A stretch of 64,000 bases of DNA from Lachnospiraceae bacterium (GTDB lineage: Bacteria; Bacillota; Clostridia; Lachnospirales; Lachnospiraceae): assembly GCA_017470735.1 (NCBI GenBank), contig JAFUYB010000042.1, positions 1 to 64,000 of the forward strand. Reading direction: 5' to 3'. The notes below the pieces were generated by a model. It saw only the letters and a list, made by a program, of their open reading frames with translations, made no database searches and was not told the origin of the DNA. This document shows, in pieces, positions 1-64,000 of the stretch. Positions within the stretch are counted from its first letter, which is position 1. Each line of letters starts with the position of its first letter. Made by a program: the position numbers and the translations under genes.

Positions 1-45
1 GTTAATTAACTCAAACCAACATAATAAGGGAAAACTTTCCGATAG

Positions 46-79
46 GGAAGAGTGGGATCCAATCCTTCTCTTCCTTTTA
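46..79 (+). terminator. Rho-independent terminator of an upstream plus-strand gene
   Basis: A hairpin with 7-bp outer arms GGAAGAG (46-52) and CTCTTCC (68-74) and an inner GGAT/ATCC pairing is followed directly by TTTTA. It faces the end of tadA, so it should end a plus-strand transcript that begins left of the window. Positions 80-150 hold nothing I recognise. Confidence 0.6.
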
Positions 80-150
80 TATCTGTCAGAATATATGTTC
101 TGTGCTTCTTCTTTCAGGCAACGATAATTTTACACTAACTAGCCGATTCT

Positions 151-678
151 TCAGAGCAGCCCTGCCTCGCCCTCTTTTTCTTCTTTTGTACGCTCGCGGA
201 GCTCCTTGAAAAACTGAGACAGCAATGCCGAACATTCCTCCTGCATCACGCCGCGCTCAATCTCACATTGGTGGTTGAAGCCCTCCATATCCAAAAGATT
301 GATGACACTGCCCGCACTGCCCGCTTTCGGGTTCATGCAGCCGATGATCACCCGCGGTATCCGCGCCTGGACGATCGCCCCCGCGCACATCGGGCATGGC
401 TCTAATGTCACATAAAGCTCCACATCCTCCAGCCGCCAGTCGCCGGTTCTTTTGCACGCCTCGCGGATCGCAATGATCTCGGCATGGGACAGCACGCTTT
501 TGTCCTTATTCCTCCGGTTATGCCCGCGCCCGATGATCCATCCGTTCTGGACGATCACGCAGCCGATCGGCACATCCCCGCCGGCGTTCGCCTTTTCCGC
601 CTCCTTGTAGGCGGCTTTCATAAACTTAATATCCTGGCTTTTCTCGAAATTTTCCGCAATCGTATCAAATATGGACAT
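151..678 (-). CDS. tadA: tRNA-specific adenosine deaminase TadA
   Basis: Deaminates the wobble adenosine-34 of tRNA-Arg(ACG) to inosine in the cytoplasm. The 175-residue protein carries the zinc deaminase signature: HAEI with the proton-shuttling Glu, and PCPMC supplying two zinc cysteines. Length fits TadA of Gram-positive bacteria. The start at 678 is preceded by AAAGGAG with good spacing; an in-frame ATG 11 codons upstream (711) has no such site. The C-terminus is a short charged tail (about 25 residues) beyond the core. It is divergent from the GNAT gene, with 244 bp between. The assignment to TadA rather than another CDA-fold deaminase rests on the full core motif set and is secure. Confidence 0.95.
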   Translation of the reverse strand: MSIFDTIAENFEKSQDIKFMKAAYKEAEKANAGGDVPIGCVIVQNGWIIGRGHNRRNKDKSVLSHAEIIAIREACKRTGDWRLEDVELYVTLEPCPMCAGAIVQARIPRVIIGCMNPKAGSAGSVINLLDMEGFNHQCEIERGVMQEECSALLSQFFKELRERTKEEKEGEAGLL

Positions 679-887
679 GGTTTTCTCCTTTATTTTATAA
701 ATCCATAACATAATTCATCAAATCATCGTACTGACTGCCTGACATTTTGCCAGTATATATTCTTTACAATAAATATGTGAGTCATACATAATACTTAACC
801 CCCTTAATTTATAATTTTAAAATCCGCCTTAATAACAACACTCTGATGTGACAGAGCCAGAAATATTATACACCTCCGGGTAATTTT

Positions 888-915
888 TTGACAAGAAGCC
901 GGGAACGATTATAAT
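888..915 (+). promoter_or_regulatory. Sigma-A-type promoter placed directly on the GNAT start codon
   Basis: TTGACA (888-893), 16-bp spacer, TATAAT (910-915). Only seven bases separate the -10 box from the ATG at 923, so the transcript is predicted to begin at or within two bases of the start codon. Confidence 0.75.
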
Positions 916-922
916 AAAGAAC

Positions 923-1477
923 ATGGATTTTAAATACGAGACTCCCCAACTGATCATGCGGGTATGCAACCGGGGAGATGCCCGCATGGTATACGATTTT
1001 TACAGAAGCAATCTCTTAGACTTTGCGCAATACGAGCCGATCGACATGAAAGCGGCTACGACGCTTGTCTACTATGAAAGCCTGCTGGATATCGAAATGG
1101 AGCTTTTGATCAAGCGTGAGGTCGTGCGTTTTTTTCTTTTTGAAAAATCGAATCCGTTCCGCATCGTCGGCACGATCGCCTTCCGCGAGCTCAATCTCGC
1201 GCCGCATATGATGTCCTGCATGGTCGGATACAAGATCGACAAGCGCTTCCGCCGCAGAGGCTATGCCCGTGAAGCAATTTACACCGGATGTGATGTGATG
1301 TTCCATGATGAGAAGCTGCACCGCATCGAAGCGACCGTCCTGCCGGACAATGTGGCTTCTTCGCGGCTGCTTGAAGGACTCGGCTTTGTCCGGGAAGGAC
1401 TGCTGCGCAAAAAGATCAAGCTGAACGGCTCCTGGCGGGATCATTATCTGTACGCGCTGGTAAATGAGGATGTCTGA
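923..1477 (+). CDS. GNAT family N-acetyltransferase (RimJ/RimL-like)
   Basis: A 184-residue acetyl-CoA dependent N-acetyltransferase. The N-terminal strand 'YETPQLIMRV' matches the usual first beta strand of RimJ/RimL-type enzymes, and the acetyl-CoA pyrophosphate loop is seen as RRRGYAREA near residue 112. The C-terminal part (NVASSRLLEGLGFVREG) is the standard final helix and strand. Substrate cannot be told: RimJ/L relatives modify ribosomal protein N-termini, but many act on small molecules. There is no Shine-Dalgarno before the ATG and the promoter -10 ends seven bases upstream, so the mRNA may be leaderless. A later in-frame ATG (956) would remove the first beta strand and also lacks a ribosome binding site. 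Confidence 0.88.
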   Translation: MDFKYETPQLIMRVCNRGDARMVYDFYRSNLLDFAQYEPIDMKAATTLVYYESLLDIEMELLIKREVVRFFLFEKSNPFRIVGTIAFRELNLAPHMMSCMVGYKIDKRFRRRGYAREAIYTGCDVMFHDEKLHRIEATVLPDNVASSRLLEGLGFVREGLLRKKIKLNGSWRDHYLYALVNEDV

Positions 1478-1501
1478 AGGATCATCCGCTTTCTTATACG
1501 A

Positions 1502-1536
1502 TAAAAAGCCGGTGTACTCCCGAAAAAGTACACCGG
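1502..1536 (-). terminator. Terminator of the rpsF-ssb-rpsR operon
   Basis: Perfect 9-bp arms CCGGTGTAC (1509-1517) and GTACACCGG (1528-1536); on the minus strand the stem is followed by CTTTTTAT. It lies just past rpsR and also sits where the GNAT transcript converges. Confidence 0.85.
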
Positions 1537-1611
1537 TCATCTATCTCTATCCTATCTGCCCAAACAGACAAAGGCTGTCTGTCTCCGTCAAACCCATCCC
1601 TATGATGAAGA

Positions 1612-1857
1612 TCAATCCATCACATAAGGCATGATCGCGATATGGCGCGCGCGCTTGATCGCCTTGGTCAGCTCACGCTGATGCTTTGCGCAGTTGCCCG
1701 TGATACGGCGGGGCAGGATCTTGCCACGCTCGGACACATATCTCTTGAGCTTGTTGGAATCCTTGTAGCTGATCTCATTGTCCTTGCCACAGAACACGCA
1801 TACTTTTTTTCTACGGCGCACAAAACGCCTTTTTCCATCCGATCCTCGAAAAGCCAT
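1612..1857 (-). CDS. rpsR: 30S ribosomal protein S18
   Basis: Small-subunit protein that pairs with S6 on the platform of the 30S subunit. The 81-residue product has the full S18 pattern: basic N-terminus ([10 protein letters not shown]), the central helix, and the conserved '[10 protein letters not shown]' and '[16 protein letters not shown]' blocks. The CxxC and later Cys/His are the remains of the zinc-binding form of S18. AAAGGAG lies before the ATG. It is the last gene of rpsF-ssb-rpsR, the usual order in Firmicutes, 47 bp after ssb. Confidence 0.97.
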
Positions 1858-1904
1858 TATCTATCTCCTTTCAAAATAAAAGTCAGTGCTTCCGGTCTCC
1901 GGCC

Positions 1905-2351
1905 TTATGCAAACGGAATTCCGTCATCGTCGATTCCGTCGTCAATATCCATAAAGCCGTCGCCGATATCCGTATTCGGCGTTGGAGCCGGACCGTCTGC
2001 CGGTGTGAATCCGCCACCGCCTGCCCCAGCAGCATTCTTGCTCTCGGCAAACTCGACATTGTTGACGATGATCTGCATACCGTAGACCATGCGTCCCTCT
2101 TTGTTGGTGTAATTATCATTCTGAATCTCGCCATCGAGTACGATCTTGGTACCCTTGCGCAGATATTTCTCGACGAATTCACCCGTCCTGCCAAATGCCG
2201 TGCAATTGAAGAAATCTGCTGTCGGCTGACCGTCACGCTTGAAACGGCGGTCTACCGCGATGGAAAAACGCGCGATCGCATTGTTGTTGGCGCCACCATA
2301 ACGCGTCTCCGGATCACGGGTCAGACGACCCATCAATATCACTTTATTCAT
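1905..2351 (-). CDS. ssb: Single-stranded DNA-binding protein
   Basis: Binds single-stranded DNA at forks and repair sites and recruits partner enzymes. The 148-residue protein begins with the OB-fold signature MNKVILMGRLTRDPETR and continues through residue ~105 with the aromatic and basic DNA-contact positions; a Gly/Pro-rich linker (about 110-130) leads to an acidic tail ending DDDGIPFA. The partner-binding tip is normally DDDIPF at the very C-terminus; here there is a Gly inside it and an extra Ala after the Phe. It lies between rpsF and rpsR, 20 bp after rpsF, so it is co-transcribed with them. Start supported by AGGAG. Confidence 0.96.
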   Translation of the reverse strand: MNKVILMGRLTRDPETRYGGANNNAIARFSIAVDRRFKRDGQPTADFFNCTAFGRTGEFVEKYLRKGTKIVLDGEIQNDNYTNKEGRMVYGMQIIVNNVEFAESKNAAGAGGGGFTPADGPAPTPNTDIGDGFMDIDDGIDDDGIPFA

Positions 2352-2371
2352 AAAATCAATTCTCCTATTTC

Positions 2372-2662
2372 TTAATTCTCGTCTTTACGAACGATCAAGA
2401 AACGAAGCACATTGTCCATGATACGAAGCTGGGATTCAATCTCGACCGGTGCTTCGGGCTCTGCTTCAAACTGAATGAAGTAATAGAAGCCTTCGCTCAT
2501 CTTCTGAATCTCATAAGCAAGACGCTGCTTGCCCCACTCCTCGACCTCAGACACCGTCCCGCCGAAACGGGCAATGTACTCCTTTGCCCTGTCCACAACG
2601 GCAGTACGGGCATCGTCTTCGATCTTGGCATTCACGACGAGTGCCAATTCATACTTGTTCAT
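2372..2662 (-). CDS. rpsF: 30S ribosomal protein S6
   Basis: Partner of S18 on the 30S platform. The 96 residues show the ferredoxin-like S6 fold with 'MNKYELALVVNAKIEDDARTA' type start and the conserved 'YEIQKMSEGFYYFIQFEA' strand and 'LRIMDNVLRFLIVRKDE' end. AAAGGAGG precedes the ATG. It heads the three-gene operon; the promoter lies about 170 bp upstream, leaving a long leader. In many bacteria the S6:S18 complex binds the rpsF leader and represses it, so feedback control is likely here but is not proven from sequence. Confidence 0.97.
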   Translation of the reverse strand: MNKYELALVVNAKIEDDARTAVVDRAKEYIARFGGTVSEVEEWGKQRLAYEIQKMSEGFYYFIQFEAEPEAPVEIESQLRIMDNVLRFLIVRKDEN

Positions 2663-2828
2663 CTTTTACCTCCTTTTGGTCTTTCCGGCCTCCCTCCTCT
2701 CAGGGAAGCAAGGATAATTTGGGATATCATGCCCGGAAGTGGTCTCCGGTACATTCGAGTGCATAAATACCTGCAAACAGCCATGAACTGTCGCCGGAAT
2801 CGTCCGCACCCAATCAGTCCGGTTACAG

Positions 2829-2857
2829 ATATTACCACTGTTTCCGGTGATTTTCAA
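2829..2857 (-). promoter_or_regulatory. Promoter of the rpsF-ssb-rpsR operon with long leader
   Basis: On the minus strand: TTGAAA (2852-2857), 17-bp spacer, TAATAT (2829-2834). The leader of about 160 nt down to rpsF contains a hairpin CCGGA/TCCGG (2733-2749) that could be part of an S6:S18 binding structure. The remaining 2858-3008 is AT-rich and holds palindromes described separately. Confidence 0.6.
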
Positions 2858-2909
2858 GTCTAAAATCGGCGAATTAATAAAATTTAACGCAATTTAAGAA
2901 AGATAAACT

Positions 2910-2940
2910 GTTTATAAACGTTCAATAAACAATTGTTTAT
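2910..2940. promoter_or_regulatory. Pair of GTTTAT palindromes, possible operator
   Basis: GTTTATAAAC (2910-2919) is a perfect 10-bp palindrome, and ATAAACAATTGTTTAT (2925-2940) is a perfect 16-bp palindrome built from the same half site. They lie upstream of the rpsF promoter and after the end of the sirtuin gene. No regulator is identified. Confidence 0.4.
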
Positions 2941-3008
2941 ATTTACCGCCAAAACACTGTCCATCCGAAAACCATTCCAAAATCATCTATAGGGATGCAA
3001 TCCTGCAA

Positions 3009-3770
3009 TCAATCCAGCAGCTTCTTTCCATTATGAGTAAGCTGCGAAAGCACCTCGCCGATGCTGTCGGAGATCACGAGATCCGCCTTGGCATCCTTGG
3101 CCGTTGAGGATTTGTTGATAAGGACCAGCTTGTTGCCGCTGTAATAATCAATCAGCCCAGCCGCAGGGTAGACGACGAGCGATGTCCCTCCGACGATCAG
3201 CATGTCCGCCTGCGAGATCTGGCGTACCGACTCGCTTAAAATATTCTGGTCCAGCCCTTCCTCATAGAGCACGACATCCGGCTTGATCACGCCGCCGCAT
3301 ACATCGCAGACAGGCTCCATGATCTTTTTCGCCTTTTGCTCCATCATATAGTCAATGCCAAATGTCTTGCCGCAGGACATACAGATGTTGTTGAGCGTCG
3401 TGCCGTGGACTTCAAGGACTTTTTTGCTGCCCGCCTTCTGGTGCAGTCCGTCGATATTCTGTGTCACGATTGCCGTCAGCTTGCCGATCTCCTCAAGCTT
3501 TGCCAGCACCTTGTGTGCCGCATTCGGCTCCACGCCGTCGACCAGAATCTTGTCATAATAAAACCGGTAGAATTCCGGCCTGTTCCTCATAAAAAAGGTA
3601 TGGCTTAAGATCTGCTCCGGCGGATAATCGTATTTCTGGTTGTACAGCCCGTCCACGCTCCGGAAATCCGGTATGCCGCTTTCCGTCGACACTCCTGCCC
3701 CGCCAAAGAATACGATCCGCTCGGAATCATCCACCATCTGCTGCAATGTTGCGATTTTGTCCATGTCCAT
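3009..3770 (-). CDS. cobB: NAD-dependent protein deacylase, sirtuin family
   Basis: Removes acetyl or other acyl groups from lysines using NAD+, giving nicotinamide and O-acyl-ADP-ribose. The 253 residues show the NAD-binding GAGVSTESGIPDFRS motif (near 24-38), TQNIDGLH, the catalytic His in VHGT, a zinc site of two CxxC pairs (CMSC and CDVC), and GTSLVVYPAAGL. Length and order fit class U/III bacterial Sir2 proteins. AAGGAGG stands nine bases before the chosen ATG; a second ATG two codons later is also possible. It is a single gene, 31 bp from the end of the adenylate cyclase upstream, and may be read through from it. Confidence 0.93.
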   Translation of the reverse strand: MDMDKIATLQQMVDDSERIVFFGGAGVSTESGIPDFRSVDGLYNQKYDYPPEQILSHTFFMRNRPEFYRFYYDKILVDGVEPNAAHKVLAKLEEIGKLTAIVTQNIDGLHQKAGSKKVLEVHGTTLNNICMSCGKTFGIDYMMEQKAKKIMEPVCDVCGGVIKPDVVLYEEGLDQNILSESVRQISQADMLIVGGTSLVVYPAAGLIDYYSGNKLVLINKSSTAKDAKADLVISDSIGEVLSQLTHNGKKLLD

Positions 3771-3801
3771 TTTGCGTTTCCTCCTTCAATAAAACTGTTC
3801 C

Positions 3802-5691
3802 CTAATCCAACGCTTCCACCTTCAGCACTTCAAAGCCATCGGCTTTTCCTTTGAGCTTGACCGTATCGCCGAGGGAAGTGGCGCGGATGCGTCCTTCCAG
3901 GGCGTCTGCCACGACACGGCTGATATAGACCGTGCCGCCGGGCGCGTTGGCCTCAAGCCTCGCCGATGTGTTGACCGTGTCACCGATCGCAGTATAATCC
4001 ATCCGCCGCTCGGCTCCGATATTGCCGACGACCGCCGGTCCGTAATGCACGCCGACGCCGACATTCAGCTCCTCGCCGATCTCTTCGACCAGCTCCTTTG
4101 ATACCCGCTTCGCTCCCTCAACGATCTCCATTGCCGTCTTTACGCCCAGATATATCGAATCGTCCTGCGGCAGAGGCGCGCCCCAGAATGCCATCGTCGC
4201 GTCACCGACAAACTTGTCCAATGTTCCTTTGTTGCGGGCGATGCATTCACTTGTCATGTCCAGATAACGGTTCAAAATCGAAACGACCGTCTCCGGATCC
4301 AGCCGTTCTGACATCGTCGTAAAGCCGCGCACATCGACAAAAAGCACCGCTATATCGCACAGCTTTCCGCCAAGCTGCAGCGCATCGGTTCCTGCCGCCA
4401 GGATGTCCTGGACGATCTCCGGAGCCACATAGCGCTCGAAGGTCTGCGTGACCCTCCGCCTCTCCTGCTGCTCCAGCAGATAGCGAATGCCGACCGAGAT
4501 CACATACACCACAAACAGCCAGACCGGCACCCAGAGCGGATGCATGATGAATCCTATCTGATACATCAGATAGCACAGCAGCAGATCCAGCCCCAGAATG
4601 CCTGCTGCCACTACAGACGACAGCACCAGACTTAAGCGGTACAGGATCAACAGCCCGCAAAACAGCAGGACAAACAGCAGCAGCGCCTGCCACAGATCCG
4701 GTGATTCGTATTTGTATTCTCCGCGCAAAAATGCTTCAATGACATTCGCCTGATATTCCACGCCGTACATCTGCTCACCACGGGCGATCGGCGTGTAAAC
4801 CGAATCCTGCAGCCCCGCCGCATACGGTCCGATCAGAACGATTTTTCCGGCATAATAATCCGCAGGCAGCGTCCCGTCGATCAGATTGGCGAGGGAGGCG
4901 GTTTTTTCATAAAATGCCCCGGGCAAACCGGAATACGATACATAAAACTGCCCCTTCCGGTTTACCTCCGGCAAAGTCAGCTCGCGCCCCTCCTTTTCGC
5001 AGAACATTTGCGCGCAGACCTCCGCCATGGAATACACCCGGTCACCCTCCGGCGGATTCAGATAGAGGATCGCATGGCGCAGGATACCGTCCACATCGTT
5101 CATCGCATTGATGTGCCCTTGCGCGGAAACTGCCTTCAGCGCGGGATACGGCTCTTCAAATGCGGTAATATTGTACCCGCCCATTTCTTCCGGCGACACC
5201 ATCAGCTCCGAGCCAAAGCTCGCGGCATCCGCTGTCACGACACAGCCCAACTGCTCCGCTGCCTTTGCCAGCCGCTCGTCGGCACTGTCCGTCCGCCCGG
5301 TCTCATCCGGCGCGTCTGTCTCGCCGGCGTATAGCGTATCCACCGCAACGACAGCCGGCATATTCTCCGGATCGGATGCCAACTGTTCTAATGCCGATGC
5401 CATGATATTCCGGTCCCATGACTGATAAGGGCCATATGTATCCAAGGAATTCTCGTCGATTCCTATTACAACGACATTTCCTGATGTCGCTTGCGGTCTT
5501 TGAAACAGCGCGTCCTCCATCCAACGGTCCAAACGGTAGATCCCGCCATTGATCGAAAATGCGGTGATCACCAGCGACACTGCCAAAGCCAGCCCCAATG
5601 GTTTCCACAATGCATGCCCCTTTTTCGTTTCTGTATTCATACCTGCACCTGTCATTTTATAATATTCCCCGGATGCCTGAAGCCCGGTCAT
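3802..5691 (-). CDS. Class III adenylate cyclase with CHASE2 sensor domain
   Basis: Predicted membrane enzyme making cAMP from ATP. A 629-residue protein with a first membrane helix (about 30-50), an extracellular CHASE2 domain (about 55-335), three membrane helices (about 338-410) and a cytoplasmic cyclase domain (about 440-615). The metal-binding aspartates are in LFVDVRGFTTM and KFVGDATMAFWG, and the Lys in DKFVGD with the Asp in YTAIGDTVNTSAR is the adenine-selecting pair, so cAMP rather than cGMP is expected. The start codon overlaps the stop of the MBL gene (TAATG), implying translational coupling; ATGs 12 and 17 codons in are alternatives. Downstream cAMP targets are not visible in this window. 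The ligand of CHASE2 is unknown. Confidence 0.92.
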   Translation of the reverse strand: MTGLQASGEYYKMTGAGMNTETKKGHALWKPLGLALAVSLVITAFSINGGIYRLDRWMEDALFQRPQATSGNVVVIGIDENSLDTYGPYQSWDRNIMASALEQLASDPENMPAVVAVDTLYAGETDAPDETGRTDSADERLAKAAEQLGCVVTADAASFGSELMVSPEEMGGYNITAFEEPYPALKAVSAQGHINAMNDVDGILRHAILYLNPPEGDRVYSMAEVCAQMFCEKEGRELTLPEVNRKGQFYVSYSGLPGAFYEKTASLANLIDGTLPADYYAGKIVLIGPYAAGLQDSVYTPIARGEQMYGVEYQANVIEAFLRGEYKYESPDLWQALLLFVLLFCGLLILYRLSLVLSSVVAAGILGLDLLLCYLMYQIGFIMHPLWVPVWLFVVYVISVGIRYLLEQQERRRVTQTFERYVAPEIVQDILAAGTDALQLGGKLCDIAVLFVDVRGFTTMSERLDPETVVSILNRYLDMTSECIARNKGTLDKFVGDATMAFWGAPLPQDDSIYLGVKTAMEIVEGAKRVSKELVEEIGEELNVGVGVHYGPAVVGNIGAERRMDYTAIGDTVNTSARLEANAPGGTVYISRVVADALEGRIRATSLGDTVKLKGKADGFEVLKVEALD

Positions 5692-6503
5692 TATTTCCCC
5701 AATGTGAATGTTTCACCGCACCGGGCAAACCGCACTTTGTCATACTTTTCCTGCGCTTCATTTTCCATCTGCCGCAGCATCCGGTCCGTACATTCCGGAT
5801 CATGGTGCGTGATCAAAAGCCTCCGGGCATTTGCTTTTCGGGCAATCTGTATCCCGACCGTTGCCGTTGAGTGGCCGAAGCCACGGCAGCACTCATATTT
5901 TTCATCCGTATACTGCCCATCGTAGATCAGTAACGAACAGTCTTTGGAAAACGAAATCAGTTCTTCCACCTTTTTTTCATCAGAATGCTCAAAATCTGTC
6001 GCAAAAACCACGGACGCGTTTCCATAGGTCAGGCGAAAAATCGTCACACCTCCCGGATGCACGCCGTCCATCGTCTCGACAGACACCTGCCCGATGCGAA
6101 ATTCTTCCCACACATTCGGCGTGCGCACATCCGCCGGGTAATCGAATACGCCCAGCGGCCACAATGGCGGTGTGTAGAGATACCGCAGCACATCCTGCAC
6201 GCCCAGCCCGTTCCGTTTTTTCATATAGACTTCGATCTTGCGGCCCTTTTCGGACAGCCCATAAAAAAAGGGCAGTCCGATCATGTGATCCAAATGTGGA
6301 TGCGTCAGCAGAATGGACAGATTGCTCTCCCGCATCGGATGCGCCCCGACAATGCCGCTCCCTGCGTCCAGATAGATCTCCTCATTGCCTGCCACGATTT
6401 TAACACATGTCGTCGCCCCGCCAAATTCCTGAAAATCCGCCCCCGATACCGGCACGGATCCCCGCACGCCCAGCGTGGTCACTGTCATCTGTTCGCCATT
6501 CAT
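5691..6503 (-). CDS. MBL-fold metallo-hydrolase
   Basis: A 270-residue metallo-beta-lactamase-fold hydrolase of the 'RGSVPVSG...FGGATTCV' group. The dinuclear metal site is seen as HPHLDHMIG, with further His/Asp at FATDFEHSD and the late GFGHSTA and ITHHDPE segments. Relatives are annotated loosely as phosphodiesterase-like or PhnP-like enzymes; the substrate is not known. It sits between a diguanylate cyclase and an adenylate cyclase, which makes a cyclic-nucleotide substrate a reasonable but unproven idea. I take the ATG at 6503 (GGGG four bases upstream); a GTG at 6521 and an ATG at 6488 are alternatives. Stop overlaps the cyclase start by one base. Confidence 0.82.
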   Translation of the reverse strand: MNGEQMTVTTLGVRGSVPVSGADFQEFGGATTCVKIVAGNEEIYLDAGSGIVGAHPMRESNLSILLTHPHLDHMIGLPFFYGLSEKGRKIEVYMKKRNGLGVQDVLRYLYTPPLWPLGVFDYPADVRTPNVWEEFRIGQVSVETMDGVHPGGVTIFRLTYGNASVVFATDFEHSDEKKVEELISFSKDCSLLIYDGQYTDEKYECCRGFGHSTATVGIQIARKANARRLLITHHDPECTDRMLRQMENEAQEKYDKVRFARCGETFTLGK

Positions 6504-6522
6504 CTTGCCCCAATCCAACACG

Positions 6523-7569
6523 CTACTGCATGATTACACGATTACGCCCCGTCGCCTTCGCCTTGTAAAGCCTGTCATCCGCAATTTCGATGTTCTGCTC
6601 TGCCGTCAGTCTCGGAGAAAGCGTCGCGCACCCAAAACTCATTGTCACCCGGATATCCGTCCCTTCAAAATGGATCACGGATGCTTCAATCCTGGACCGG
6701 ATCCGCTCCGCCACCTGCGCGGCAGCCTTCAGATCTGCCTCTGGCAGCACGAGGATAAATTCCTCACCGCCCCAGCGGTATGCCCCGTCATTGCTGCGGA
6801 TCGAGCCCTTTAAGGTCTGAGCCACATGGACAAGCACGGCGTCTCCGGCGTTGTGTCCATAAGTATCGTTGACTTTTTTGAAAAAGTCAATATCGCACAT
6901 GATCATCGAGATCGGCGCAACATTGCCCGCCATGTTCAGCTTCGGCGCGTAACGGGAGCTGTAATCACTGTAAAAGCCCATGCGGTTCTTGATATCCGTC
7001 AGCTTGTCCCGCTGGGAATCGTCAAGGAACATATCGGATTCCAGGGTCAGTCCGCAGATGAACGCCGCCAAAGAAAGCCTTTTACAGTCCGCCTCAAGCT
7101 CAAAGCCGTTCTCATCATCCAACTTGTTGATCGCCTGGTAACAGCCGATCATTTCCCCTTTACAGTCGATGATCGGCATCACTAAAATGGATTTTGTAAC
7201 ATAGCCGGTCTCTTTGTCCACGCTGGAGTTGAAATCAGGGCAATGATAAGGATCATTGGTCATGATCGCTTTTCCGGTCGACAGCGCTTTGCCGACCAGC
7301 CCCGTCCCCTCGTCAATCTCGATCTGATCCTCGCCGACTGCCGCCGTCGTCACAAGCTTGTGCCGCCGCTTGTCCCACTTCCAAAAGCTGCACCGGTCGG
7401 CATTGACCAATACCCGTCCCAAATCTGCCAGCAGATGGTAAATCCTGACATGGTTGTCTTCCGCGCTCTTTGCCACCTGCTGCATCTCGTCATACAGCCC
7501 CTGGGTGATGTCGAAGATGCGGTTCAGGAGAGTTTCGGCGGTGACTGTTGCTGCTGTGTTGTTGTCCAT
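6523..7569 (-). CDS. Diguanylate cyclase with GAF domain
   Basis: Predicted to make c-di-GMP from two GTP. The 348 residues consist of a GAF-type sensor domain (about 35-175) and a GGDEF domain (about 185-347). The active-site signature is RWGGEEF, an accepted active form, and RSND lies exactly five residues before it, which is the RxxD product-inhibition site. The GAF part has no membrane segment, so the enzyme is cytoplasmic. GAGGAG precedes the start. It is the first gene of a close set with the MBL hydrolase (19 bp) and CHASE2 adenylate cyclase, so c-di-GMP and cAMP synthesis may be expressed together. Confidence 0.94.
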   Translation of the reverse strand: MDNNTAATVTAETLLNRIFDITQGLYDEMQQVAKSAEDNHVRIYHLLADLGRVLVNADRCSFWKWDKRRHKLVTTAAVGEDQIEIDEGTGLVGKALSTGKAIMTNDPYHCPDFNSSVDKETGYVTKSILVMPIIDCKGEMIGCYQAINKLDDENGFELEADCKRLSLAAFICGLTLESDMFLDDSQRDKLTDIKNRMGFYSDYSSRYAPKLNMAGNVAPISMIMCDIDFFKKVNDTYGHNAGDAVLVHVAQTLKGSIRSNDGAYRWGGEEFILVLPEADLKAAAQVAERIRSRIEASVIHFEGTDIRVTMSFGCATLSPRLTAEQNIEIADDRLYKAKATGRNRVIMQ

Positions 7570-7810
7570 GTAGGTTTCTCCTCGTTTGTTCGGCTGTGCA
7601 ATTATCGCGCGTAGGTGATTCGCTAATCAAATATACTGTGAACAGCAGATTCCTAGCTTCTAGGGGACAATGCAAACCAAATGATCATTAACAATCTTCC
7701 ACCACTATACCGAAAGAGTATATTTCTATTTTATGGCAGTATCTCACTAACTTTGTCATGTGCATTTGACTTAAATATGCCTTGCATCCCCTTCGAGACA
7801 TAATAATCCG

Positions 7811-9751
7811 TCAAGGATTTGAACCCCCTGCGATTACTGTTACCGAACAGCTTTCTGTATACTCTACGCCACCCGCCATGCATTTGACATTAATTGTTGT
7901 TTTTCCTTCAGCACATCCATAAATACGGGTTGTAGGTGAGGTTTCCATGCCAGAAACCACTATCGCTACTCTTTTATCTGAACTTGTCCATTCCCACTCC
8001 GCACTTTCCAATATATCCCCAGGAACATCTATTAACGATGCCGATATTTCTTCTTCTCCGCCCACAGATATTTCTAGCGACTTCGTGCTTAAAGAAATAC
8101 TTCCCGTTACGGTTAAATTATCCTCTTCTACCCAAACAAGCATCTGCGTAGAATATCCGCCATCCACTGTTGTAACAGTAATGATTGCATCACCCTCACT
8201 GATAGCAGTCAAATTCCCCGATTGATCCACTTTCACGATACCTTCATTATCGCTTGACCATGTCACAGCTTTATTGGTCGCATTCTCCGGGGAAATCGTA
8301 ATTGCTGATGCCATTGCTTCCGTTTGACCAACTGTTAATGTAAAATGTGGGCTATTTGTAGTTATACCTGTCACCGCAACCGTCGGTTCACTGCTCGAGG
8401 ATGAACTAGAGGACGATGAACCCGAACTCCCGCCAGAAGAAGACGAGCTGCCCCCTCCGGATGAGCTCCTGCTGGACGAAGACGAACTGCTGCTGGAAGA
8501 TGAGCTGTCATCATCGTCGGAACTATCTTCGGAACTGCTGCTGTCAGACGAACTGTCTGAGCTGCTGTCCGTATTGGTCGTACTGTCCGCGGAAGACGCG
8601 TCGCCAGCCGTATCGGTCTCCGGCGTGGTGTCCACCGTCTGGGTCGTATCTGTCGTAGTCTGCGTTGTAATATTGTTTGCTGTCGCGTTGGCAGCGAACG
8701 CCGCTTGTTGGGCTGCCTGCTGCGCTGCGGCTTCTTGTGCCTGAGCCTCGGCTTCTGCCGCCGCGGCCGCTTCTGCCTCTTCCCGCGCGGCCTGCGCCGC
8801 TGCTTCCTGTGCCTCTGTAATGGCGTCGCGCAGCTGCGCTCCTGACATATTGCCGATATCCGCCACTGCGTTTGCCGTGTTGCTGCCCGTTACCAATCCC
8901 TGATCGGTCTCCTGCAGATAATCCCGCACTGCCGCATTGTTTGCCTGGTATTCTGAAAATGTCTGCCCATAGGACTGCGCCGCCCCTGCTGCCGCGGCCC
9001 GCTCCGCAATCCTCGACAGCCGGGACGCGCTCATGCCGCTTTCCTCGACGACGCGTTCCATTACGGCAGGATTCCTCGACAGCCGCTCCACATAGAACGG
9101 CGGCAGATCCGACTCCCGTGTCTTGTTCACACGGAACTCAATACTGTCATCACCTTTTTTGTCATCATAAAAATAAGTATGAAGCGACTGTCCTGCCTCT
9201 ACATCCGCCTCACGCGTTCCGCCCGTTTTCGGATTCGTACCGGTCACATGCACCTTGCCGGAAGTCAGATGCAATGTGGTTTCCCCCGTTTTGGGATCTA
9301 CACTCTCATAACCTGATGTGCCGCGGATGCCGACCATCAGCGTCTGGGACTGGATATCAAAGCTCTCACCATCCTCCAGCTTCTTTGTCGTATAAAAATA
9401 CAGACCGCCTGTGGCAAGGTTGACACGGAGCTGCTGATCCTCCTGATTGAAATCCGCTGAGCTTTCCTCATCGAGACCGACTGCCTTGGAATCGTCCAAA
9501 TTGAGGTCGGCATAGCTTGCAGCCTGCGTCGAAAGCACATTGCCATTGCGAAGCATCATATCCTCGCGCAATGTCATGTTCTTGCCCTCATTCTCCAGCG
9601 ATACCTCGCCCTCATAGCGCATCAGCCGGATCGTCGTCGCAAGCAGATCCTCGCCCCGCCCGAACAGCAGAAAAGCAGCCACTGCCGCGACAATCGCCAC
9701 TGCCAGCAGTCCTGCCGCTATCTTTTGTTTTTTTGAAATCTGCCTCTTCAT
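7811..9751 (-). CDS. FecR-domain surface protein with Ser-rich linker and two Ig-like (BIG2) domains
   Basis: A 646-residue membrane-anchored exported protein. It has an N-terminal membrane helix after a basic start (about 8-30), a FecR domain (about 40-190, with the typical GIRGTSGYESVDP and LTSGKVHV strands), an Ala/Glu-rich helical stretch (about 305-355), a Ser/Asp-rich low-complexity linker (about 380-455), and two C-terminal bacterial Ig-like group 2 domains (about 459-546 and 547-640). FecR domains sense or transmit signals at the envelope; FecR-like proteins are found beside CHASE2 cyclases in several phyla, which suggests it feeds the cyclase genes 241 bp downstream. The Ser-rich linker is encoded by simple three-base repeats and may vary in length. 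AGGAG precedes the ATG. Confidence 0.88.
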   Translation of the reverse strand: MKRQISKKQKIAAGLLAVAIVAAVAAFLLFGRGEDLLATTIRLMRYEGEVSLENEGKNMTLREDMMLRNGNVLSTQAASYADLNLDDSKAVGLDEESSADFNQEDQQLRVNLATGGLYFYTTKKLEDGESFDIQSQTLMVGIRGTSGYESVDPKTGETTLHLTSGKVHVTGTNPKTGGTREADVEAGQSLHTYFYDDKKGDDSIEFRVNKTRESDLPPFYVERLSRNPAVMERVVEESGMSASRLSRIAERAAAAGAAQSYGQTFSEYQANNAAVRDYLQETDQGLVTGSNTANAVADIGNMSGAQLRDAITEAQEAAAQAAREEAEAAAAAEAEAQAQEAAAQQAAQQAAFAANATANNITTQTTTDTTQTVDTTPETDTAGDASSADSTTNTDSSSDSSSDSSSSEDSSDDDDSSSSSSSSSSSSRSSSGGGSSSSSGGSSGSSSSSSSSSSEPTVAVTGITTNSPHFTLTVGQTEAMASAITISPENATNKAVTWSSDNEGIVKVDQSGNLTAISEGDAIITVTTVDGGYSTQMLVWVEEDNLTVTGSISLSTKSLEISVGGEEEISASLIDVPGDILESAEWEWTSSDKRVAIVVSGMETSPTTRIYGCAEGKTTINVKCMAGGVEYTESCSVTVIAGGSNP

Positions 9752-9776
9752 TGTTCTCTCCTCATTTTAATCACCA

Positions 9777-10379
9777 TCACTCCGCAAACCGCGAAAAATT
9801 CAGCTTCAATTTTCCCCCATATATATACACCGGCACATCATCCGTGAAGCCGTAAAAGTGCAGTTCAAAATCCATATCTTCTATTATATATACGGAAATA
9901 TTCTGCTCCATCGGGTTGATGATCCAGTACTCCCGAACTCCTGCTTCCATATAGAGATTCAGCTTGCGCAGATAATCATGCCGGTAATTGGACGGCGAAG
10001 CAATTTCAATCACCCAGTCCGGCGCGCCATTTACGCCGTGATCATCCACCTTGTCCGGATCGCAGACGACAAAGACATCCGGCTGAACGGCCGTGTCGCG
10101 GTTCTCAAACAGAAATACATCCACGCCCGCCGTAAAAACCTCACAATCCCCATCATTGCTTTGAATGAACTCACTGACTTTTTGATATGCGTCGTTCTGC
10201 ACCCGATTATGCACCACGCTCGTCCCCGCCATATCGTAAAGCACACCGTCGATCAGCTCTACGCGCGTTCCCTCAGGCAGCGCCATGTAATCCGCTAAAG
10301 TAAAATTGCCTCGCTGGTCTATAGTCTTCTTTTTTTCAGAGACAGACGCTTCTGTTTTTTCCAAAGGTAATGCATCCAT
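9777..10379 (-). CDS. Uma2 family (DUF820) endonuclease-like protein
   Basis: A 200-residue protein of the Uma2/DUF820 family, which has a PD-(D/E)XK-type nuclease fold. Family blocks seen are 'LADYMALPEGTRVELIDGVLYDMAG', 'VQPDVFVVCDPDK' and 'PDWVIEIASPSNYRHD...YMEAGVREYWIINP'; the Glu-Ile-Ala-Ser segment supplies the expected catalytic acid. The biological role of the family is not established; it is common in cyanobacteria and scattered in Firmicutes, often near mobile DNA. AAAGGAGG lies five bases before the ATG. It precedes the FecR gene by 25 bp on the same strand and could share its transcript. Confidence 0.88.
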   Translation of the reverse strand: MDALPLEKTEASVSEKKKTIDQRGNFTLADYMALPEGTRVELIDGVLYDMAGTSVVHNRVQNDAYQKVSEFIQSNDGDCEVFTAGVDVFLFENRDTAVQPDVFVVCDPDKVDDHGVNGAPDWVIEIASPSNYRHDYLRKLNLYMEAGVREYWIINPMEQNISVYIIEDMDFELHFYGFTDDVPVYIYGGKLKLNFSRFAE

Positions 10380-10550
10380 AGCAGCCTCCTTTATGCCAAT
10401 ATGACATCCTATGCTTTGCCATTTACCATATCACCTTTGCTCTGTCCAGTCAATTCGTATCAAGCATATTTGCCAATGCATTCCACTTTGTGGTTTGTTT
10501 TAAACAGCTACTATATCTTGTATCCTATCATAGCAACAGGGACATTACAA

Positions 10551-10591
10551 TATTGGCACAGTTTCTTTCAATGAAATTATCTGTGCCAATA
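10551..10591. promoter_or_regulatory. Perfect 11-bp inverted repeat, likely operator
   Basis: TATTGGCACAG (10551-10561) and CTGTGCCAATA (10581-10591) are perfect inverted arms with 19 bp between them; centre-to-centre spacing is 30 bp, about three helical turns. The right arm ends 26 bp before the -10 box of the following HTH gene, so a regulator bound here would touch the polymerase. Confidence 0.6.
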
Positions 10592-10617
10592 GTAGTGCGT
10601 TTTCTCATGTTTTCTGC

Positions 10618-10623
10618 TATAAT
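10618..10623 (+). promoter_or_regulatory. Extended -10 box of the double-HTH gene
   Basis: TGCTATAAT with the TATAAT at 10618-10623 is an extended -10 element; the matching -35 region is weak, as expected for a promoter that depends on an activator or on the TG extension. The start codon is 43 bp downstream. Confidence 0.55.
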
Positions 10624-10666
10624 CAGTTCCAAACGCAGCAATAATAATATAATGAAGGAATGCATT

Positions 10667-12460
10667 ATGTTAAAAGACCGGATTTCGACACTTTTTACCC
10701 TGCTTCAGTGCAGCAATTCAGACATCGCCCGCTATGCGGGCTGTGCGCAGTCCAATATTTCGCGCCTGAGGAGCGGCACCCGCACGCCCAAGGCGAACAG
10801 CCGCCCGACTGGCAAGCTGGCAGAGGGCGTCTATCTCTACGCGGAAAACGAGGCCTTGCTGCCCACGCTTGCTGAGCTTGTCCGGGCGGAAGATACCACG
10901 CAAAAGTCTGTCGTTCCTGCTCTGATCACATGGCTCTATGATGAAGGCGAGATCCATCTGCCCCATACTGCCGCGCCAAAGAGCAAGCGGGTACGCGCGT
11001 TGAAAAAGCAGACCTTCGGCGTAAAGCTGAACCGAATCATGGTGCTTTTGGATCTGTCAAACGCGCAGCTCGCCAAGCAGCTCAATGTGGATGATTCGCT
11101 GATCAGCCTGTACCGCAAAAAAGGGCATGTTCCGCCCAGCAGCCACGCGAGGCTGTCCGAGCTGTCGGAAGCCCTGTACATACGCGCGAAAAAGAAAGCA
11201 AAGCTCCGCGCCCTTGCCAAGCTTTGCTCCATCCCATTATCCGATTTAAATGCGGTATCACTGCAGGCGTGGCTGGACAGTGTCGATGAGAAAAGTCCCT
11301 CCGAAATCGCGGAGAATTTCCTGCTCTCGTTGGACTCGCTCCACCCGGTGCCGGGCATGCCGCCGGTGCTCCCGGAGCTTCCCGACATTCCGGAGGAATC
11401 CTGTTATTTTGGACTTAAAGGTCTCCGTCAAGCCGTCATCCGCCTGCTTTCCAACGCGGCACAGACTGGCGGGGAGCTGCTGCTTTTTTCAGACGAACCG
11501 ATGAAATGGATGAGCCGTGACAAGAAATTTTTCTCGCTATGGACGGCCTTAATGCTTTCGTGCCTGCATAGCGGTGTCCAGATCCGGATCATCCACAATA
11601 TGAACCGCAATCCGGCGGAAATGGCGGATGCGATCAAGGGCTGGTTCCCGCTCTATATCGCAGGACAGATCACGCCCTATGTGTTCCGCCAGCCGCAGAA
11701 CCAGCGGTTTTTTCACACCCTGTTCCTGCATTCCGGCACGGCATGCATTTTCGGCTATATCCCCGCTTCCGCAAAGGAACAGACCCGGTGGTACGAATAC
11801 ATCACGGATAAAAAACGGCTGAACGCGATCCACAAGGCTTACAGCGATATGCTTGCCCGTGACGCGCAGCCTTTCCTTAAGACCTACCGTACCCCGCAGC
11901 GGGAGGAATATTTTGAATGGTTCAACCGGAAAATGACAACGGAAAGCTTTCTGCTGTCGGGTCTGCCGGTCGTTACCATGCCCGATACCCTTTTAGAGCG
12001 CATATTAAGCCGCACAGAGCTTGATCATGCGCGCCAAACGGCGCTGCTTTCGTTCTATCAGAGGCAACAGGAATTATTTATGAATCTGATCGAAAAGAAA
12101 GCTGTCGACCTGATCCTGCATTTGCCGGATCAGTCCCCTGCGGATGAAGGCATGCCTGTTAATTTCAGTCCGGAGCTGGTTGATTTAGAGATCACATACC
12201 AAAAGGAAGAATACGAAGAGCATCTTGCCGCGTTTGACCTGCTGCTTAAAGAAAAACCAAACCTGCATCTGACGCTTTTGTCATTTTCGCCATTTCAGGA
12301 TATCCAGCTCATCATAAAAAAAGACGCTGTCTCTGTGCTGCGCAGCGGCAAGCCTTACGGCGCGTTCGTCTTTTTTAACCCGATGCTGACGCAGTCGGTC
12401 AGGGATTATCTGGATACATTAAAGACGGAATACGGCGAGCCTGTTTCATCATTCAATTAA
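10667..12460 (+). CDS. Large protein with two helix-turn-helix domains, function unknown
   Basis: A 597-residue protein. Residues 1-60 contain a helix-turn-helix (NSDIARYAGCAQSNISRLRSG) and residues about 118-170 a second (LSNAQLAKQLNVDDSLISLYR), both of XRE/lambda-repressor type. The remaining ~380 residues contain no domain I recognise; a segment near 285-400 (FSDEPMKWMSRD..., IRIIHNMNRNP, FLHSGTACIFGYIP) alternates strands and helices and may be a sensor or enzymatic domain. The start at 10667 has AAGGA seven bases upstream; more upstream ATGs lack one. It stands alone on the plus strand between minus-strand operons, behind an 11-bp inverted repeat, and probably regulates its own promoter. 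It converges on rsmI with 15 bp between. Confidence 0.75.
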   Translation: MLKDRISTLFTLLQCSNSDIARYAGCAQSNISRLRSGTRTPKANSRPTGKLAEGVYLYAENEALLPTLAELVRAEDTTQKSVVPALITWLYDEGEIHLPHTAAPKSKRVRALKKQTFGVKLNRIMVLLDLSNAQLAKQLNVDDSLISLYRKKGHVPPSSHARLSELSEALYIRAKKKAKLRALAKLCSIPLSDLNAVSLQAWLDSVDEKSPSEIAENFLLSLDSLHPVPGMPPVLPELPDIPEESCYFGLKGLRQAVIRLLSNAAQTGGELLLFSDEPMKWMSRDKKFFSLWTALMLSCLHSGVQIRIIHNMNRNPAEMADAIKGWFPLYIAGQITPYVFRQPQNQRFFHTLFLHSGTACIFGYIPASAKEQTRWYEYITDKKRLNAIHKAYSDMLARDAQPFLKTYRTPQREEYFEWFNRKMTTESFLLSGLPVVTMPDTLLERILSRTELDHARQTALLSFYQRQQELFMNLIEKKAVDLILHLPDQSPADEGMPVNFSPELVDLEITYQKEEYEEHLAAFDLLLKEKPNLHLTLLSFSPFQDIQLIIKKDAVSVLRSGKPYGAFVFFNPMLTQSVRDYLDTLKTEYGEPVSSFN

Positions 12461-12475
12461 CTAACGCTTCTTATC

Positions 12476-13333
12476 TTACCGGCAGACCGCATCATACACA
12501 TCCCGCTTCCGGATACCGCGGTCTGCCGCGACCCGCTTCATCGCCTCCTTGCGGTCCATCCCTTCATCCATGTACCGCTGGAAATGTTCGGCAATAGAAA
12601 TGTCTTTCCATTGGTCGTATTTTTCATTTACGACTTCTAGAAAGGTCTTCCCCTCGATAACGACCACATATTCGCCTCTCGGTTCATTTGCCTCACATTG
12701 ACGGACCGCCTCGGAGAGCAGCATCATTTCTTTTTCTTCGTAACGCTTGGTCAGCTCACGGCAGAGTACCACACGGCGGTCGCCGAGTGTCCCGTGCAGC
12801 TCGCGGAGCGTTGCCAATAAGTGATGCGGCGCCTCATAGATTATCATAGTCCGTGTCTCGTTCTTCAGCTCCTCGAGCACCTGCTGCCGTTTCTTTTTCT
12901 TCTTCGGCAAAAACGCCTCAAACGCAAACCGCCTGCTTGAAAGCCCACTCGTCGTAACGGCACAGGCTGCCGCGACTGCGCCAGGCACTGCATAAACCGG
13001 GATACCCTCTTCTACGCAGGCCGCCACGAGCTCTTCGCCCGGGTCGGATATCCCCGGCGTGCCCGCATCCGTGATCACGGCAAGCGTCTGACCGGTCTTA
13101 AGCTTTTCCAGGAGTACCGGCAGCTTGCCCAGCTTGTTGTGCTCGTGATAAGAGGTAGTCGGCGTATGGATATCGTAGTGGGTGAGCAGCTTTGCAGATG
13201 TCCGCGTGTCTTCGGCACAGATCAGATCCGCTTCTTTAAGCAGCCGCACCGCGCGGAATGTGATATCCTCCAGATTGCCGATCGGCGTGGCGATCAAATA
13301 CAGTACGCCATATTTCTGCTCTGTGTCTTCCAT
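12476..13333 (-). CDS. rsmI: 16S rRNA (cytidine-1402 2'-O)-methyltransferase RsmI
   Basis: SAM-dependent enzyme that 2'-O-methylates C1402 in the decoding centre of 16S rRNA. The 285 residues show the tetrapyrrole-methylase fold: LYLIATPIGNLEDITFRA, ICAEDTRTSAKLL, the Gly-rich DAGTPGISDPGE and the AVPGAVAAACA segments. The C-terminal RsmI-specific region ends KRVAADRGIRKRDVYDAVC. I place the start at the ATG at 13333 (GGGGAG upstream), which gives the family's usual length; a GTG at 13414 would add 27 residues with no homology-like pattern. It is the last gene of the minus-strand operon that begins at 20.2 kb, 86 bp after trmN6. Confidence 0.94.
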   Translation of the reverse strand: MEDTEQKYGVLYLIATPIGNLEDITFRAVRLLKEADLICAEDTRTSAKLLTHYDIHTPTTSYHEHNKLGKLPVLLEKLKTGQTLAVITDAGTPGISDPGEELVAACVEEGIPVYAVPGAVAAACAVTTSGLSSRRFAFEAFLPKKKKKRQQVLEELKNETRTMIIYEAPHHLLATLRELHGTLGDRRVVLCRELTKRYEEKEMMLLSEAVRQCEANEPRGEYVVVIEGKTFLEVVNEKYDQWKDISIAEHFQRYMDEGMDRKEAMKRVAADRGIRKRDVYDAVCR

Positions 13334-13419
13334 AATATACCCGCTCCCCTGCATTTTTGCGCCAAATGCTTTACCGCTGCGCCACTGATCGAGGCCAATA
13401 TCCCCGGCGCTCACCCTTT

Positions 13420-14169
13420 TTAGTACCCATACACTTCTATGATCTCGCGTGTATACACATCCGGCTTTTCATAGACGACTAGCGGCGGATCCACGGTCAG
13501 ATAAGGCTTTGCGTCCCGCACGCCCTCGACGAGAACCATATTCGGCTCGCGGTCCGCGAACGGATACACCATGCGCAGCCGCTTCATCTCCAGTCCTGCC
13601 TCATGCATCAGCACGACAAGCTCGGTCAGCCGGAACGGCCGGTGCACAAAATAAGCCCTGCCCTTCGGACGCAGCAGCCCTGCCGTCTGTGTTATCATTT
13701 CCGACAACGACAATTTGACCTCATGCCTCGCGATCGTCCGGACATCGTCGGCGTTCTGCAAGCCGTGTCCGCCCTTCATATACGGCGGATTGCAGGTCAC
13801 CACATCAAAAGAGGCTCTGCCAAACCGCTCTGTGGCATCCCTGACATCCCCCTGCTCCATCGCGATCCGCTCATTCAGTCCGTTTGCCGCGACGCTCCGC
13901 TGCGCCATATCCACATTTTCCGCCAAAAGCTCCAGACCGGTAAAGTGCTTCCCCTGCGTCTTGGCGGACAAAAGCAGCGGAATGATCCCATTTCCGCTGC
14001 ATAAATCCATTACCCTTTCGCCGGGCTTCACCTTCGCGAATCCCGACAGCAGTACGGCGTCCATCCCAAAACAGAAGCCGTCCGCCCGCTGAATGATCCG
14101 CAGCCCGTTCCTCTGCAGATCGTCAAACCGCTCGCCGTCCTTAAGCCAGCTTTGCCCTTCATCCCTCAT
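13420..14169 (-). CDS. trmN6: tRNA1(Val) adenine-37 N6-methyltransferase-like protein (YabB/YfiC)
   Basis: A 249-residue class I SAM methyltransferase. The SAM site is VMDLCSGNGIIPLLLS and the catalytic motif CNPPYMK marks an amino-methylating enzyme of the TrmN6/YabB group, which modifies A37 of tRNA-Val in E. coli. The N-terminal 'QRADGFCFGMDAVLLSGFA' is diagnostic of this family. Neighbours are ricT upstream and rsmI downstream, the same context as yabB in Bacillus. The Shine-Dalgarno is weak, so translation may depend on the preceding gene 21 bp away. Confidence 0.9.
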   Translation of the reverse strand: MRDEGQSWLKDGERFDDLQRNGLRIIQRADGFCFGMDAVLLSGFAKVKPGERVMDLCSGNGIIPLLLSAKTQGKHFTGLELLAENVDMAQRSVAANGLNERIAMEQGDVRDATERFGRASFDVVTCNPPYMKGGHGLQNADDVRTIARHEVKLSLSEMITQTAGLLRPKGRAYFVHRPFRLTELVVLMHEAGLEMKRLRMVYPFADREPNMVLVEGVRDAKPYLTVDPPLVVYEKPDVYTREIIEVYGY

Positions 14170-14190
14170 TCTGCTTTACCACAAACTGCC

Positions 14191-15507
14191 TTACTCCGTT
14201 TCCTGCCGGTCGGTGCGGTAACCGCGGCTGTAACCGCCGTTGCGGTGCGATTTTCCGCTGTCCTTGCGGTTCTGCCGGTTTTGATTCTGGTTTTTATTTT
14301 GGTTTTTGTTGCGGTTTTGATTCTTATTCTTGCCCTGTCCGGCGTTTTTCGGCTGTCCGCTGCCGGAATCCTGCTTCTTTTCCTGTTTGCCGCCGTCCTG
14401 CTTTTTATTCTTCGGCTTCTGCTGCTGGTTCTGGTTTTTATTTTTGTTCCGGCTGCGGCTGCGGTTACGATTACGGTTTCGATCGCTCCGGTCGTTGTTT
14501 TTCCCGGATTCTTTACCCGTCATATCGTCTGACGGAAGGCTTTCTTCAACCGCCCGCAGGCCCTTCAGCTCTGCCTCGACCGCCTCACCTGCGGCGATCT
14601 TTTCCTGGATTTCCGCTTCCAGCTTTTCACGGAGCTTTACCTCCAGCTCCTGCTGCATTTTGGCGACTGCTTCCGCCGACGGACGCCCCGAACGGCGCGG
14701 CGTCAGTCCCAGCTCGGAGACCGGATATTCCTTCATCTCCCGCGTGTCGCCGTCTTCAAAGATCACCAGAACGCTCTGCTTTAGAATATTGACCGACCGT
14801 ATCGTGCCCGTTTCCCCGTCAACATTCGTCGCGAAATCACCGCTCCGCGGCATCGTGCGGTTTAGATACTCGTAAGTCTCTTCCTCATGCGCCAGACAGC
14901 ACATCAGCCGTCCGCAGACGCCTGAGATCTTGGTCGGGTTCAGGGAAAGATTCTGTTCCTTTGCCATCTTGATCGATACCGGCGCGAACCCCGACAGATA
15001 GGTCGTGCAGCAAAGCTCCCTGCCGCAGATGCCGATGCCGCCTAACAGCCTCGTCTCATCGCGGACGCCGACCTGCCTCAGCTCTATCCTTGTGCGGAAT
15101 ACCGACGCAAGCACACGCACCAGCTCCCGGAAATCCACGCGGCCGTCCGCCGTAAAGTAAAACAGCAGCTTCTTGCGGTCAAAGGTGTATTCCGCGTGGA
15201 TCAGCTTCATCGGCAGCTTAAGCTCCGCAATCTTTTCCTTGCAGATGCGGTAAGCTTCCTTTTCTTTTTCTATGTTTTCCGTTACAATCTGCCGGTCCTC
15301 ATCGGTCGCGATACGGAGAATATTCTTGATGATCGCCGGCAGCTTGTCATCCTCCCGCTCCATCGGCGGGATGGACACCGTGCCAAATTCCGTGCCGTCG
15401 CCCGCACGCACAACCACATCCATGCCGACCGCCAGCTCCAGCTCTCCCGGATCATAATAATAGCTTTTTCCGGTATGGCGGAACCGGACTCCAACAATCG
15501 TTTTCAT
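14191..15507 (-). CDS. ricT: RicT/YaaT-like PSP1-domain protein with Asn/Lys-rich tail
   Basis: RicT in Bacillus forms an iron-sulfur complex with RicA and RicF that promotes RNase Y activity, biofilm formation and sporulation. The first ~280 of 438 residues are PSP1/YaaT: GVRFRHTGKSYYYDPGE at the start, and the cysteine cluster GGIGICGRELCCTTYL plus SGVCGRLMCCLAHEEE that carries the conserved cysteines. Residues about 330-430 are an unusual low-complexity tail of Asn, Lys, Arg and Gln (RNRNRNRSRSRNKNKN-type), not found in Bacillus RicT and probably an RNA-contact or disordered region. No RicA or RicF gene is visible in the window. Between holB (73 bp) and trmN6. Confidence 0.9.
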   Translation of the reverse strand: MKTIVGVRFRHTGKSYYYDPGELELAVGMDVVVRAGDGTEFGTVSIPPMEREDDKLPAIIKNILRIATDEDRQIVTENIEKEKEAYRICKEKIAELKLPMKLIHAEYTFDRKKLLFYFTADGRVDFRELVRVLASVFRTRIELRQVGVRDETRLLGGIGICGRELCCTTYLSGFAPVSIKMAKEQNLSLNPTKISGVCGRLMCCLAHEEETYEYLNRTMPRSGDFATNVDGETGTIRSVNILKQSVLVIFEDGDTREMKEYPVSELGLTPRRSGRPSAEAVAKMQQELEVKLREKLEAEIQEKIAAGEAVEAELKGLRAVEESLPSDDMTGKESGKNNDRSDRNRNRNRSRSRNKNKNQNQQQKPKNKKQDGGKQEKKQDSGSGQPKNAGQGKNKNQNRNKNQNKNQNQNRQNRKDSGKSHRNGGYSRGYRTDRQETE

Positions 15508-15580
15508 GAAAAAATGTACACTCCTCTGTTATCTTCAATTTACTGTTTGACTTCTTCTGCCGGATGCCTTAAGCTGCCCT

Positions 15581-16567
15581 TCACCGAATTTCCAACAATA
15601 ACTGCTGCATCACGCGCCCGCTGCCCACACGCTCCGCCAAATGCTCCCGCGCTTTGGCGATGGCGGCAAGATTTGCTTTCAGCTTCCGGTAGGAAAGCCG
15701 GCGTGCCGCCTGCGAGATTGCGTATGCATCCTCCTGATATGTCAGGGCCTCTTTTTTTTCCAGCGCCTTATATACTAACACATCCCGGTACCAAATGACA
15801 AAAAAATCGAAGATTTCTGTCATCCGTTCGCGATACGCCTCGTCCAACGCATCCGCGTCCGCCAGCAATTGATCCGGGGCGCGGTCGTCCATATGAGCCA
15901 GCAGCTCCACGACCGTCTGACGCATCTGCGCAAAATCCTCGCTCTCCGCCAGGCTGCCCGCTTTGCCCAGATTCCCCTGCGCAAAAGCGCTGATCACCTT
16001 TGCCTCATATTCGGGCATATTTTCATTGCGCATCAGCCAGCCCGTCACCTGCACATCCGACAGCGGCGTCAGGGACAATTTAATGCACCTCGAAAGCACT
16101 GTCTGCAAAAATCCGTCCATGCTTGTTGCCAGCAAAAGTAAAACCGCGTAAGCAGGCGGATCCTCAAGCGTCTTTAAAAGCGCATTCTGCGACGGCAAGT
16201 TGATCTTTTCTGCCTCGTCAATGATATATATCTTGTACGGACCGTAGTACGGACGCACCGCAACATCCTCCGTCACCTGCGTGCGGATCTCCCCGATCTT
16301 GATCTCATTCGATTTTTTTTCGCGCATGACACGGATAATGTCCGGGTGGTTGCCGCTCGCTGCCATTTTGCAGGAATGGCACTCGCCGCAGGGCTCATCA
16401 CCGCCCCGCTCACACAAAAGCGCCGCCGCAAACGCATTTGCCAGCGTCTTTTTGCCCGACAGCTTTTCGCCCTCAAGTATGTATGCCTGCGACGGCTGCT
16501 TCAGCCGGACGGCGCGCTGCAGATGCGCCTTGACCGCGTCCTGCCCGATGATATCGGAAAATTTCAT
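15581..16567 (-). CDS. holB: DNA polymerase III delta' subunit
   Basis: Clamp-loader subunit that helps load the beta sliding clamp. The 328-residue AAA+ protein shows IIGQDAVKAHLQRAV at the start, a Walker-A-like but degenerate GEKLSGKKT, a zinc module with four cysteines (CERGGDEPCGECHSC), the Walker B region KIYIIDEAEKI, the sensor TSMDGFLQTVLSRC with its arginine, and a C-terminal helical collar. Delta' does not hydrolyse ATP well, in keeping with the altered P-loop. AGAGGA precedes the ATG. It lies between yaaR (99 bp) and ricT as in Bacillus. Confidence 0.93.
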   Translation of the reverse strand: MKFSDIIGQDAVKAHLQRAVRLKQPSQAYILEGEKLSGKKTLANAFAAALLCERGGDEPCGECHSCKMAASGNHPDIIRVMREKKSNEIKIGEIRTQVTEDVAVRPYYGPYKIYIIDEAEKINLPSQNALLKTLEDPPAYAVLLLLATSMDGFLQTVLSRCIKLSLTPLSDVQVTGWLMRNENMPEYEAKVISAFAQGNLGKAGSLAESEDFAQMRQTVVELLAHMDDRAPDQLLADADALDEAYRERMTEIFDFFVIWYRDVLVYKALEKKEALTYQEDAYAISQAARRLSYRKLKANLAAIAKAREHLAERVGSGRVMQQLLLEIR

Positions 16568-16666
16568 TTATGTCCTCTGATCTGCCATTTATGGGAATAT
16601 GCATCCCATGCCGGCGGAAAGTGTCTCCATTTTCAAATGGTCATATCTGAATAATACGACATATAA

Positions 16667-17107
16667 TCATGTCGAAATATCTAATAAGAGCCCCCGGATA
16701 TCGTCTACTCTACCCAGAATGTCGAGGTGATCTTTTTCATCAGCGACCAGTGCTTCCGCCAGATCGTCAAGATTCTTGTCCACGAGTTTCACCATACCGT
16801 AGACCCGGTGCCGCCCGCGCCGGTCCAAGAAATTTTCCCGCGAAAACTTATGCGACCGGTTGACGACTTCATTGACAAATTCCTTGACCAGCGAGCGGTA
16901 CTGCCGCATATCGCGGATGTCCATATGCTCGGAAATCCGCTTCCCCTGCTCGTCGATCTTGTCCATCAGGGTAGTCAGGCGTTCCTGGAGATCCTCGTCT
17001 TCGATTGCCGATGCCAGCGTAAATTTAAATTGACCGTCGCCTTTGGAGACTTCTTTGGTCTCGGTGGTCTGCTGGATGGGGTTAATGTCGTTGATTTTGA
17101 TGTCCAT
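16667..17107 (-). CDS. yaaR: YaaR family protein (DUF327)
   Basis: A 146-residue helical protein of unknown biochemical function, conserved beside holB across Firmicutes. Family blocks are '[22 protein letters not shown]', '[20 protein letters not shown]' and '[22 protein letters not shown]'. AAAGGA lies before the ATG. The first 25 residues are polar and probably disordered. Its steady linkage to the clamp-loader gene suggests a housekeeping role, but none is known to me. Confidence 0.88.
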
Positions 17108-17158
17108 ATCGTTTCCTTTGCGCTATGCTTTGATATGAAAATGAATCATACCGTTACA

Positions 17159-17767
17159 TCAAAGCTCCAATGTCTTTTTACATAAATCCTTTATATAAGC
17201 CGCAATCTCGTCAACTGTATCTGTTATCTCTCCCTGATTAACGAAAACATTCGTCACCCCTGCTGCCGAGAGCTTTTCGGCAGAGAAGTCTTCGGCATCG
17301 GCGAGAAAACGGCGGCAAACTTCGTCGTATTTGGGCGCAGCCTGCTTGTGCTCACGGCGGATCGCGCGCTCCAAGCGGGTAAAATCATCTGCTTCTATAT
17401 ATATCGGTACAACATTTTCCTTTTTGTAGTAGCTGGCAAGCTTTTCGTAGGAAACCAGCGTTCCGATCAGCAGATAATTCTGCTTCGTCAGGTCTACCTG
17501 CCCGTCGTCCACCGTAAAATACGCCCATCTGCCGAGCTGCGTCTGGTAGATCCGCTTTTCGATCACCTTGCCCGCCTGCTCTAACCGCTCTTCTTCCGCC
17601 TCATCGCAAAAGTGGTATTCCACGCCGTCCTGCTCTTTCTGGCGGATCGGCCGTGTCGTGTAGGAAACAATATTTGCAAGCTGCAGATCCTCCCGTTCCA
17701 TCAGGCGTTTGAAAATGGCGTCCTTGCCGCTTGCGCTCTTCCCCATCAAAAAAAATATCTTTCCCAT
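17159..17767 (-). CDS. Guanylate-kinase-like nucleoside monophosphate kinase
   Basis: A 202-residue P-loop kinase. FFLMGKSASGKDAIFKRL is the ATP-binding loop, and VSYTTRPIRQKEQDGVEYHF is the GMP-binding block of guanylate kinases. It lies where Bacillus has tmk (thymidylate kinase) in the yaaO-tmk-yaaQ-yaaR-holB order, yet the substrate-side sequence is guanylate-kinase-like, not thymidylate-kinase-like. A second, housekeeping gmk is expected elsewhere, so this may be a paralogue with another role. Stop of yaaO is six bases upstream; no strong Shine-Dalgarno is present, suggesting translational coupling. Confidence 0.83.
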   Translation of the reverse strand: MGKIFFLMGKSASGKDAIFKRLMEREDLQLANIVSYTTRPIRQKEQDGVEYHFCDEAEEERLEQAGKVIEKRIYQTQLGRWAYFTVDDGQVDLTKQNYLLIGTLVSYEKLASYYKKENVVPIYIEADDFTRLERAIRREHKQAAPKYDEVCRRFLADAEDFSAEKLSAAGVTNVFVNQGEITDTVDEIAAYIKDLCKKTLEL

Positions 17768-17773
17768 AAGCTG

Positions 17774-19021
17774 TCAGTCTTCCGCATTTCTGTCAATCTG
17801 ATATAGCGCTTCCGCCAGCCGGTCAAATCCATCTTTGGTGTCCATAATCCCGGTAATTGCCAATGCGTAATGCTCCCCGGCTTTTTCCAATTCAAGGTGG
17901 TAATCCGTCCGCAGGCGCTCCAACAGTTCCTGTCCCGATATCTCTGCATCTTTTGTCGATATAATTATCTTCGACAGATCCTGATTGTCTTTTTTTATAA
18001 TATGTAACTTGTTTAAGACCTGCGCCTTCTCATAAAAATCCGCCAGCAGACGGGCATATACCCGGTAACGCTCTGCTCCCTGCTCCTGCAAAAAGCGGCA
18101 ACCTGCCGCCGCCGAGCTCATCAGCAGATAGGACGGCGAACTGGTCTGGAACATATTCAGATAACGCTTCACCTCATCGGCAGACACCCTGGGATTTTTC
18201 GTCTTTGGAAGCAGGATCAATGATACCTGTCCCAGCACGGGCAAAGTCTTGTGCAGGGATACAACAACCGCATCCGCTCCTTGGGTAATCGGGTTTTGCA
18301 GAGAATAGATCCTGTCCGCCATTCCTCCTGCAGCTGCGTCCGGCTGTCCATCCCACGACCGCAGTCCCAGATGTGCCCCATGCGCCGCGTCCACAAGCAA
18401 AGCTGCTCCATGTGAATGAACCATCTCCGCGATCCGCGGCACATCTGCCGCCAATCCCTCATAAGTCGGCGAAGTGATGACTGCCGCCTGAACCTCCGGA
18501 TGCTCCGACAAAGCCCGTTCCACCGTATCCGGTGTAACCGCTTCACAGAACCCTTCCGCGCTTCGCTCCACCGGCAGCCGCTCTACCGTAAGCTCCCTGA
18601 ACTCCGCCGCATTGCGGACACTCCAATGACAGCCCTCTGCCGCCAATATCTTACCGTGCTGCTTTGTCGCAGCAAAGATCATGGACAGATTTCCGCAGGT
18701 CGAACCGTTGACGGACAGAAATGCCCTTTTTGCACCGTACATCTCTGCCCACTCCTGCTCCAGCTCCGCCAGCAGCCCTGACGCATGCCGCAGGTCATCA
18801 AAGCCGCCGATCTCCGTGATATCATAGCGAAATGGGTCACAGTCTTCTCGTGACTCCATTTCACTTCGGAGCCGGTCTTTAGAATCCGCCTCTCCCTGTA
18901 TAGCATCGGCCTGCTCCGTTTTTCCCATTCCGACATTTTTCCGCTTCGCGCCCGGGATGTGGAACGGATACGCATCACTGCCCGTATAACGGAGCACCTC
19001 CTGATCCAGCCACCGTTTCAC
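17774..19021 (-). CDS. yaaO: Orn/Lys/Arg decarboxylase family protein (YaaO-like)
   Basis: PLP-dependent fold-type I enzyme of the lysine/arginine/ornithine decarboxylase family; the substrate is not certain. The 415 residues begin with the family's LDQEVLRYTGSDAYPFHIPGAKR block, bind PLP through DAAHGAH, and carry the Schiff-base lysine in VSLHKTLPVLGQ. The C-terminal domain is shorter than in biodegradative decarboxylases, as in Bacillus YaaO. I choose the GTG at 19021, which overlaps the stop of the upstream gene (GTGA); a TTG ten codons earlier is less likely. A ~35-residue charged insertion (about 30-65) after the first block is unusual. Confidence 0.86.
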   Translation of the reverse strand: MKRWLDQEVLRYTGSDAYPFHIPGAKRKNVGMGKTEQADAIQGEADSKDRLRSEMESREDCDPFRYDITEIGGFDDLRHASGLLAELEQEWAEMYGAKRAFLSVNGSTCGNLSMIFAATKQHGKILAAEGCHWSVRNAAEFRELTVERLPVERSAEGFCEAVTPDTVERALSEHPEVQAAVITSPTYEGLAADVPRIAEMVHSHGAALLVDAAHGAHLGLRSWDGQPDAAAGGMADRIYSLQNPITQGADAVVVSLHKTLPVLGQVSLILLPKTKNPRVSADEVKRYLNMFQTSSPSYLLMSSAAAGCRFLQEQGAERYRVYARLLADFYEKAQVLNKLHIIKKDNQDLSKIIISTKDAEISGQELLERLRTDYHLELEKAGEHYALAITGIMDTKDGFDRLAEALYQIDRNAED

Positions 19022-20226
19022 TCTAAAAATCTCCCTATCTCCGGCATCCAATCGCCGATGAATGGTTTGCGCTCCGCCATCGAAAGCCCAATTGGGATTA
19101 TAAAAGTAGACAACTTATCTATGACATTAAACCAGGAAAGGGACAAATTTTTTTGTCGTCTAAGGTATTTCTCCCACTTCTGCTCCATAAACCGGTTCAT
19201 GCTCCAGCCGTGGATTTTTTTCACGCGCGCTTCGTCCGGAATGAAATCCTCATCCTCACAGATCTCTATCAGGCGGCGAGAAACTGCCATCCCGTCTACG
19301 GTTTCCTTTTGGAGCATCTGATACAGCTGTACAAGCACGCCCATATCCTCGATCAGCTCCATCTGCCGCAAAATCGCAAAGACCGCTTTGGCGATTTCAT
19401 CAACAGAAGCATTGCTGCGTGCCGGCGGTTCAAATAGTTCTTTCTTTCGGCTGGGATCCTCCTTTGATGCATTCTCTGCCTTCAGTGGCTGCTCTTCACC
19501 CGTCTTCTTCCTCGGGATACTGACCGGTTTCGGCGGAACGCCCCGTTTTTCTGATGCCTGGTTCAAGCCATCCGCATCCCCATCCGGCAGCGCGATCCAG
19601 GTACCGAGGATATTTTTTACCTTGTGCATCACGCGCCGCTCTGCCGCAAATTTCCAAAGCTGCGCAATATCTTTTTTCTCATCTTCAATATAAGCACGCA
19701 CTGCCTGCCGGAAATCCTCCGCGCTCAGGCGGTCACGGTACTTCAGCACATCACAGATCAGCCGGTCTGTCGTGTAAATCTGTATCTTCTCCCCGGCAAA
19801 TCCGACCGTCTCCACTCCCAGCGACAAAACACTTTCTTCCGTGAAATATGGCTGGACCGGCGGTTCCTTCAATTTAAAGCGCGATTTGGAAATATTTTTA
19901 CTGACCGCTATGCTCCACACTTTTGGGCGCTCTTCCAGATATCCGTGGTAATACAGCGCCGTTCCCATCGTCAGCACGCCGTCCCCGAAGCGCGACAAAA
20001 TGGCCTCTTCTTCCGTAAAGTCCACATCGGGCAGCGTATAGTAACCGCTCTTTGCCCGGATCAGCTCGCCACGCTCCACCAGCGTCAGGATCATCTTGTA
20101 GGATACTCCTGCTGCCGTCAGCGCCGCGGTCTTCGCCAGCCCGTGATTCCGCCGTATGATGTTGTTGACCCGCTCGCGCGCCGCTTCCCGTTCCAGACGC
20201 TCCGCCCGTTCAAATCCTTGTGCCAT
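19018..20226 (-). CDS. AbiEi-like antitoxin-family protein without AbiEii partner
   Basis: A 402-residue protein. The N-terminal half (about 20-220) matches the type IV antitoxin AbiEi family: a winged helix (LAKTAALTAAGVSYKMILTLVERGELIRAKSGYYTL) followed by the nuclease-like antitoxin domain with 'LTMGTALYYHG' and 'YTTDRLICDVLKYRDRLSAEDFRQAV'. The second half is a charged linker then a helical domain I do not recognise. AbiEi normally lies beside the nucleotidyltransferase toxin AbiEii, which is absent here. Instead it heads the operon yaaO-gmk-yaaR-holB-ricT-trmN6-rsmI, with a consensus promoter in front, so it may act as a regulator of that operon. Start at the ATG at 20226; an upstream TTG is less likely. 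Confidence 0.78.
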   Translation of the reverse strand: MAQGFERAERLEREAARERVNNIIRRNHGLAKTAALTAAGVSYKMILTLVERGELIRAKSGYYTLPDVDFTEEEAILSRFGDGVLTMGTALYYHGYLEERPKVWSIAVSKNISKSRFKLKEPPVQPYFTEESVLSLGVETVGFAGEKIQIYTTDRLICDVLKYRDRLSAEDFRQAVRAYIEDEKKDIAQLWKFAAERRVMHKVKNILGTWIALPDGDADGLNQASEKRGVPPKPVSIPRKKTGEEQPLKAENASKEDPSRKKELFEPPARSNASVDEIAKAVFAILRQMELIEDMGVLVQLYQMLQKETVDGMAVSRRLIEICEDEDFIPDEARVKKIHGWSMNRFMEQKWEKYLRRQKNLSLSWFNVIDKLSTFIIPIGLSMAERKPFIGDWMPEIGRFLE

Positions 20227-20315
20227 AATTTTACGCTTCCCGGAAATCAATCCACTATTCCGAAACCATCCATCACCTTTGTCCAACCATATGGTTCGTC
20301 ACAAATGATCACTCT

Positions 20316-20344
20316 ATTATAACGCTTACACCCCATTCTGACAA
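20316..20344 (-). promoter_or_regulatory. Promoter of the AbiEi-yaaO-holB operon
   Basis: Minus strand: TTGTCA (20339-20344), 17-bp spacer, TATAAT (20316-20321). It is divergent from the promoter of the ArgR-like gene, with the two -35 boxes 52 bp apart. Confidence 0.8.
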
Positions 20345-20395
20345 ATGGAGTTCGCCATCCCAAGGCTTTTTCTTTTTTCCATGGACAAACTATCC

Positions 20396-20424
20396 TTGTG
20401 TTTCTTACTATATTGTCCTATAAT
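20396..20424 (+). promoter_or_regulatory. Promoter of the ArgR-like gene
   Basis: TTGTGT (20396-20401), 17-bp spacer, TATAAT (20419-20424). Transcription would start about 35 bp before the TTG start codon. Confidence 0.75.
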
Positions 20425-20467
20425 AAGAAAAGACATAATTAACCGTCTGATACAAAGGAGAACGACA

Positions 20468-20986
20468 TTGTCTGACCAGATTATGAGCAAACCGACACGC
20501 GTGCGGATGAATCCGTCGCGGAACACCTGTGAAGAGATCATCCGCCGCATTCTGACGACGGAGAATAAAGAAAATGGCAGGAACCAGCATTTCAAAACAG
20601 CCGCCGACTTTATGGCCTACTTTGAGTCCCTCTATCCGTCCGGTCCCGGACTGACGAAGCAGGTACAGCGCGCGATCAAATCCATGGATCTCGCCAAAGA
20701 CGAAAACGGCTATTTTCTGATCAATAAGACCAAAGAAGCCGCTGCCCAGGAAAAGGAACTGTCTGCTATTTTGGCAAAAACGAATGCATCTCTTGTCGAT
20801 ACAGGCACATTCGACACAATTTTTCTGACCGCAGAGCCGGTCTACCGCTCCTGCCTGCTGGCTCTGCTGAATGAAGCAAAAAGCCTGCGCCCGCTTTACA
20901 TTACCATTGTGGAGACGACTGACGGACTTCTGTTTCTGACAAATGAGGCAGGCGCACTCAAGGAAGCACTGAACCGCTTATTGTAA
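20468..20986 (+). CDS. ArgR-like regulator, divergent
   Basis: A 172-residue protein starting at TTG (20468), chosen because AAAGGAG lies seven bases upstream; an ATG at 20483 is possible. Residues about 20-85 read as a winged helix whose end (GLTKQVQRAIKSMDLAKDENGYFLI) lines up with the DNA-binding domain of arginine repressors, and the C-terminal ~70 residues (FLTAEPVYRSCLLALLNEA...TTDGLLFLTNEAGALKEAL) have the length and pattern of the ArgR oligomerisation domain. The GTxxGDDT-type arginine site is not kept, so arginine binding is doubtful. It is divergent from the AbiEi-led operon and could control it. The family call is by pattern only. Confidence 0.5.
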   Translation: MSDQIMSKPTRVRMNPSRNTCEEIIRRILTTENKENGRNQHFKTAADFMAYFESLYPSGPGLTKQVQRAIKSMDLAKDENGYFLINKTKEAAAQEKELSAILAKTNASLVDTGTFDTIFLTAEPVYRSCLLALLNEAKSLRPLYITIVETTDGLLFLTNEAGALKEALNRLL

Positions 20987-21012
20987 TCATCAGTTTTTAT
21001 TATCCATTTAGA

Positions 21013-22998
21013 TCATCTCCGCCTGCGCCGTTTCCTCCGTCCGTTGTTACGGATCAGCTGATATTTTGGCTTCCGCGCTTTACGCTCATCGCGGCGGCGC
21101 ATCCTCTTCTGGTAGACTAACGGCGACAGCCAGCGGAGCAGCAGTATCACGCCGATCAGTCCGCACAGCCCCGCCACCGCCGCACCGATCATCGCGAAAT
21201 CCACACGGAAGAAACCCTCCGTTTCTTTTTCCAAATTATGGAACGGATAGCTGTAGCCGTCGGCCGAGGCAAACCGCAGCTTGCCGCCGCCGACATAGTG
21301 GTCGCCATAGGAAAACGACAATTCCCCTACCACGCCGTCCCCATTGTCCTGAAGCGGCTCAAGCGAGACCTCCGTATCCAGCACGCTTGCCGTCTTTGGC
21401 AGCACGACGGTCGCATCTTCATCCACCGAAAACAGCTCCACAGTCTCTGCCATCCGCCCGGTGCTGCGTTTTGCCGCGCTGCTTAAGCCTCCCGTTTCCG
21501 CCACCGGATAAGTGACGAAATTGTCAAAATAATAGTCAAACAACCGGATCGTATCCGTATAGTATCCGGGCGACGGCGCGTTCATCACGACACAGACCAG
21601 CGTCATCCCGTTGCGTTTCGCGTAGGTAACCAGCGTATTCTGCGCCACCACCGTATATCCTGTCTTTCCGCCGAGACAGCCCTCATAAAGATATTTGTTG
21701 GTGCGGTAATAGTTCAGCATCGCATGGTGATTGTTGAGCAGGGTCGGCTCCGAATGCTTGTTGGTCGGCGGGATCGTATACGCGCGTGTCCCGACAATCG
21801 TGCGGAATGTCTTGTTGTGGAACGCTTCCCGCGAGATCAGCGCCATGTCATAACTTGAGGTATAATGGTCATCCTGCGGCAGTCCGTTCGGATTGCCGAA
21901 GTGCGTATGCTTGCAGCCGATCTCTTTTGCCCGCTTGTTCATCATTTTCACAAACGCTTTTTCACTGCCGCCGACATGCTCCGCGATCGCCCATGCGCAC
22001 TCATTGGCCGATTCCAAAAGCATTCCGTACAGGCACTGCTCCATCGTCATTTTTTCCCCGACCTCACGGGCAATGTGCGATGTGTCCCCCTCATTCAGAT
22101 ACACCGCGTCTGACGAGAATTTCACGACCTCATCGAGATCACAGCTCTCGATCGCCAGCAGCGCGGTCATTATCTTCGTGATGCTCGCAGGATAATATTC
22201 GTGGTTCGGGTGCTTCTGATACAGCACCGCGCCCGATTCCTCCTCCATCACGACGACCGAAGCCGACTCTGTATCAACACCCGACGGCCAGACATTTGCC
22301 GCTTCTGCGGGAACCGGCGGAAACAGCATTGTCACCAAAAGCGCCAGGCACATCAGATGCGCGATCAGCTTGTGGATCGGCTTTCCCTCGCTTGCAAATT
22401 TTTCTTCGTATTCGGTCATAATATTCCCTTCCCGCATCGCGTCGTCCCGATGCAGATCAAAGGTAACGGCGTCCGTCTCCCACCGCGGAGCCTCGTCGAA
22501 GGATTCCAACGAAAAATCAAACAGCTCGCGGTTGTCCGTCTTGAACTCGATCCGGCCGCCCTCGGCAAGCACTTCTTCATACCGTTTTAAAAACCGCGGC
22601 GAAGTCAGCCGGCATTTGGCGTGACGCGCCTTCGGCCAGGGATCCGAAAAATTCAGGTAGATCCTCTCGACCTCGCCCTTTGCGAAAATGTCAGACAGCA
22701 GCCGCGCGTCCTCCCGCAAAAGCAGCAGGTTCTTTGGCGGATGCTCCATCGCTTCGAGCTTCTCCACGGCACGGCAGAGCACGCTCGTGTACATCTCGAT
22801 CCCAACGAAATTTACCTCCGGATGAAGCCTGGCCTGCTCCAAAATGAATTGTCCTTTTCCGACACCAATCTCGATAAATATGGGATTATCGTTATCAAAA
22901 GACAATTTCCATTGTCCTTTTCGCTCCATTGCATTTTGCACGCAAAACGGACTTTCCGCAATAACGCTGTCCGCTTTCGGTATATTTCTCAGTCTCAC
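21013..22998 (-). CDS. TrmB tRNA (guanine-N7) methyltransferase fused to D-Ala-D-Ala carboxypeptidase
   Basis: One open frame of 661 residues. Residues 1-~213 are a complete TrmB, which methylates G46 of tRNA: SAM site IEIGVGKGQFILEQA, FSDPWPKARHAKCRL, and the typical end 'GNIMTEYEEKFASEGKPIH'. It runs straight into a hydrophobic signal-like segment (LMCLALLVTMLFPPVPAEA) and then a full DacF-type penicillin-binding protein: active Ser in ASITKIM, SAN in ESANEC, and KTG in GGKTGY. A C-terminal membrane helix and a very basic tail follow. Topology in-out-in is self-consistent. An internal ATG at 22419 has GAAGGGA six bases upstream and would start a separate exported carboxypeptidase, so two products are possible. 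The start overlaps the SGNH gene's stop (ATGA). Confidence 0.85.
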   Translation of the reverse strand: MRLRNIPKADSVIAESPFCVQNAMERKGQWKLSFDNDNPIFIEIGVGKGQFILEQARLHPEVNFVGIEMYTSVLCRAVEKLEAMEHPPKNLLLLREDARLLSDIFAKGEVERIYLNFSDPWPKARHAKCRLTSPRFLKRYEEVLAEGGRIEFKTDNRELFDFSLESFDEAPRWETDAVTFDLHRDDAMREGNIMTEYEEKFASEGKPIHKLIAHLMCLALLVTMLFPPVPAEAANVWPSGVDTESASVVVMEEESGAVLYQKHPNHEYYPASITKIMTALLAIESCDLDEVVKFSSDAVYLNEGDTSHIAREVGEKMTMEQCLYGMLLESANECAWAIAEHVGGSEKAFVKMMNKRAKEIGCKHTHFGNPNGLPQDDHYTSSYDMALISREAFHNKTFRTIVGTRAYTIPPTNKHSEPTLLNNHHAMLNYYRTNKYLYEGCLGGKTGYTVVAQNTLVTYAKRNGMTLVCVVMNAPSPGYYTDTIRLFDYYFDNFVTYPVAETGGLSSAAKRSTGRMAETVELFSVDEDATVVLPKTASVLDTEVSLEPLQDNGDGVVGELSFSYGDHYVGGGKLRFASADGYSYPFHNLEKETEGFFRVDFAMIGAAVAGLCGLIGVILLLRWLSPLVYQKRMRRRDERKARKPKYQLIRNNGRRKRRRRR

Positions 22999-24116
22999 TT
23001 GTCATCCTCATTCCGGACAATCGCGTATTGCTTCAGGTAATCCAGCCACAGCGGATAGTAATGCGCCGTCAGATGGACATTGTCATTTGTGTAGTCCATC
23101 CGCAGGTCGCCGTTTCCGTCACAGAGTGCCTCGCTCGGCTCGATGTAAAAAATATCGTGTCCGTTCGCCAGCTTGGAAATAGCCTCATTCCGCTGAACGA
23201 GGTTTTTATTATTGAACGCCGGATCACTCCAGCTCATGGCTCCGCTGACATGGACAACCCCCTGGATGTAAATGATCGCGTCGGGCTGCGCTTTACGGAT
23301 GCGGCGGATCACTTTTTTGTATTCGTTGCGGAAATCCGTCGTCTTTGGCACGCCCATTTCGTTCATTCCGACACAGATGTATATCTTTCTGTAATCGTGT
23401 TTTTTCAGCACCTTTGCCAGCGATGTTTCATAATTCTCCGTTTCGGTACGGAAAGGGATCCTCACATCAAATACATTGTAGATTGTCACCGACTCTAACG
23501 CATAAAAGCTGGCATGATACCGCAAATCCGTATAATTATACAAACCGTCCGTCTGGGAATCCCCAATGAACAATGCGTCATCAAAGTAGCGGTTCTTGAC
23601 GGAACGGAACGCGTAATAATCGTGGTTCTGCTGAAACACGCCCTTTTTGGGATATTCATATACCGTGTCTTCAGGATCCATATAGTACGGATCGGCAACA
23701 CCGTAATCCATCGCAGGCAGCACGGGCCTTGTCGCCTCTTCGGGGAAAAGTCCTGAATAGATATATGTCCCTTTAGACGCCTCCTTGCGTTCCTCGATCA
23801 CATCCTCTAATGGCCTGTCCGTGCGGTTTGCTTCCTCTTCCGCCGACACATAGCCCGCTTCTTCTTCAACCGCGGGTTCCTCTTCTTCTTCCACCTTCGC
23901 CTGCTCTTCATCGGGGGCGGTTCCGGCGTTACCAACGCCCATTTCCTCCGAAATCCCATCCAGCACGACAGTATAGACCGGTGCCTGCAGGAAGTGATAA
24001 TCCCTGCCCGTTTTAAGCTCTCCGACCGCACCTGCGCCCCGCAGAATCAGACCTGCTGCCACAACCAGCAGCAAAAGCGGTATTTTTTCCAATAAAACTT
24101 TTAATATCTTCTTCAT
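22995..24116 (-). CDS. SGNH/GDSL-like hydrolase, membrane anchored
   Basis: A 373-residue protein with an N-terminal membrane helix (about 11-30), an acidic Glu-rich stalk (about 70-110) and an extracellular SGNH hydrolase domain (about 175-365). The block I Ser is in FIGDSQTDGL, block III in CVGMNEMG, and the Asp/His pair in DNVHLTAHYYPLW. Such proteins commonly work with an adjacent MBOAT acyltransferase to acetylate cell-surface polysaccharide, and an MBOAT gene lies four bases upstream here. The polysaccharide acted on is not shown. Confidence 0.87.
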   Translation of the reverse strand: MKKILKVLLEKIPLLLLVVAAGLILRGAGAVGELKTGRDYHFLQAPVYTVVLDGISEEMGVGNAGTAPDEEQAKVEEEEEPAVEEEAGYVSAEEEANRTDRPLEDVIEERKEASKGTYIYSGLFPEEATRPVLPAMDYGVADPYYMDPEDTVYEYPKKGVFQQNHDYYAFRSVKNRYFDDALFIGDSQTDGLYNYTDLRYHASFYALESVTIYNVFDVRIPFRTETENYETSLAKVLKKHDYRKIYICVGMNEMGVPKTTDFRNEYKKVIRRIRKAQPDAIIYIQGVVHVSGAMSWSDPAFNNKNLVQRNEAISKLANGHDIFYIEPSEALCDGNGDLRMDYTNDNVHLTAHYYPLWLDYLKQYAIVRNEDDK

Positions 24117-24119
24117 CTC

Positions 24120-25478
24120 TTAAAAATATAAATACATGAACGGGTTGGCTTTGGAACTATTGGCACTGTACAAGCTGATCCACAGCAGCAGTACAAGGAT
24201 TGCCGCTTCAACGAGGCGGGCTTTTCCGTCCCGTTTCTGCTGCACAAATTCATACACTTTGGGTACGCACAAGGCAATCCCGGCGCAGATGTAGGTCCAA
24301 AACCGTGACAGATAGCGGACAAAATCATTCGGATCCGCCCCGGCTGTCTGTCCGCTCAGCGGCAGCAGCCGCGAGAATAATGCCGAAAGCTCTGACATAT
24401 TGCCGACCGCAAAGCACATCCAGGTCAGCGGTATCAGCACGATCACATACATATGCCCCACTGCCGGATATTTTCGCAGCCACTTTATCCCGATAAATTT
24501 TTCCCACAGGATCAGTCCTCCAAGCACAAGACCCCACAATATAAAATGCAGTCCGCCGCCATGCCAGAAGCCGGTCAGCAGCCAGACAAGCAGGATATTG
24601 ACGATCGTCCGCTTTTTCCCTTTGCGGCTCCCGCCAAGCGGAATGTACACATAATCCTTGAACCACGAGGTCAGCGTTATATGCCAGCGCCGGTAAAACT
24701 CCCCGACCGAAGTCGCCGCGTAGGGATGTCGGAAATTCTCCACAAATGAAAATCCGAGCATCACGCCGATGCCTGCCGCCATCAGGGAATATCCCCAAAA
24801 ATCAAGATACAGCTCCAGTGAATAGCCTGCCGCTGCCAGCCATGCCAGCGGCGTTGACAGGCTTTCAAATCCGATCTTTACGGCTTCGTGCCAGAGGATA
24901 GCCAGACGGTCTGCCACCAGCACCTTCATGGCCAATCCGATGATCAAATATTTTAGTCCCTCTTCTATTTTAATCAGGGACAGACGGTGCGGTTTTGCAT
25001 ATTCTTCTTCCGTGTACCGCATAATCGGACCCTGCGCCACCTGGAAGAACAGCGAAAAATAAGCCGCCATCGTAAACATAGACGGTTTTTGCGTTATTTT
25101 CCCCTGGTACAGATCCGCCTGGAAAGACAGCATTTTAAAAATGTAGAAGCTGATACCGAGCGGAAGCGCCATCCCCAGCGCCACAGACATTATCTTGAAC
25201 AGTACGAGCACACCGGCATCCATGCCTGCTATGGCCAGCAGTATCTGCCTGCGGTGCCGGCCGTTATCGCTCTTGTCCTCCCAAACCATCTTTGCGAACA
25301 CAAAATTGAGCCAGCAGAGCAACAGCAGCAAGGGCAGATGCCGCCAGTCGCCCATCGCATAAAAAATGAGGCTTCCCGTAAACAGCGCCGGCTGCTGCAT
25401 CCTCCGTGGCAATAGAAAATATATGATTAAGAATAACGGCAAAAACCGAGATAGGAAGTTTAAATCCGTAAACGCCAT
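24120..25478 (-). CDS. MBOAT family O-acyltransferase (AlgI/DltB-like)
   Basis: A 452-residue polytopic membrane protein that would pass acyl groups across the membrane. Conserved MBOAT elements are FYRRWHITLTSWFKDYVYIPLGG and the catalytic His in LLTGFWHGGGLHFILWG; about ten or more hydrophobic helices are spread over the length. With the SGNH protein directly downstream it makes the two-component set known from AlgI/AlgJ-like and DHHW/PatA-type systems for O-acetylation of exopolysaccharide or wall polymers. No dltA or dltC is nearby, so D-alanylation is unlikely. Confidence 0.92.
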   Translation of the reverse strand: MAFTDLNFLSRFLPLFLIIYFLLPRRMQQPALFTGSLIFYAMGDWRHLPLLLLLCWLNFVFAKMVWEDKSDNGRHRRQILLAIAGMDAGVLVLFKIMSVALGMALPLGISFYIFKMLSFQADLYQGKITQKPSMFTMAAYFSLFFQVAQGPIMRYTEEEYAKPHRLSLIKIEEGLKYLIIGLAMKVLVADRLAILWHEAVKIGFESLSTPLAWLAAAGYSLELYLDFWGYSLMAAGIGVMLGFSFVENFRHPYAATSVGEFYRRWHITLTSWFKDYVYIPLGGSRKGKKRTIVNILLVWLLTGFWHGGGLHFILWGLVLGGLILWEKFIGIKWLRKYPAVGHMYVIVLIPLTWMCFAVGNMSELSALFSRLLPLSGQTAGADPNDFVRYLSRFWTYICAGIALCVPKVYEFVQQKRDGKARLVEAAILVLLLWISLYSANSSKANPFMYLYF

Positions 25479-25553
25479 TGTTTTATCCTGTCAATCCGAA
25501 TAGGAACCATTGCCCCCATTCAGTATCTATTCCCGCCAGCAGAGCCGCAACCT

Positions 25554-26306
25554 TTATACATACACATCCAGCTCAACTGCCTGATTTCCTTTCCTGGTCT
25601 CATGGGAAATCCCGCGAAAAATGCATTTTCCCTTGTGACGGACTGATATCACGTCATCTTCCTTCAAAACAACAGACGGATTCGTGCAAACCCGTCCATT
25701 GATAAAAATCTCCTGCTTCGCAAACGCTGCTTTTGCCGCGCTGCGCGAAAAATGATACAGCTTTGCCACGATCCCGTCCAGCCGGACGGACGCGGCCACC
25801 AGCGTCTTTCTCTCCAGTCTCGGCAAGGCCGTCTCCGGCAGATCTTCCATCACCGCGCATCGGACATCCGTATGCCGTACCCGGTGCAGGCTTTCCACCA
25901 CGAAATCCGCCATCCGTTCCGCCACAAAAGCATACGCTTTTCCGTCTGACAGCAGGATGTCTCCCAGCACACCCCTTTCGATGCCGAGGTTCATCAGCGC
26001 CCCAAGGAAATCCCGATGACTCAAATTCTCTGCAAACTTTTCATTCATCGGAGAAATGCACACCACTGTGATCGGAAAAGCAGCCTCATAACCGAATTCC
26101 TCCGGATTTCCAAAGCGTACCATCACGCGTTCCGCTGCTTCGCTGCCGCCCCACACCGCAAGCCGTGCCGGCTCACAGACTTCATACGCCATGCCCGCGT
26201 CCGCAGGCGATAAAAAATCCGAAAAGCAGTAGGTATTTGTCCGATAACTCTTTTCAGCCAATTCCGCCAGTCTCTTTTTTAAAAATTGGCTGTCATTCAC
26301 GGTCAC
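25554..26306 (-). CDS. YlmH-like S4-domain RNA-binding protein
   Basis: A 250-residue protein like YlmH of Gram-positive bacteria, which binds stalled 50S-peptidyl-tRNA particles in ribosome quality control. The N-terminal two thirds are the YlmH-specific region (FSDFLSPADAG, GDILLSDGKAYAFV), and the last ~70 residues form an S4 domain (SAAKAAFAKQEIFINGRVCTNPSVVLKEDDVISVRHKGK). The start is GTG at 26306, supported by AGGAAAGG. It stands alone behind a good promoter, whereas ylmH usually lies in the division/cell-wall cluster. Confidence 0.85.
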   Translation of the reverse strand: MTVNDSQFLKKRLAELAEKSYRTNTYCFSDFLSPADAGMAYEVCEPARLAVWGGSEAAERVMVRFGNPEEFGYEAAFPITVVCISPMNEKFAENLSHRDFLGALMNLGIERGVLGDILLSDGKAYAFVAERMADFVVESLHRVRHTDVRCAVMEDLPETALPRLERKTLVAASVRLDGIVAKLYHFSRSAAKAAFAKQEIFINGRVCTNPSVVLKEDDVISVRHKGKCIFRGISHETRKGNQAVELDVYV

Positions 26307-26347
26307 TTTACCTTTCCTGCGTACATTCTGTCAGTAAATCGACCTTT

Positions 26348-26376
26348 ATTATCCCTTATTTCCACTACTGTGTCAA
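26348..26376 (-). promoter_or_regulatory. Promoter of the YlmH-like gene
   Basis: Minus strand: TTGACA (26371-26376), 17-bp spacer, GATAAT (26348-26353), about 40 bp before the GTG start. The stretch 26377-26623 holds no gene that I can support; a T7 run past the tRNA at 26575-26581 may belong to its terminator. Confidence 0.8.
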
Positions 26377-26623
26377 TTAGGAACCGTAGACAAATGGCTT
26401 CCGTATTCTGACGCATATTCAAATTCATTTCTGTAAGCTATTACGCTTTTTGTGGCAAACTACTTACCCACGGCAATCAGCTGCATTCCTGCAAACTGCT
26501 GCGACTTTTGAGGTAAGATTGCCTGCCCAGGGTAATCAATGGATTTCCCCACAGTTCCTATGCTTTTCCATCGCAAAAAAAGAAGCCCCAACCCCGCAAC
26601 TTACTGCGAAACTGGAACTCCCG

Positions 26624-26696
26624 TACGCGATCAGGGGCTCGAACCCTGGACACCCTGATTAAGAGTCAGGTGCTCTTCCAGCTGAGCTAATCGCGC
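26624..26696 (-). tRNA. tRNA-Lys(CTT)
   Basis: Complete cloverleaf on the minus strand: acceptor GCGCGAT/ATCGCGT with one G-T pair, D arm GCTC/GAGC, anticodon stem CCTGA/TCAGG with loop CTCTTAA (anticodon CTT), T arm CAGGG/CCCTG with TTCGAGC loop, discriminator A. CCA is not encoded. Confidence 0.95.
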
Positions 26697-26727
26697 ATAT
26701 CTCCGCCTCACGAGCGGAACGAAAGCT

Positions 26728-26756
26728 ATTATACTGCAATTTGATCAGCTTTGCAA
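26728..26756 (-). promoter_or_regulatory. Promoter of tRNA-Lys
   Basis: Minus strand: TTGCAA (26751-26756), 17-bp spacer, TATAAT (26728-26733), about 32 bp before the mature tRNA 5' end. 26757-26908 is AT-rich and shows nothing else. Confidence 0.85.
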
Positions 26757-26908
26757 GCCCTAATTTTTGTTTTTTCAACTTTTTTCAAAAATTTCTGCTC
26801 AAATTCAAAAACCATCTTCACACACAAAATCTTGCCTTTTTGCCGAACCAAGGTGCTGATCTTATGAAACCCCATATCACTTTTTTTCGTCATTTATCAT
26901 GTATTCAA

Positions 26909-27205
26909 CTATCCCATAGATGCATTGTTTCTAGGCACGAACTCTATATGTAATGTGCTGTCCATTGCTTCTGCGAGGCGCTTAAGAAGTGCTACGCTTG
27001 GGTTGCGTGTTCCCTTCTCCAACCGGCTAATATCAGCTTGGCTTATACCGCTCTTTTCGGACAGCTCAGTCTGTGTCATTCCGGATTGGATACGCGCATC
27101 CAAAATAGCTCTTGTTATATCCATCTCAGGCTGCAAAGCTTCGTACTCTTCCCTAAACTTAGGATCCTGCATCAATTCATTTGTCAATGCCTGTAAATCA
27201 CTCAT
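26909..27205 (-). CDS. XRE-family antitoxin (HigA-like)
   Basis: A 98-residue DNA-binding antitoxin. Residues about 38-92 are an XRE helix-turn-helix: SGMTQTELSEKSGISQADISRLEKGTRNPS read in two parts around the recognition helix. In HigBA-type modules this protein binds the toxin and represses the operon. Its start overlaps the end of the upstream toxin gene by eight bases, which is the usual toxin-first arrangement. The toxin is frameshifted, so this antitoxin is probably no longer needed for immunity but may still repress the promoter at 27586-27614. Confidence 0.88.
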   Translation of the reverse strand: MSDLQALTNELMQDPKFREEYEALQPEMDITRAILDARIQSGMTQTELSEKSGISQADISRLEKGTRNPSVALLKRLAEAMDSTLHIEFVPRNNASMG

Positions 27206-27562
27206 ATGTACCCGCCGCCTTTCTTTCAAAATAATCTTTTCGTCTTCTTTTTGCTAAGTCAATTTCACGCCGTGATGTTTTCCGGGACTTCTTTATCAGC
27301 CCATTTGTCGCAATTATAAGCCTGCCCTTGTCAAAGAAGTATAAGATGCGTACAATATTGCTGCCCGCTATGGTACGCATTTCAAATATTCCATCTTCCA
27401 ATTCTTCTGAAAGCGGCTCTCTTGCTAGGCTTCCGTATTCTTCAAGGATATGCAGGTTGCTACAACTTTAGCTTTCATCTTATAATCAAGAGACCGGATA
27501 AACTCACCCAAGGGCTTGCTTCCGTCAGCCTTCTTGTAGAAATCAACCCTAAACTTTGACAT
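27198..27562 (-). pseudogene. HigB/RelE-like (Gp49 family) toxin, broken by one-base deletion
   Basis: Starting at ATG 27562 (GGAG eight bases upstream) the frame reads MSKFRVDFYKKADGSKPLGE... and then fails at about 27455-27457, where it goes out of frame and stops at a TAG. In the next frame the toxin continues at once as LHILEEYGSLAREPL...EDGIFEMRT and runs to 27198. Adding one base to the AACC at this point restores a continuous toxin of about 120 residues of the phage-derived Gp49-like/HigB family. The adjoining antitoxin is intact. A sequencing error is the main alternative to true decay. Confidence 0.82.
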
Positions 27563-27585
27563 TATGAATTCTCCTATCTATGTTA

Positions 27586-27614
27586 TATATAGCATAAACC
27601 AGGAAGTAAAACAA
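27586..27614 (-). promoter_or_regulatory. Promoter of the HigBA-like module
   Basis: Minus strand: TTGTTT (27609-27614), 17-bp spacer, TATATA (27586-27591), 24 bp before the toxin start codon. Confidence 0.6.
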
Positions 27615-27715
27615 GTCATTGTAAGCAAATTGTGATTTCATTGTGGAAAAACGCTCTGCCAATAACAAGGGAAAGTTATATCCCTCTTTCATTGATAACG
27701 GCTTTGTCAGGGAGT

Positions 27716-27779
27716 GTAAAATAAAGTGGGTAGGTTACTTGGTTACATAGTTACCGGTAACTTACACACTTTATTTTAC
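27716..27779. repeat. Imperfect 23-bp inverted repeat, transposon-end or MITE-like
   Basis: Outer arms GTAAAATAAAGTG (27716-27728) and CACTTTATTTTAC (27767-27779) match perfectly, and the match extends to 23 bp (27716-27738 against 27757-27779) with two mismatches, leaving an 18-bp centre. No transposase lies between. It abuts the left 106-bp repeat that borders the R-M genes. It resembles two insertion-sequence ends face to face, but I cannot assign a family. Confidence 0.55.
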
Positions 27780-27884
27780 CCTTTACAAACGAGAACCCCC
27801 AAGCTTTCACGGAGCTGGGGGTTTCGTTTGGCCATTGGAGCCTTGCATCATTCTTTTTGTCTCTCGACGCTTTTATTATAGCAC
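27779..27884. repeat. Left copy of a 106-bp direct repeat flanking the R-M system
   Basis: Runs from CCCTTTAC to ATTATAGCA and contains a long hairpin (AACCCCC-A-AGCT paired with AGCT-GGGGGTT, 27794-27824 or so) that could end transcripts on both strands. A close copy in the same orientation lies at 30212-30318. On the minus strand the right end reads TGCTATAAT, an extended -10 box. The remaining gap to 28012 is without a gene. Confidence 0.8.
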
Positions 27885-28012
27885 GAGACCATGCGCAAAT
27901 CCACATTTTTGTGATAAACGACGGCAGAAGGCAGAAAATAACATACATTCCATGCCCGTTATACCTCGGTTTTCAAAAGATGCAACAACACCAGACTCCT
28001 CTACTAAAAAAC

Positions 28013-28825
28013 TTATTCCGTTAGTTTTTCAACATAGGCATTTAACCGTTCCTTCTGACGCATTTCATCGGTTTTTTCTGGAATTCTGTCAGAAACAATT
28101 TTATACCATGATTTATCAAAATGTATTGTTTCCAAAAGAGTGTCCTTATCAATTGGTTCTGGTGCCTTTATCGAAATATGAAGCCGTTCCTTCGGAATAT
28201 CCTCAATAATGGTAAATTGACTTCCCCCTGGTTGCCAAGTGAATTTATGCTTTTTTATTTGCTTCTCATAACCTTCAAGGTTTCCACGCTTATTCCATTC
28301 AAAGTAATAAAGCTCTGGATCATATCTTATCGTATCAAACTCAAATACAAGGTAATTTTTATAGTCTTTTGACTTAACTAATACAACTGTCCTTACAAAC
28401 TTGAAAACTTGCCTGACAGCCGATACTCGCTCATTCCATATCTGTAATACCATTTTTCCAAGTTCATTAGGATCCACTTCGGAGTAATTATCTACACCGA
28501 AACTATATGTAACTGCATTTCTTCCACAGATAAGGCGTACCTTATCTTGCTTTTCAATATCAGCTTGACCAAAAACTGTTTTAGCACCCCAACAACAGTT
28601 ACCTAACACAACATCATCAAGCCCAACATTGGATGGTTTCCAATCTGCACCCACACATTCTGCAAAAATCTGTTCCCACTCATTTCCCTCTAATGACATA
28701 CTTTGTTTTGTTGCCATCATGTAAACAACATTTCGCGCCAAGGTATCTACCAGAAAACTTGGGAATTTATTTATTTCAAAAGGTGCTGTAGCCTTGTTCA
28801 CCGTCCTAAGTCTAGGCTCAGCCAT
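28013..28825 (-). CDS. Probable type II restriction endonuclease
   Basis: A 270-residue protein that I call a restriction enzyme mainly because it follows a cytosine-5 DNA methyltransferase by 47 bp on the same strand. A possible PD-(D/E)XK core is LDDVVLGNCCWGAKTV (about 75-90), where the Asp and the AxK lysine would be active-site residues and the usual Glu is missing from its place, as in enzymes where it has moved to a helix. The recognition site cannot be read. AGGAGG stands five bases before the chosen ATG at 28825; an upstream in-frame ATG (28849) is less likely. The base composition is lower in GC than the core genes, fitting transfer. Confidence 0.65.
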   Translation of the reverse strand: MAEPRLRTVNKATAPFEINKFPSFLVDTLARNVVYMMATKQSMSLEGNEWEQIFAECVGADWKPSNVGLDDVVLGNCCWGAKTVFGQADIEKQDKVRLICGRNAVTYSFGVDNYSEVDPNELGKMVLQIWNERVSAVRQVFKFVRTVVLVKSKDYKNYLVFEFDTIRYDPELYYFEWNKRGNLEGYEKQIKKHKFTWQPGGSQFTIIEDIPKERLHISIKAPEPIDKDTLLETIHFDKSWYKIVSDRIPEKTDEMRQKERLNAYVEKLTE

Positions 28826-28872
28826 ATGTGCCTCCTCATATCTATGCATAAAATGATTTTGTACCTTTGGGT

Positions 28873-30006
28873 CTAAAAAGCCATAGGAATAAAGCGTTCC
28901 ATTACCATAGAAACCATGTCTATAGGGATTGCATTGCCTGCTTGTTTACGAGTTTGACAGTCTGATACTACAATCTTAAAATCGTCTGGAAAACCTTGTA
29001 GCCTTAGCATCTCCCTTGGAGTTAATCTTCTTTCGCCATTTACAAGCAGATAATTATAACTTGCGCCAGCCCTTAAAGCACAACTATATGGATATGATGA
29101 GACATTACCAGATTTATTCTCATGCCAAATTGAAGGGGTTGTTTTGGGTGTATGCATTGCTTTTCTTTTCGCAACGATCTCCGGCGATGCGTAATATTTC
29201 TTTTCTACATTCTTTTCCAAAATATCATATAAATTTTTCTTGGTTTTAACATCAAAACTCCAATCCATCTTAAATGGATTTTTTGAACCGACTATGATAA
29301 TACGCTCCCTCTTCTGAGGAAGCCCAAAATCCAGGGCGTTTAGCAAATGATAATCAACATGGTAGCCTAATTCATCCCGGAGTGTTTCAAGAATTGTTTG
29401 AAGCGTCCTTCCGCCATCATGGCTTGCTAAATTTTTTACATTCTCCAATACAAACGCTTGCGGCTGTTTTTCCTTAAGAATCCTTGCTATATCAAAGAAA
29501 AGCGTTCCTCTGGTCTTATCCTCAAAGCCCCTCATCAAACCACATATCGAAAAAGCCTGACATGGAAAACCACCAAACAAGATATCAAAACCTGCTATTT
29601 CTTTTTCGTCTACTTTAGTAATATCCCCAGCTGGTTTTTCACCAAAATTAGCCTCATAAGCTTTTTGTGCATATTTATCTATATCACTACTAAATACGCA
29701 CTCCCCTTTTATTCCCAGATTTTTGAAAGCTCTTTCACTTGCGTATCTAAAACCGCCAATTCCACAAAACAGATCAATATATTTCATGGGTTTTGGATAT
29801 TCAGATACAGCCATCTTCGGAATATCAAAAAAGACTTTATCAATATCTACTGCCAACGCATTGGATATTCTAAAAGCCAATTCTACCGAAGGAACAGCTA
29901 GCTGCCTTTCGACATTTGATAAATACTTTCTGCTAATGCCAACCTCGTTAGCTAATCTGTCTTGCGTTAAGCACCTTTCTTTTCTAAATTCTTGAACTCG
30001 ATTCAT
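28873..30006 (-). CDS. DNA cytosine-5 methyltransferase with N-terminal HTH
   Basis: Methylates cytosine C5 at an unknown site and protects host DNA. Residues 1-65 are an XRE helix-turn-helix (RKERCLTQDRLANEVGISRK). The methyltransferase follows: motif I YIDLFCGIGGFR, motif IV GGFPCQAFS with the catalytic Cys, motif VI LENVKN, motif VIII QKRERIIIVG, motif IX RRLTPREMLRLQGFP and motif X AGNAIPIDMV, giving a complete 377-residue enzyme. The fused HTH probably lets the enzyme act as its own controller, repressing its promoter as in other HTH-linked m5C enzymes. The restriction gene is directly downstream. A 106-bp repeat lies on each side of the pair. Confidence 0.94.
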   Translation of the reverse strand: MNRVQEFRKERCLTQDRLANEVGISRKYLSNVERQLAVPSVELAFRISNALAVDIDKVFFDIPKMAVSEYPKPMKYIDLFCGIGGFRYASERAFKNLGIKGECVFSSDIDKYAQKAYEANFGEKPAGDITKVDEKEIAGFDILFGGFPCQAFSICGLMRGFEDKTRGTLFFDIARILKEKQPQAFVLENVKNLASHDGGRTLQTILETLRDELGYHVDYHLLNALDFGLPQKRERIIIVGSKNPFKMDWSFDVKTKKNLYDILEKNVEKKYYASPEIVAKRKAMHTPKTTPSIWHENKSGNVSSYPYSCALRAGASYNYLLVNGERRLTPREMLRLQGFPDDFKIVVSDCQTRKQAGNAIPIDMVSMVMERFIPMAF

Positions 30007-30048
30007 TTAAGCGTTTTCCTCGTTTTTGTGAACTAATATACATAAAAC

Positions 30049-30077
30049 ATTATATTCCGCCGATCTTATTTTGTCTA
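30049..30077 (-). promoter_or_regulatory. Promoter of the R-M operon
   Basis: Minus strand: TAGACA (30072-30077), 17-bp spacer, TATAAT (30049-30054), 42 bp before the methyltransferase start. Two ACATTAT copies (about 30048 and 30088) flank it and are possible sites for the fused HTH. Confidence 0.65.
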
Positions 30078-30211
30078 TACATTTTGTACATTATTATGAT
30101 TTTTCACTAATCACTTTCTTTGCTGCCTTACCTGCTTGCAAATGCAGTCTGGTATTGTATTTGCAAACTGACGGAAACGCATACTGACAATGGCGATTCC
30201 ATGGAGTAGCT

Positions 30212-30318
30212 CCCTTTACGAGCGAGAAAACCCCCAAGCTTTCGTGGAGCTGGGGGTTTTCGTTTGGCATTGGAGCCTCTTATCTTTTATCCTGCCTTTC
30301 GGCGTTCTCATTATAGCA
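30212..30318. repeat. Right copy of the 106-bp direct repeat flanking the R-M system
   Basis: Same order of elements as the left copy: CCCTTTACGAGCGAG, a GC-rich hairpin (AACCCCCAAGCT with AGCTGGGGGTT), CGTTTGGCATTGGAGCCT and ATTATAGCA. On the minus strand a promoter TTGCAA-16-TATAAT reads into the hairpin, so a short RNA of about 80 nt could be made. 30319-30399 holds nothing else clear. Confidence 0.8.
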
Positions 30319-30399
30319 TGGTTCTCAGAAATTGCAACAAAAACACGATTTTTCTCTGCGACAACTAACTATACTTTAAAATGCTGCCCTCACACTGCA

Positions 30400-31992
30400 T
30401 CACACTTGGGCGAACATCGCCGCGATCTCTTCGGGCGTCAGCTGCTTGTTCGGGTCATCGCTTGGCGGCGTGATCTCCGGCACCGGTGCTGGTTCGGGTT
30501 CCGGTGCTCCCCCACTTGCCTGCGCGAACATTGCAGCGATCTCATCCGGGGACAGCTGCTTGTTCGGGTCGTCGCTCGGCGGCGTGATCTCCGGTACCGC
30601 CTCCGGTTCGGGAGCAGGTTCCGGTTCTGGCTCAGGCTCGGGAGCAGGTTCTGACGCTCCTCCGTCTGCCTGCGCGAACATTGCCGCTATCTCATCCGGG
30701 GACAGCTGCTTATTCGGATCATCGCTCGGCGGCGTGATCTCTGGTACTGGCTCAGGCTCGGGCTCAGGAGCAGGTTCTGATGCTCCTCCGTCTGCCTGCG
30801 CAAACATTGCCGCGATCTCATCCGGGGACAGCTGTTTGTTCGGATCATCGCTCGGCGGCGTGATCTCCGGTGCCGGCTCCGGTTCGGGCGCTGGTTCCGG
30901 TTCTGGCTCAGGCTCAGGAATCGGTTCCGGCTCAGGCACTGGCACTGGCTCCGGTTGGGGTTCGGGCTCGGGTACTGCTTCAGGTTCGGGGGCAGGTTCT
31001 TCTGCCACCGGTTCAGCTGCCGGCTCCTCTGCTATTGCTTCCTCTGCCGCTATCTCCGGCTCTGCCTCAGGAACAGCGGACTGTGATTCTGCTACGGGTA
31101 TTTCATCCATTGCAGGTGCTTCCGCTACCGGCTCAACTGCCGATTTCACTGCTGGCTCAGCTGGCGGTTCCGGTTCAGCAGGCATTGTCGCCTCCGGTAT
31201 CGGTTCCGGTGAGAGCGGAGCACTCATCGTCGGTGCAGGAGCAACCTGCGGCATCGGCTGCTGCATTGGAGCAGCCTGTGGCATCGCGTAACCGCCCTGC
31301 ATCGGCTGCATAGCCTGAACCGCCATCATCAAAGGCTGTGCACCGATTGCTCCCTGGTTTCTCTCCAACGATGTGATCGACATCTGCATCGATCTGACTG
31401 TATCCGTCACGCCGTCCAGCTTGCGGTTGATATCCTTATTCTGCTCCGTCAGCTCCTGACGCAGCTTTTCAATGATCTGTTCATTGTGTCCCTTGACTTC
31501 GGTATTGTTATTATCCAGCTTCTCCTCAAAACTGAATATCTGGTTGATCAGCGTGTCATTCGAGCGCATCAGCGCATCGGTGTTTTCCTTGCTCCGCGAG
31601 ATTGTCACCTTTGCGATCGCTTTCTGAGCGTTGATGATCTCTTCGGTCGGCAGGGACCCGTTTTCTTCCATATCATAGAGCAGATCCGACAGTTCTTCAA
31701 AATTCCGCTTCAGAACAAGGTACGATGCCTTTTGCGCCTTGTACATCTCTTCATATTCTTCGGTATTCTTTTGCTCATTTTTTTTCTGAACGGTAATGAT
31801 CAGGTTGCATAAAATCCCGACCGAGCCTACAAAAATAGCTCCGAGCCCGGCAAGCACATAGGTCTCCGCCCCGCCTCTAAGCGTCATCAGGATTGCGCCA
31901 AACAGACTCAGCGCCGCCACCATTGCACAGACGACGATGCAAAGTCCGATATTCAGCTCTGATTTTTTTTGCTCCCTTTTTTCCTTGTCCAT
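30400..31992 (-). CDS. Membrane protein with coiled coil, Pro/Glu-rich region and four C-terminal peptide repeats
   Basis: A 530-residue protein not matching a family I know. Two membrane helices (about 17-38 and 44-66) are followed by a coiled coil (about 70-215), a Met/Pro/Gln-rich stretch, a long Pro-Glu repeat region (about 265-385), and four copies of a 24-residue unit with the core [19 protein letters not shown], the last ending the protein. The [11 protein letters not shown] core looks like a short docking peptide, recalling the LSQ-EIDALL peptide of FliM-type switch proteins, though this is only a resemblance. With both ends in the cytoplasm it could present the peptides as a multivalent scaffold. 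GAGGGG precedes the ATG. It lies next to the R-M region but has core-like GC. Confidence 0.75.
30403..30870 (-). repeat. Four in-frame ~72-bp repeats inside the Pro/Glu-rich protein gene
   Basis: Units lie near 30403-30477, 30519-30591, 30669-30741 and 30798-30870, separated by Pro/Glu codons. Each encodes the [19 protein letters not shown] core; units 2-4 are almost identical at DNA level, so recent duplication or conversion is likely. Confidence 0.85.
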
Positions 31993-32039
31993 AACAACCC
32001 CTCATTACGCAGTTGACTGCTATTCACCTCTACGCATCA

Positions 32040-32198
32040 TCACTGTGTTTTTGTACTTCCCTGCTTCTCAATCAACTCTGCAGCTTCTTTCACAGATATT
32101 CTGCCATCGATTCCCAACTGTAATTTATTAATCTGCTCGCCAGTCCATCCTAATGTCTCTAAAATCTGAATCAGATTCGCATTCTCTGTCATTGTCAT
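32040..32198 (-). CDS. Small helical protein of unknown function
   Basis: A 52-residue protein with the pattern 'ILETLGWTGEQINKLQLGIDGRISVKEAAELIEK', which looks like a pair of helices and resembles short Clostridial hypothetical proteins that I cannot name. The ATG at 32198 follows an AAAGGGG site; an in-frame ATG ten codons upstream would place that site inside the gene. It precedes the Pro/Glu-rich protein gene on the same strand by 48 bp and may be in its operon. Confidence 0.6.
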   Translation of the reverse strand: MTMTENANLIQILETLGWTGEQINKLQLGIDGRISVKEAAELIEKQGSTKTQ

Positions 32199-32457
32199 AA
32201 AAGAAAACACCCCTTTCACGCTTATCAACCCAATAGATCATTTCATCCATAACAAATGAATTATAACACAGTTTTAATTTGTAGAAAACCCACACTTTAC
32301 TCGTAGGCAGAAATCTTAACTGCATTTTCAAATATAATGGCAAAAACCTCTCCGATCTTATTCATCCTCCATACATGTATTTTTCTTTCGGCCATGTACA
32401 TAACCATGTATATAACCCAAAATTCTCGCTTACATTTCTTTCCATTCGTAATATAAT

Positions 32458-32548
32458 AAAAAAGCCAAGATTCAAAGAAGCTTTGAAATCTTAGCCTTTT
32501 CTCATTCCGTTCCCTGAGGGAATCGAAACCCCAACTAATCCTTAGGAG
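32458..32548 (-). repeat. Left 91-bp att-like repeat: copy of the tRNA-Arg(CCT) 3' end and terminator
   Basis: 88 of 91 bases match 33956-34046. The segment 32508-32548 is the last 41 bases of tRNA-Arg(CCT), from the anticodon to the discriminator, without the 5' half; 32458-32507 copies the tRNA terminator hairpin and its T run. This is what integration into the 3' end of a tRNA gene leaves at the far end of an element. It is not a functional tRNA. Confidence 0.88.
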
Positions 32549-32617
32549 TACGCTAATCCGAATGTCCCTGCCTGTAATGTGGTATCATCGAATACCACGA
32601 AATCCTTTATAATTCAA

Positions 32618-32639
32618 CGTTCCCAACGGAACGGTTTTT
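32618..32639 (+). terminator. Hairpin with T run inside the islet
   Basis: CGTTCC (32618-32623), loop CAAC, GGAACG (32628-32633), then GTTTTT. A second perfect hairpin GTGGTAT/ATACCAC lies at 32579-32598. No plus-strand gene ends here, so the hairpins may be remnants of the element. Confidence 0.4.
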
Positions 32640-32712
32640 CTGCTCGTGCTTTGATCTGTCACGAAATATCCTGCGATATCACAGCGTCCAATTAGCAGTT
32701 TGTTAGCAGAAA

Positions 32713-32976
32713 TCACTTGTCCTCATAATGACCTTTGCAAGATTCAACCGTGATTTGGTCGCCATCCACCTCGTAGATGAGACGGTTCGCCTCGTCTATC
32801 GTTCTGCTATACGCATGACGATGCTTCAAACGCTCTGGATGTCCTTTGCCCTGCATAGGTCCCCGCCGGTCAATATCATGCAACAATTCGTTGATCTTCT
32901 TCAAGGTTTTCTTGTCTTGTGACTGCCAATATACATAATGATCGAAGCCCTTCTCCGTGAATTTGAAATCACCCAT
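32713..32976 (-). CDS. YoeB/Txe family toxin (ribosome-dependent mRNA endonuclease)
   Basis: An 87-residue RelE-superfamily toxin that would cut mRNA in the ribosomal A site. The family line 'GHPERLKHRHAYSRTIDEANRLIYEV' and the C-terminal 'ESCKGHYEDK' are present, with candidate catalytic Glu in PERLKH, Arg in YSRTIDE and His in KGHYED. Full length for YoeB. It overlaps the antitoxin gene by eight bases in antitoxin-first order. The pair is the only intact coding content of the 1.5-kb tRNA-bounded islet. Confidence 0.9.
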   Translation of the reverse strand: MGDFKFTEKGFDHYVYWQSQDKKTLKKINELLHDIDRRGPMQGKGHPERLKHRHAYSRTIDEANRLIYEVDGDQITVESCKGHYEDK

Positions 32977-33151
32977 TTGCCATAGCCTCCAATTCCTCCC
33001 ATGTCTTGGTAATCACTTTCCCCTGTCGGAGTTGTTCTTGGCTCTCGTCCAACATCTCTAAATACGCTAGATTCCGCTTTGCCCTCTGTAAATCCTCATA
33101 TTCCTCTTTTGTGATAATCACCATTTCTCCGCTTGCGTTGAATGCCGTCAT
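32969..33151 (-). CDS. Short antitoxin of the YoeB-type module
   Basis: A 60-residue protein. 'GEMVIITKEEYEDLQRAKRNLAYLEMLDESQEQLRQGKVITKTWEELEAM' matches the toxin-binding half of YefM/Phd antitoxins, but the N-terminal DNA-binding half of YefM (about 45 residues) is absent. AAAGGA nine bases before the ATG at 33151 supports this short form, so it may be a natural short antitoxin that neutralises but does not repress. Stop overlaps the toxin start. Confidence 0.78.
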   Translation of the reverse strand: MTAFNASGEMVIITKEEYEDLQRAKRNLAYLEMLDESQEQLRQGKVITKTWEELEAMANG

Positions 33152-33452
33152 ACTATGCCGTCCTTTCAAATCAATGCATTGCATCAACAAACTGTATCCA
33201 TCTATTTTATGACATTGGGGACAAAACCATAAAAGCAAGGAAAGTCAATATATATCGCAAGTTTTGATCCCGATATCGTTTTTATAGAGTATCACAAAAT
33301 AACTAGGAACGCAATTCTTTACGGTTATTGAAATCTCAAGTTTTGAAGCAAAATAGGCGCAATCCCAGTGTTTATAAGGGTTTGCGCCTGATCTTCTGTA
33401 TGGCGTATTTATGTCCATTCCTGCCAAGGATTGTTTTTTTACTGTATTTTTG

Positions 33453-33758
33453 TTAACGGCAGCGGCTTCTCCCTTTTCGCTGTGTTCTGTATTTCTTGTT
33501 GAGTTCCATGCCGAATGTTTTTCCAATGGTTTCAATGATCTCATCAAAGTATGTGAACTGCCAGTTGTTCTTATCAAGATGAGTGCAGTTGTATTTTTTT
33601 ATTGATTCAAGGATCTGTCCTGCCGGATATTTGTGGCTTATCCGCTGTTCTAAAAGGCGCATGAGAACCAAGGTCAGAAAACAGGTTGCAAAATGCGCAT
33701 CGATACGGTCATTCGTGCGTACATAGACCGGGCGTGATTCAAAGCATGTTTTTGACAT
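33453..33758 (-). pseudogene. C-terminal remnant of an IS1634-like transposase
   Basis: About 100 residues of the transposase end are recognisable: ESRPVYVRTNDRIDAHFATCF, LEQRISHKYPAGQIL and a closing KKYRTQR. The catalytic N-terminal two thirds are gone. To the left, 33245-33452 looks like degraded 3' IS sequence (GANPYKHWDCAYF in another frame). It lies inside the tRNA-bounded islet, and 33759-33955 shows no gene. Confidence 0.78.
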
Positions 33759-33955
33759 AAGAGGCGCTTCCTTTCGCTGTGATACGATCGTATTTTTTAG
33801 GATGTTTTATAAGATCCTCTTCAGATAGATTACATTATTTTGAAAAAAGGGATAATTCAAAATTATTTAACATGGTTAGGGAGATCTCTAACAGCGCGGA
33901 CGAGCTATTATTAGACCGTCTTTATGCATACTGTACACAAATATCGAATTAAATG

Positions 33956-34046
33956 AAAAAAGCCAAGATTCAAAGAAGCTTTGAAATCTCAGCCTTTTCT
34001 CACTCCGTTCCCTGAGGGAATCGAACCCCCAACTAATCCTTAGGAG
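33956..34046 (-). repeat. Right 91-bp att-like repeat, within the intact tRNA-Arg
   Basis: Contains the 3' part of the intact tRNA-Arg(CCT) (34006-34046) and its terminator: a hairpin of about 14 bp (GCTGAGATTTCAAAG with CTTTGAATCTTGGC) followed by TTTTTT on the minus strand. Three mismatches to the left copy at 32458-32548. Confidence 0.88.
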
Positions 34047-34077
34047 GGACTTGTTATATCCATTTAACTAAGGGAAC
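34006..34077 (-). tRNA. tRNA-Arg(CCT)
   Basis: Complete cloverleaf: acceptor GTTCCCT/AGGGAAC, D arm GTTA/TAAC, anticodon stem AGTCC/GGATT with loop CTCCTAA (anticodon CCT), four-base variable loop, T arm with TTCGATT loop, discriminator G. CCA is not encoded. It serves as the integration site of the islet on its left. Confidence 0.95.
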
Positions 34078-34092
34078 TGACAAATCCGTTTC

Positions 34093-34120
34093 ATTATAGC
34101 ATTCTTTGGCGGAATGTCAA
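34093..34120 (-). promoter_or_regulatory. Promoter of tRNA-Arg
   Basis: Minus strand: TTGACA (34115-34120), 16-bp spacer ending TGC, TATAAT (34093-34098); an extended consensus promoter 16 bp before the tRNA 5' end. Confidence 0.88.
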
Positions 34121-34161
34121 ATTGAAAAACAGTCTCCGTCTCCCATTTCTTCATACGATGA

Positions 34162-35040
34162 TCATATGCCCGGATGCACCCGGCCCTGCATCCAGATGTT
34201 GCCCTTGAAACGGCGGCCGACTGCAGGCTCGCCGTAGAGGTCTGCCGCATTGATGCATACATCAAATACGATCTCATTGCACTCCAGCTTCATCACATAT
34301 AAGGTCTCGGCCGAATGATGGTTGATCACTTTTTTGCATTCGAGAATCTCACCGAGTACCGCATACTTGTCACTCTCAATGCCGCTCGGCATAAAAAACG
34401 ATGTCACGATCGAATACACATCTTCATGCTCGATCCGGTCGGAAAGCATCGCATAAGTATCCATATCATCCAGCGCCAGCTCCTCATATGCTTCGGCATC
34501 CCCATCCTTTGCGGCATTCAGCAATTCAATATGCTTCTCTGAGTATTTCTGAACATTTTCCACCTGCTTCGCAGTCGAAAAAATCGGCATCAGGATTTTC
34601 CCCTCAGTTGACAATGCACCGAGTGTCGTTCCGCCAAAATCCACGACCTTATGGTTGCGCTGTTCCGATTCCAAAATCGTAAGCATATCCTGCACATAAA
34701 AAATCAGGTCGATCCCCAAACGCAGATCATCGCACAGACCCAAAAAGCTTTCCCGCGCCGATTCGCGGATCACCTCCGCCGGTACCTTGGTCGACACCTC
34801 GCGCCCATAGCGGTATGGGAAATAATAATCCATTACAAAATGCCCGTCATCATTGTACATCCCGCGCATTGCGATACCCATTCCCGGAGCAATTTCCCTC
34901 CGCAGCTCCACAAACTCATTGCCCTCGGTGTCGAGCGCCGTCTGATGGTAATCCGGATTGCGACGGATCTCAAACAGCATCCGGTCTAAATCCCTCTTGT
35001 GCAGATTGGAAAAACCGATCGCCCTTAAATATTTATGCAT
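34162..35040 (-). CDS. DUF3881 family protein
   Basis: A 292-residue cytoplasmic protein of the DUF3881 family, seen mainly in Lachnospiraceae and near parB. Characteristic parts are the start MHKYLRAIGFSNLHKRDLD, the central RNHKVVDFGGTTLGAL and 'SFFMPSGIESDKYAVLGEI', which gives the protein an odd mixture of beta-rich segments with no clear catalytic site. Function is unknown. GGAG precedes the ATG. It is downstream of the DUF4446 gene and parB on the same strand and may be co-transcribed. Confidence 0.8.
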   Translation of the reverse strand: MHKYLRAIGFSNLHKRDLDRMLFEIRRNPDYHQTALDTEGNEFVELRREIAPGMGIAMRGMYNDDGHFVMDYYFPYRYGREVSTKVPAEVIRESARESFLGLCDDLRLGIDLIFYVQDMLTILESEQRNHKVVDFGGTTLGALSTEGKILMPIFSTAKQVENVQKYSEKHIELLNAAKDGDAEAYEELALDDMDTYAMLSDRIEHEDVYSIVTSFFMPSGIESDKYAVLGEILECKKVINHHSAETLYVMKLECNEIVFDVCINAADLYGEPAVGRRFKGNIWMQGRVHPGI

Positions 35041-35081
35041 ACTGTCTCCATTCCAAAATTTCTGTTCAAGTTTAGCCCATC

Positions 35082-35576
35082 TTACTTCTCACCCAGAGCC
35101 ATAGACAATGCTTCTTCTTCCTCCTCAGCCAAAGCGACAATCGAATTGGTATCGATGATCTCCTTGACATAGGAATAGCAGCCCTCCCGTGAATGAACCA
35201 CATTCAAAATAAAACCGTCATTTTTCTCATCCAGCATACAGAGGGTAAAGGACAGCTTGCCTCCCATCTCCTGCAATGCGTCATATTTTACCAGACCAAA
35301 TTTACGGAAATTCTGCTTTGCCTTGCGGAACAATGTGTCAATGTTGCGTTCATTTGCCGCATTCGCCTCAACCAGACTGTCTACCTGATTCAGCCGGTCG
35401 ATCAGCGTATCCTCCAAAGACTTGCCATCGTTACCCAGCATAAAAATCTCATAAGCCTTCCGCAGCTTACGCTGTCTCGCCGCATTGATGATCATTACGA
35501 TGATTAACAACAGCACCAGTGCTGCCAATCCGATTACAACATAATCGCTGTCTATTCCTAAATAATACTCTATCAT
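35082..35576 (-). CDS. DUF4446 family membrane protein
   Basis: A 164-residue protein with one N-terminal membrane helix (about 14-35, VVIGLAALVLLLIIVMIINAA), a coiled-coil-like segment and a C-terminal domain with 'KYDALQEMGGKLSFTLCMLDEKNDGFILN' that defines DUF4446. This family is found directly beside parB in Clostridia; the function is not known. The ATG at 35576 has GGAG upstream; a TTG four codons earlier is less likely. It follows parB by 57 bp. Confidence 0.85.
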   Translation of the reverse strand: MIEYYLGIDSDYVVIGLAALVLLLIIVMIINAARQRKLRKAYEIFMLGNDGKSLEDTLIDRLNQVDSLVEANAANERNIDTLFRKAKQNFRKFGLVKYDALQEMGGKLSFTLCMLDEKNDGFILNVVHSREGCYSYVKEIIDTNSIVALAEEEEEALSMALGEK

Positions 35577-35633
35577 TTTCTTCTCCAACTATTCTCTTCT
35601 GCTAATCGTTTTTTTCGCCATGCTGATATGCCG

Positions 35634-36524
35634 TCACGCCAGAGTCTCCAGTTTGCCGATCAACACATCCAAATCGTCTGCGGAATAATATTCAATCTCG
35701 ATCTTTCCCTTCTGACTGTCCTTTGCATTGATGCTGACCTTCGTTCCCAGGATTCCTTTGAGCTTTTCTTCCTGCTCTGACAAAATTGCCGCCAGCTTCT
35801 CATCGATCTTCGGTGCTTCCGCCGTCTTCTTTGAAGCTTCCTGCTGCAATCTCTTTACTTCTTTTTCTACATCACGGACAGAAAGTTTTTTGTCCAATAC
35901 CTGCTGCGCAAATTCGTACTGCTGCTCCGGATTGGCTATGCCAAGAATCGCGCGGGCATGTCCGGTTGAAATCAGATCCTCGATCAACATTTGCTGCACC
36001 CGCTCATCGAGCTTTAATAACCGCATCGAATTGGTCACCGCTGTCCGGCTCTTGTTGACACGGTCTGCCACTTCATCCTGCTTCAGATGAAATTCATCGA
36101 GCAGCCGTTTATATGCCTGTGCCTCTTCAATCGGGTTCAGATCCTCCCGCTGGATATTTTCAATCAGGGAAATCTCCACGATTTCCTGCTCGGATATATC
36201 CTTAATGATCACCGGTACCTCGGTTAGACCTGCCATCTTCGCCGCGCGCCAGCGCCGCTCACCCGCGATGATCTCATAATACCCATCCCGCTCTTTGACA
36301 AGCAATGGCTGGATGATGCCATACTGCTTGATATTTTCCGACAGTTCGATCAGGCTGTCCTCATTAAACTGTTTTCGTGGCTGCTTTCGATTTGGTTCAA
36401 CCTTATTGATGTCCAATGTCAGTTCTGCGGCGGATGCCTTTTCTTCTTTATTCTTTCCGGTGCCGCTGTCTGGAATCAGTGCGCCAAGCCCTTTGCCAAG
36501 TCCGCCTTTTTTCTTTGCTGCCAT
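35634..36524 (-). CDS. parB: Chromosome partitioning protein ParB (Spo0J)
   Basis: CTP-dependent clamp that loads at parS and spreads over the origin region, recruiting SMC and ParA. The 296 residues contain the ParB N-terminal CTPase domain with GERRWRAAKMAGLTEVPVII, the 'ENIQREDLNPIEEAQAYKRLL' arm, the KorB-like helix-turn-helix (KQDEVADRVNKSRTAVTNSMRLLKL read around residues 150-175), and a C-terminal dimer domain. Its target, two perfect parS sites, lies 1.9 kb upstream. 87 bp after parA. Confidence 0.96.
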   Translation of the reverse strand: MAAKKKGGLGKGLGALIPDSGTGKNKEEKASAAELTLDINKVEPNRKQPRKQFNEDSLIELSENIKQYGIIQPLLVKERDGYYEIIAGERRWRAAKMAGLTEVPVIIKDISEQEIVEISLIENIQREDLNPIEEAQAYKRLLDEFHLKQDEVADRVNKSRTAVTNSMRLLKLDERVQQMLIEDLISTGHARAILGIANPEQQYEFAQQVLDKKLSVRDVEKEVKRLQQEASKKTAEAPKIDEKLAAILSEQEEKLKGILGTKVSINAKDSQKGKIEIEYYSADDLDVLIGKLETLA

Positions 36525-36611
36525 AGATTACCTCTCAAATGTATTTACTATTTTTCCTGCTGCCTGCTCTTTTGCAACAATCTAAATGATACATCGCCTG
36601 CTTTGCAAAAG

Positions 36612-37385
36612 TCATTTTCTTGCCAGTACTTCTTTTGCCAGATTGCGGTAGCTTTCCGCTCCGGTTGATTTTCCATCGTATAAATGAATCGGCAGTCCAT
36701 GCGACGGTGCTTCTGCCAGACGCACATTTCTGGGAATGATCGTATTGTAAATCTTTGCCTGTAAATTTTCCTTTACCGTATCGATCACTTCCGCGGACAA
36801 TTTTGTCCTCGCATCGTACATCGTAAATACAACGCCATCGATCACCAGCTTGTCATTCAGCCTTTCATGAACGAGCTCGATCGTCCGGATCAGCTGTGCG
36901 ATTCCCTCAAGCGCGTAATACTCACACTGGATCGGTACCAGGATGCTGTCTGCCGTTGTCATTGCATTGACTGTCAGCATGTTCAGTGACGGCGGACAAT
37001 CGATCATAATGTAATCGTAATCATCACGGATATAATCAACCGCATTCTTTAATATATACTCCCGTTCCATTTCACCGATCAATTCAATCTCTGCTCCGGC
37101 AAGATTCACGCTGGACGGAATGATCTGCAAGGTCGGAATATTTTCTACATTCACAATACTTTCCCGGATACTGCATTGATTCAGCATCAGCTCGTAAACG
37201 GTCTTTTCGGAATCCGCGATACTTTCCTTGTCAAGTCCAAATCCACTTGTCGTATTCCCCTGCGGGTCGAGGTCAATGACCAATACCTTCTTCCCCGCTT
37301 CCGCCAGACAGGCTGACAGATTGATCGCTGTCGTCGTCTTCCCGACTCCTCCCTTTTGGTTTGCTATTGCTATGATCTTTCCCAT
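36612..37385 (-). CDS. parA: Chromosome partitioning ATPase ParA (Soj)
   Basis: P-loop ATPase that works with ParB in origin segregation and, in Bacillus, regulates DnaA. The 257 residues show the deviant Walker A KGGVGKTTTAINL, Walker A' DLDPQGNTTSGFG, Walker B IMIDCPPSLN, and the end YRNLAKEVLARK. Full length, cytoplasmic, DNA-binding in its ATP form. It heads the parA-parB-DUF4446-DUF3881 set. The usual upstream rsmG and noc genes are not adjacent. Confidence 0.96.
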   Translation of the reverse strand: MGKIIAIANQKGGVGKTTTAINLSACLAEAGKKVLVIDLDPQGNTTSGFGLDKESIADSEKTVYELMLNQCSIRESIVNVENIPTLQIIPSSVNLAGAEIELIGEMEREYILKNAVDYIRDDYDYIMIDCPPSLNMLTVNAMTTADSILVPIQCEYYALEGIAQLIRTIELVHERLNDKLVIDGVVFTMYDARTKLSAEVIDTVKENLQAKIYNTIIPRNVRLAEAPSHGLPIHLYDGKSTGAESYRNLAKEVLARK

Positions 37386-37526
37386 ATAATTTTATCTCAC
37401 TTTCTTTTATTGTTCTATTTACATATCGCATCTGCTTTGGTGTGAATTTTTGGAAATTAGTATTGTTTCACATTGTCTGCTTGTTTCATCATTAGATTTA
37501 TTCCCGCGAAGCAATGAGGAAAATGG

Positions 37527-37943
37527 TCATTTATAACCATTTGACTCTTTCAGCAAATTCCCATAATGTTCTTTCAGATTCTCTTCCATTCGTCTGAATT
37601 CGGAAACATAATTCCGCAAAATCTTGTTTACCAGCTCTGTTGCCGCTGCCTCATTGTAGATATATGCCATATTGTTTCGCTCTGACAGCATTTGGATCCA
37701 TATCTCTTCATCCATAAAATCGTAAATTTGATACGCTTCCTTGATAATCTCCCGCGGAGATCCGGTATCTGCTTCTTTGCGACCCTCATACTTCATCAGA
37801 TCTTTCAAAAGCTTCCACCCCAACTCAAACTGTATGAAAAATTTGTCTATGATACCACTTTTTATGAATTCATTATTCAAATCCTCATCCTTTGCCCTAT
37901 TTAATACAGAAAGATGGGACTCATATTGATCAAACCGTTTCAT
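37527..37943 (-). CDS. HEPN-like nucleotidyltransferase substrate-binding protein (HI0074 family)
   Basis: A 138-residue helical protein of the HI0074/KNTase C-terminal HEPN-like group, normally the partner of a minimal nucleotidyltransferase (MNT) in a toxin-antitoxin pair. Seen are FIQFELGWKLLKDLMKYEG, SPREIIKEAYQ and 'WIQMLSERNNMAYIYNEA'; the RNxxxH RNase motif of toxic HEPN proteins appears only as ERNNMAY, so RNase activity is doubtful. The start at 37943 overlaps the MNT gene's 3' end by 14 bases. The MNT gene is frameshifted, leaving this partner unpaired. Confidence 0.85.
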   Translation of the reverse strand: MKRFDQYESHLSVLNRAKDEDLNNEFIKSGIIDKFFIQFELGWKLLKDLMKYEGRKEADTGSPREIIKEAYQIYDFMDEEIWIQMLSERNNMAYIYNEAAATELVNKILRNYVSEFRRMEENLKEHYGNLLKESNGYK

Positions 37944-38243
37944 ACAAGACAATACCCTCTTTTTCTATTGATTCCATCAATTCATCTGATATATTATTTG
38001 ATAAATCGACTACATCAAAAGTCAATAATGTTGGAACCTTTTCTTCAATATCCAATGAGAACATAGATATATTTCCACCTTTGACAGCCAAATCTATATC
38101 GCTTGCTCTTCCGTAATCTCCTTTGCTCTTGAACCAAACAAAATCACTTTTTGTAATTTGTGCTCTTCTGCGAGTATTGTTATTTCTTCCAATACTTTTT
38201 TCTTTAATCCAAATCTTGTTTCAGAATGGCTTTTCTGTTCCAT
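37930..38243 (-). pseudogene. MNT-type nucleotidyltransferase, broken by one-base deletion
   Basis: From ATG 38243 the frame reads MEQKSHSETRFGL...VILFGSRAK and then leaves the family pattern at about 38120, ending at an in-frame TAG. In another frame it continues as GDYGRASDIDLAVKGG... to a TGA at 37930. Adding one G to the GG at 38120-38121 restores LFGSRAKGDYGRASDIDLAV, the GSxxxGDxxxxSDIDL active site of minimal nucleotidyltransferases. AAAGGA lies before the ATG. A sequencing error is possible; otherwise the HEPN/MNT pair is inactive. Confidence 0.83.
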
Positions 38244-38410
38244 TTTGTCCTTTCGCAACAAGCCAATCACAATATTGAATTGATTGAACCCAATACTTTA
38301 CTTTATTTCTGCCGTGCGTTTTTACAGTATATCACTTGTGAAACATAAAATCTATATTGAGATTTTTTGTCTTTGAAGATATTCTATACAAGATATAGGT
38401 TGTTAATTTA

Positions 38411-38426
38411 TGTTTCACGTGAAACA
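38411..38426. promoter_or_regulatory. parS site 1
   Basis: Perfect 16-bp parS, TGTTTCACGTGAAACA, the loading site of ParB. It lies between the MNT remnant and the unknown gene at 38511. A half-match (TGTGAAACA) occurs at about 38336. Confidence 0.97.
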
Positions 38427-38506
38427 TTTTTCTCGCTTTCCAATATTTTGTTTATATAATTTTTCTATAAAACAAGATATTGGATTTTTGAGAATAGAGT
38501 AGAAAA

Positions 38507-38522
38507 TGTTTCACGTGAAACA
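38507..38522. promoter_or_regulatory. parS site 2, overlapping a stop codon
   Basis: A second perfect TGTTTCACGTGAAACA, 96 bp from the first. Read on the minus strand it encodes Cys-Phe-Thr-stop, the last residues of the gene at 38511-39326. Confidence 0.97.
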
Positions 38523-39326
38523 ATAATTTAAAAAACTAGATGTTGTGGCAGAATTGTTTTCATTCATTATCGTATTTGTCCGGACTTCACTTCCAATCCG
38601 TCGCGCAGCATTATATAAATCCGGATCTACCGACTGCAGATAATGCAAGTACCGCGTTTCAATATTACGGCATGGTGTACCGCTCATCAACCAATTTGCA
38701 ATATCTTCAATCGAAGCATTCATCCCCTCATCATCAACGGAATGCATTTTCAGACGATCATTCTCATTCCCATCCTTTGTAAATGTGTAACGTCCGTCTT
38801 CAGAATATAGCGTGTCTGACCAGCCATATTTTGCGGCAGCTTCGTCGCGAATCATCACATTAAACGCTTTCCTTCCGACACCGTAGACATCCCTTGTATC
38901 CATATCAATATCCAGCTTACCTGCCGCAACAGCCGTTTGCACCAATTCATATTCAGAAATCATTTTTCCGTGATAATACACATTTGTGTCTTTCAACTCA
39001 TCAAACCGCTCCAGTAATTCCACCGCCTTTATTTTTTCGGAATCAATGTCCGAAAAATCCTTCTCCACCTTACTCCCTACCGTTTTTGCGTTAGGATTTG
39101 TTCCGCTGATTTTTGTGCTGCCATAATATTGGTTTATCATATCAGCAGAAATCTCCACCGCAACAAAACCGAATGCATTCCTATTCTGCGACGAAATTGT
39201 ATTGTGAGATGATGACGCTGACATTCTGCTTATCGTTCTTCGATTACCCGAAGAAGCTTTTCTTGTCAGGATATTCATTGCTATTTGATGTCTCGATTGC
39301 ATTGCCGTTATACCTGCCATATCCAT
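38511..39326 (-). CDS. Protein of unknown function ending in a parS site
   Basis: A 271-residue soluble protein I do not recognise. The first ~55 residues are Ser/Arg/Asn-rich and likely disordered; the rest is mixed helix and strand with 'AVEISADMINQYYGSTKISGTNP', 'ELLERFDELKDTNVYYHGKMISEYELVQTAVAAG' in part, and 'SIEDIANWLMSGTPCRNIETRYLHYLQSVDPDLYNAARRIGSE'. No signal peptide or membrane helix. AAAGGA stands eight bases before the ATG. The stop codon is inside parS site 2, so the gene end and the parS are under joint constraint. It follows a terminator and stands alone. Confidence 0.7.
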   Translation of the reverse strand: MDMAGITAMQSRHQIAMNILTRKASSGNRRTISRMSASSSHNTISSQNRNAFGFVAVEISADMINQYYGSTKISGTNPNAKTVGSKVEKDFSDIDSEKIKAVELLERFDELKDTNVYYHGKMISEYELVQTAVAAGKLDIDMDTRDVYGVGRKAFNVMIRDEAAAKYGWSDTLYSEDGRYTFTKDGNENDRLKMHSVDDEGMNASIEDIANWLMSGTPCRNIETRYLHYLQSVDPDLYNAARRIGSEVRTNTIMNENNSATTSSFLNYCFT

Positions 39327-39354
39327 ATCACAAGTCCTTTCATATTTTGATAAA

Positions 39355-39396
39355 CAAAAAGCACAGAAATCCCCTTCTCTAATGAAATCCCTGTGC
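39355..39396 (-). terminator. Terminator of the HAD phosphatase gene
   Basis: Arms GCACAG (39361-39366) and CTGTGC (39391-39396); on the minus strand the stem is followed by TTTTTG. It separates the HAD gene from the gene ending in parS. Confidence 0.5.
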
Positions 39397-39492
39397 CCAT
39401 CCGTGGCAATTTTCCTTTATCATTCATTCCTTGAACGACAACGGTTCTGTCTCACTGCTCACGAGTTATATCGGCTCAAATATGAAATTTCC

Positions 39493-40266
39493 TTAATGCA
39501 CAATTCCCAGTTTTACCAATGCCTTCCAAATCCCGTCTTCATCAATGTCATCTGTCACATGATCCGCAGCATGCTTTACATCATCCGTGGCATTACCCAT
39601 GGCAATACCTATTCTCACAAACTCCAGCATTTCGATATCATTTTCACTGTCACCAAATGCCATAGTTTCTTCCGGTGAAATATCATTCTGTCCCAAATAA
39701 TATGCTATTCCCTGAACCTTACTTCCATCCACAGGCAGAATATCGACCGCGCGGTCATGCCAGCGTGTTACACGAAGACCTACTAAACGCTTTTCAAATT
39801 CAACCCCTGCTGCCTCGTCACCATAAGCCATAGCCAAAAATATATCACCACCGTGATATGACCCGACGCAGGGAATACTTGAATAAATATCCTTCTGCAC
39901 CTGCCGCACATAATCATTGACAAAGTTGATGTAATAGGCATCCTGCTCAACCAATATCAACGGTATTTCTTTTTTCTCAAACAATTCAATAAGACAGTTC
40001 TTGGACTCTCCTACAATTGGATGTGAATGAAGCAGCTCCCATTTTTCATTGTAAATCAGTTGTCCGTTCAAAGTAATATATCCATCAAACGCCAATCCGC
40101 CTAAAGACAGTTCTTCTAATTCCAAGCGGTGACGGCCAGTTGCCATCACTGTCCGTATGCCGGACTGTCGTAATTGTTCCAATGCTTGGACCGTACTTTT
40201 TGGTATGAAACCCGTTTTATGGGAAAGTAATGTTCCGTCAACATCGAAGAATACACATTTTACCAT
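39493..40266 (-). CDS. Cof-type HAD-IIB family phosphatase
   Basis: A 257-residue cytoplasmic phosphatase of the Cof/HAD-IIB type, acting on sugar phosphates or similar small molecules; substrate not known. Motif I is FFDVDGTLLS with the nucleophilic Asp, motif II MATGR, motif III includes the Lys of DGSKVQGIAY, and motif IV is MAFGDSENDIEML. A C2 cap domain lies between. AAGGAAA precedes the ATG. Confidence 0.92.
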   Translation of the reverse strand: MVKCVFFDVDGTLLSHKTGFIPKSTVQALEQLRQSGIRTVMATGRHRLELEELSLGGLAFDGYITLNGQLIYNEKWELLHSHPIVGESKNCLIELFEKKEIPLILVEQDAYYINFVNDYVRQVQKDIYSSIPCVGSYHGGDIFLAMAYGDEAAGVEFEKRLVGLRVTRWHDRAVDILPVDGSKVQGIAYYLGQNDISPEETMAFGDSENDIEMLEFVRIGIAMGNATDDVKHAADHVTDDIDEDGIWKALVKLGIVH

Positions 40267-40337
40267 TGGTCCAAACTTTCCTTATCAAATAATTGCAAGA
40301 GATAATTTAGCGTCTTTCATTCAATGATTATCAGAAG

Positions 40338-40838
40338 TTATTTCAACAGCTTTTCCAATTCACGCTTAGCCCTCATCGGATCAGCAAGCAAAAATGTCAA
40401 TATGGTTTCCAGCTTCGATGCCATCTCATCACTAAGTCTGTCAGGCTGCGGTTCCTCATCCTCATCACCTGCATTGTAAAGATTCTCTTCGTACCATCGG
40501 GAATCTTCGGCTGCCATTTCCAGCTCCCTGACTTCCTGCTTTGCCTCACGGATTTCCCTCTGTAACGCTTCAGATTCTGAAAGCTGCTTTTCCAACGCTT
40601 CCTTCTTTTCTTTTAATTCATCCTGCTTGGCCTGCAGCTCTTTTATTTTCTTCCGGTCTTTATTCTCTATCTCCCTGGGAGTAAAATCCCTGAATACCTT
40701 TTCCGTCTCAGACTCCAGCAGATGGATAAACTTCTCATTTTCAACCAATTCCGTCTCAATATGGCTCAGTTCATCCCTATAGCTATTAACTTCTTTCTCA
40801 TAATGCGCATCCATTTTTTTTAGAAATTCTGCTACCAT
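40338..40838 (-). CDS. Coiled-coil protein of unknown function
   Basis: A 166-residue acidic protein that is almost wholly alpha-helical: residues about 1-115 form a long coiled coil (heptads rich in Glu, Lys and Leu), then an acidic stretch NAGDEDEEPQPD, then a short helix pair ending 'LADPMRAKRELEKLLK'. No membrane helix or catalytic motif. GGGGGA precedes the ATG. It is upstream of the HAD gene on the same strand with 71 bp between. Confidence 0.65.
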   Translation of the reverse strand: MVAEFLKKMDAHYEKEVNSYRDELSHIETELVENEKFIHLLESETEKVFRDFTPREIENKDRKKIKELQAKQDELKEKKEALEKQLSESEALQREIREAKQEVRELEMAAEDSRWYEENLYNAGDEDEEPQPDRLSDEMASKLETILTFLLADPMRAKRELEKLLK

Positions 40839-40998
40839 TATTTCTGTCCCCCTTCAGTCAAATACATCCCGGCATTCATCAAATGTCCATGCACGCATAT
40901 CCATTTTCCTCATTGCTTCGCGGGAGTAAATGAGTAAAACCGACATCCATCGCACTGTCTGCAATCTTTCAAAATCATGTAGCACTGCCGTCTTCTTC

Positions 40999-41676
40999 CT
41001 ACATTGCCATTTTGTCATTTTCATTTTTAATCATACCATGAAATACTTTGCCTATTACGAATAAAGCCAATAATCCTGCAACTGCTACGATCACCACCGT
41101 ATATTTTCCGCTTCCAAACGCCGAACCTCCCAGCGCAGATAAAAACGCTCCCGGAATCCTTCCAAACAGATTCGTCAGAAACCAAACCCAAACCGGAATT
41201 TTTGTCAGCCCTGCCATATAGTTCAGCGGATCCTTCGGCGTGCCGGGCACAATGAAAATCAAAACCATCAGCCTCTCAATCTGCTTTGCATTCTCCAGGC
41301 TCTTGTCATAATTTTCCAGCAATGCAAGCTGTTTCTCAGAAACAAAAACAGAAACCAGCTTCATGCCGAACCGATGAACCATCAGAAAAACAATCGTGCT
41401 TGCAATTGTACACGACAAGACACAAAGCAATGTTCCCCGCACTGGACCGAACACATATCCCGCTGTCAATGTAAATGGCCCCCCGGGCACGACTGCCAGC
41501 ATCACCTGTATCATATTCATCCCCGCAAATGCAAGTATGCCCCAGACTCCTGTGTCACGGATCCATTCACGAATCGCCTGCGGATCCGACACAAATTCTA
41601 TCATCCGCCCGCTTCCGATCCAACCCAGCACGATTACCAGCACAATCGCGCCGGCAACCAGAATTTTTTTTCTCAT
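40999..41676 (-). CDS. TVP38/TMEM64 (DedA-like) membrane protein
   Basis: A 225-residue polytopic membrane protein of the VTT/SNARE-associated family, thought to act in lipid or undecaprenyl-phosphate handling. Seen are an N-terminal helix, the re-entrant-loop signatures 'VVPGGPFTLTAGYVFGPVRGTLL' and 'FIVPGTPKDPLNYMAGLT', and RIPGAFLSALGGSAFG. AAAGGAG five bases before the ATG at 41676 decides the start; an upstream ATG (41730) lacks one. A terminator-like hairpin lies between it and the XRE gene upstream. Confidence 0.9.
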   Translation of the reverse strand: MRKKILVAGAIVLVIVLGWIGSGRMIEFVSDPQAIREWIRDTGVWGILAFAGMNMIQVMLAVVPGGPFTLTAGYVFGPVRGTLLCVLSCTIASTIVFLMVHRFGMKLVSVFVSEKQLALLENYDKSLENAKQIERLMVLIFIVPGTPKDPLNYMAGLTKIPVWVWFLTNLFGRIPGAFLSALGGSAFGSGKYTVVIVAVAGLLALFVIGKVFHGMIKNENDKMAM

Positions 41677-41749
41677 TCCGACTCCTTTCCATCCCATTAT
41701 GCTGGATTGTCGATAATAATACAAGTTCAATTTCCAAATTTACAAAATG

Positions 41750-41775
41750 GAAAGCCCCACTATAACAGCGGGGCA
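41750..41775 (-). terminator. Terminator after the XRE regulator
   Basis: GCCCC (41754-41758) and GGGGC (41770-41774) with an 11-bp loop; on the minus strand followed by TTTCC. The short T run makes it a modest terminator. Confidence 0.5.
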
Positions 41776-41779
41776 ATCA

Positions 41780-42097
41780 TCATTGTATTTTATTTTTCAT
41801 TGCTCTGACCAAGTTCTTTACAGCAAGGATCTCATCTTCATTCAATCCTGTCAAATCTACAGATATCATCTCTGATTTTACCCGATCTTCCTCATTTTTT
41901 GACTGACCCAGCAAATAATCAGTGGAAACCTTAAAAATCCTCGATAAAGTGATCAGTACATCATACGATGGCAGCCGTATATCATTTTCATAAGCACTGA
42001 TAACCGACTTTGTCAAATTTAGTCTTTCCGCCAACTGTCCCTGAGTCAGACCACTGTTCTTCCGTAGAATCCGCAATCTCATACCAAATTCAACCAT
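41780..42097 (-). CDS. XRE-family transcriptional regulator
   Basis: A 105-residue repressor-like protein. Residues about 6-60 are the helix-turn-helix (SGLTQGQLAERLNLTKSVI, then SAYENDIRLPSYDVL), followed by the short 'FKVSTDYLLG' segment typical of SinR/XRE regulators and an acidic helix. AGAGGG eight bases before ATG 42097 supports the start. It is divergent from the Wzz-like gene, 145 bp between, and may regulate it. Confidence 0.88.
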   Translation of the reverse strand: MVEFGMRLRILRKNSGLTQGQLAERLNLTKSVISAYENDIRLPSYDVLITLSRIFKVSTDYLLGQSKNEEDRVKSEMISVDLTGLNEDEILAVKNLVRAMKNKIQ

Positions 42098-42167
42098 ATC
42101 AAAACCCTCTGTACACACATTTTAGAAAGAATAATCTACTAATGGTAAACTTATACATTTTATTAAG

Positions 42168-42196
42168 TTGACTATCATAATCCATAATGTTATTAT
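42168..42196 (+). promoter_or_regulatory. Promoter of the Wzz-like gene
   Basis: TTGACT (42168-42173), 17-bp spacer, TATTAT (42191-42196), 46 bp before the start codon at 42243. Confidence 0.75.
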
Positions 42197-42242
42197 TAGA
42201 AACAGAGCTTTTTATGCATATAGAAAGGATTTTTCTAAAAAT

Positions 42243-43922
42243 ATGGACTCCAACCGACAGGCTTCATTACGAATTCAGGATGAAGCAGAAATAGATTTAA
42301 TAGATGTATTTATAAGATTGTTGATTCAATGGCGGCCGATAATGGTTATTTCCATAATCTGTGGAGTCCTTGTTTTTATTATCAGCTATCAAAAAGATAT
42401 TTCCCGTTATCACGAAGAACTGGCCGAAAGAGAGGAAGTTCTTTCTGCGCATGAAGAAGAAGAACGGGAACGCCAGGAACAGCTCGCTGATGCTAAAAAA
42501 GAATTGCAGGAAGCCCAGAAAAAACAGGAGCAGGAAAAGGAACGCTTAGAGGAGGAAGAAAAAAACAGAACCATTGATGATTTAAAGGGAGATGAAATAG
42601 TTTCTGTAGAAGAAGCCATTCAAAAACAAGTTCGCCTAAATCAAATCATTGAATCAAAAAACAGCTCCATACAATACACTTTAGATCCGTATAATAAACG
42701 CTCTCTTTCTATTCGATATTATATTTCTGATGCGAAAAACTCTGATCTGGCTTCAATCAAAGATTATTATATGACCTTTTCATGCGGAGAAAGCATGCGA
42801 TCCGCAATTGCAGCTTCCTATTCAGATATCCAACCAAAAGATTTAAATGGCATGCTCACTGCCAGCACCGGATACACAGATAATTATGCTGACAATGTAG
42901 ACGGCTTTTTCTCTGTCTCATTCAATCTCCTCGATAATATGGATTCTGATAAAACAGCCCAGACCATAAATAATGTTCTACAAAAAATCCAACCAACGGT
43001 TTCTTCACAAATCGGAAGCCATACATTGCGCAAATTGTTTGTTGACGAGCAAACCTATATTGATACCAATTTGAGGGATCAGCAGACTTCCATTGATAAT
43101 GATATTGCTAGTGCCAGAAATGATCTTCGTTCAGCAATTTCAACTCTATCCGATGTTCAATTTTCTTTTTTTCTGCAGAGAACAAATGAAGAAAATATTG
43201 ATACAGACTATACAGAAAATGATATCGGCATTGTCAATACGGTAAAAGAAACACCGGAAAATGGTTTGGATCTGTCAACAACGGATATTGAAGAAAATTC
43301 TGCTGAGAATGACGAAGACGAAGAATTAGAAGACATTGTTATTCCATCGTATTCTGTGAAAAATCTCATCTTGGGACTCCTTTTAGGCGTCTTTCTGTTT
43401 GGGTTTATAGAAATAATAAAAATTCTTCTGAACTCAGCTATCTACACAGCCGACGGATTTTCAGATATCTCCGGTATACGAACCTTTGGAGAAATCCGGC
43501 AGTATCCCTACACTAAAAAATGGCAAAAATTTTGGTACGACAAGAAGCTGTACCATCGCATCCGGAAAAAATACTTGTTTAACGACGCGCATCAAAAAGA
43601 AATATCAGATCTGATGACTGCATACTTACAGCATAGTGATATCTCAGACTTTTACTTTGTATCTTTAACACAGCAAACAGAATTTGAACACGCATTTTAT
43701 TCTCAACTGACTGCATCTCTAAAATCTGTGCAGAATCAGATTGAGCAGATTGATTTGTCTTCTATGGATCCTTCTCAAATAGAAAACACATTTTTCCAGA
43801 CACACTATGTCTTTTTGCTGCTTTCCATTGGAAGAAGCAAATATAAAGATATCAGCGCATTCTTTGAAATCTGTAATCAGCATCAGGTTCAAATCTGTGG
43901 AGCAATTTTTACAGAAGGATAA
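42243..43922 (+). CDS. Wzz/polysaccharide-co-polymerase-like membrane protein
   Basis: A 559-residue protein with the layout of chain-length determinant (PCP) proteins: a short cytoplasmic start (LIDVFIRLLIQWRPIM), a first membrane helix (about 30-48), a long extracytoplasmic part with a strongly charged coiled coil (about 55-115, Glu/Lys/Gln-rich) and mixed a/b region, a second membrane helix (about 372-395), and a cytoplasmic C-terminal domain of ~160 residues. That last part resembles a degenerate BY-kinase/ParA-like fold but shows no Walker A motif, so it is not an active kinase. No other polysaccharide genes flank it. The DNA is AT-rich compared with the core. Shine-Dalgarno AAAGGA lies somewhat far (13 bases) upstream. 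Confidence 0.65.
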   Translation: MDSNRQASLRIQDEAEIDLIDVFIRLLIQWRPIMVISIICGVLVFIISYQKDISRYHEELAEREEVLSAHEEEERERQEQLADAKKELQEAQKKQEQEKERLEEEEKNRTIDDLKGDEIVSVEEAIQKQVRLNQIIESKNSSIQYTLDPYNKRSLSIRYYISDAKNSDLASIKDYYMTFSCGESMRSAIAASYSDIQPKDLNGMLTASTGYTDNYADNVDGFFSVSFNLLDNMDSDKTAQTINNVLQKIQPTVSSQIGSHTLRKLFVDEQTYIDTNLRDQQTSIDNDIASARNDLRSAISTLSDVQFSFFLQRTNEENIDTDYTENDIGIVNTVKETPENGLDLSTTDIEENSAENDEDEELEDIVIPSYSVKNLILGLLLGVFLFGFIEIIKILLNSAIYTADGFSDISGIRTFGEIRQYPYTKKWQKFWYDKKLYHRIRKKYLFNDAHQKEISDLMTAYLQHSDISDFYFVSLTQQTEFEHAFYSQLTASLKSVQNQIEQIDLSSMDPSQIENTFFQTHYVFLLLSIGRSKYKDISAFFEICNQHQVQICGAIFTEG

Positions 43923-43950
43923 TACCCACAATCTCCTCTGTTTTTCTCAC

Positions 43951-43980
43951 TTGACGAAACCGCACAGAGTAGATTAAGAT
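43951..43980 (+). promoter_or_regulatory. Possible promoter of the CPBP gene
   Basis: TTGACG (43951-43956), 18-bp spacer, TAAGAT (43975-43980), about 68 bp before the CPBP start. Confidence 0.45.
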
Positions 43981-44048
43981 GTAGACTTGGTATTAAGAGT
44001 AATAATCAAATCTGTATTATTTGCTGTGGCATTTTTGGAGTATTTCAT

Positions 44049-44720
44049 ATGAACGACAAACGGAAAATGATTTTTGCATATATTATTCTAATGTATTTGA
44101 TACCTGTCGCACTGACAGTCGGGCTTAAAGTCCTATCAGGGAATGGTATCGTTCCATCCGTTCCCACCAACAAGATCGTAATGTATGTCAACATGGTCGT
44201 CTATCTTATTTTGCCGATCGTTGTCATTATCATTCTGCACAAACGGCTTGCATCTGATCTAAAGAAAACAAACCGGCTGTTGCTGAAGATCGTTCCACTG
44301 ATTCTGATCGTCTATGCTTCGTCGATGCTTGGCAACATTTTTATCAATCTGCTTGATCATACACAGACAACAGACAATCAGACACTGATCAATGAAATGC
44401 GCAATGCCAATTCTCTGTTCACAACCTATATGGCAGTCATTGCCGCACCGATCGCTGAAGAATCTGTTTTTCGGTACAGTCTGATCGGTGAACGGAAAGG
44501 ATTCGGTGGTTTTCTGATGCTGATCATTTCGTCCATACTGTTTGGCCTGATCCATATGCAAAGTATTGCCATCGGCGCACTGATTGCATATTCGACCATC
44601 GGATTTGCTCTTGGATGCATTTACCTGAAAAACCGCAATTTGATATTGAACATTCTTGTACACGCGGGTTATAATGGGTCAGCATTGTTGATTTCTTATC
44701 TTTATACACGATTTCAGTAA
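44049..44720 (+). CDS. CPBP family intramembrane metalloprotease
   Basis: A 223-residue membrane protein with six or more hydrophobic helices and the Abi/CPBP signature: EESVFRYSLIG (EExxxR), the second motif 'SSILFGLIHMQSIAIGA' (FxxxH), and HAGYN in the last helix. Family members cleave prenylated or other membrane proteins and often protect against self-made bacteriocins; no bacteriocin gene is seen here. GGAG lies eight bases before the ATG. The next gene, rsmG, starts 22 bp later on the same strand. Confidence 0.9.
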   Translation: MNDKRKMIFAYIILMYLIPVALTVGLKVLSGNGIVPSVPTNKIVMYVNMVVYLILPIVVIIILHKRLASDLKKTNRLLLKIVPLILIVYASSMLGNIFINLLDHTQTTDNQTLINEMRNANSLFTTYMAVIAAPIAEESVFRYSLIGERKGFGGFLMLIISSILFGLIHMQSIAIGALIAYSTIGFALGCIYLKNRNLILNILVHAGYNGSALLISYLYTRFQ

Positions 44721-44742
44721 TATCTGAAATATAGGAAAATTT

Positions 44743-45564
44743 ATGCAAAATATAATAAACGCAATAAACAGCCTGAATTTGGGAATAAATAAATCTCAAG
44801 CGGAAAAATTATACCACTTCTACAAATTAGTCGTGGAAGAAAATACAAAAATTAACCTGACCGCTATCACAGGATACCATGATTTCATTCAAAAACACTA
44901 TGTGGATTCTTTGTCCTTATGCTTATTGAAGGACGAATCTCCTGATGTGATCCGCCTGCTGGAAAGCCCAAACAGCAAGGTTTTAGACCTCGGAACCGGC
45001 GGCGGATTTCCCGGTACACCGCTTGCCATTGTATATCCAAAAACAGCTTTTACTTTACTGGATTCATTGCAAAAACGCATCCGCTTTTTACAGTCTGCCG
45101 TGGCAAAACTTTCCCTATCCAATGTCGAAGCAACACACGGAAGAGCGGAAGATTTTGCTCATCAGAAAAAATACAGAGAACAGTTTGACTTATGTGTCAG
45201 CCGCGCCGTGGCAAACCTATCCACTCTAACAGAATACGCCCTTCCTTTTGTAAAAGTGGGCGGCTATTTCATTTCCTATAAAGGTGCGGATGCAGCAAAA
45301 GAGATCCGCGAAGCAGAATATGCAGTAGAATGCCTTGGCGGGCAGATCACCCATATCGGACAATTCATATTGCCCGTACCAGAAGCAGCTGAAAATACAG
45401 ATTCATCGAACGACTCTAAAAAAAGTACGGCTCTCTCCACAGATGAATTAAATCCAATGGAAATACGCCGCACTTTAGTTGTTATTAAAAAAATCAAATC
45501 TTCTGATAATAAATATCCCCGTAAAGCAGGGGTACCCTCAAAAAAACCACTGAGACAGGTATAA
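44743..45564 (+). CDS. rsmG: 16S rRNA (guanine-527 N7)-methyltransferase RsmG
   Basis: Methylates G527 of 16S rRNA; loss gives low-level streptomycin resistance. The 273-residue protein has 'NLTAITGYHDFIQKHYVDSLSL', the SAM site LDLGTGGGFPGTPLAI, and a normal end KYPRKAGVPSKKPL. It is longer than the usual ~238 because of a polar insertion (about 212-235, rich in Ser, Asp and Lys) before the last strand. It is convergent with mnmG and on the opposite strand from the rest of the origin-left genes; in most Firmicutes mnmG and rsmG are in line. Shine-Dalgarno AGGAA is present. Confidence 0.94.
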   Translation: MQNIINAINSLNLGINKSQAEKLYHFYKLVVEENTKINLTAITGYHDFIQKHYVDSLSLCLLKDESPDVIRLLESPNSKVLDLGTGGGFPGTPLAIVYPKTAFTLLDSLQKRIRFLQSAVAKLSLSNVEATHGRAEDFAHQKKYREQFDLCVSRAVANLSTLTEYALPFVKVGGYFISYKGADAAKEIREAEYAVECLGGQITHIGQFILPVPEAAENTDSSNDSKKSTALSTDELNPMEIRRTLVVIKKIKSSDNKYPRKAGVPSKKPLRQV

Positions 45565-45692
45565 TTTTATGCAGTGTAAGGAACTGTCTCAAATTAATCT
45601 GTGCATTTATGGAGATGAAGACAAACCAGAAATGTGCAAGTTATTTTGTGACAATTCCTAAGCTTACTTAAAAGATTTTAAATCAAAATCGT

Positions 45693-47579
45693 TCATTCCT
45701 CACTATAATCATAGCTCTCCAGATATACCAGCAGCACCGAAATGTCGGCAGGCGATACTCCGGAAATGCGGGAAGCCTGGCCAATGTTTAGCGGACGCAG
45801 TTGGGACAGCTTTTGCCTCGCTTCCAAACGCAGAGAGGAAACATCGTCGTAATTTATGCCACTTGGAATGTTTTTACGCTCCAATTTTTTAAACCGTTCA
45901 ACCTGTTTCTCCTGCCGCTCAATATATCCCTCATATTTTATCTGAATATTGACCTGCTCCTTGACATCTTCGGGAAGTGGAGGTCTGTTTCCATCCAATT
46001 CAGAAAGTAATTCATAACTTAATTCCGGGCGCTTCATCAAATCAGAAAGACTCACCCCGGTATCCAATCGTGCGGATCCCAATGCATCCAAAATTGTATT
46101 GACTTCTTCATTGGCTCCTAAAATGATTTTTTTGATCCGGTCAATTTCATTTTGAATCTGCTCCTGTTTTTTTAAAAGCTTTTGATACCGGTCTTCATCA
46201 ATCAGCCCAACCCGGTAACCAACCGGTGTCAAACGCAGGTCAGCATTGTCCTGCCGCAACAGTAAACGATATTCCGCACGGGATGTCATCATCCGGTACG
46301 GCTCGCGATTTTCCTTTGTCACCAGATCATCAATCAATACGCCGATGTATCCTTGCGAACGGTCTATGACAATCTGCTCCTCACCTTTGACAGACAGTGC
46401 TGCATTGATTCCGGCAATGATTCCCTGGGCTGCCGCTTCCTCATAACCACTGCTTCCATTGAACTGACCGCCCGCAAAAAGTCCGCTGATCGCTTTGAAT
46501 TCCAGAGTCGGAAGCAATTGATTGGCTTCAATGCAGTCATACTCGATTGCATATGCATTACGGACAATTTTAGCATTTTCCAATCCGGCTACTGTGCGGT
46601 ACATCTGATGCTGTACAAATTCGGGCATCGATGAACTCATTCCGGAAATGTACATCTCATTTGTTGACAAGCCCTCCGGCTCAATGAACAGCTGGTGCCT
46701 GTCCTTATCAGCAAATTTAACTACTTTATCCTCTATAGAAGGACAGTATCGCGGACCTGTCCCTTCAATGATTCCGGCATAAATCGGCGACTCATCCAGG
46801 TGCTTACGGATGATTTCATGCGTCATTTCATTGGTGTAAGTCAGATAGCATTTCACCTGTTCCTTTTGGATGCTGTCCGGATCTGTCGTAAAGGAAAATG
46901 GGACTATCCTCTCATCACCATTCTGTTCAACCATTTTTGAGAAATCCATCGACCGCTTATCAATACGGGCAGGCGTTCCCGTCTTGAAACGCTGCATCTT
47001 GATACCGTTTGCGATCAAAGAGTCCGTCAAATGATTTGCCGCTTTTAAACCATTCGGTCCCGTATGCTCGATTACATCGCCGTAAAGACAGCGCGCATTC
47101 AAATATGTACCGGTGCACAAAACCACTGCTTTCGCAAAGTATGCCGCACCGGAAAAAGTCTTAACACCGATAATCTTTTTATCTTCAACTAATATTTCCG
47201 ACACTTCTGCTTGTCGTAATGTCAGATTATCCGTTGATTGTAATGTCTTTCGCATTTCCAGCGAATACATCTGCTTGTCTGCCTGTGCCCGCAGGGAATG
47301 CACTGCGGGACCTTTGGAGCGGTTGAGCATCTTGGACTGCAGAAAGGTCTTGTCAATATTCTTTCCCATTTCGCCGCCCAGTGCATCCACTTCACGCACC
47401 AGATGACCCTTTGAGCTCCCGCCTATGCTCGGATTGCATGGCATCATAGCGACAGAGTCCATACTGACCGTAAACAGAATTACCGACAGTCCCATCCGTG
47501 CTGCTGCCAATGCCGCTTCACATCCCGCGTGTCCTGCTCCTACAACGACAATATCATAATTTTCCTCAATGTATGTCAT
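45693..47579 (-). CDS. mnmG: tRNA uridine-34 carboxymethylaminomethyl-modifying enzyme MnmG
   Basis: With MnmE it installs the cmnm5 group on U34 of certain tRNAs using FAD, NADH, methylene-THF and glycine. The 628 residues carry the FAD site [19 protein letters not shown], the conserved [21 protein letters not shown] read over two parts, the catalytic cysteine region near '[14 protein letters not shown]', [17 protein letters not shown] and the C-terminal MnmE-binding helices. Full length. It follows a coiled-coil gene by five bases, in the mnmE operon. Confidence 0.97.
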
Positions 47580-47584
47580 AAAAT

Positions 47585-48343
47585 TTATGCTATCTTTTCT
47601 TCATTCTGCCGTTTCATTTCTTCCAGCTCCCGCTCAAAGCTGTCTACCTTGAGCCGCAAACCGGAAATCTGTACCTCTAAAATGTTGGACTTGTCCTGCA
47701 CGCGAATTGCTTCGTTCATCTTGTCCACAATATCGCTGTGATTCTCTGCCAACAGCCGGATGCTTCTGCCCAGATCATTTTCCATTGTCAGCTCTACCCT
47801 GCGAAGTCTTGTATCCAAATCGTCAATCTTGCGGTTCATCTGCGCAAGTAATGACTCAAAGACATCCTGCTGTGCCGCAAGATTCTGATAGTTTAATTTA
47901 AGCTGTTCAATTTCAATCCTGATCTGTTTCATTTCTGATTTCATTTGATTGAAATCTTCTTTTAAACCTCCTACATCTGCCCTTAAGCCTTCAACATTTG
48001 TTTCTAAACCTCCAACATTCGTTTTCAGTACTTCCACATCTGTCTTCAGGCCGGCTACATCTGTTTTCAGTTCTGCTACATCCGTTTTCAGTTCTGCTAC
48101 ATCTGTTTTCAGTTCTGCTACATCTGTTTTCAGTTCTGCTACATCCGTTTTCAGTTCTGCTACATCCGTTTTCAGTTCTGCTACATCCGTTTTCAGTTCT
48201 GCTACATCCGTTTTCAGTTCTGCTACATCCGTTTTCAGCTCTGTTACATCTGCTTTCAGTACTTCCACATCTGTCTTTACAGGCTCCAGCTCTTCCTTTA
48301 CTACTTCCCGAATCGCCTGCAAATCTTCTCTTGTCAGTGCCAT
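47585..48343 (-). CDS. Coiled-coil protein with eight tandem DVAELKT heptads
   Basis: A 252-residue, wholly helical protein with no known family. After a short start ([20 protein letters not shown]) come heptads of the form DVAELKT, eight of them identical, flanked by variants ([21 protein letters not shown]); a further coiled coil then runs to the end. Leu and Val at the a and d positions predict a parallel coiled coil. AAGGAG lies ten bases before the ATG at 48343. It lies between mnmE and mnmG, where other Firmicutes have no gene. Chromosome-partition, tail-fibre-like or scaffold roles are all open. Confidence 0.75.
48050..48259 (-). repeat. 21-bp tandem repeat encoding coiled-coil heptads
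   Basis: Eight units containing TTCTGCTACA start every 21 bp from 48071 to 48218, with diverged units on both sides. They differ only by a C/T at one synonymous position, so the array is young and its copy number may vary between strains. Each unit is exactly one coiled-coil heptad, so changes keep the frame. Confidence 0.92.
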
Positions 48344-48575
48344 GTCAATCACACTCCTTCCTGCAATCCGATTCACTGCTATAATACTCATTAACGAAAT
48401 GGCTTACCGCTTCATCATGTATGACAAGTCTAATGGATTTATCAGGCAGTTTCAAGTAAAATCGAACTTAATATTTTTAAAATTTTATAAACATTTTATT
48501 AACTTTTTAAACGATTTATTAACATAAATCTCCTGCATATTTTCCTCATAATTTATCCAGAAAAATACACCTTTT

Positions 48576-50198
48576 TCACTTCCCCATACAAAATTCCGAA
48601 AAGACTTTTTCCACAAGATCATCCTCGACTGCTTCACCGATGATTTCGCCTAAAAACGCATACGCATCCATTAAATCCGCCGTTAGAAAATCCTCCGGCA
48701 TAGCATCATTTATCGACTTTTCCACTAAAGACAAACTCACATTGGCAGACTCCAGTAACCTGGCATGGCGGGCATTGGTGATAAAAATATCCACATTGTT
48801 ATCCACATCACCTGTGAAAAACATTTGCCGTATTTCCTCCGTCAACTGTTCAAATCCCAAACCTTTTTTAGCTGATACAGGAATAATATGGTTTTCCAGG
48901 TTTTTTGGAATATCCAAATCTTTAGAATAATTCAGTTCACCACTTTCAAAAAGAATCTTTGAAAATGGGTTTTCTCTTACGACATGACCATCCTTTACCA
49001 AATCTACTTTGTTCAATAGCACAATCGTCTTTTCAGGAATCAGCTTTCCTATAATAGTTTTATCCTCATCCGTCAGCGCTTCACTCGCATCAACCACATA
49101 TAAAATCAGATCCGCTTCATCCAGCTTTTGAATACTTTTTTCTACACCAATGCTTTCTACCGGATCATCCGTTCTGCGGATTCCTGCTGTATCCGTGACT
49201 GCCAGCACCATATCACCCAGCCGGACCTTTTCTTCAATGGTATCGCGGGTCGTGCCCGGTACATCTGTAACAATTGCCCGATCCTCTTTTGCAAGCACAT
49301 TTAATATAGAAGATTTTCCAACATTCGGCCGTCCAACGATCACGGTACGGATGCCTTCGCGCAAAATCCGTCCTTCATCTGCAGTTGCAGACAATATCTG
49401 GATTTTTTTCTTCCAAAAACCTATTTTTTTCAATAAAAGGCCTGCATATGGCAATATTTCATCATAAACTGATCCATCATCAACAACTGCTATATCTATA
49501 TCATTTTCCCCGATTTTACCGCCCTTTTTTTCGTATTTTGCTTTCACGGCATCCAGATCATAATGCTCCGGATCGTCTAATGCTGCTTCAATATATGCAA
49601 TCTCATGTAAAATTTCTTCTCGTAAAGCTTTTATTTTTGATGATAAAGCACCGTCCAGCTGACGCAGGGAATTATGCAGCATCCGCTCATTGTCAGAAGC
49701 GATAATATCCATCACAGATTCCGCCTGGGACAGATCAATCCTTCCATTTAAAAAAGCGCGCTTTGTGAACTCCCCTGCTTCGGCAGCTCTGGCACCGGCA
49801 CGGTAGACTAGTAACAATATTTTTCTCATCACAAAGCTTCCGCCATGCGATGAAATTTCTACAACATCTTCTCTCGTATAAGATCTGGGAGCCCGAAATA
49901 CTGTCACCAACACCTCGTCAATGACTTCATTTTCTTTAATATTATCAGATATTCCCGGCTTATTTTTATTATAAGCGGCATATTCTGTCATCCCATACAT
50001 ATCTTTCGTACTTGAATCTTCAAACACATCCACAATATGCCCGTATTGCACATGATGGGATTCTACTTCTGTAAGCGAACATGACCCGCGAAAGATTTTA
50101 TCCGCAATTGCCACAGCATCAGTTCCACTTATCCGCACTATGCCGATTCCCGCATTTCCGATTCCTGTCGCAATAGCCGCTATTGTATCCTGATCCAT
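48576..50198 (-). CDS. mnmE: tRNA modification GTPase MnmE
   Basis: G-domain partner of MnmG in U34 modification. The 540-residue protein has the tetrahydrofolate-binding N-domain (TIAAIATGIGNAGIGIVRISG, APRSYTREDVVEISSHGG), the GTPase motifs GRPNVGKSS, DVPGTTRD, DTAGI and NKVD, and the C-terminal FCMGK with the conserved Cys. It is about 80 residues longer than usual. Two insertions account for this: about 62-90 (DSSTKDMYGMTEYAAYNK region) in the N-domain, and about 205-265 (HYDLDAVKAKYEKKGGKIG to WKKKIQIL) in the helical domain. Both are polar and lie outside the catalytic motifs. Confidence 0.96.
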   Translation of the reverse strand: MDQDTIAAIATGIGNAGIGIVRISGTDAVAIADKIFRGSCSLTEVESHHVQYGHIVDVFEDSSTKDMYGMTEYAAYNKNKPGISDNIKENEVIDEVLVTVFRAPRSYTREDVVEISSHGGSFVMRKILLLVYRAGARAAEAGEFTKRAFLNGRIDLSQAESVMDIIASDNERMLHNSLRQLDGALSSKIKALREEILHEIAYIEAALDDPEHYDLDAVKAKYEKKGGKIGENDIDIAVVDDGSVYDEILPYAGLLLKKIGFWKKKIQILSATADEGRILREGIRTVIVGRPNVGKSSILNVLAKEDRAIVTDVPGTTRDTIEEKVRLGDMVLAVTDTAGIRRTDDPVESIGVEKSIQKLDEADLILYVVDASEALTDEDKTIIGKLIPEKTIVLLNKVDLVKDGHVVRENPFSKILFESGELNYSKDLDIPKNLENHIIPVSAKKGLGFEQLTEEIRQMFFTGDVDNNVDIFITNARHARLLESANVSLSLVEKSINDAMPEDFLTADLMDAYAFLGEIIGEAVEDDLVEKVFSEFCMGK

Positions 50199-50218
50199 AA
50201 TATAACCCCGCTAATATC

Positions 50219-50252
50219 CAAAAAGAACTCCACTTACAAGCAGAGTCCTTTT
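50219..50252 (-). terminator. Terminator between jag and mnmE
   Basis: On the minus strand AAAGGACTC pairs with GAGTTCTTTT (one G-T pair) around a 12-base loop and is followed by TTT. It ends the rpmH-to-jag transcript before mnmE. Confidence 0.55.
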
Positions 50253-50327
50253 TGTTAAAAATACAATTTCTAAATTAAAAACTGTATCAAAATAACTTGC
50301 ACATCAATTTTTCTACAGTTCCTTATA

Positions 50328-51113
50328 TTACTTTAATGCCACAACTACATGACGGTAAGGCTCATCTCCCTCACTATAGGTCGTCACATAGGAATCATGC
50401 TGCAGTGCATAATGGATTACGCGGCGTTCGTAAGGGTTCATCGGCTCAAGCGATACCGACCTCCTTGTCCGCTTCACCTTATAAGCGACATTTTTTGCAA
50501 GATTCTCAAGCGTTGCCTTGCGACGCCTGCGATAGTCCTCGGTATCCATCTTGACCCTGACATAAGAATCCAGCTTGCGGTTGATCGCCAGATTGGTCAA
50601 ATATTGCAGGGAATCCAATGTCTGTCCGCGCTTTCCAATAATAATGCCCATCTCCGGTCCATTCATGTCAATCGAAAGCGTACGGCTTTCATCATCGTAA
50701 TCCAGTCCGAGTTCCACATCAAGCTGCATTGCCTTGAACACAGAAGACAGAAAATCATTGGCACGGGCTTTTACCTCTGCCTCATCCACCGGATTTTCAT
50801 CTCTGCTTTCCTCCTGCGGCCTTACCTCTGCCGCAGCGCGCTCCTGCACCTGCTGTTCAATGCTGGCCCAGGATTTTTTTTCTTCCGGCTCTTCCTCCTG
50901 TACCGATGCAGTCTCTTCGACAGCAGGTGCTTCAGGCTCGTCACCCTTTAATGTCACCCGGATAACCGCTTCCTTGCTGCCAAGACCTAAAAATCCGCTG
51001 CTGCCTTTTTCAACAACCTCGTAATTGAGCTTGTCACTCGTCACACCCAATTCAACAGTTGCCGTTGTCAGAGCTTCTTCTACTGACCTTCCTGAAAATT
51101 CCTGTGCTTCCAT
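50328..51113 (-). CDS. jag: Jag/KhpB RNA-binding protein
   Basis: RNA-binding protein (SpoIIIJ-associated) with Jag-N, KH and R3H domains, involved in cell-wall control and RNA regulation in Gram-positive bacteria. The 261 residues show Jag-N (FSGRSVEEALTTATVELGV, SGFLGLGSKEAVIRV), a Glu-rich linker (about 65-110), KH (MGIIIGKRGQTLDSLQYL) and R3H (SLEPMNPYERRVIHYALQH). ATG 51113 has GGAGG eight bases upstream, inside the yidC end, and follows the yidC stop by one base, so the two are translated together. Confidence 0.95.
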   Translation of the reverse strand: MEAQEFSGRSVEEALTTATVELGVTSDKLNYEVVEKGSSGFLGLGSKEAVIRVTLKGDEPEAPAVEETASVQEEEPEEKKSWASIEQQVQERAAAEVRPQEESRDENPVDEAEVKARANDFLSSVFKAMQLDVELGLDYDDESRTLSIDMNGPEMGIIIGKRGQTLDSLQYLTNLAINRKLDSYVRVKMDTEDYRRRRKATLENLAKNVAYKVKRTRRSVSLEPMNPYERRVIHYALQHDSYVTTYSEGDEPYRHVVVALK

Positions 51114-51114
51114 C

Positions 51115-52404
51115 TTACTTACCTCCACTTTCATTAAACCGCTTTACCAGATTCGCCTTTGCTCCCATTGTACCGGGACGGGCATTTTCCCGAATCGCAT
51201 TTGCTTTTTCAATCACATCCGCATCACCCGAATCCACCTTTGCCTTCTCTGAAAAGGACTTTGTGCTGATAGTTGCCGCACTTGTGATCTGGCTGCGGCG
51301 GATTCCCCGCTTTTCAGCTTTCTGGACTGCTTTTTCTTTATTCTTTTCGATGATCTCATCCAGATCGATCTTGTCAAAGTGCTTGTTTAAAAAGAATTGC
51401 TGCACTGTCCTGACCAACGCACCCGCAATCCAGTAAATACCAAGACCGGCCGGTGTCACAAAAGTAAAGAACAGAGACATCAGCGGCATCATCATATTCA
51501 TCGTCCGCATCTGCTGGGCCATCTGGTCATCACCACCGCCGCTTTGCGGCATAAGACGCAGATTCAGCACCTGGGAACCATAGGACAAGAGCGGGATCAA
51601 CAGCGCAATGACCATCGCTCCATATGCGTGATTGTCAAAATTCGTCGTCACCATGTTCCACGGCGTATCGGAAATATTGATCGGCCCGATGTAATTGATC
51701 TGGGACAGTGTACTGCGCACCTGGTCAATATCCGTAAAAATCTGTGAACCGGAATCCACAGCCTTTGAAAAGCTTTCCACAACATAATTCCACCCGTCTT
51801 CGGAAAGCTTATAGAGCACATCTACAATGTAGCCGGCATTTTTCGCGGCATCCTCTGAAAAATCCACCTGAAGAGCGCGGATATTGGCATTTTCATAGAT
51901 TGAGGTCATAATCTTTTCATAACCGTCAACCTGCTGTATATCCTTGACAAGCGGCGTAAAAATATCCTTTACACCATTCAGATATGCCGGAACATTATAA
52001 AATACGCGGTACAGTGCAAACAGAATCGGCATCTGAATCGCCATCTGCACACAGCTTCCGGTAGGGTTGGTTCCGTATTTGTCATAGAGTGCCTGCGTCT
52101 CCTCCTGCATCGCCTGCATCGATGCCTGATCCTTTTTTCCTTTATACTTCTTTTGGATCGCCTTCATTTCCGGCTGCATTTTTCTCGTCAGCACGGAAAA
52201 CTTCTGCTGGCGGTAGGTCAGCGGAAACAAGCAGATATAAATAAATAAAGTAAAGATCACGATGGACAGCGCAATACTGCCGTTCGTAATACCGCAAGTA
52301 CCGGTCAGAAATTCATAGATCGCATTCATGATCGCCCCAAGCAGGCGGGCAATCGGACCTAATATCTGGCCGTTGTATGCCGTTAAATAATACATAGACA
52401 ACAA
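51115..52404 (-). CDS. yidC: Membrane protein insertase YidC
   Basis: Inserts and folds membrane proteins with or without SecYEG. The 429-residue protein has the five-helix Oxa1/YidC core: the first helix region, the conserved cytoplasmic hairpin (LTYRQQKFSVLTRKMQPEMKAIQKKYKGK region), helices around CVQMAIQMPILFALYRVF with the groove, and TFVTPAGLGIYWIAGALVR. A large insertion between helices 2 and 3 (about 150-250) is usual in Clostridia. No lipoprotein signal peptide is seen. It lies between yidD (71 bp) and jag as in most Firmicutes. Confidence 0.95.
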   Translation of the reverse strand: MLSMYYLTAYNGQILGPIARLLGAIMNAIYEFLTGTCGITNGSIALSIVIFTLFIYICLFPLTYRQQKFSVLTRKMQPEMKAIQKKYKGKKDQASMQAMQEETQALYDKYGTNPTGSCVQMAIQMPILFALYRVFYNVPAYLNGVKDIFTPLVKDIQQVDGYEKIMTSIYENANIRALQVDFSEDAAKNAGYIVDVLYKLSEDGWNYVVESFSKAVDSGSQIFTDIDQVRSTLSQINYIGPINISDTPWNMVTTNFDNHAYGAMVIALLIPLLSYGSQVLNLRLMPQSGGGDDQMAQQMRTMNMMMPLMSLFFTFVTPAGLGIYWIAGALVRTVQQFFLNKHFDKIDLDEIIEKNKEKAVQKAEKRGIRRSQITSAATISTKSFSEKAKVDSGDADVIEKANAIRENARPGTMGAKANLVKRFNESGGK

Positions 52405-52475
52405 TCTCCTAAATTAAAATAACCATCAACGAACAGTAGGAATCGCAGATAAACAATTGATCAGATCCTTTATTA

Positions 52476-52685
52476 TTATGGAACAGGATCATAGCCTCCC
52501 TTAGAAAACGGATTGCACCGCAAAATACGCCAGCCGGCTAACGCACTGCCTTTGACTGCGCCGTATTTCTCGATCGCCTGCAGACCATAAGCAGAGCAGG
52601 TCGGACAGTAAGGACACCGCGTCGTCTTCATAGGACTTAAATATTTCTGATAGATCCTGATCAAAACGATCAACAACCTCTTCAT
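52476..52685 (-). CDS. yidD: Membrane protein insertion efficiency factor YidD
   Basis: A 69-residue peripheral membrane protein that supports YidC. The family line '[61 protein letters not shown]' is complete; the three cysteines and CNPF motif are present (long stretch given here only as [11 protein letters not shown] and [14 protein letters not shown] blocks). It lies between rnpA and yidC in conserved order. Confidence 0.94.
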
Positions 52686-52724
52686 CTCATTGCTCCATAA
52701 CCGATACTGCGTTCATAAACCGGA

Positions 52725-53069
52725 TCATTGCTCCTTTTGCAGCTTATGCCGTCTGACTAAGTTGAAAAAAGACTGCTCCAATTCCTGATAAGAAGCACCT
52801 TTTGCATCTGCACGAAGTACAAAAATAAAATCAAAACCGCATAACAGCCCATCGTCGTTCAAACGGCAGATCTCCCGTACCTGCCGTTTGAGTCTGTGGC
52901 GGACGACGCTGTTGCCGACCTTTTTGCTCACGGAAATGCCATAGCGGTTCTGATCAAAATGGTTTTTCTTCTTATATAATACAAGAAACTGGTTTGCCCG
53001 CGAATCCCTTTTGCGGTATACTGCCCTGAAATCCGCTGACTTTTTTATCCCGACCATATCCGATTCCAC
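52725..53069 (-). CDS. rnpA: Ribonuclease P protein component
   Basis: Protein subunit of RNase P, which matures the 5' ends of tRNAs. About 114 residues with the key basic motif 'RYGISVSKKVGNSVVRHRLKRQVRE' (RNR-type helix), flanked by 'SRANQFLVLYKKKN' and 'FDFIFVLRADAKGASYQELEQSFFNLV'. I choose the GTG at 53069, which has AAAGGA nine bases upstream; an ATG at 53057 and another at 53096 are alternatives. It follows rpmH by 88 bp. Confidence 0.93.
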   Translation of the reverse strand: MESDMVGIKKSADFRAVYRKRDSRANQFLVLYKKKNHFDQNRYGISVSKKVGNSVVRHRLKRQVREICRLNDDGLLCGFDFIFVLRADAKGASYQELEQSFFNLVRRHKLQKEQ

Positions 53070-53157
53070 AAAAACAAGTCCTTTGCCTAAGACCATAAAA
53101 AAGACCGCGATGCAACGCCATTAGGAAGCTTTTGCTGCGCGGTCTCTACATTCATCG

Positions 53158-53292
53158 TTAGGCGGATAGCCTTTTCCGACCCTTTGCTCGTCTTGCCTTT
53201 AATACATTTCTGCCACCCTTAGAACTCATTCTCTTCCGAAATCCGTGAACTTTGGAACGATGTCTCTTCTTTGGCTGATACGTCCTTTTCAT
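53158..53292 (-). CDS. rpmH: 50S ribosomal protein L34
   Basis: The 44-residue L34 is complete: [19 protein letters not shown] start and a basic end ([15 protein letters not shown]). GGAGGTGA precedes the ATG. It is the first gene of the leftward origin operon and its promoter abuts the DnaA boxes. Confidence 0.97.
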
Positions 53293-53332
53293 TTCCAATT
53301 CACCTCCAACTTTTCCAAAAAATACCGTTCCA

Positions 53333-53360
53333 ATTATAGCAAAAAGTCTGTCAATGTCAA
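53333..53360 (-). promoter_or_regulatory. Promoter of rpmH-rnpA-yidD-yidC-jag
   Basis: Minus strand: TTGACA (53355-53360), 16-bp spacer ending in TGC, TATAAT (53333-53338). A DnaA box begins nine bases upstream (53369). Confidence 0.88.
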
Positions 53361-53368
53361 GAAATAAG

Positions 53369-53519
53369 TTATTCACATGAAAAAAAATTGTAAACCGCCA
53401 TAAAATGCCTTAATTATCAATACTTATCGACAAACTGTTTATAATTTTGTGAATAACTGGTAGTTTTCAACCCCATTTTTCCTTATTTTTTCGTTGTCAA
53501 TACCTCAAAATGTGGATAA
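53369..53519. other. oriC: Replication origin region with four DnaA boxes
   Basis: Between divergent rpmH and dnaA. DnaA boxes: TTATTCACA (53369-53377), TTATCGACA (53424-53432), TGTGAATAA (53448-53456, reverse) and the perfect TGTGGATAA (53511-53519, reverse of TTATCCACA). The surrounding DNA is AT-rich. The strand switch of coding genes at this point and the parS sites 15 kb away fit an origin. A second box group and the unwinding element may lie between dnaA and dnaN (55.0-55.1 kb), where TTTTACACA and an AT-only run occur. Confidence 0.85.
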
Positions 53520-53522
53520 ATT
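53494..53522 (+). promoter_or_regulatory. Candidate dnaA promoter overlapped by a DnaA box
   Basis: TTGTCA (53494-53499), 17-bp spacer, TAAATT (53517-53522). The perfect DnaA box (53511-53519) covers the left part of the -10, which would allow DnaA to repress its own gene. Confidence 0.5.
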
Positions 53523-53608
53523 TATTTTTATTCTACTATAAAACATTGCTAATTTCTTCCATTTTTAGTAAAATAATAAACGATTATTTAAATATTGTGG
53601 GGTACTAC

Positions 53609-54985
53609 ATGGATCTGCTTCAGGAAAAATGGAAAGACATTCTGCTTTCTATTAAAGAGGAAAACAATATTACCGATATTTCCTATCGTACATGGCTTTT
53701 GCCGCTCGAAATCTATGCTGTCGAGGATGATGTGCTTTACATCCTTTTTACGACGGATTCCGATCAGATGAGCCTCAATTATATCGCAAAGAAATACACG
53801 CTTTTCCTGCAGGTTGCGATCGCGGAGCTGACAGGAAAAGAATATATGCTGAAATTTATTCTGCCAAAGGATACTGCGTCGATCGACCGCTCGGAAAAGG
53901 CAACAACGACACCTCAGGCGGCATTGTTGAGCAATGAAAATTACCGCAAGTCCAATCTCAACGCCCGCTATACCTTTGATACCTTTGTCGTCGGCGGCAA
54001 CAACCGTTTCGCGCAGACAGCATCCTTATCGGTAGCGGAGACACCGGGCGAAGCGTACAACCCGCTCTATATCTACGGCGGACCGGGACTTGGCAAGACA
54101 CATCTGATGCACGCCATCGGCAATTTTATCTTTGAACAAAATCCGAACACCAAGGTGCTCTATGTGACCAGCGAGGAATTTGTCAATGAAGTCATTGAAT
54201 CCATCCGCAGCAACAATTCAGCGACGCAGATGTCCAAGCTGCGCGATAAATACCGCACAGTGGATGTGCTGATGATTGACGACATCCAGTTCATGATCGG
54301 TAAAGAAAGTACGCAGGAAGAATTTTTCCACACCTTCAATACGCTCCATGGAGCAGGCAAACAGCTGATTTTGACCTCTGACCGTCCTCCGAAGGACATG
54401 ACGACGCTTGAAGAGCGTATCCGCACGCGGTTTGAAATGGGTCTGATGGCTGATATCGGAGAGCCTGACTATGAGACCCGTATGGCGATCATCCGCAGCA
54501 AGGTTGCGCAGGACGGCATCAATTTTCCTGATGAAGTCCTGGATTATATTGCAGACAACATCCGTTCCAATATCCGTGAGATCGAGGGAGCACTGAATAA
54601 ACTGATCGCATACCAGAATCTTCAAAAGATCGATATTACGATCGACATTGCCAAAAAGGAGCTGCAAAACATCATCTCCCCGGACAAGCGCAGGGAGATT
54701 ACAGCACAGTTTATCATAGAAGTCGTTGCGGAGCATTACAATCTGACAATGGATCAGATGATTTCCAAGGACCGCAAGAAAACGGTCGCCAGACCGCGGC
54801 AGATTGCGATGTATCTTTGCCGGACGATGATTTCCTCCCCGCTCGGCGCGATCGGCACCCTGCTTGGAGGACGGGATCATGCGACAATTATCCACGGCTG
54901 CAATAAAATTGTGGAAGAAATGGAAACAAACAGTGAATTACGGCGTGATATCGAAACGATTGAGAACAAGATCAATCCACAGTGA
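53609..54985 (+). CDS. dnaA: Chromosomal replication initiator DnaA
   Basis: ATP-dependent initiator that opens oriC. The 458 residues begin MDLLQEKWKDILLSIKEE (domain I), pass a short linker, and carry the AAA+ domain with GGPGLGKTHLMHA (Walker A) and VLMIDDIQF (Walker B) and the DNA-binding domain IV with GGRDHATIIHGCNKI. GGGG lies six bases before the ATG at 53609. It is the first gene of the rightward set, followed by dnaN at 166 bp. Confidence 0.97.
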   Translation: MDLLQEKWKDILLSIKEENNITDISYRTWLLPLEIYAVEDDVLYILFTTDSDQMSLNYIAKKYTLFLQVAIAELTGKEYMLKFILPKDTASIDRSEKATTTPQAALLSNENYRKSNLNARYTFDTFVVGGNNRFAQTASLSVAETPGEAYNPLYIYGGPGLGKTHLMHAIGNFIFEQNPNTKVLYVTSEEFVNEVIESIRSNNSATQMSKLRDKYRTVDVLMIDDIQFMIGKESTQEEFFHTFNTLHGAGKQLILTSDRPPKDMTTLEERIRTRFEMGLMADIGEPDYETRMAIIRSKVAQDGINFPDEVLDYIADNIRSNIREIEGALNKLIAYQNLQKIDITIDIAKKELQNIISPDKRREITAQFIIEVVAEHYNLTMDQMISKDRKKTVARPRQIAMYLCRTMISSPLGAIGTLLGGRDHATIIHGCNKIVEEMETNSELRRDIETIENKINPQ

Positions 54986-55045
54986 TGCACAGTCCATACA
55001 GACACTATACACCGACAATAACGATTTGATTTTTATGATTTAGCC

Positions 55046-55060
55046 TTGACACACGCGTGT
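55046..55060 (+). promoter_or_regulatory. Palindrome and -35-like element before dnaN
   Basis: TTGACA (55046-55051) overlaps the perfect palindrome ACACGCGTGT (55051-55060). No good -10 box stands at the right distance, so a promoter here is uncertain; an AT-only stretch (about 55105-55125) closer to dnaN may be the unwinding element or a promoter. Confidence 0.3.
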
Positions 55061-55151
55061 TTCACGGCTTTTACACATACCAACAGCCCCTACTGCTACT
55101 ATTACTAATATATATTATATATAGATAAACCGTGAAAGGAGTTTTGCGACC

Positions 55152-56258
55152 ATGAAAATCACCTGTTCACAAGCGGAGCTTTTGAAAGGACTGAACATTG
55201 TTTCAAAAGCCGTTCCAACAAGGACAACAATGTCTATTCTGGAATGCATCCTGATTGACGCATCGGCCAGCGATATCCGGCTGACTTCCAATGATATGGA
55301 AATCGGTATCGAAACAATCGTACCGGGATCCATCCAGGAACGGGGCAGAGTCGCACTGGATGCCAAAATTTTTGTGGATATGGTACGCAACCTGCCGAAT
55401 AATCAGGTGACGATTGCTTCGGATGACCGTTTTCAGACGCAGATTGACTGTGAGAAAGCGCATTTTACCGTACCCGGCAAGAGCGGGGAGGATTTTCCGT
55501 ATATTCCGGTCATTCCGAGAAATATCCCGGTTGAGATTTCACAGTTCACGCTCCGTGAGACGATCCGGCAGACCATCTTTTCCATTTCGGAAAATGACAA
55601 CAACCGGATGATGGGCGGTGAGCTGTTTGAGGTCAAAGGCGACAAGCTCCGCGTGGCATCTTTGGACGGACACCGTATTTCAATCCGCAATATCCGTCTG
55701 AAAGAGTCGTATGAGAATACTTCGGTGGTCGTGCCCGGCAAGACATTAAATGAGATTTCCAAGATTATCGGCGGATCTTTGGATGAGATGGTACAGATAT
55801 ACATTACGGAGAACCATATTATCTTTGAATTTGACCAGACCACGGTGGTGTCAAGGCTGATTGAAGGAGATTTTTTCCGGATCGACCAGATGCTTTCAAA
55901 TGATTATGAGACAAAGCTTGCCATCAACCGTAAGGATCTGATGGACAGTATCGGCCGCGCAACCCTGATGGTCAATGAATCAGATAAGAAGCCGATCATT
56001 CTCAATATCCATGATCAGGTATTCAATATGACGATATCCACTTTCCGCGGCAATTTTGAAGAGGAATTGACGATGATGAAAGAGGGGCGGGATATTATGA
56101 TCGCATTCAATCCGAAGTTCCTGATGGAAGCGCTGCGGGCAATTGATGATGAAAATGTGACGATGTATATGCTGACTCCGAAATCGCCCTGCTTCATCCG
56201 CAACGAAGGTGAAGATTATATTTATCTGATCCTGCCGGTTAATTTTAATGCGGGGTGA
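55152..56258 (+). CDS. dnaN: DNA polymerase III beta sliding clamp
   Basis: Ring-shaped processivity clamp. The 368 residues form the three repeated clamp domains: MKITCSQAELLKGLNIVSKA start, 'TTMSILECILIDA', and the C-terminal 'FNPKFLMEALRAIDDENVTMYM' and 'YLILPVNFN' (binding pocket end). GAAAGGAG precedes the ATG. Followed by yaaA at four bases. Confidence 0.97.
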   Translation: MKITCSQAELLKGLNIVSKAVPTRTTMSILECILIDASASDIRLTSNDMEIGIETIVPGSIQERGRVALDAKIFVDMVRNLPNNQVTIASDDRFQTQIDCEKAHFTVPGKSGEDFPYIPVIPRNIPVEISQFTLRETIRQTIFSISENDNNRMMGGELFEVKGDKLRVASLDGHRISIRNIRLKESYENTSVVVPGKTLNEISKIIGGSLDEMVQIYITENHIIFEFDQTTVVSRLIEGDFFRIDQMLSNDYETKLAINRKDLMDSIGRATLMVNESDKKPIILNIHDQVFNMTISTFRGNFEEELTMMKEGRDIMIAFNPKFLMEALRAIDDENVTMYMLTPKSPCFIRNEGEDYIYLILPVNFNAG

Positions 56259-56262
56259 TGTG

Positions 56263-56484
56263 ATGACAGAAGAAGTGATCCACATCCGGGAAGGCGAGAC
56301 ATTTATCCGTCTTGGGCAGGCATTGAAGCTGGTCGGCGCAGTCGGAAGTGGCGTTGACGCTAAAATCGTGATCTCGGAAGGGCAAGTGACGGTAAATGGG
56401 GAAGTCGAAGTACGCCGCGGAAGAAAGCTGTATCCGGGGGATATTGCTGTTTTTGAGGATTATCAGATAAAGGTAATGGAATAA
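56263..56484 (+). CDS. yaaA: S4-domain RNA-binding protein YaaA
   Basis: A 73-residue S4-like RNA-binding protein, always between dnaN and recF in Firmicutes and implicated in ribosome work. 'IRLGQALKLVGAVGSGVDAKIVISEGQVTVNGEVEVRRGRKLYPGD' covers the S4 fold (given here as family description; key blocks FIRLGQALKLVG and VNGEVEVRRGRKL). ATG 56263 follows GGGG by seven bases; its stop overlaps the recF start (TAATG). Confidence 0.92.
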   Translation: MTEEVIHIREGETFIRLGQALKLVGAVGSGVDAKIVISEGQVTVNGEVEVRRGRKLYPGDIAVFEDYQIKVME

Positions 56485-57581
56485 TGATCCTTGAGAGCCT
56501 GGAGCTTAAGAATTTTCGCAATTATGAGACGCTGTCTGTGCAGTTTGATGAACGGACAAATATCATTTACGGACAGAATGCGCAGGGCAAGACCAATATT
56601 TTGGAAGCGGCATATGTCAGCGGCACTTCCCGCTCGCACAAGGGGAGCCGTGACCGGGAGATGATCCGGTTTGACTGTGATGAGGGACATATCCGGGCAA
56701 CAGTGCGCAGGCAGAACGCAACACAGACAATTGATATACATTTAAAAAAAGGGCGAAAAAAGGGAATAGCGATCAACCGGATTCCGGTGCGTCGTGCAAG
56801 TGAACTGCTTGGTATTTTAAATATCATTTTTTTTTCGCCGGAAGATTTGAACATTATCAAAAATTCCCCGCAGATGAGACGGCGGTTTTTGGATGTGGAG
56901 CTGTGTCAGTTAGACCGGATCTATCTGTCGGATCTGAACCATTACAATAAGGTGCTGGCGCAGAGAGGGCAGCTTTTAAAGGATTTATACTACCATCCGG
57001 ATTTAAGGGATACGCTGGATGTGTGGGATGCGCAGCTTGTGGAATACGGAAAGCGGATCATCGAGCGGCGGCAGGCATTTGTCGAGGAGCTTGCACCGGT
57101 TATTTATGAGATGCATTACCATATTTCGGGAGAAAAGGAAAAGCTGTCGGTATCTTATGAGGGAAATACTTCTGTTGAAAAGTTTGAAGATGAACTTTTC
57201 GCGGCACGGCCAAAGGATGAGAAGCTTGGCCAGACGACAGTCGGGCCGCACCGTGATGACATCCGGTTTTCAATCGACAATGTTGATATCCGGCGGTTTG
57301 GTTCACAGGGACAGCAACGGACTTGCGCATTGTCGCTGAAACTGTCGGAGATCCATCTGGTAAAAAAGCGGATCGGCGATACACCGGTTCTGCTGTTGGA
57401 TGATGTGCTTTCGGAGCTGGACAGTTCACGGCAGAATTTTCTGCTGGACAATCTGCACCAGACACAGACGATCATTACCTGCACGGGGATGGATGATTTT
57501 GTGAAGAACCGGTTTGCGGTGGACAGGGTGTTTGAAGTGGCGGATGGGAAAATAGTTAGGAAAAGGTATGGAGAAGAATAA
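56484..57581 (+). CDS. recF: DNA replication and repair protein RecF
   Basis: SMC-like ATPase that helps load RecA at gaps. The 365 residues show Walker [14 protein letters not shown], the ABC-type signature [18 protein letters not shown], and Walker [14 protein letters not shown]. Start overlaps yaaA by one base and end overlaps gyrB by 14 bases, so yaaA, recF and gyrB are coupled. Confidence 0.96.
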
Positions 57582-59493
57582 AGTAGAAGAATACGGCGCG
57601 GATCAGATACAAATATTGGAAGGACTGCAGGCGGTGCGGAAGCGTCCCGGCATGTACATTGGATCGACATCAGAGCGGGGACTGCACCATCTGGTCTATG
57701 AAATTGTGGACAATGCGGTAGATGAAGCGCTTGCCGGCTTTTGTTCGTCTATTTTTGTGACGATCAATAAAGACGGCTCTGTGACGGTTGTTGACGATGG
57801 CAGAGGCATTCCGACAGGGATCAACCACAAGGCGGGGATTCCTGCTGTGGAAGTAGTTTTCACGATTCTGCACGCCGGGGGAAAATTCGGTGGCGGCGGA
57901 TACAAGGTATCCGGCGGATTGCACGGGGTAGGCGCGTCAGTCGTCAATGCTCTGTCCAATTGGCTTGTCGTGGAAATCCGCCGCGAAGGAAAAGTATATG
58001 AGCAGCGGTATGAGCGGGGCAATACGATGTATCCGCTCAGGGAAATCGGTACCTGTGATCCTGATGATACCGGTACAAAGGTGACCTTTTATCCTGACGA
58101 TACCATTTTTGAGACAACGGTTTTCGATTACAACACGCTGCGGACGAGACTGCGGGAAACGGCGTTTTTGACAAAGGATTTAAAGATTACGATCCGCGAT
58201 GAGCGGGAAGAGGAGATCAGGGAGGATACCTTCCACTATGAAGGCGGAATCAAGGAATTTGTGACTTATCTGAACCGCAGCACGACACCGCTGTACGATG
58301 AGGTGATCTACTGTGAAGGTGAAAAGGACAATGTGTTAGTAGAAGTGGCAATGCAGCACAACGACGGATACAACGATTCCGCGTACAGCTTTGTCAACAA
58401 TATCATCACGCCGGAAGGAGGAATGCATCTGTCCGGCTTCCGGAGTGCATTGACCCGGACGATCAACAATTATGCCCGCGAGCATAAAATTTTAAAAGAA
58501 AAAGACCCTGCATTGGCGGGTGAAGATATCCGCGAAGGACTGACGGCGATCATTTCGGTCAAGATCGAAGAGCCTCAGTTTGAGGGGCAGACAAAGCAGA
58601 AGCTCGGCAATTCCGAGGCAAGAAGCGCGGTAGACGCGATTTTGTCGGAACAGCTTGTTTATTTCTTGGAACAGAATCCTCGTGTCGCAAAAACGATTTG
58701 CGACAAATCTGTATTGTCGCAAAGGGCGAGAGAGGCAGCGAGAAAGGCGCGGAACGCGACAAGAAAGACGGCTTTGGAATCGACAGCGCTGCCTGGTAAG
58801 TTAGCAGATTGCACAGATAAAGACCCTAAAAATTGTGAAATATTTATTGTCGAGGGTGATTCGGCAGGCGGTTCGGCAAAGACGGCGAGGAGCCGCGCGA
58901 CTCAGGCAATCCTACCATTGCGCGGCAAGATCTTAAATGTCGAAAAGGCAAGGGAAGACCGGATTTATGGAAATGAAGAGATCCGCGCAATGATCACGGC
59001 GTTTGGCACCGGGATCCATGAGGATTTTGATATCAATAAATTGCGCTATCATAAGATTATCATCATGACCGATGCCGATGTGGACGGGGCGCATATTGCG
59101 ACGCTGATGCTGACCTTTTTGTACCGGTTCATGCCGCAGCTGATCAAGCAGGGCTTTGTCTATCTGGCGACGCCGCCGTTGTACAAGATCGAAAAGAATA
59201 AAAAGGTCCGGTACGCGTACAGTGATGAAGAGCTGAACAGCATTTTGGTGGAAATCGGACGGGACGGGAACAACAAGATCCAGCGCTACAAAGGTCTTGG
59301 CGAGATGGATGCGGAACAGCTTTGGGAGACGACAATGGATCCCGAAAAACGCATTTTGAAAAAAGTGATGTTCAATGAAGACGATGCTTCCAACATTGAC
59401 GCGATTTTCTCCACGCTGATGGGCGACAAGGTCGAACCCCGCCGGGAATTTATCGAAGAAAATGCGAAGTATGTGCAGAATTTGGATATATAG
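57568..59493 (+). CDS. gyrB: DNA gyrase subunit B
   Basis: ATPase subunit of gyrase. The 641 residues contain the GHKL ATPase ([37 protein letters not shown]), the transducer and the TOPRIM domain ([25 protein letters not shown]), and the end [20 protein letters not shown]. The length is of the compact Gram-positive form. Overlaps recF by 14 bases; gyrA follows at 20 bp. Confidence 0.97.
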
Positions 59494-59513
59494 ACCAGAA
59501 ATAAGGAATAATT

Positions 59514-62117
59514 ATGGACGACACAATTTTTGACCAGATACAAGAGGTTGATCTGAAAAAAACGATGGAGACATCGTATATAGATTATGCGATGAGCGTC
59601 ATTGCGAGCCGTGCGCTGCCGGATGTGCGTGACGGGTTAAAGCCGGTGCAGAGGCGCGTGCTCTACTCCATGATCGAGCTGAACAACGGACCGGACAAGC
59701 CGCACCGTAAATGTGCCCGTATCGTCGGTGATACGATGGGTAAATACCATCCGCACGGAGATTCGTCGATTTATGGGGCTCTTGTCAATATGGCCCAGGA
59801 GTGGTCGACCCGTTATCCGCTTGTGGACGGCCATGGAAATTTCGGTTCCGTGGACGGCGACGCGGCGGCAGCCATGCGATATACCGAAGCAAGACTTTCC
59901 AAGATTTCAATGGAGATGCTTGCGGATATCAACAAAGATACCGTCGACTTTATGCCTAACTTTGACGAGACGGAAAAAGAACCGACGGTTCTGCCGTCCC
60001 GTTATCCGAATCTGCTCGTCAATGGCACGACCGGCATTGCGGTCGGTATGGCGACGAATATTCCGCCGCACAATCTGCGCGAAGTAGTAGGCGGTGTGGT
60101 AAAAATGATCGACAATCAGATTAATGAAGACCGGGATACGGATATCGAAGAGCTTTTGTCTGTCGTGCAGGGTCCGGATTTTCCGACGGGAGGCGTGATT
60201 CTCGGGCGGCGCGGCATTGAAGAAGCATACCGCACTGGCAGAGGAAAGATCCGCGTGCGTGCCGTGACGGATATCGAGCCGATGAACAACGGCAAGAACC
60301 GCATTGTTGTAACTGAACTGCCTTTTATGGTCAACAAAGCCCGCCTGATCGAAAATATGGCGAAGCTGGTCAAAGAAAAGCGCTTGGACGGCATTACCGA
60401 TCTGCGGGATGAGTCTTCGCGTGAAGGAATGCGGATTTCGATTGAACTGCGCAAGGATGTCAATCCGACTGTGATGCTCAATCAATTGTACAAGCATACA
60501 CAGCTGCAGGACACATTCGGCGTGATCATGCTGGCTTTGGTCAACAATGAGCCAAAGATCCTGAATCTGCACGATGTACTGCATCATTACCTCGACCATC
60601 AGAAGGATGTGGTGACCCGCCGGACAAAGTATGAGCTGAATAAGGCAGAAGAGAGGGCACACATTTTAGAGGGGTTGCTGATCGCTCTTGACAATATTGA
60701 CGAAGTGATCGCGATCATCCGCGGTTCGGAAAATGTCAGTGTCGCAAAGCAGCAGTTGATGGATCGTTTCGGACTGTCTGAAGCGCAGGCACAGGCCATC
60801 GTCGATATGCGTCTGCGCGCGCTGACCGGCTTGGAGCGGAGCAAGCTGGAGGATGAATACAATGAACTGATGGCCCGCATTGGCCGGTTAAAGGAAATCC
60901 TTGGTGATGTAAAGGTCCTTCTTTCCGTCATCAAAGAGGAAATCCAGACGATTGCGGATAAATATGGTGATGACCGCCGGACAGCAATCGGGTTTGATGA
61001 ATACGATGTGTCGATGGAAGATCTGATTCCGGTGACAAATACGGTCATTACCTTTACGAAGCTTGGTTATATTAAGCGGATGCGGATCGACAACTTCAAG
61101 TCGCAGAACCGCGGGGGCAAGGGAATCAAGGGAATGGAAACGATAGAGGATGACTTTATCGTGGAAATGATGATGACGACCTCGCACCATTATATGATGT
61201 TCTTTACGAATTTCGGCAGGGTGTACCGGCTCAAAGCATACGAAATTCCTGAGGCATCAAGGACCGCGCGGGGGACGGCAATCGTCAATCTGATCCCGCT
61301 GATGCCGGATGAAAAGATTACTTCAATGATCCCGATGAAAGAGTACCGGGATGACCAGTATCTCGTGATGGCGACAATGCAGGGAATCATCAAGCGGACA
61401 CGGCTGTCAGAATTTGCCAATATCCGCAAGAATGGACTGGCAGCGATTTCCCTGCGGGATGAGGACAAGCTGATCGAAGTCAAGCGGGCGACCGATGACG
61501 ATGAGATCATGCTGTTTACGAAATTTGGCCAGTGCATCCGTTTCCATGTGTCGGATGTGAGGAGCATGGGCCGCATTTCCCGCGGCGTGATCGGAATGAA
61601 TCTGATGGATGAAGATCATGTGATCGCAATGCAATTGGCATCCCAGGGCGAGAGTGTGATGATCGTGTCAGAAAAGGGTCTCGGAAAATGCACCTTGATT
61701 TCTGAATTTACGATCCATCACCGCGGCGGAAAAGGAATCAAATGCTATAAGATTACCGAAAAGACCGGCAACCTGGTTGGCATTAAGGCAGTGGAAAAAG
61801 ACGATGAAGTGATGCTGATCAACACCGAAGGGACGATCATCCGTATCCGCGTAGCCGATACAGCGCTTTCATCCCGTGTGACAAGCGGCGTAAAGCTGAT
61901 CAATCTGAAAGATAATGAAAAGGTTGCATCGATTGCCAAGGTGCGGAAAGAAGTGCTGATCGAAGAACAGGCAGAGCAGGCAGCAGGGGAACCAGAAGGC
62001 GCTGCTGAACAGATGGATGATGCAGAGGAAGAAGTAATCGCAATCGTTGATGCGGATGCGGCAACAAATGAAATGACAGAACCCGAAATAATAGAAAATG
62101 AGAGCACGGACGATTAA
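59514..62117 (+). CDS. gyrA: DNA gyrase subunit A
   Basis: Breakage-reunion subunit of gyrase. The 867 residues have the catalytic Tyr in [13 protein letters not shown], the quinolone-determining region ([16 protein letters not shown]), the coiled-coil gate, and a six-bladed C-terminal domain. The GyrA box reads QNRGGKG instead of the canonical QRRGGKG, and a second GGKG ([11 protein letters not shown]) lies further on. A ~50-residue acidic tail (Glu/Asp/Ala-rich) ends the protein. AAGGA-type Shine-Dalgarno upstream. Confidence 0.97.
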
Positions 62118-62237
62118 ATAGCATAAAAAGAGGAGCTTAGTACTGTCCCACGAACACAATGTGTGAGTGGATGACAGCACTGGCATCCGACAGTGTAAGC
62201 TAGATAATAACATGCGATATTATAGGGAGGTAAATTT

Positions 62238-62402
62238 ATGGGTGAAAAGACAATGGATGCCCCTTGGAAAGCGTATTTGCGCGAGGTGCTGGCATATCAG
62301 AAAGAAATTATTGAAGAGATGGACAAAGCAAATTATGACAGAGCGCAGGAGCTGCTCAAGCAGATGATGGAGCGGACAGAGCAGAATATTGAGGATGCGT
62401 GA
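62238..62402 (+). CDS. Small acidic helical protein upstream of fumarase
   Basis: A 54-residue protein beginning MGEKTMDAPWKAYLREVL and ending ERTEQNIEDA. GGGAGG stands eight bases before the ATG at 62238, which is strong support for translation. It is predicted as two charged helices, no motif known. It ends three bases before the fumarase alpha start, so it is the first gene of that operon. The gap 62118-62237 shows no promoter I can name, only short repeats (CACTG/CAGTG). Confidence 0.7.
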   Translation: MGEKTMDAPWKAYLREVLAYQKEIIEEMDKANYDRAQELLKQMMERTEQNIEDA

Positions 62403-62405
62403 GAA

Positions 62406-63251
62406 ATGGCGTTGCGTGAAATATCCGTAAAAGAAATATCGGATGCCGTCCGTGATCTGTGTATCAAAATCAATTATGAGTTGTCCGACGATATGCAGGA
62501 CCTGCTGAAGGAAGCGGCGAAAAAGGAAACCTCCGAACTGGGCTGTAAGGTTTTAGAAACCTTGCAGGAAAATTTGGTTGTAGCCAGGGAAGAGCAGATT
62601 CCGATCTGTCAGGATACGGGCATGGCTGTCGTGTTTTTAGAAGTAGGGCAGGATGTGCATTTCGTAGACGGAAGCATAGAAGAAGCGGTCAATGACGGTG
62701 TCCGGAGGGGATATGGGGAAGGATTTCTGCGGAAGTCCGTTGTGGAGGATCCGATTGAACGGACAAACACCGGTGACAATACGCCAGCAGTGATACATTA
62801 TACTATAGTGTCAGGTGATAAAGTAAAAGTCACTGTTTCACCCAAAGGATTCGGCAGTGAAAATATGAGCCGTGTCTTTATGAAGAAGCCTGCTGACGGC
62901 ATGGAAGGGGTTAAGGACGCGATTTTAACTGCGGTCAGGGATGCAGGACCCAACGCCTGCCCACCGATGGCAGTCGGAGTCGGCGTCGGAGGAACCTTTG
63001 AAAAAGCAGCGGAATTGTCCAAAGAAGCTTTGGCAGGAATTGTTTCGCCGTACAACCGTTCCTGGACAGATGAATTGGAGCAGGAGGTTTTGTCGGAAAT
63101 CAACGCGTCCGGGATCGGACCGGGCGGATTAGGCGGCAAAGTGACGGCTCTTTCTGTGAATATCAATACCTATCCGACGCATATTGCAGGGCTTCCGGTG
63201 GCAGTGAATATCTGCTGTCATGTGAACCGGCATTGCCGTGCGGTTATTTAA
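62406..63251 (+). CDS. Class I fumarate hydratase, alpha subunit
   Basis: Two-subunit iron-sulfur fumarase (or tartrate dehydratase) large half; interconverts fumarate and malate. The 281 residues carry the 4Fe-4S cysteines: Cys in PICQDTGMAVVF, in GPNACPPMAVGVGVGGTFE, and in the C-terminal 'VAVNICCHVNRHC'. This class is oxygen sensitive, in keeping with an anaerobe. The substrate choice between fumarate and tartrate cannot be told from sequence reading. Followed by the beta subunit at three bases. Confidence 0.92.
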   Translation: MALREISVKEISDAVRDLCIKINYELSDDMQDLLKEAAKKETSELGCKVLETLQENLVVAREEQIPICQDTGMAVVFLEVGQDVHFVDGSIEEAVNDGVRRGYGEGFLRKSVVEDPIERTNTGDNTPAVIHYTIVSGDKVKVTVSPKGFGSENMSRVFMKKPADGMEGVKDAILTAVRDAGPNACPPMAVGVGVGGTFEKAAELSKEALAGIVSPYNRSWTDELEQEVLSEINASGIGPGGLGGKVTALSVNINTYPTHIAGLPVAVNICCHVNRHCRAVI

Positions 63252-63254
63252 ATT

Positions 63255-63791
63255 ATGGAAAAACATCTCACATTACCACTATCTGAAAATGATATAGAGG
63301 AATTGCAGATCGGCGACTTCGTGTATTTGACCGGTGAAATGTTTGTGGCGCGGGACGCCGCGCACAAGAGACTGTATGAACTGATGCAGCAAGGGAAAGC
63401 ATTACCGATCGATCTGAAGGATTCCTGCATTTATTATATGGGACCCTCCCCGGCGAGGGAAGGACGCCCGATCGGTTCGGCTGGTCCGACGACGGCGACG
63501 CGGATGGATAAGTATGCGCCGGCCTTTTTGGATGCCGGACAAAAAATAATGATCGGCAAGGGCAAGCGTTCAAAGGAAGTGATGGATGCGGTTGTCCGTA
63601 ACCATGCGGTTTATTTTGCGGCAGTAGGCGGCGCAGGCGCATTGCTGTCGAAATGCATTACCTCTTCTGAGATCGTCTGCTATGAAGATTTAGGAGCGGA
63701 AGCAGTCCGGCGGATTTCGGTAGAAGAATTTCCCGTGATTGTGGTGGCAGACTGCCATGGAGGGGATTTGTACGCGAGACAAACTCAATAG
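63255..63791 (+). CDS. Class I fumarate hydratase, beta subunit
   Basis: A 178-residue partner of the alpha subunit. Family blocks: LQIGDFVYLTGEMFVARDAAHKR, YMGPSPAREGRPIGSAGPTTATRMDKYAP and 'ALLSKCITSSEIVCYEDLGAEAVRRISVEEFPVIV'. Length is normal for the separate C-terminal domain of class I fumarases. No terminator is clear after it. Confidence 0.92.
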   Translation: MEKHLTLPLSENDIEELQIGDFVYLTGEMFVARDAAHKRLYELMQQGKALPIDLKDSCIYYMGPSPAREGRPIGSAGPTTATRMDKYAPAFLDAGQKIMIGKGKRSKEVMDAVVRNHAVYFAAVGGAGALLSKCITSSEIVCYEDLGAEAVRRISVEEFPVIVVADCHGGDLYARQTQ

Positions 63792-63846
63792 ATTTGTATT
63801 CGTTTCGTTATTTTCTGCCATAAATAGAGCATATTTTGAAAATTGT

Positions 63847-63875
63847 TTGACAAAAAGAGCAGTTACTGATAGAAT
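63847..63875 (+). promoter_or_regulatory. Promoter of tRNA-Ser
   Basis: TTGACA (63847-63852), 17-bp spacer, TAGAAT (63870-63875), 36 bp before the tRNA. Confidence 0.88.
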
Positions 63876-63910
63876 AGCATTTGCGTCTGATATCAGCAGT
63901 CAGACAGCGT

Positions 63911-64000
63911 GGAGATGTACTCAAGTTGGCTGAAGAGGTGCCCCTGCTAAGGGTATAGGTCGGGAGACCGGCGCGAGGGTTCAAATCCCTCCATCTCCGC
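63911..64000 (+). tRNA. tRNA-Ser(GCT), reaching the window edge
   Basis: Acceptor GGAGATG/CATCTCC, anticodon loop CTGCTAA (anticodon GCT), a long variable arm (GGTCGGGAGACCGG region) typical of tRNA-Ser, T arm GAGGG/CCCTC with TTCAAAT loop, discriminator G at 63999. The C at 64000 may be the first base of an encoded CCA, which would lie outside the window. Confidence 0.93.

Follow-up and report, generated by a model that had tools for sequence, protein, structure and literature searches.

Structure of the fused gene

The window analysed here comprises 64,000 nucleotides of contig JAFUYB010000042.1 from a Lachnospiraceae bacterium (assembly GCA_017470735.1). On its reverse strand, the tRNA (guanine46-N7)-methyltransferase TrmB and a D-Ala-D-Ala carboxypeptidase (Peptidase_S11, hereafter Dac) are encoded by a single frame with zero internal stops, as had been proposed in the original prediction. 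The coordinates of the fused gene, its parts and its neighbours are presented in Table 1.

Table 1. Features of the trmB–dac locus in the window.
Feature	Position	Strand	Remarks
trmB–dac fusion ORF, 661 aa	21013..22998	-	GTG start at 22998, stop at 21013; overlaps the upstream SGNH gene by 4 nt (GTGA)
TrmB half, residues 1–215, class I SAM methyltransferase	22354..22998	-	Pfam Methyltransf_4; B. subtilis TrmB match; AlphaFold
TrmB codon 129, TGC (Cys)	22612..22614	-	Equals E. coli R154
In-frame internal ATG, Met194 of MTEYEEKF	22417..22419	-	Candidate internal start; universal TrmB codon
Hydrophobic h-region, former Dac signal peptide, residues 215–226, LMCLALLVTMLF	22321..22356	-	
AEA signal-peptidase I motif, residues 231–233	22300..22308	-	Predicted cut before A234; AxA conservation
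Peptidase_S11 D-Ala-D-Ala carboxypeptidase domain, residues 242–475	21574..22275	-	SxxK, SAN, KTG; Pfam, fold match
C-terminal helix with membrane-anchor segment, then basic tail, residues 601–641 onward	21076..21198	-	AlphaFold secondary structure and sequence
Upstream SGNH/GDSL hydrolase gene	22995..24116	-	Adjoins trmB in fused and some divergent relatives
Convergent downstream gene, no Pfam family	20345..20986	+	Conserved beside dac; fixes synteny

Pfam placed Methyltransf_4 at residues 37–211 (E 3.5e-45) and Peptidase_S11 at residues 242–475 (E 7.2e-57) of the fusion. The TrmB half scored 154 bits with PF02390 (cut-off 24) and exceeded the cut-offs of the NCBIfam TrmB equivalogs TIGR00091 (177.6; cut-off 112.65) and NF001080 (186.8; cut-off 132). 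The Dac half scored 193 bits with PF00768, likewise far beyond the curated threshold, and the SxxK, SAN and KTG motifs, all of which had been read from the sequence at the outset, are present on an S11 fold. The AlphaFold model of the fusion consists of two confident domains (mean pLDDT 86.9), whose placement relative to each other is undefined (pTM 0.57). Foldseek matched this model to B. subtilis TrmB (7nyb and 2fca; approximately 50% identity and a target TM-score of 0.94) and to S11 carboxypeptidases, of which 3mfd was the best match (target TM-score 0.88).

Conservation of the two halves

Both halves are under purifying selection, with pN far below pS; these values were used instead of dN/dS because synonymous sites were saturated for most pairs. 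None of the 63 near-invariant family positions is altered in the Dac half. At the 68 near-invariant positions of TrmB, the A. ruminis pair described below shows 0 changes, while 4, 5 and 10 changes were counted in the window's copy and those of its two nearest relatives; unfused proteins average 0.4. The window's genus thus shows drift in its TrmB half. Faster TrmB evolution cannot clearly be put down to the fusion, since it is partly seen in G150, which is unfused, and is absent from A. ruminis.

In the window, Arg129 of TrmB is replaced by Cys, although this residue is Arg in 72 of 72 unfused and in all five other fused TrmBs. It corresponds to R154 of E. coli TrmB, in which the R154A change abolished activity; Cys at R154 was not among the changes made there (PMC10130221). 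The remaining six of the seven E. coli activity residues (D144, H151, R154, R155, D180, T217 and E220) are kept, and the window copy thus lacks one residue of the set needed for E. coli TrmB activity. The homology of this copy to TrmB stands; its m7G46 methylation appears doubtful because of the Arg129Cys change. The description of this half as a complete TrmB thus needs correction, a residue invariant among the unfused relatives being changed.

The TrmB frame remains open in the window's genus despite the changes at near-invariant sites, which is what a dependence of Dac synthesis on read-through of TrmB would lead one to expect. However, TrmB is still constrained, with pN far below pS, so that the open frame alone is no proof of read-through.

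Occurrence of the fusion

The survey of trmB–dac junctions in relatives showed that the in-frame fusion recurs. It occurs in genomes G153 (CAJOFQ010000010.1), G151 and G154 of the window's genus, and it is also present in the isolate Agathobacter ruminis JK623 (NZ_PDYG01000009.1) and in SIG321 (SVFB01000010.1), a sister MAG of that isolate. In G152 the contig end falls inside TrmB, and this genome probably carries the same fusion. In total, the fusion was found in six genomes and in one more truncated by a contig edge.

The TrmB of the fusion is the sole TrmB found in the window's genome, an assembly of 107 contigs, and a search for a second TrmB in the fusion-bearing genomes, several of which are incomplete, found none. 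No further full-length fusion was detected in 397 genomes sampled across the family, 62 genomes of the Agathobacter-type genus and 391 genomes of the class; outside Lachnospiraceae, the 391 class genomes gave zero fusions at the E-value used, which weak or very distant cases may escape. The literature search found no publication on a trmB–dac fusion in the library covered.

Gene order and origin of the fusion

In the majority of the Lachnospiraceae loci examined, trmB and dac lie side by side and are oriented divergently. Where the two are fused, the genes on both flanks hold their positions and trmB alone is inverted: the order '<PepT <TrmB >Dac' of L193 corresponds to '<PepT >TrmB+Dac' in A. 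ruminis, while '>SGNH <TrmB >Dac' in L005 and L169 corresponds to '>SGNH >TrmB+Dac' in the window. The constant flank on one side is PepT in Agathobacter and SGNH in the window lineage; the same unnamed convergent gene constitutes the other flank in both. This comparison of gene orders indicates that the fusion goes back to a divergent pair of the usual kind in which trmB was inverted in situ.

In the trees based on the Dac half, the fused sequences are placed in two distant positions, and their grouping as one clade was rejected by the AU test (p-AU 2.6e-5). The fusion therefore arose at least two times in Lachnospiraceae, in separate lineages of gut bacteria within the family, and a single origin is ruled out. 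Resolution is poor in the TrmB tree, which by itself would not decide the number of origins. The original prediction held that the TrmB stop codon had been lost. A simple stop loss in an old tandem pair was rejected, as the usual state in most relatives is divergent and trmB has been inverted at least two times.

Unfused tandem trmB–dac pairs exist in G150, G436, L084 and L112, which shows that the inversion of trmB does not always lead to fusion, and these pairs may be intermediates. Within the window's genus, one fusion with a split in G150 and two separate fusions fit the data equally. In G436, which belongs to the Agathobacter-type genus, trmB and dac (L215, 10402–12530) form an unfused tandem pair with a gap of about 60 bases, apparently the result of another trmB inversion without fusion.

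The joint and the proposed processing

In the AlphaFold model, the last TrmB beta-strand (residues 209–215) is directly followed by a short hydrophobic helix and then by a low-confidence stretch (residues 226–232). The join comes immediately after the final strand with no linker, exactly at the end of TrmB, where it had been located from the sequence. The Dac of the fused genes has lost its own start and basic n-region, unlike that of the tandem pair in G150 (SNKKAPPKKNKRPLIIR). The predicted signal cut lies between PAEA and the next Ala, and AxA is found three residues ahead of a conserved Trp in 7/7 fused frames, compared with 53/67 divergent relatives. All seven fused frames thus show what is expected of a signal-peptidase I substrate, an h-region with AxA after it at the orthologous position, and the putative site at which the fusion could be split, already noticed in the original prediction, is conserved.

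The reading towards which we lean is that of a genuine fusion gene, derived from the in-place inversion of trmB and fixed at least two times, which is read from the TrmB start and from which signal peptidase I frees the carboxypeptidase. Translation would begin mainly at the TrmB start, and TrmB would fold in the cytoplasm, its C-terminal strand (KPIHKLIAH) now supplying the n-region for the signal peptide of Dac. The chain would then be inserted with TrmB inside and Dac outside, and signal peptidase I would cut at the retained AxA site. The products would be a TrmB bearing a hydrophobic tail of roughly 20 residues and a carboxypeptidase of the ordinary kind, anchored by its C-terminus. The AxA motif in 7/7 frames and the loss of the Dac n-region favour this reading, as does the promoter scan of the coding strand of the trmB part, which found no promoter-like site in the window or in A. 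ruminis, such scans being weak evidence. A folded 215-residue domain abutting a signal peptide without a linker is uncommon, and the cut might be made slowly or not at all. Also counting against this reading is the internal ATG of the window, which has a stronger predicted Shine-Dalgarno energy (-7.0) than the GTG start (-5.7).

That ATG, at 22419, is the basis of the alternative in which two starts give two products, which we regard as unlikely: the TrmB start would yield the full-length protein and the internal start a carboxypeptidase free of TrmB. All fused genes have this ATG in frame, and in the window it is preceded by GAAGGGA, its energy being reached by only 3.9% of internal ATGs, with those of the window alone as the yardstick; a similar value was obtained in G153 (-7.3). 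However, the ATG encodes the Met within GN[IV]MTEYEEKF, a universal TrmB motif, as it does in 62/62 divergent genes in which the motif could be located, and the preceding Gly-Asn codons are just as universal. The mean energy in fused genes (-4.4) is no better than in divergent ones (-4.9), with -3.3 in A. ruminis and almost none (-1.7) in G154, so the internal start is not specifically favoured in fused genes. For the TrmB start, energies between -3.8 and -12.1 were predicted, and in four of six fused genes this start has the stronger value of the two. Moreover, the n-region obtained from the internal start would have a net charge of -1 to +1, whereas the unfused examples inspected have basic n-regions. 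Of the internal start proposed originally, the ATG and its GAAGGGA are present, but the Met is universal and its energy no better than in divergent genes; local use in the window is possible. The fused TrmB of G154 (L211, 6112–8250) contains an additional repeat-like stretch of about 28 residues that immediately precedes GNIMTEYE and leaves the frame intact.

It is likewise improbable that the fusion escapes cleavage and persists stably as a two-pass membrane protein, in which the carboxypeptidase would face outwards while TrmB is tethered on the inner side, where it might bring tRNA methylation to the membrane. A cytosolic domain, a transmembrane segment and an outside domain form an ordinary topology, both domains are modelled confidently, and the fusion recurs; nevertheless, a mere anchor would need no AxA, which is kept at the unfused position in 7/7 frames, there is no linker between the domains, and the drift of TrmB in the window's genus does not suggest a newly important tether. 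An assembly or consensus error that erased a stop, earlier put forward as an alternative and to which the 107 contigs of the window's assembly might point, is ruled out by the presence of the same fusion in other species whose genomes, one of them that of an isolate, come from different projects.

Comparison with known systems

If cleaved, the fusion would be a bacterial polyprotein of two unrelated pathways, in which signal peptidase frees the wall enzyme while TrmB keeps a membrane tail, a state reached independently at least two times by a flip of trmB; we hold this broader reading to be evenly balanced. In Bradyrhizobium, fbcH encodes cytochrome b and c1 as a polyprotein that is split by signal peptidase. 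The likeness lies in a single frame for two proteins that part at an internal signal peptide, cleavage being predicted in the case of trmB–dac; in contrast, both fbcH products belong to one membrane complex. The literature search for the fbcH precedent found no paper.

The window TrmB resembles that of B. subtilis in its fold, SAM motifs and nearly all activity residues, and differs in the C-terminal extension by an exported protein and in the Cys at the E. coli R154 position. The Dac half shares SxxK, SAN, KTG, the C-terminal anchor and the AxA cut site with S11 carboxypeptidases of the DacB/DacF type (B. subtilis 3mfd), but is without its own start codon and basic n-region and has TrmB in front. 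A natural TrmB fusion is also known with PrmC (NCBIfam NF002421), where the partner is another cytoplasmic methyltransferase and not an exported enzyme.

The locus represents a natural experiment: on at least two occasions an RNA enzyme of the cytoplasm became linked to an exported wall enzyme, each time at the same joint and with retention of the cut site. As the isolate A. ruminis JK623 bears the fusion, both the role of signal peptidase as a polyprotein processor and tRNA methylation by a membrane-tailed TrmB are directly testable. The results also imply that the inversion of a single gene within a divergent pair can generate fusions and that annotation by the best domain can conceal an exported enzyme under the TrmB name.

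Neighbouring genes

The downstream gene at 20345–20986 (+) is convergent with dac in most relatives and encodes about 165–215 amino acids. In G154 and G150, YlmH lies directly upstream of trmB, without MBOAT and SGNH. In the window, the YlmH, MBOAT and SGNH genes (22995–26306, -) are located upstream of the fusion on the same strand, and a strong promoter-like site is present at 26376–26348.
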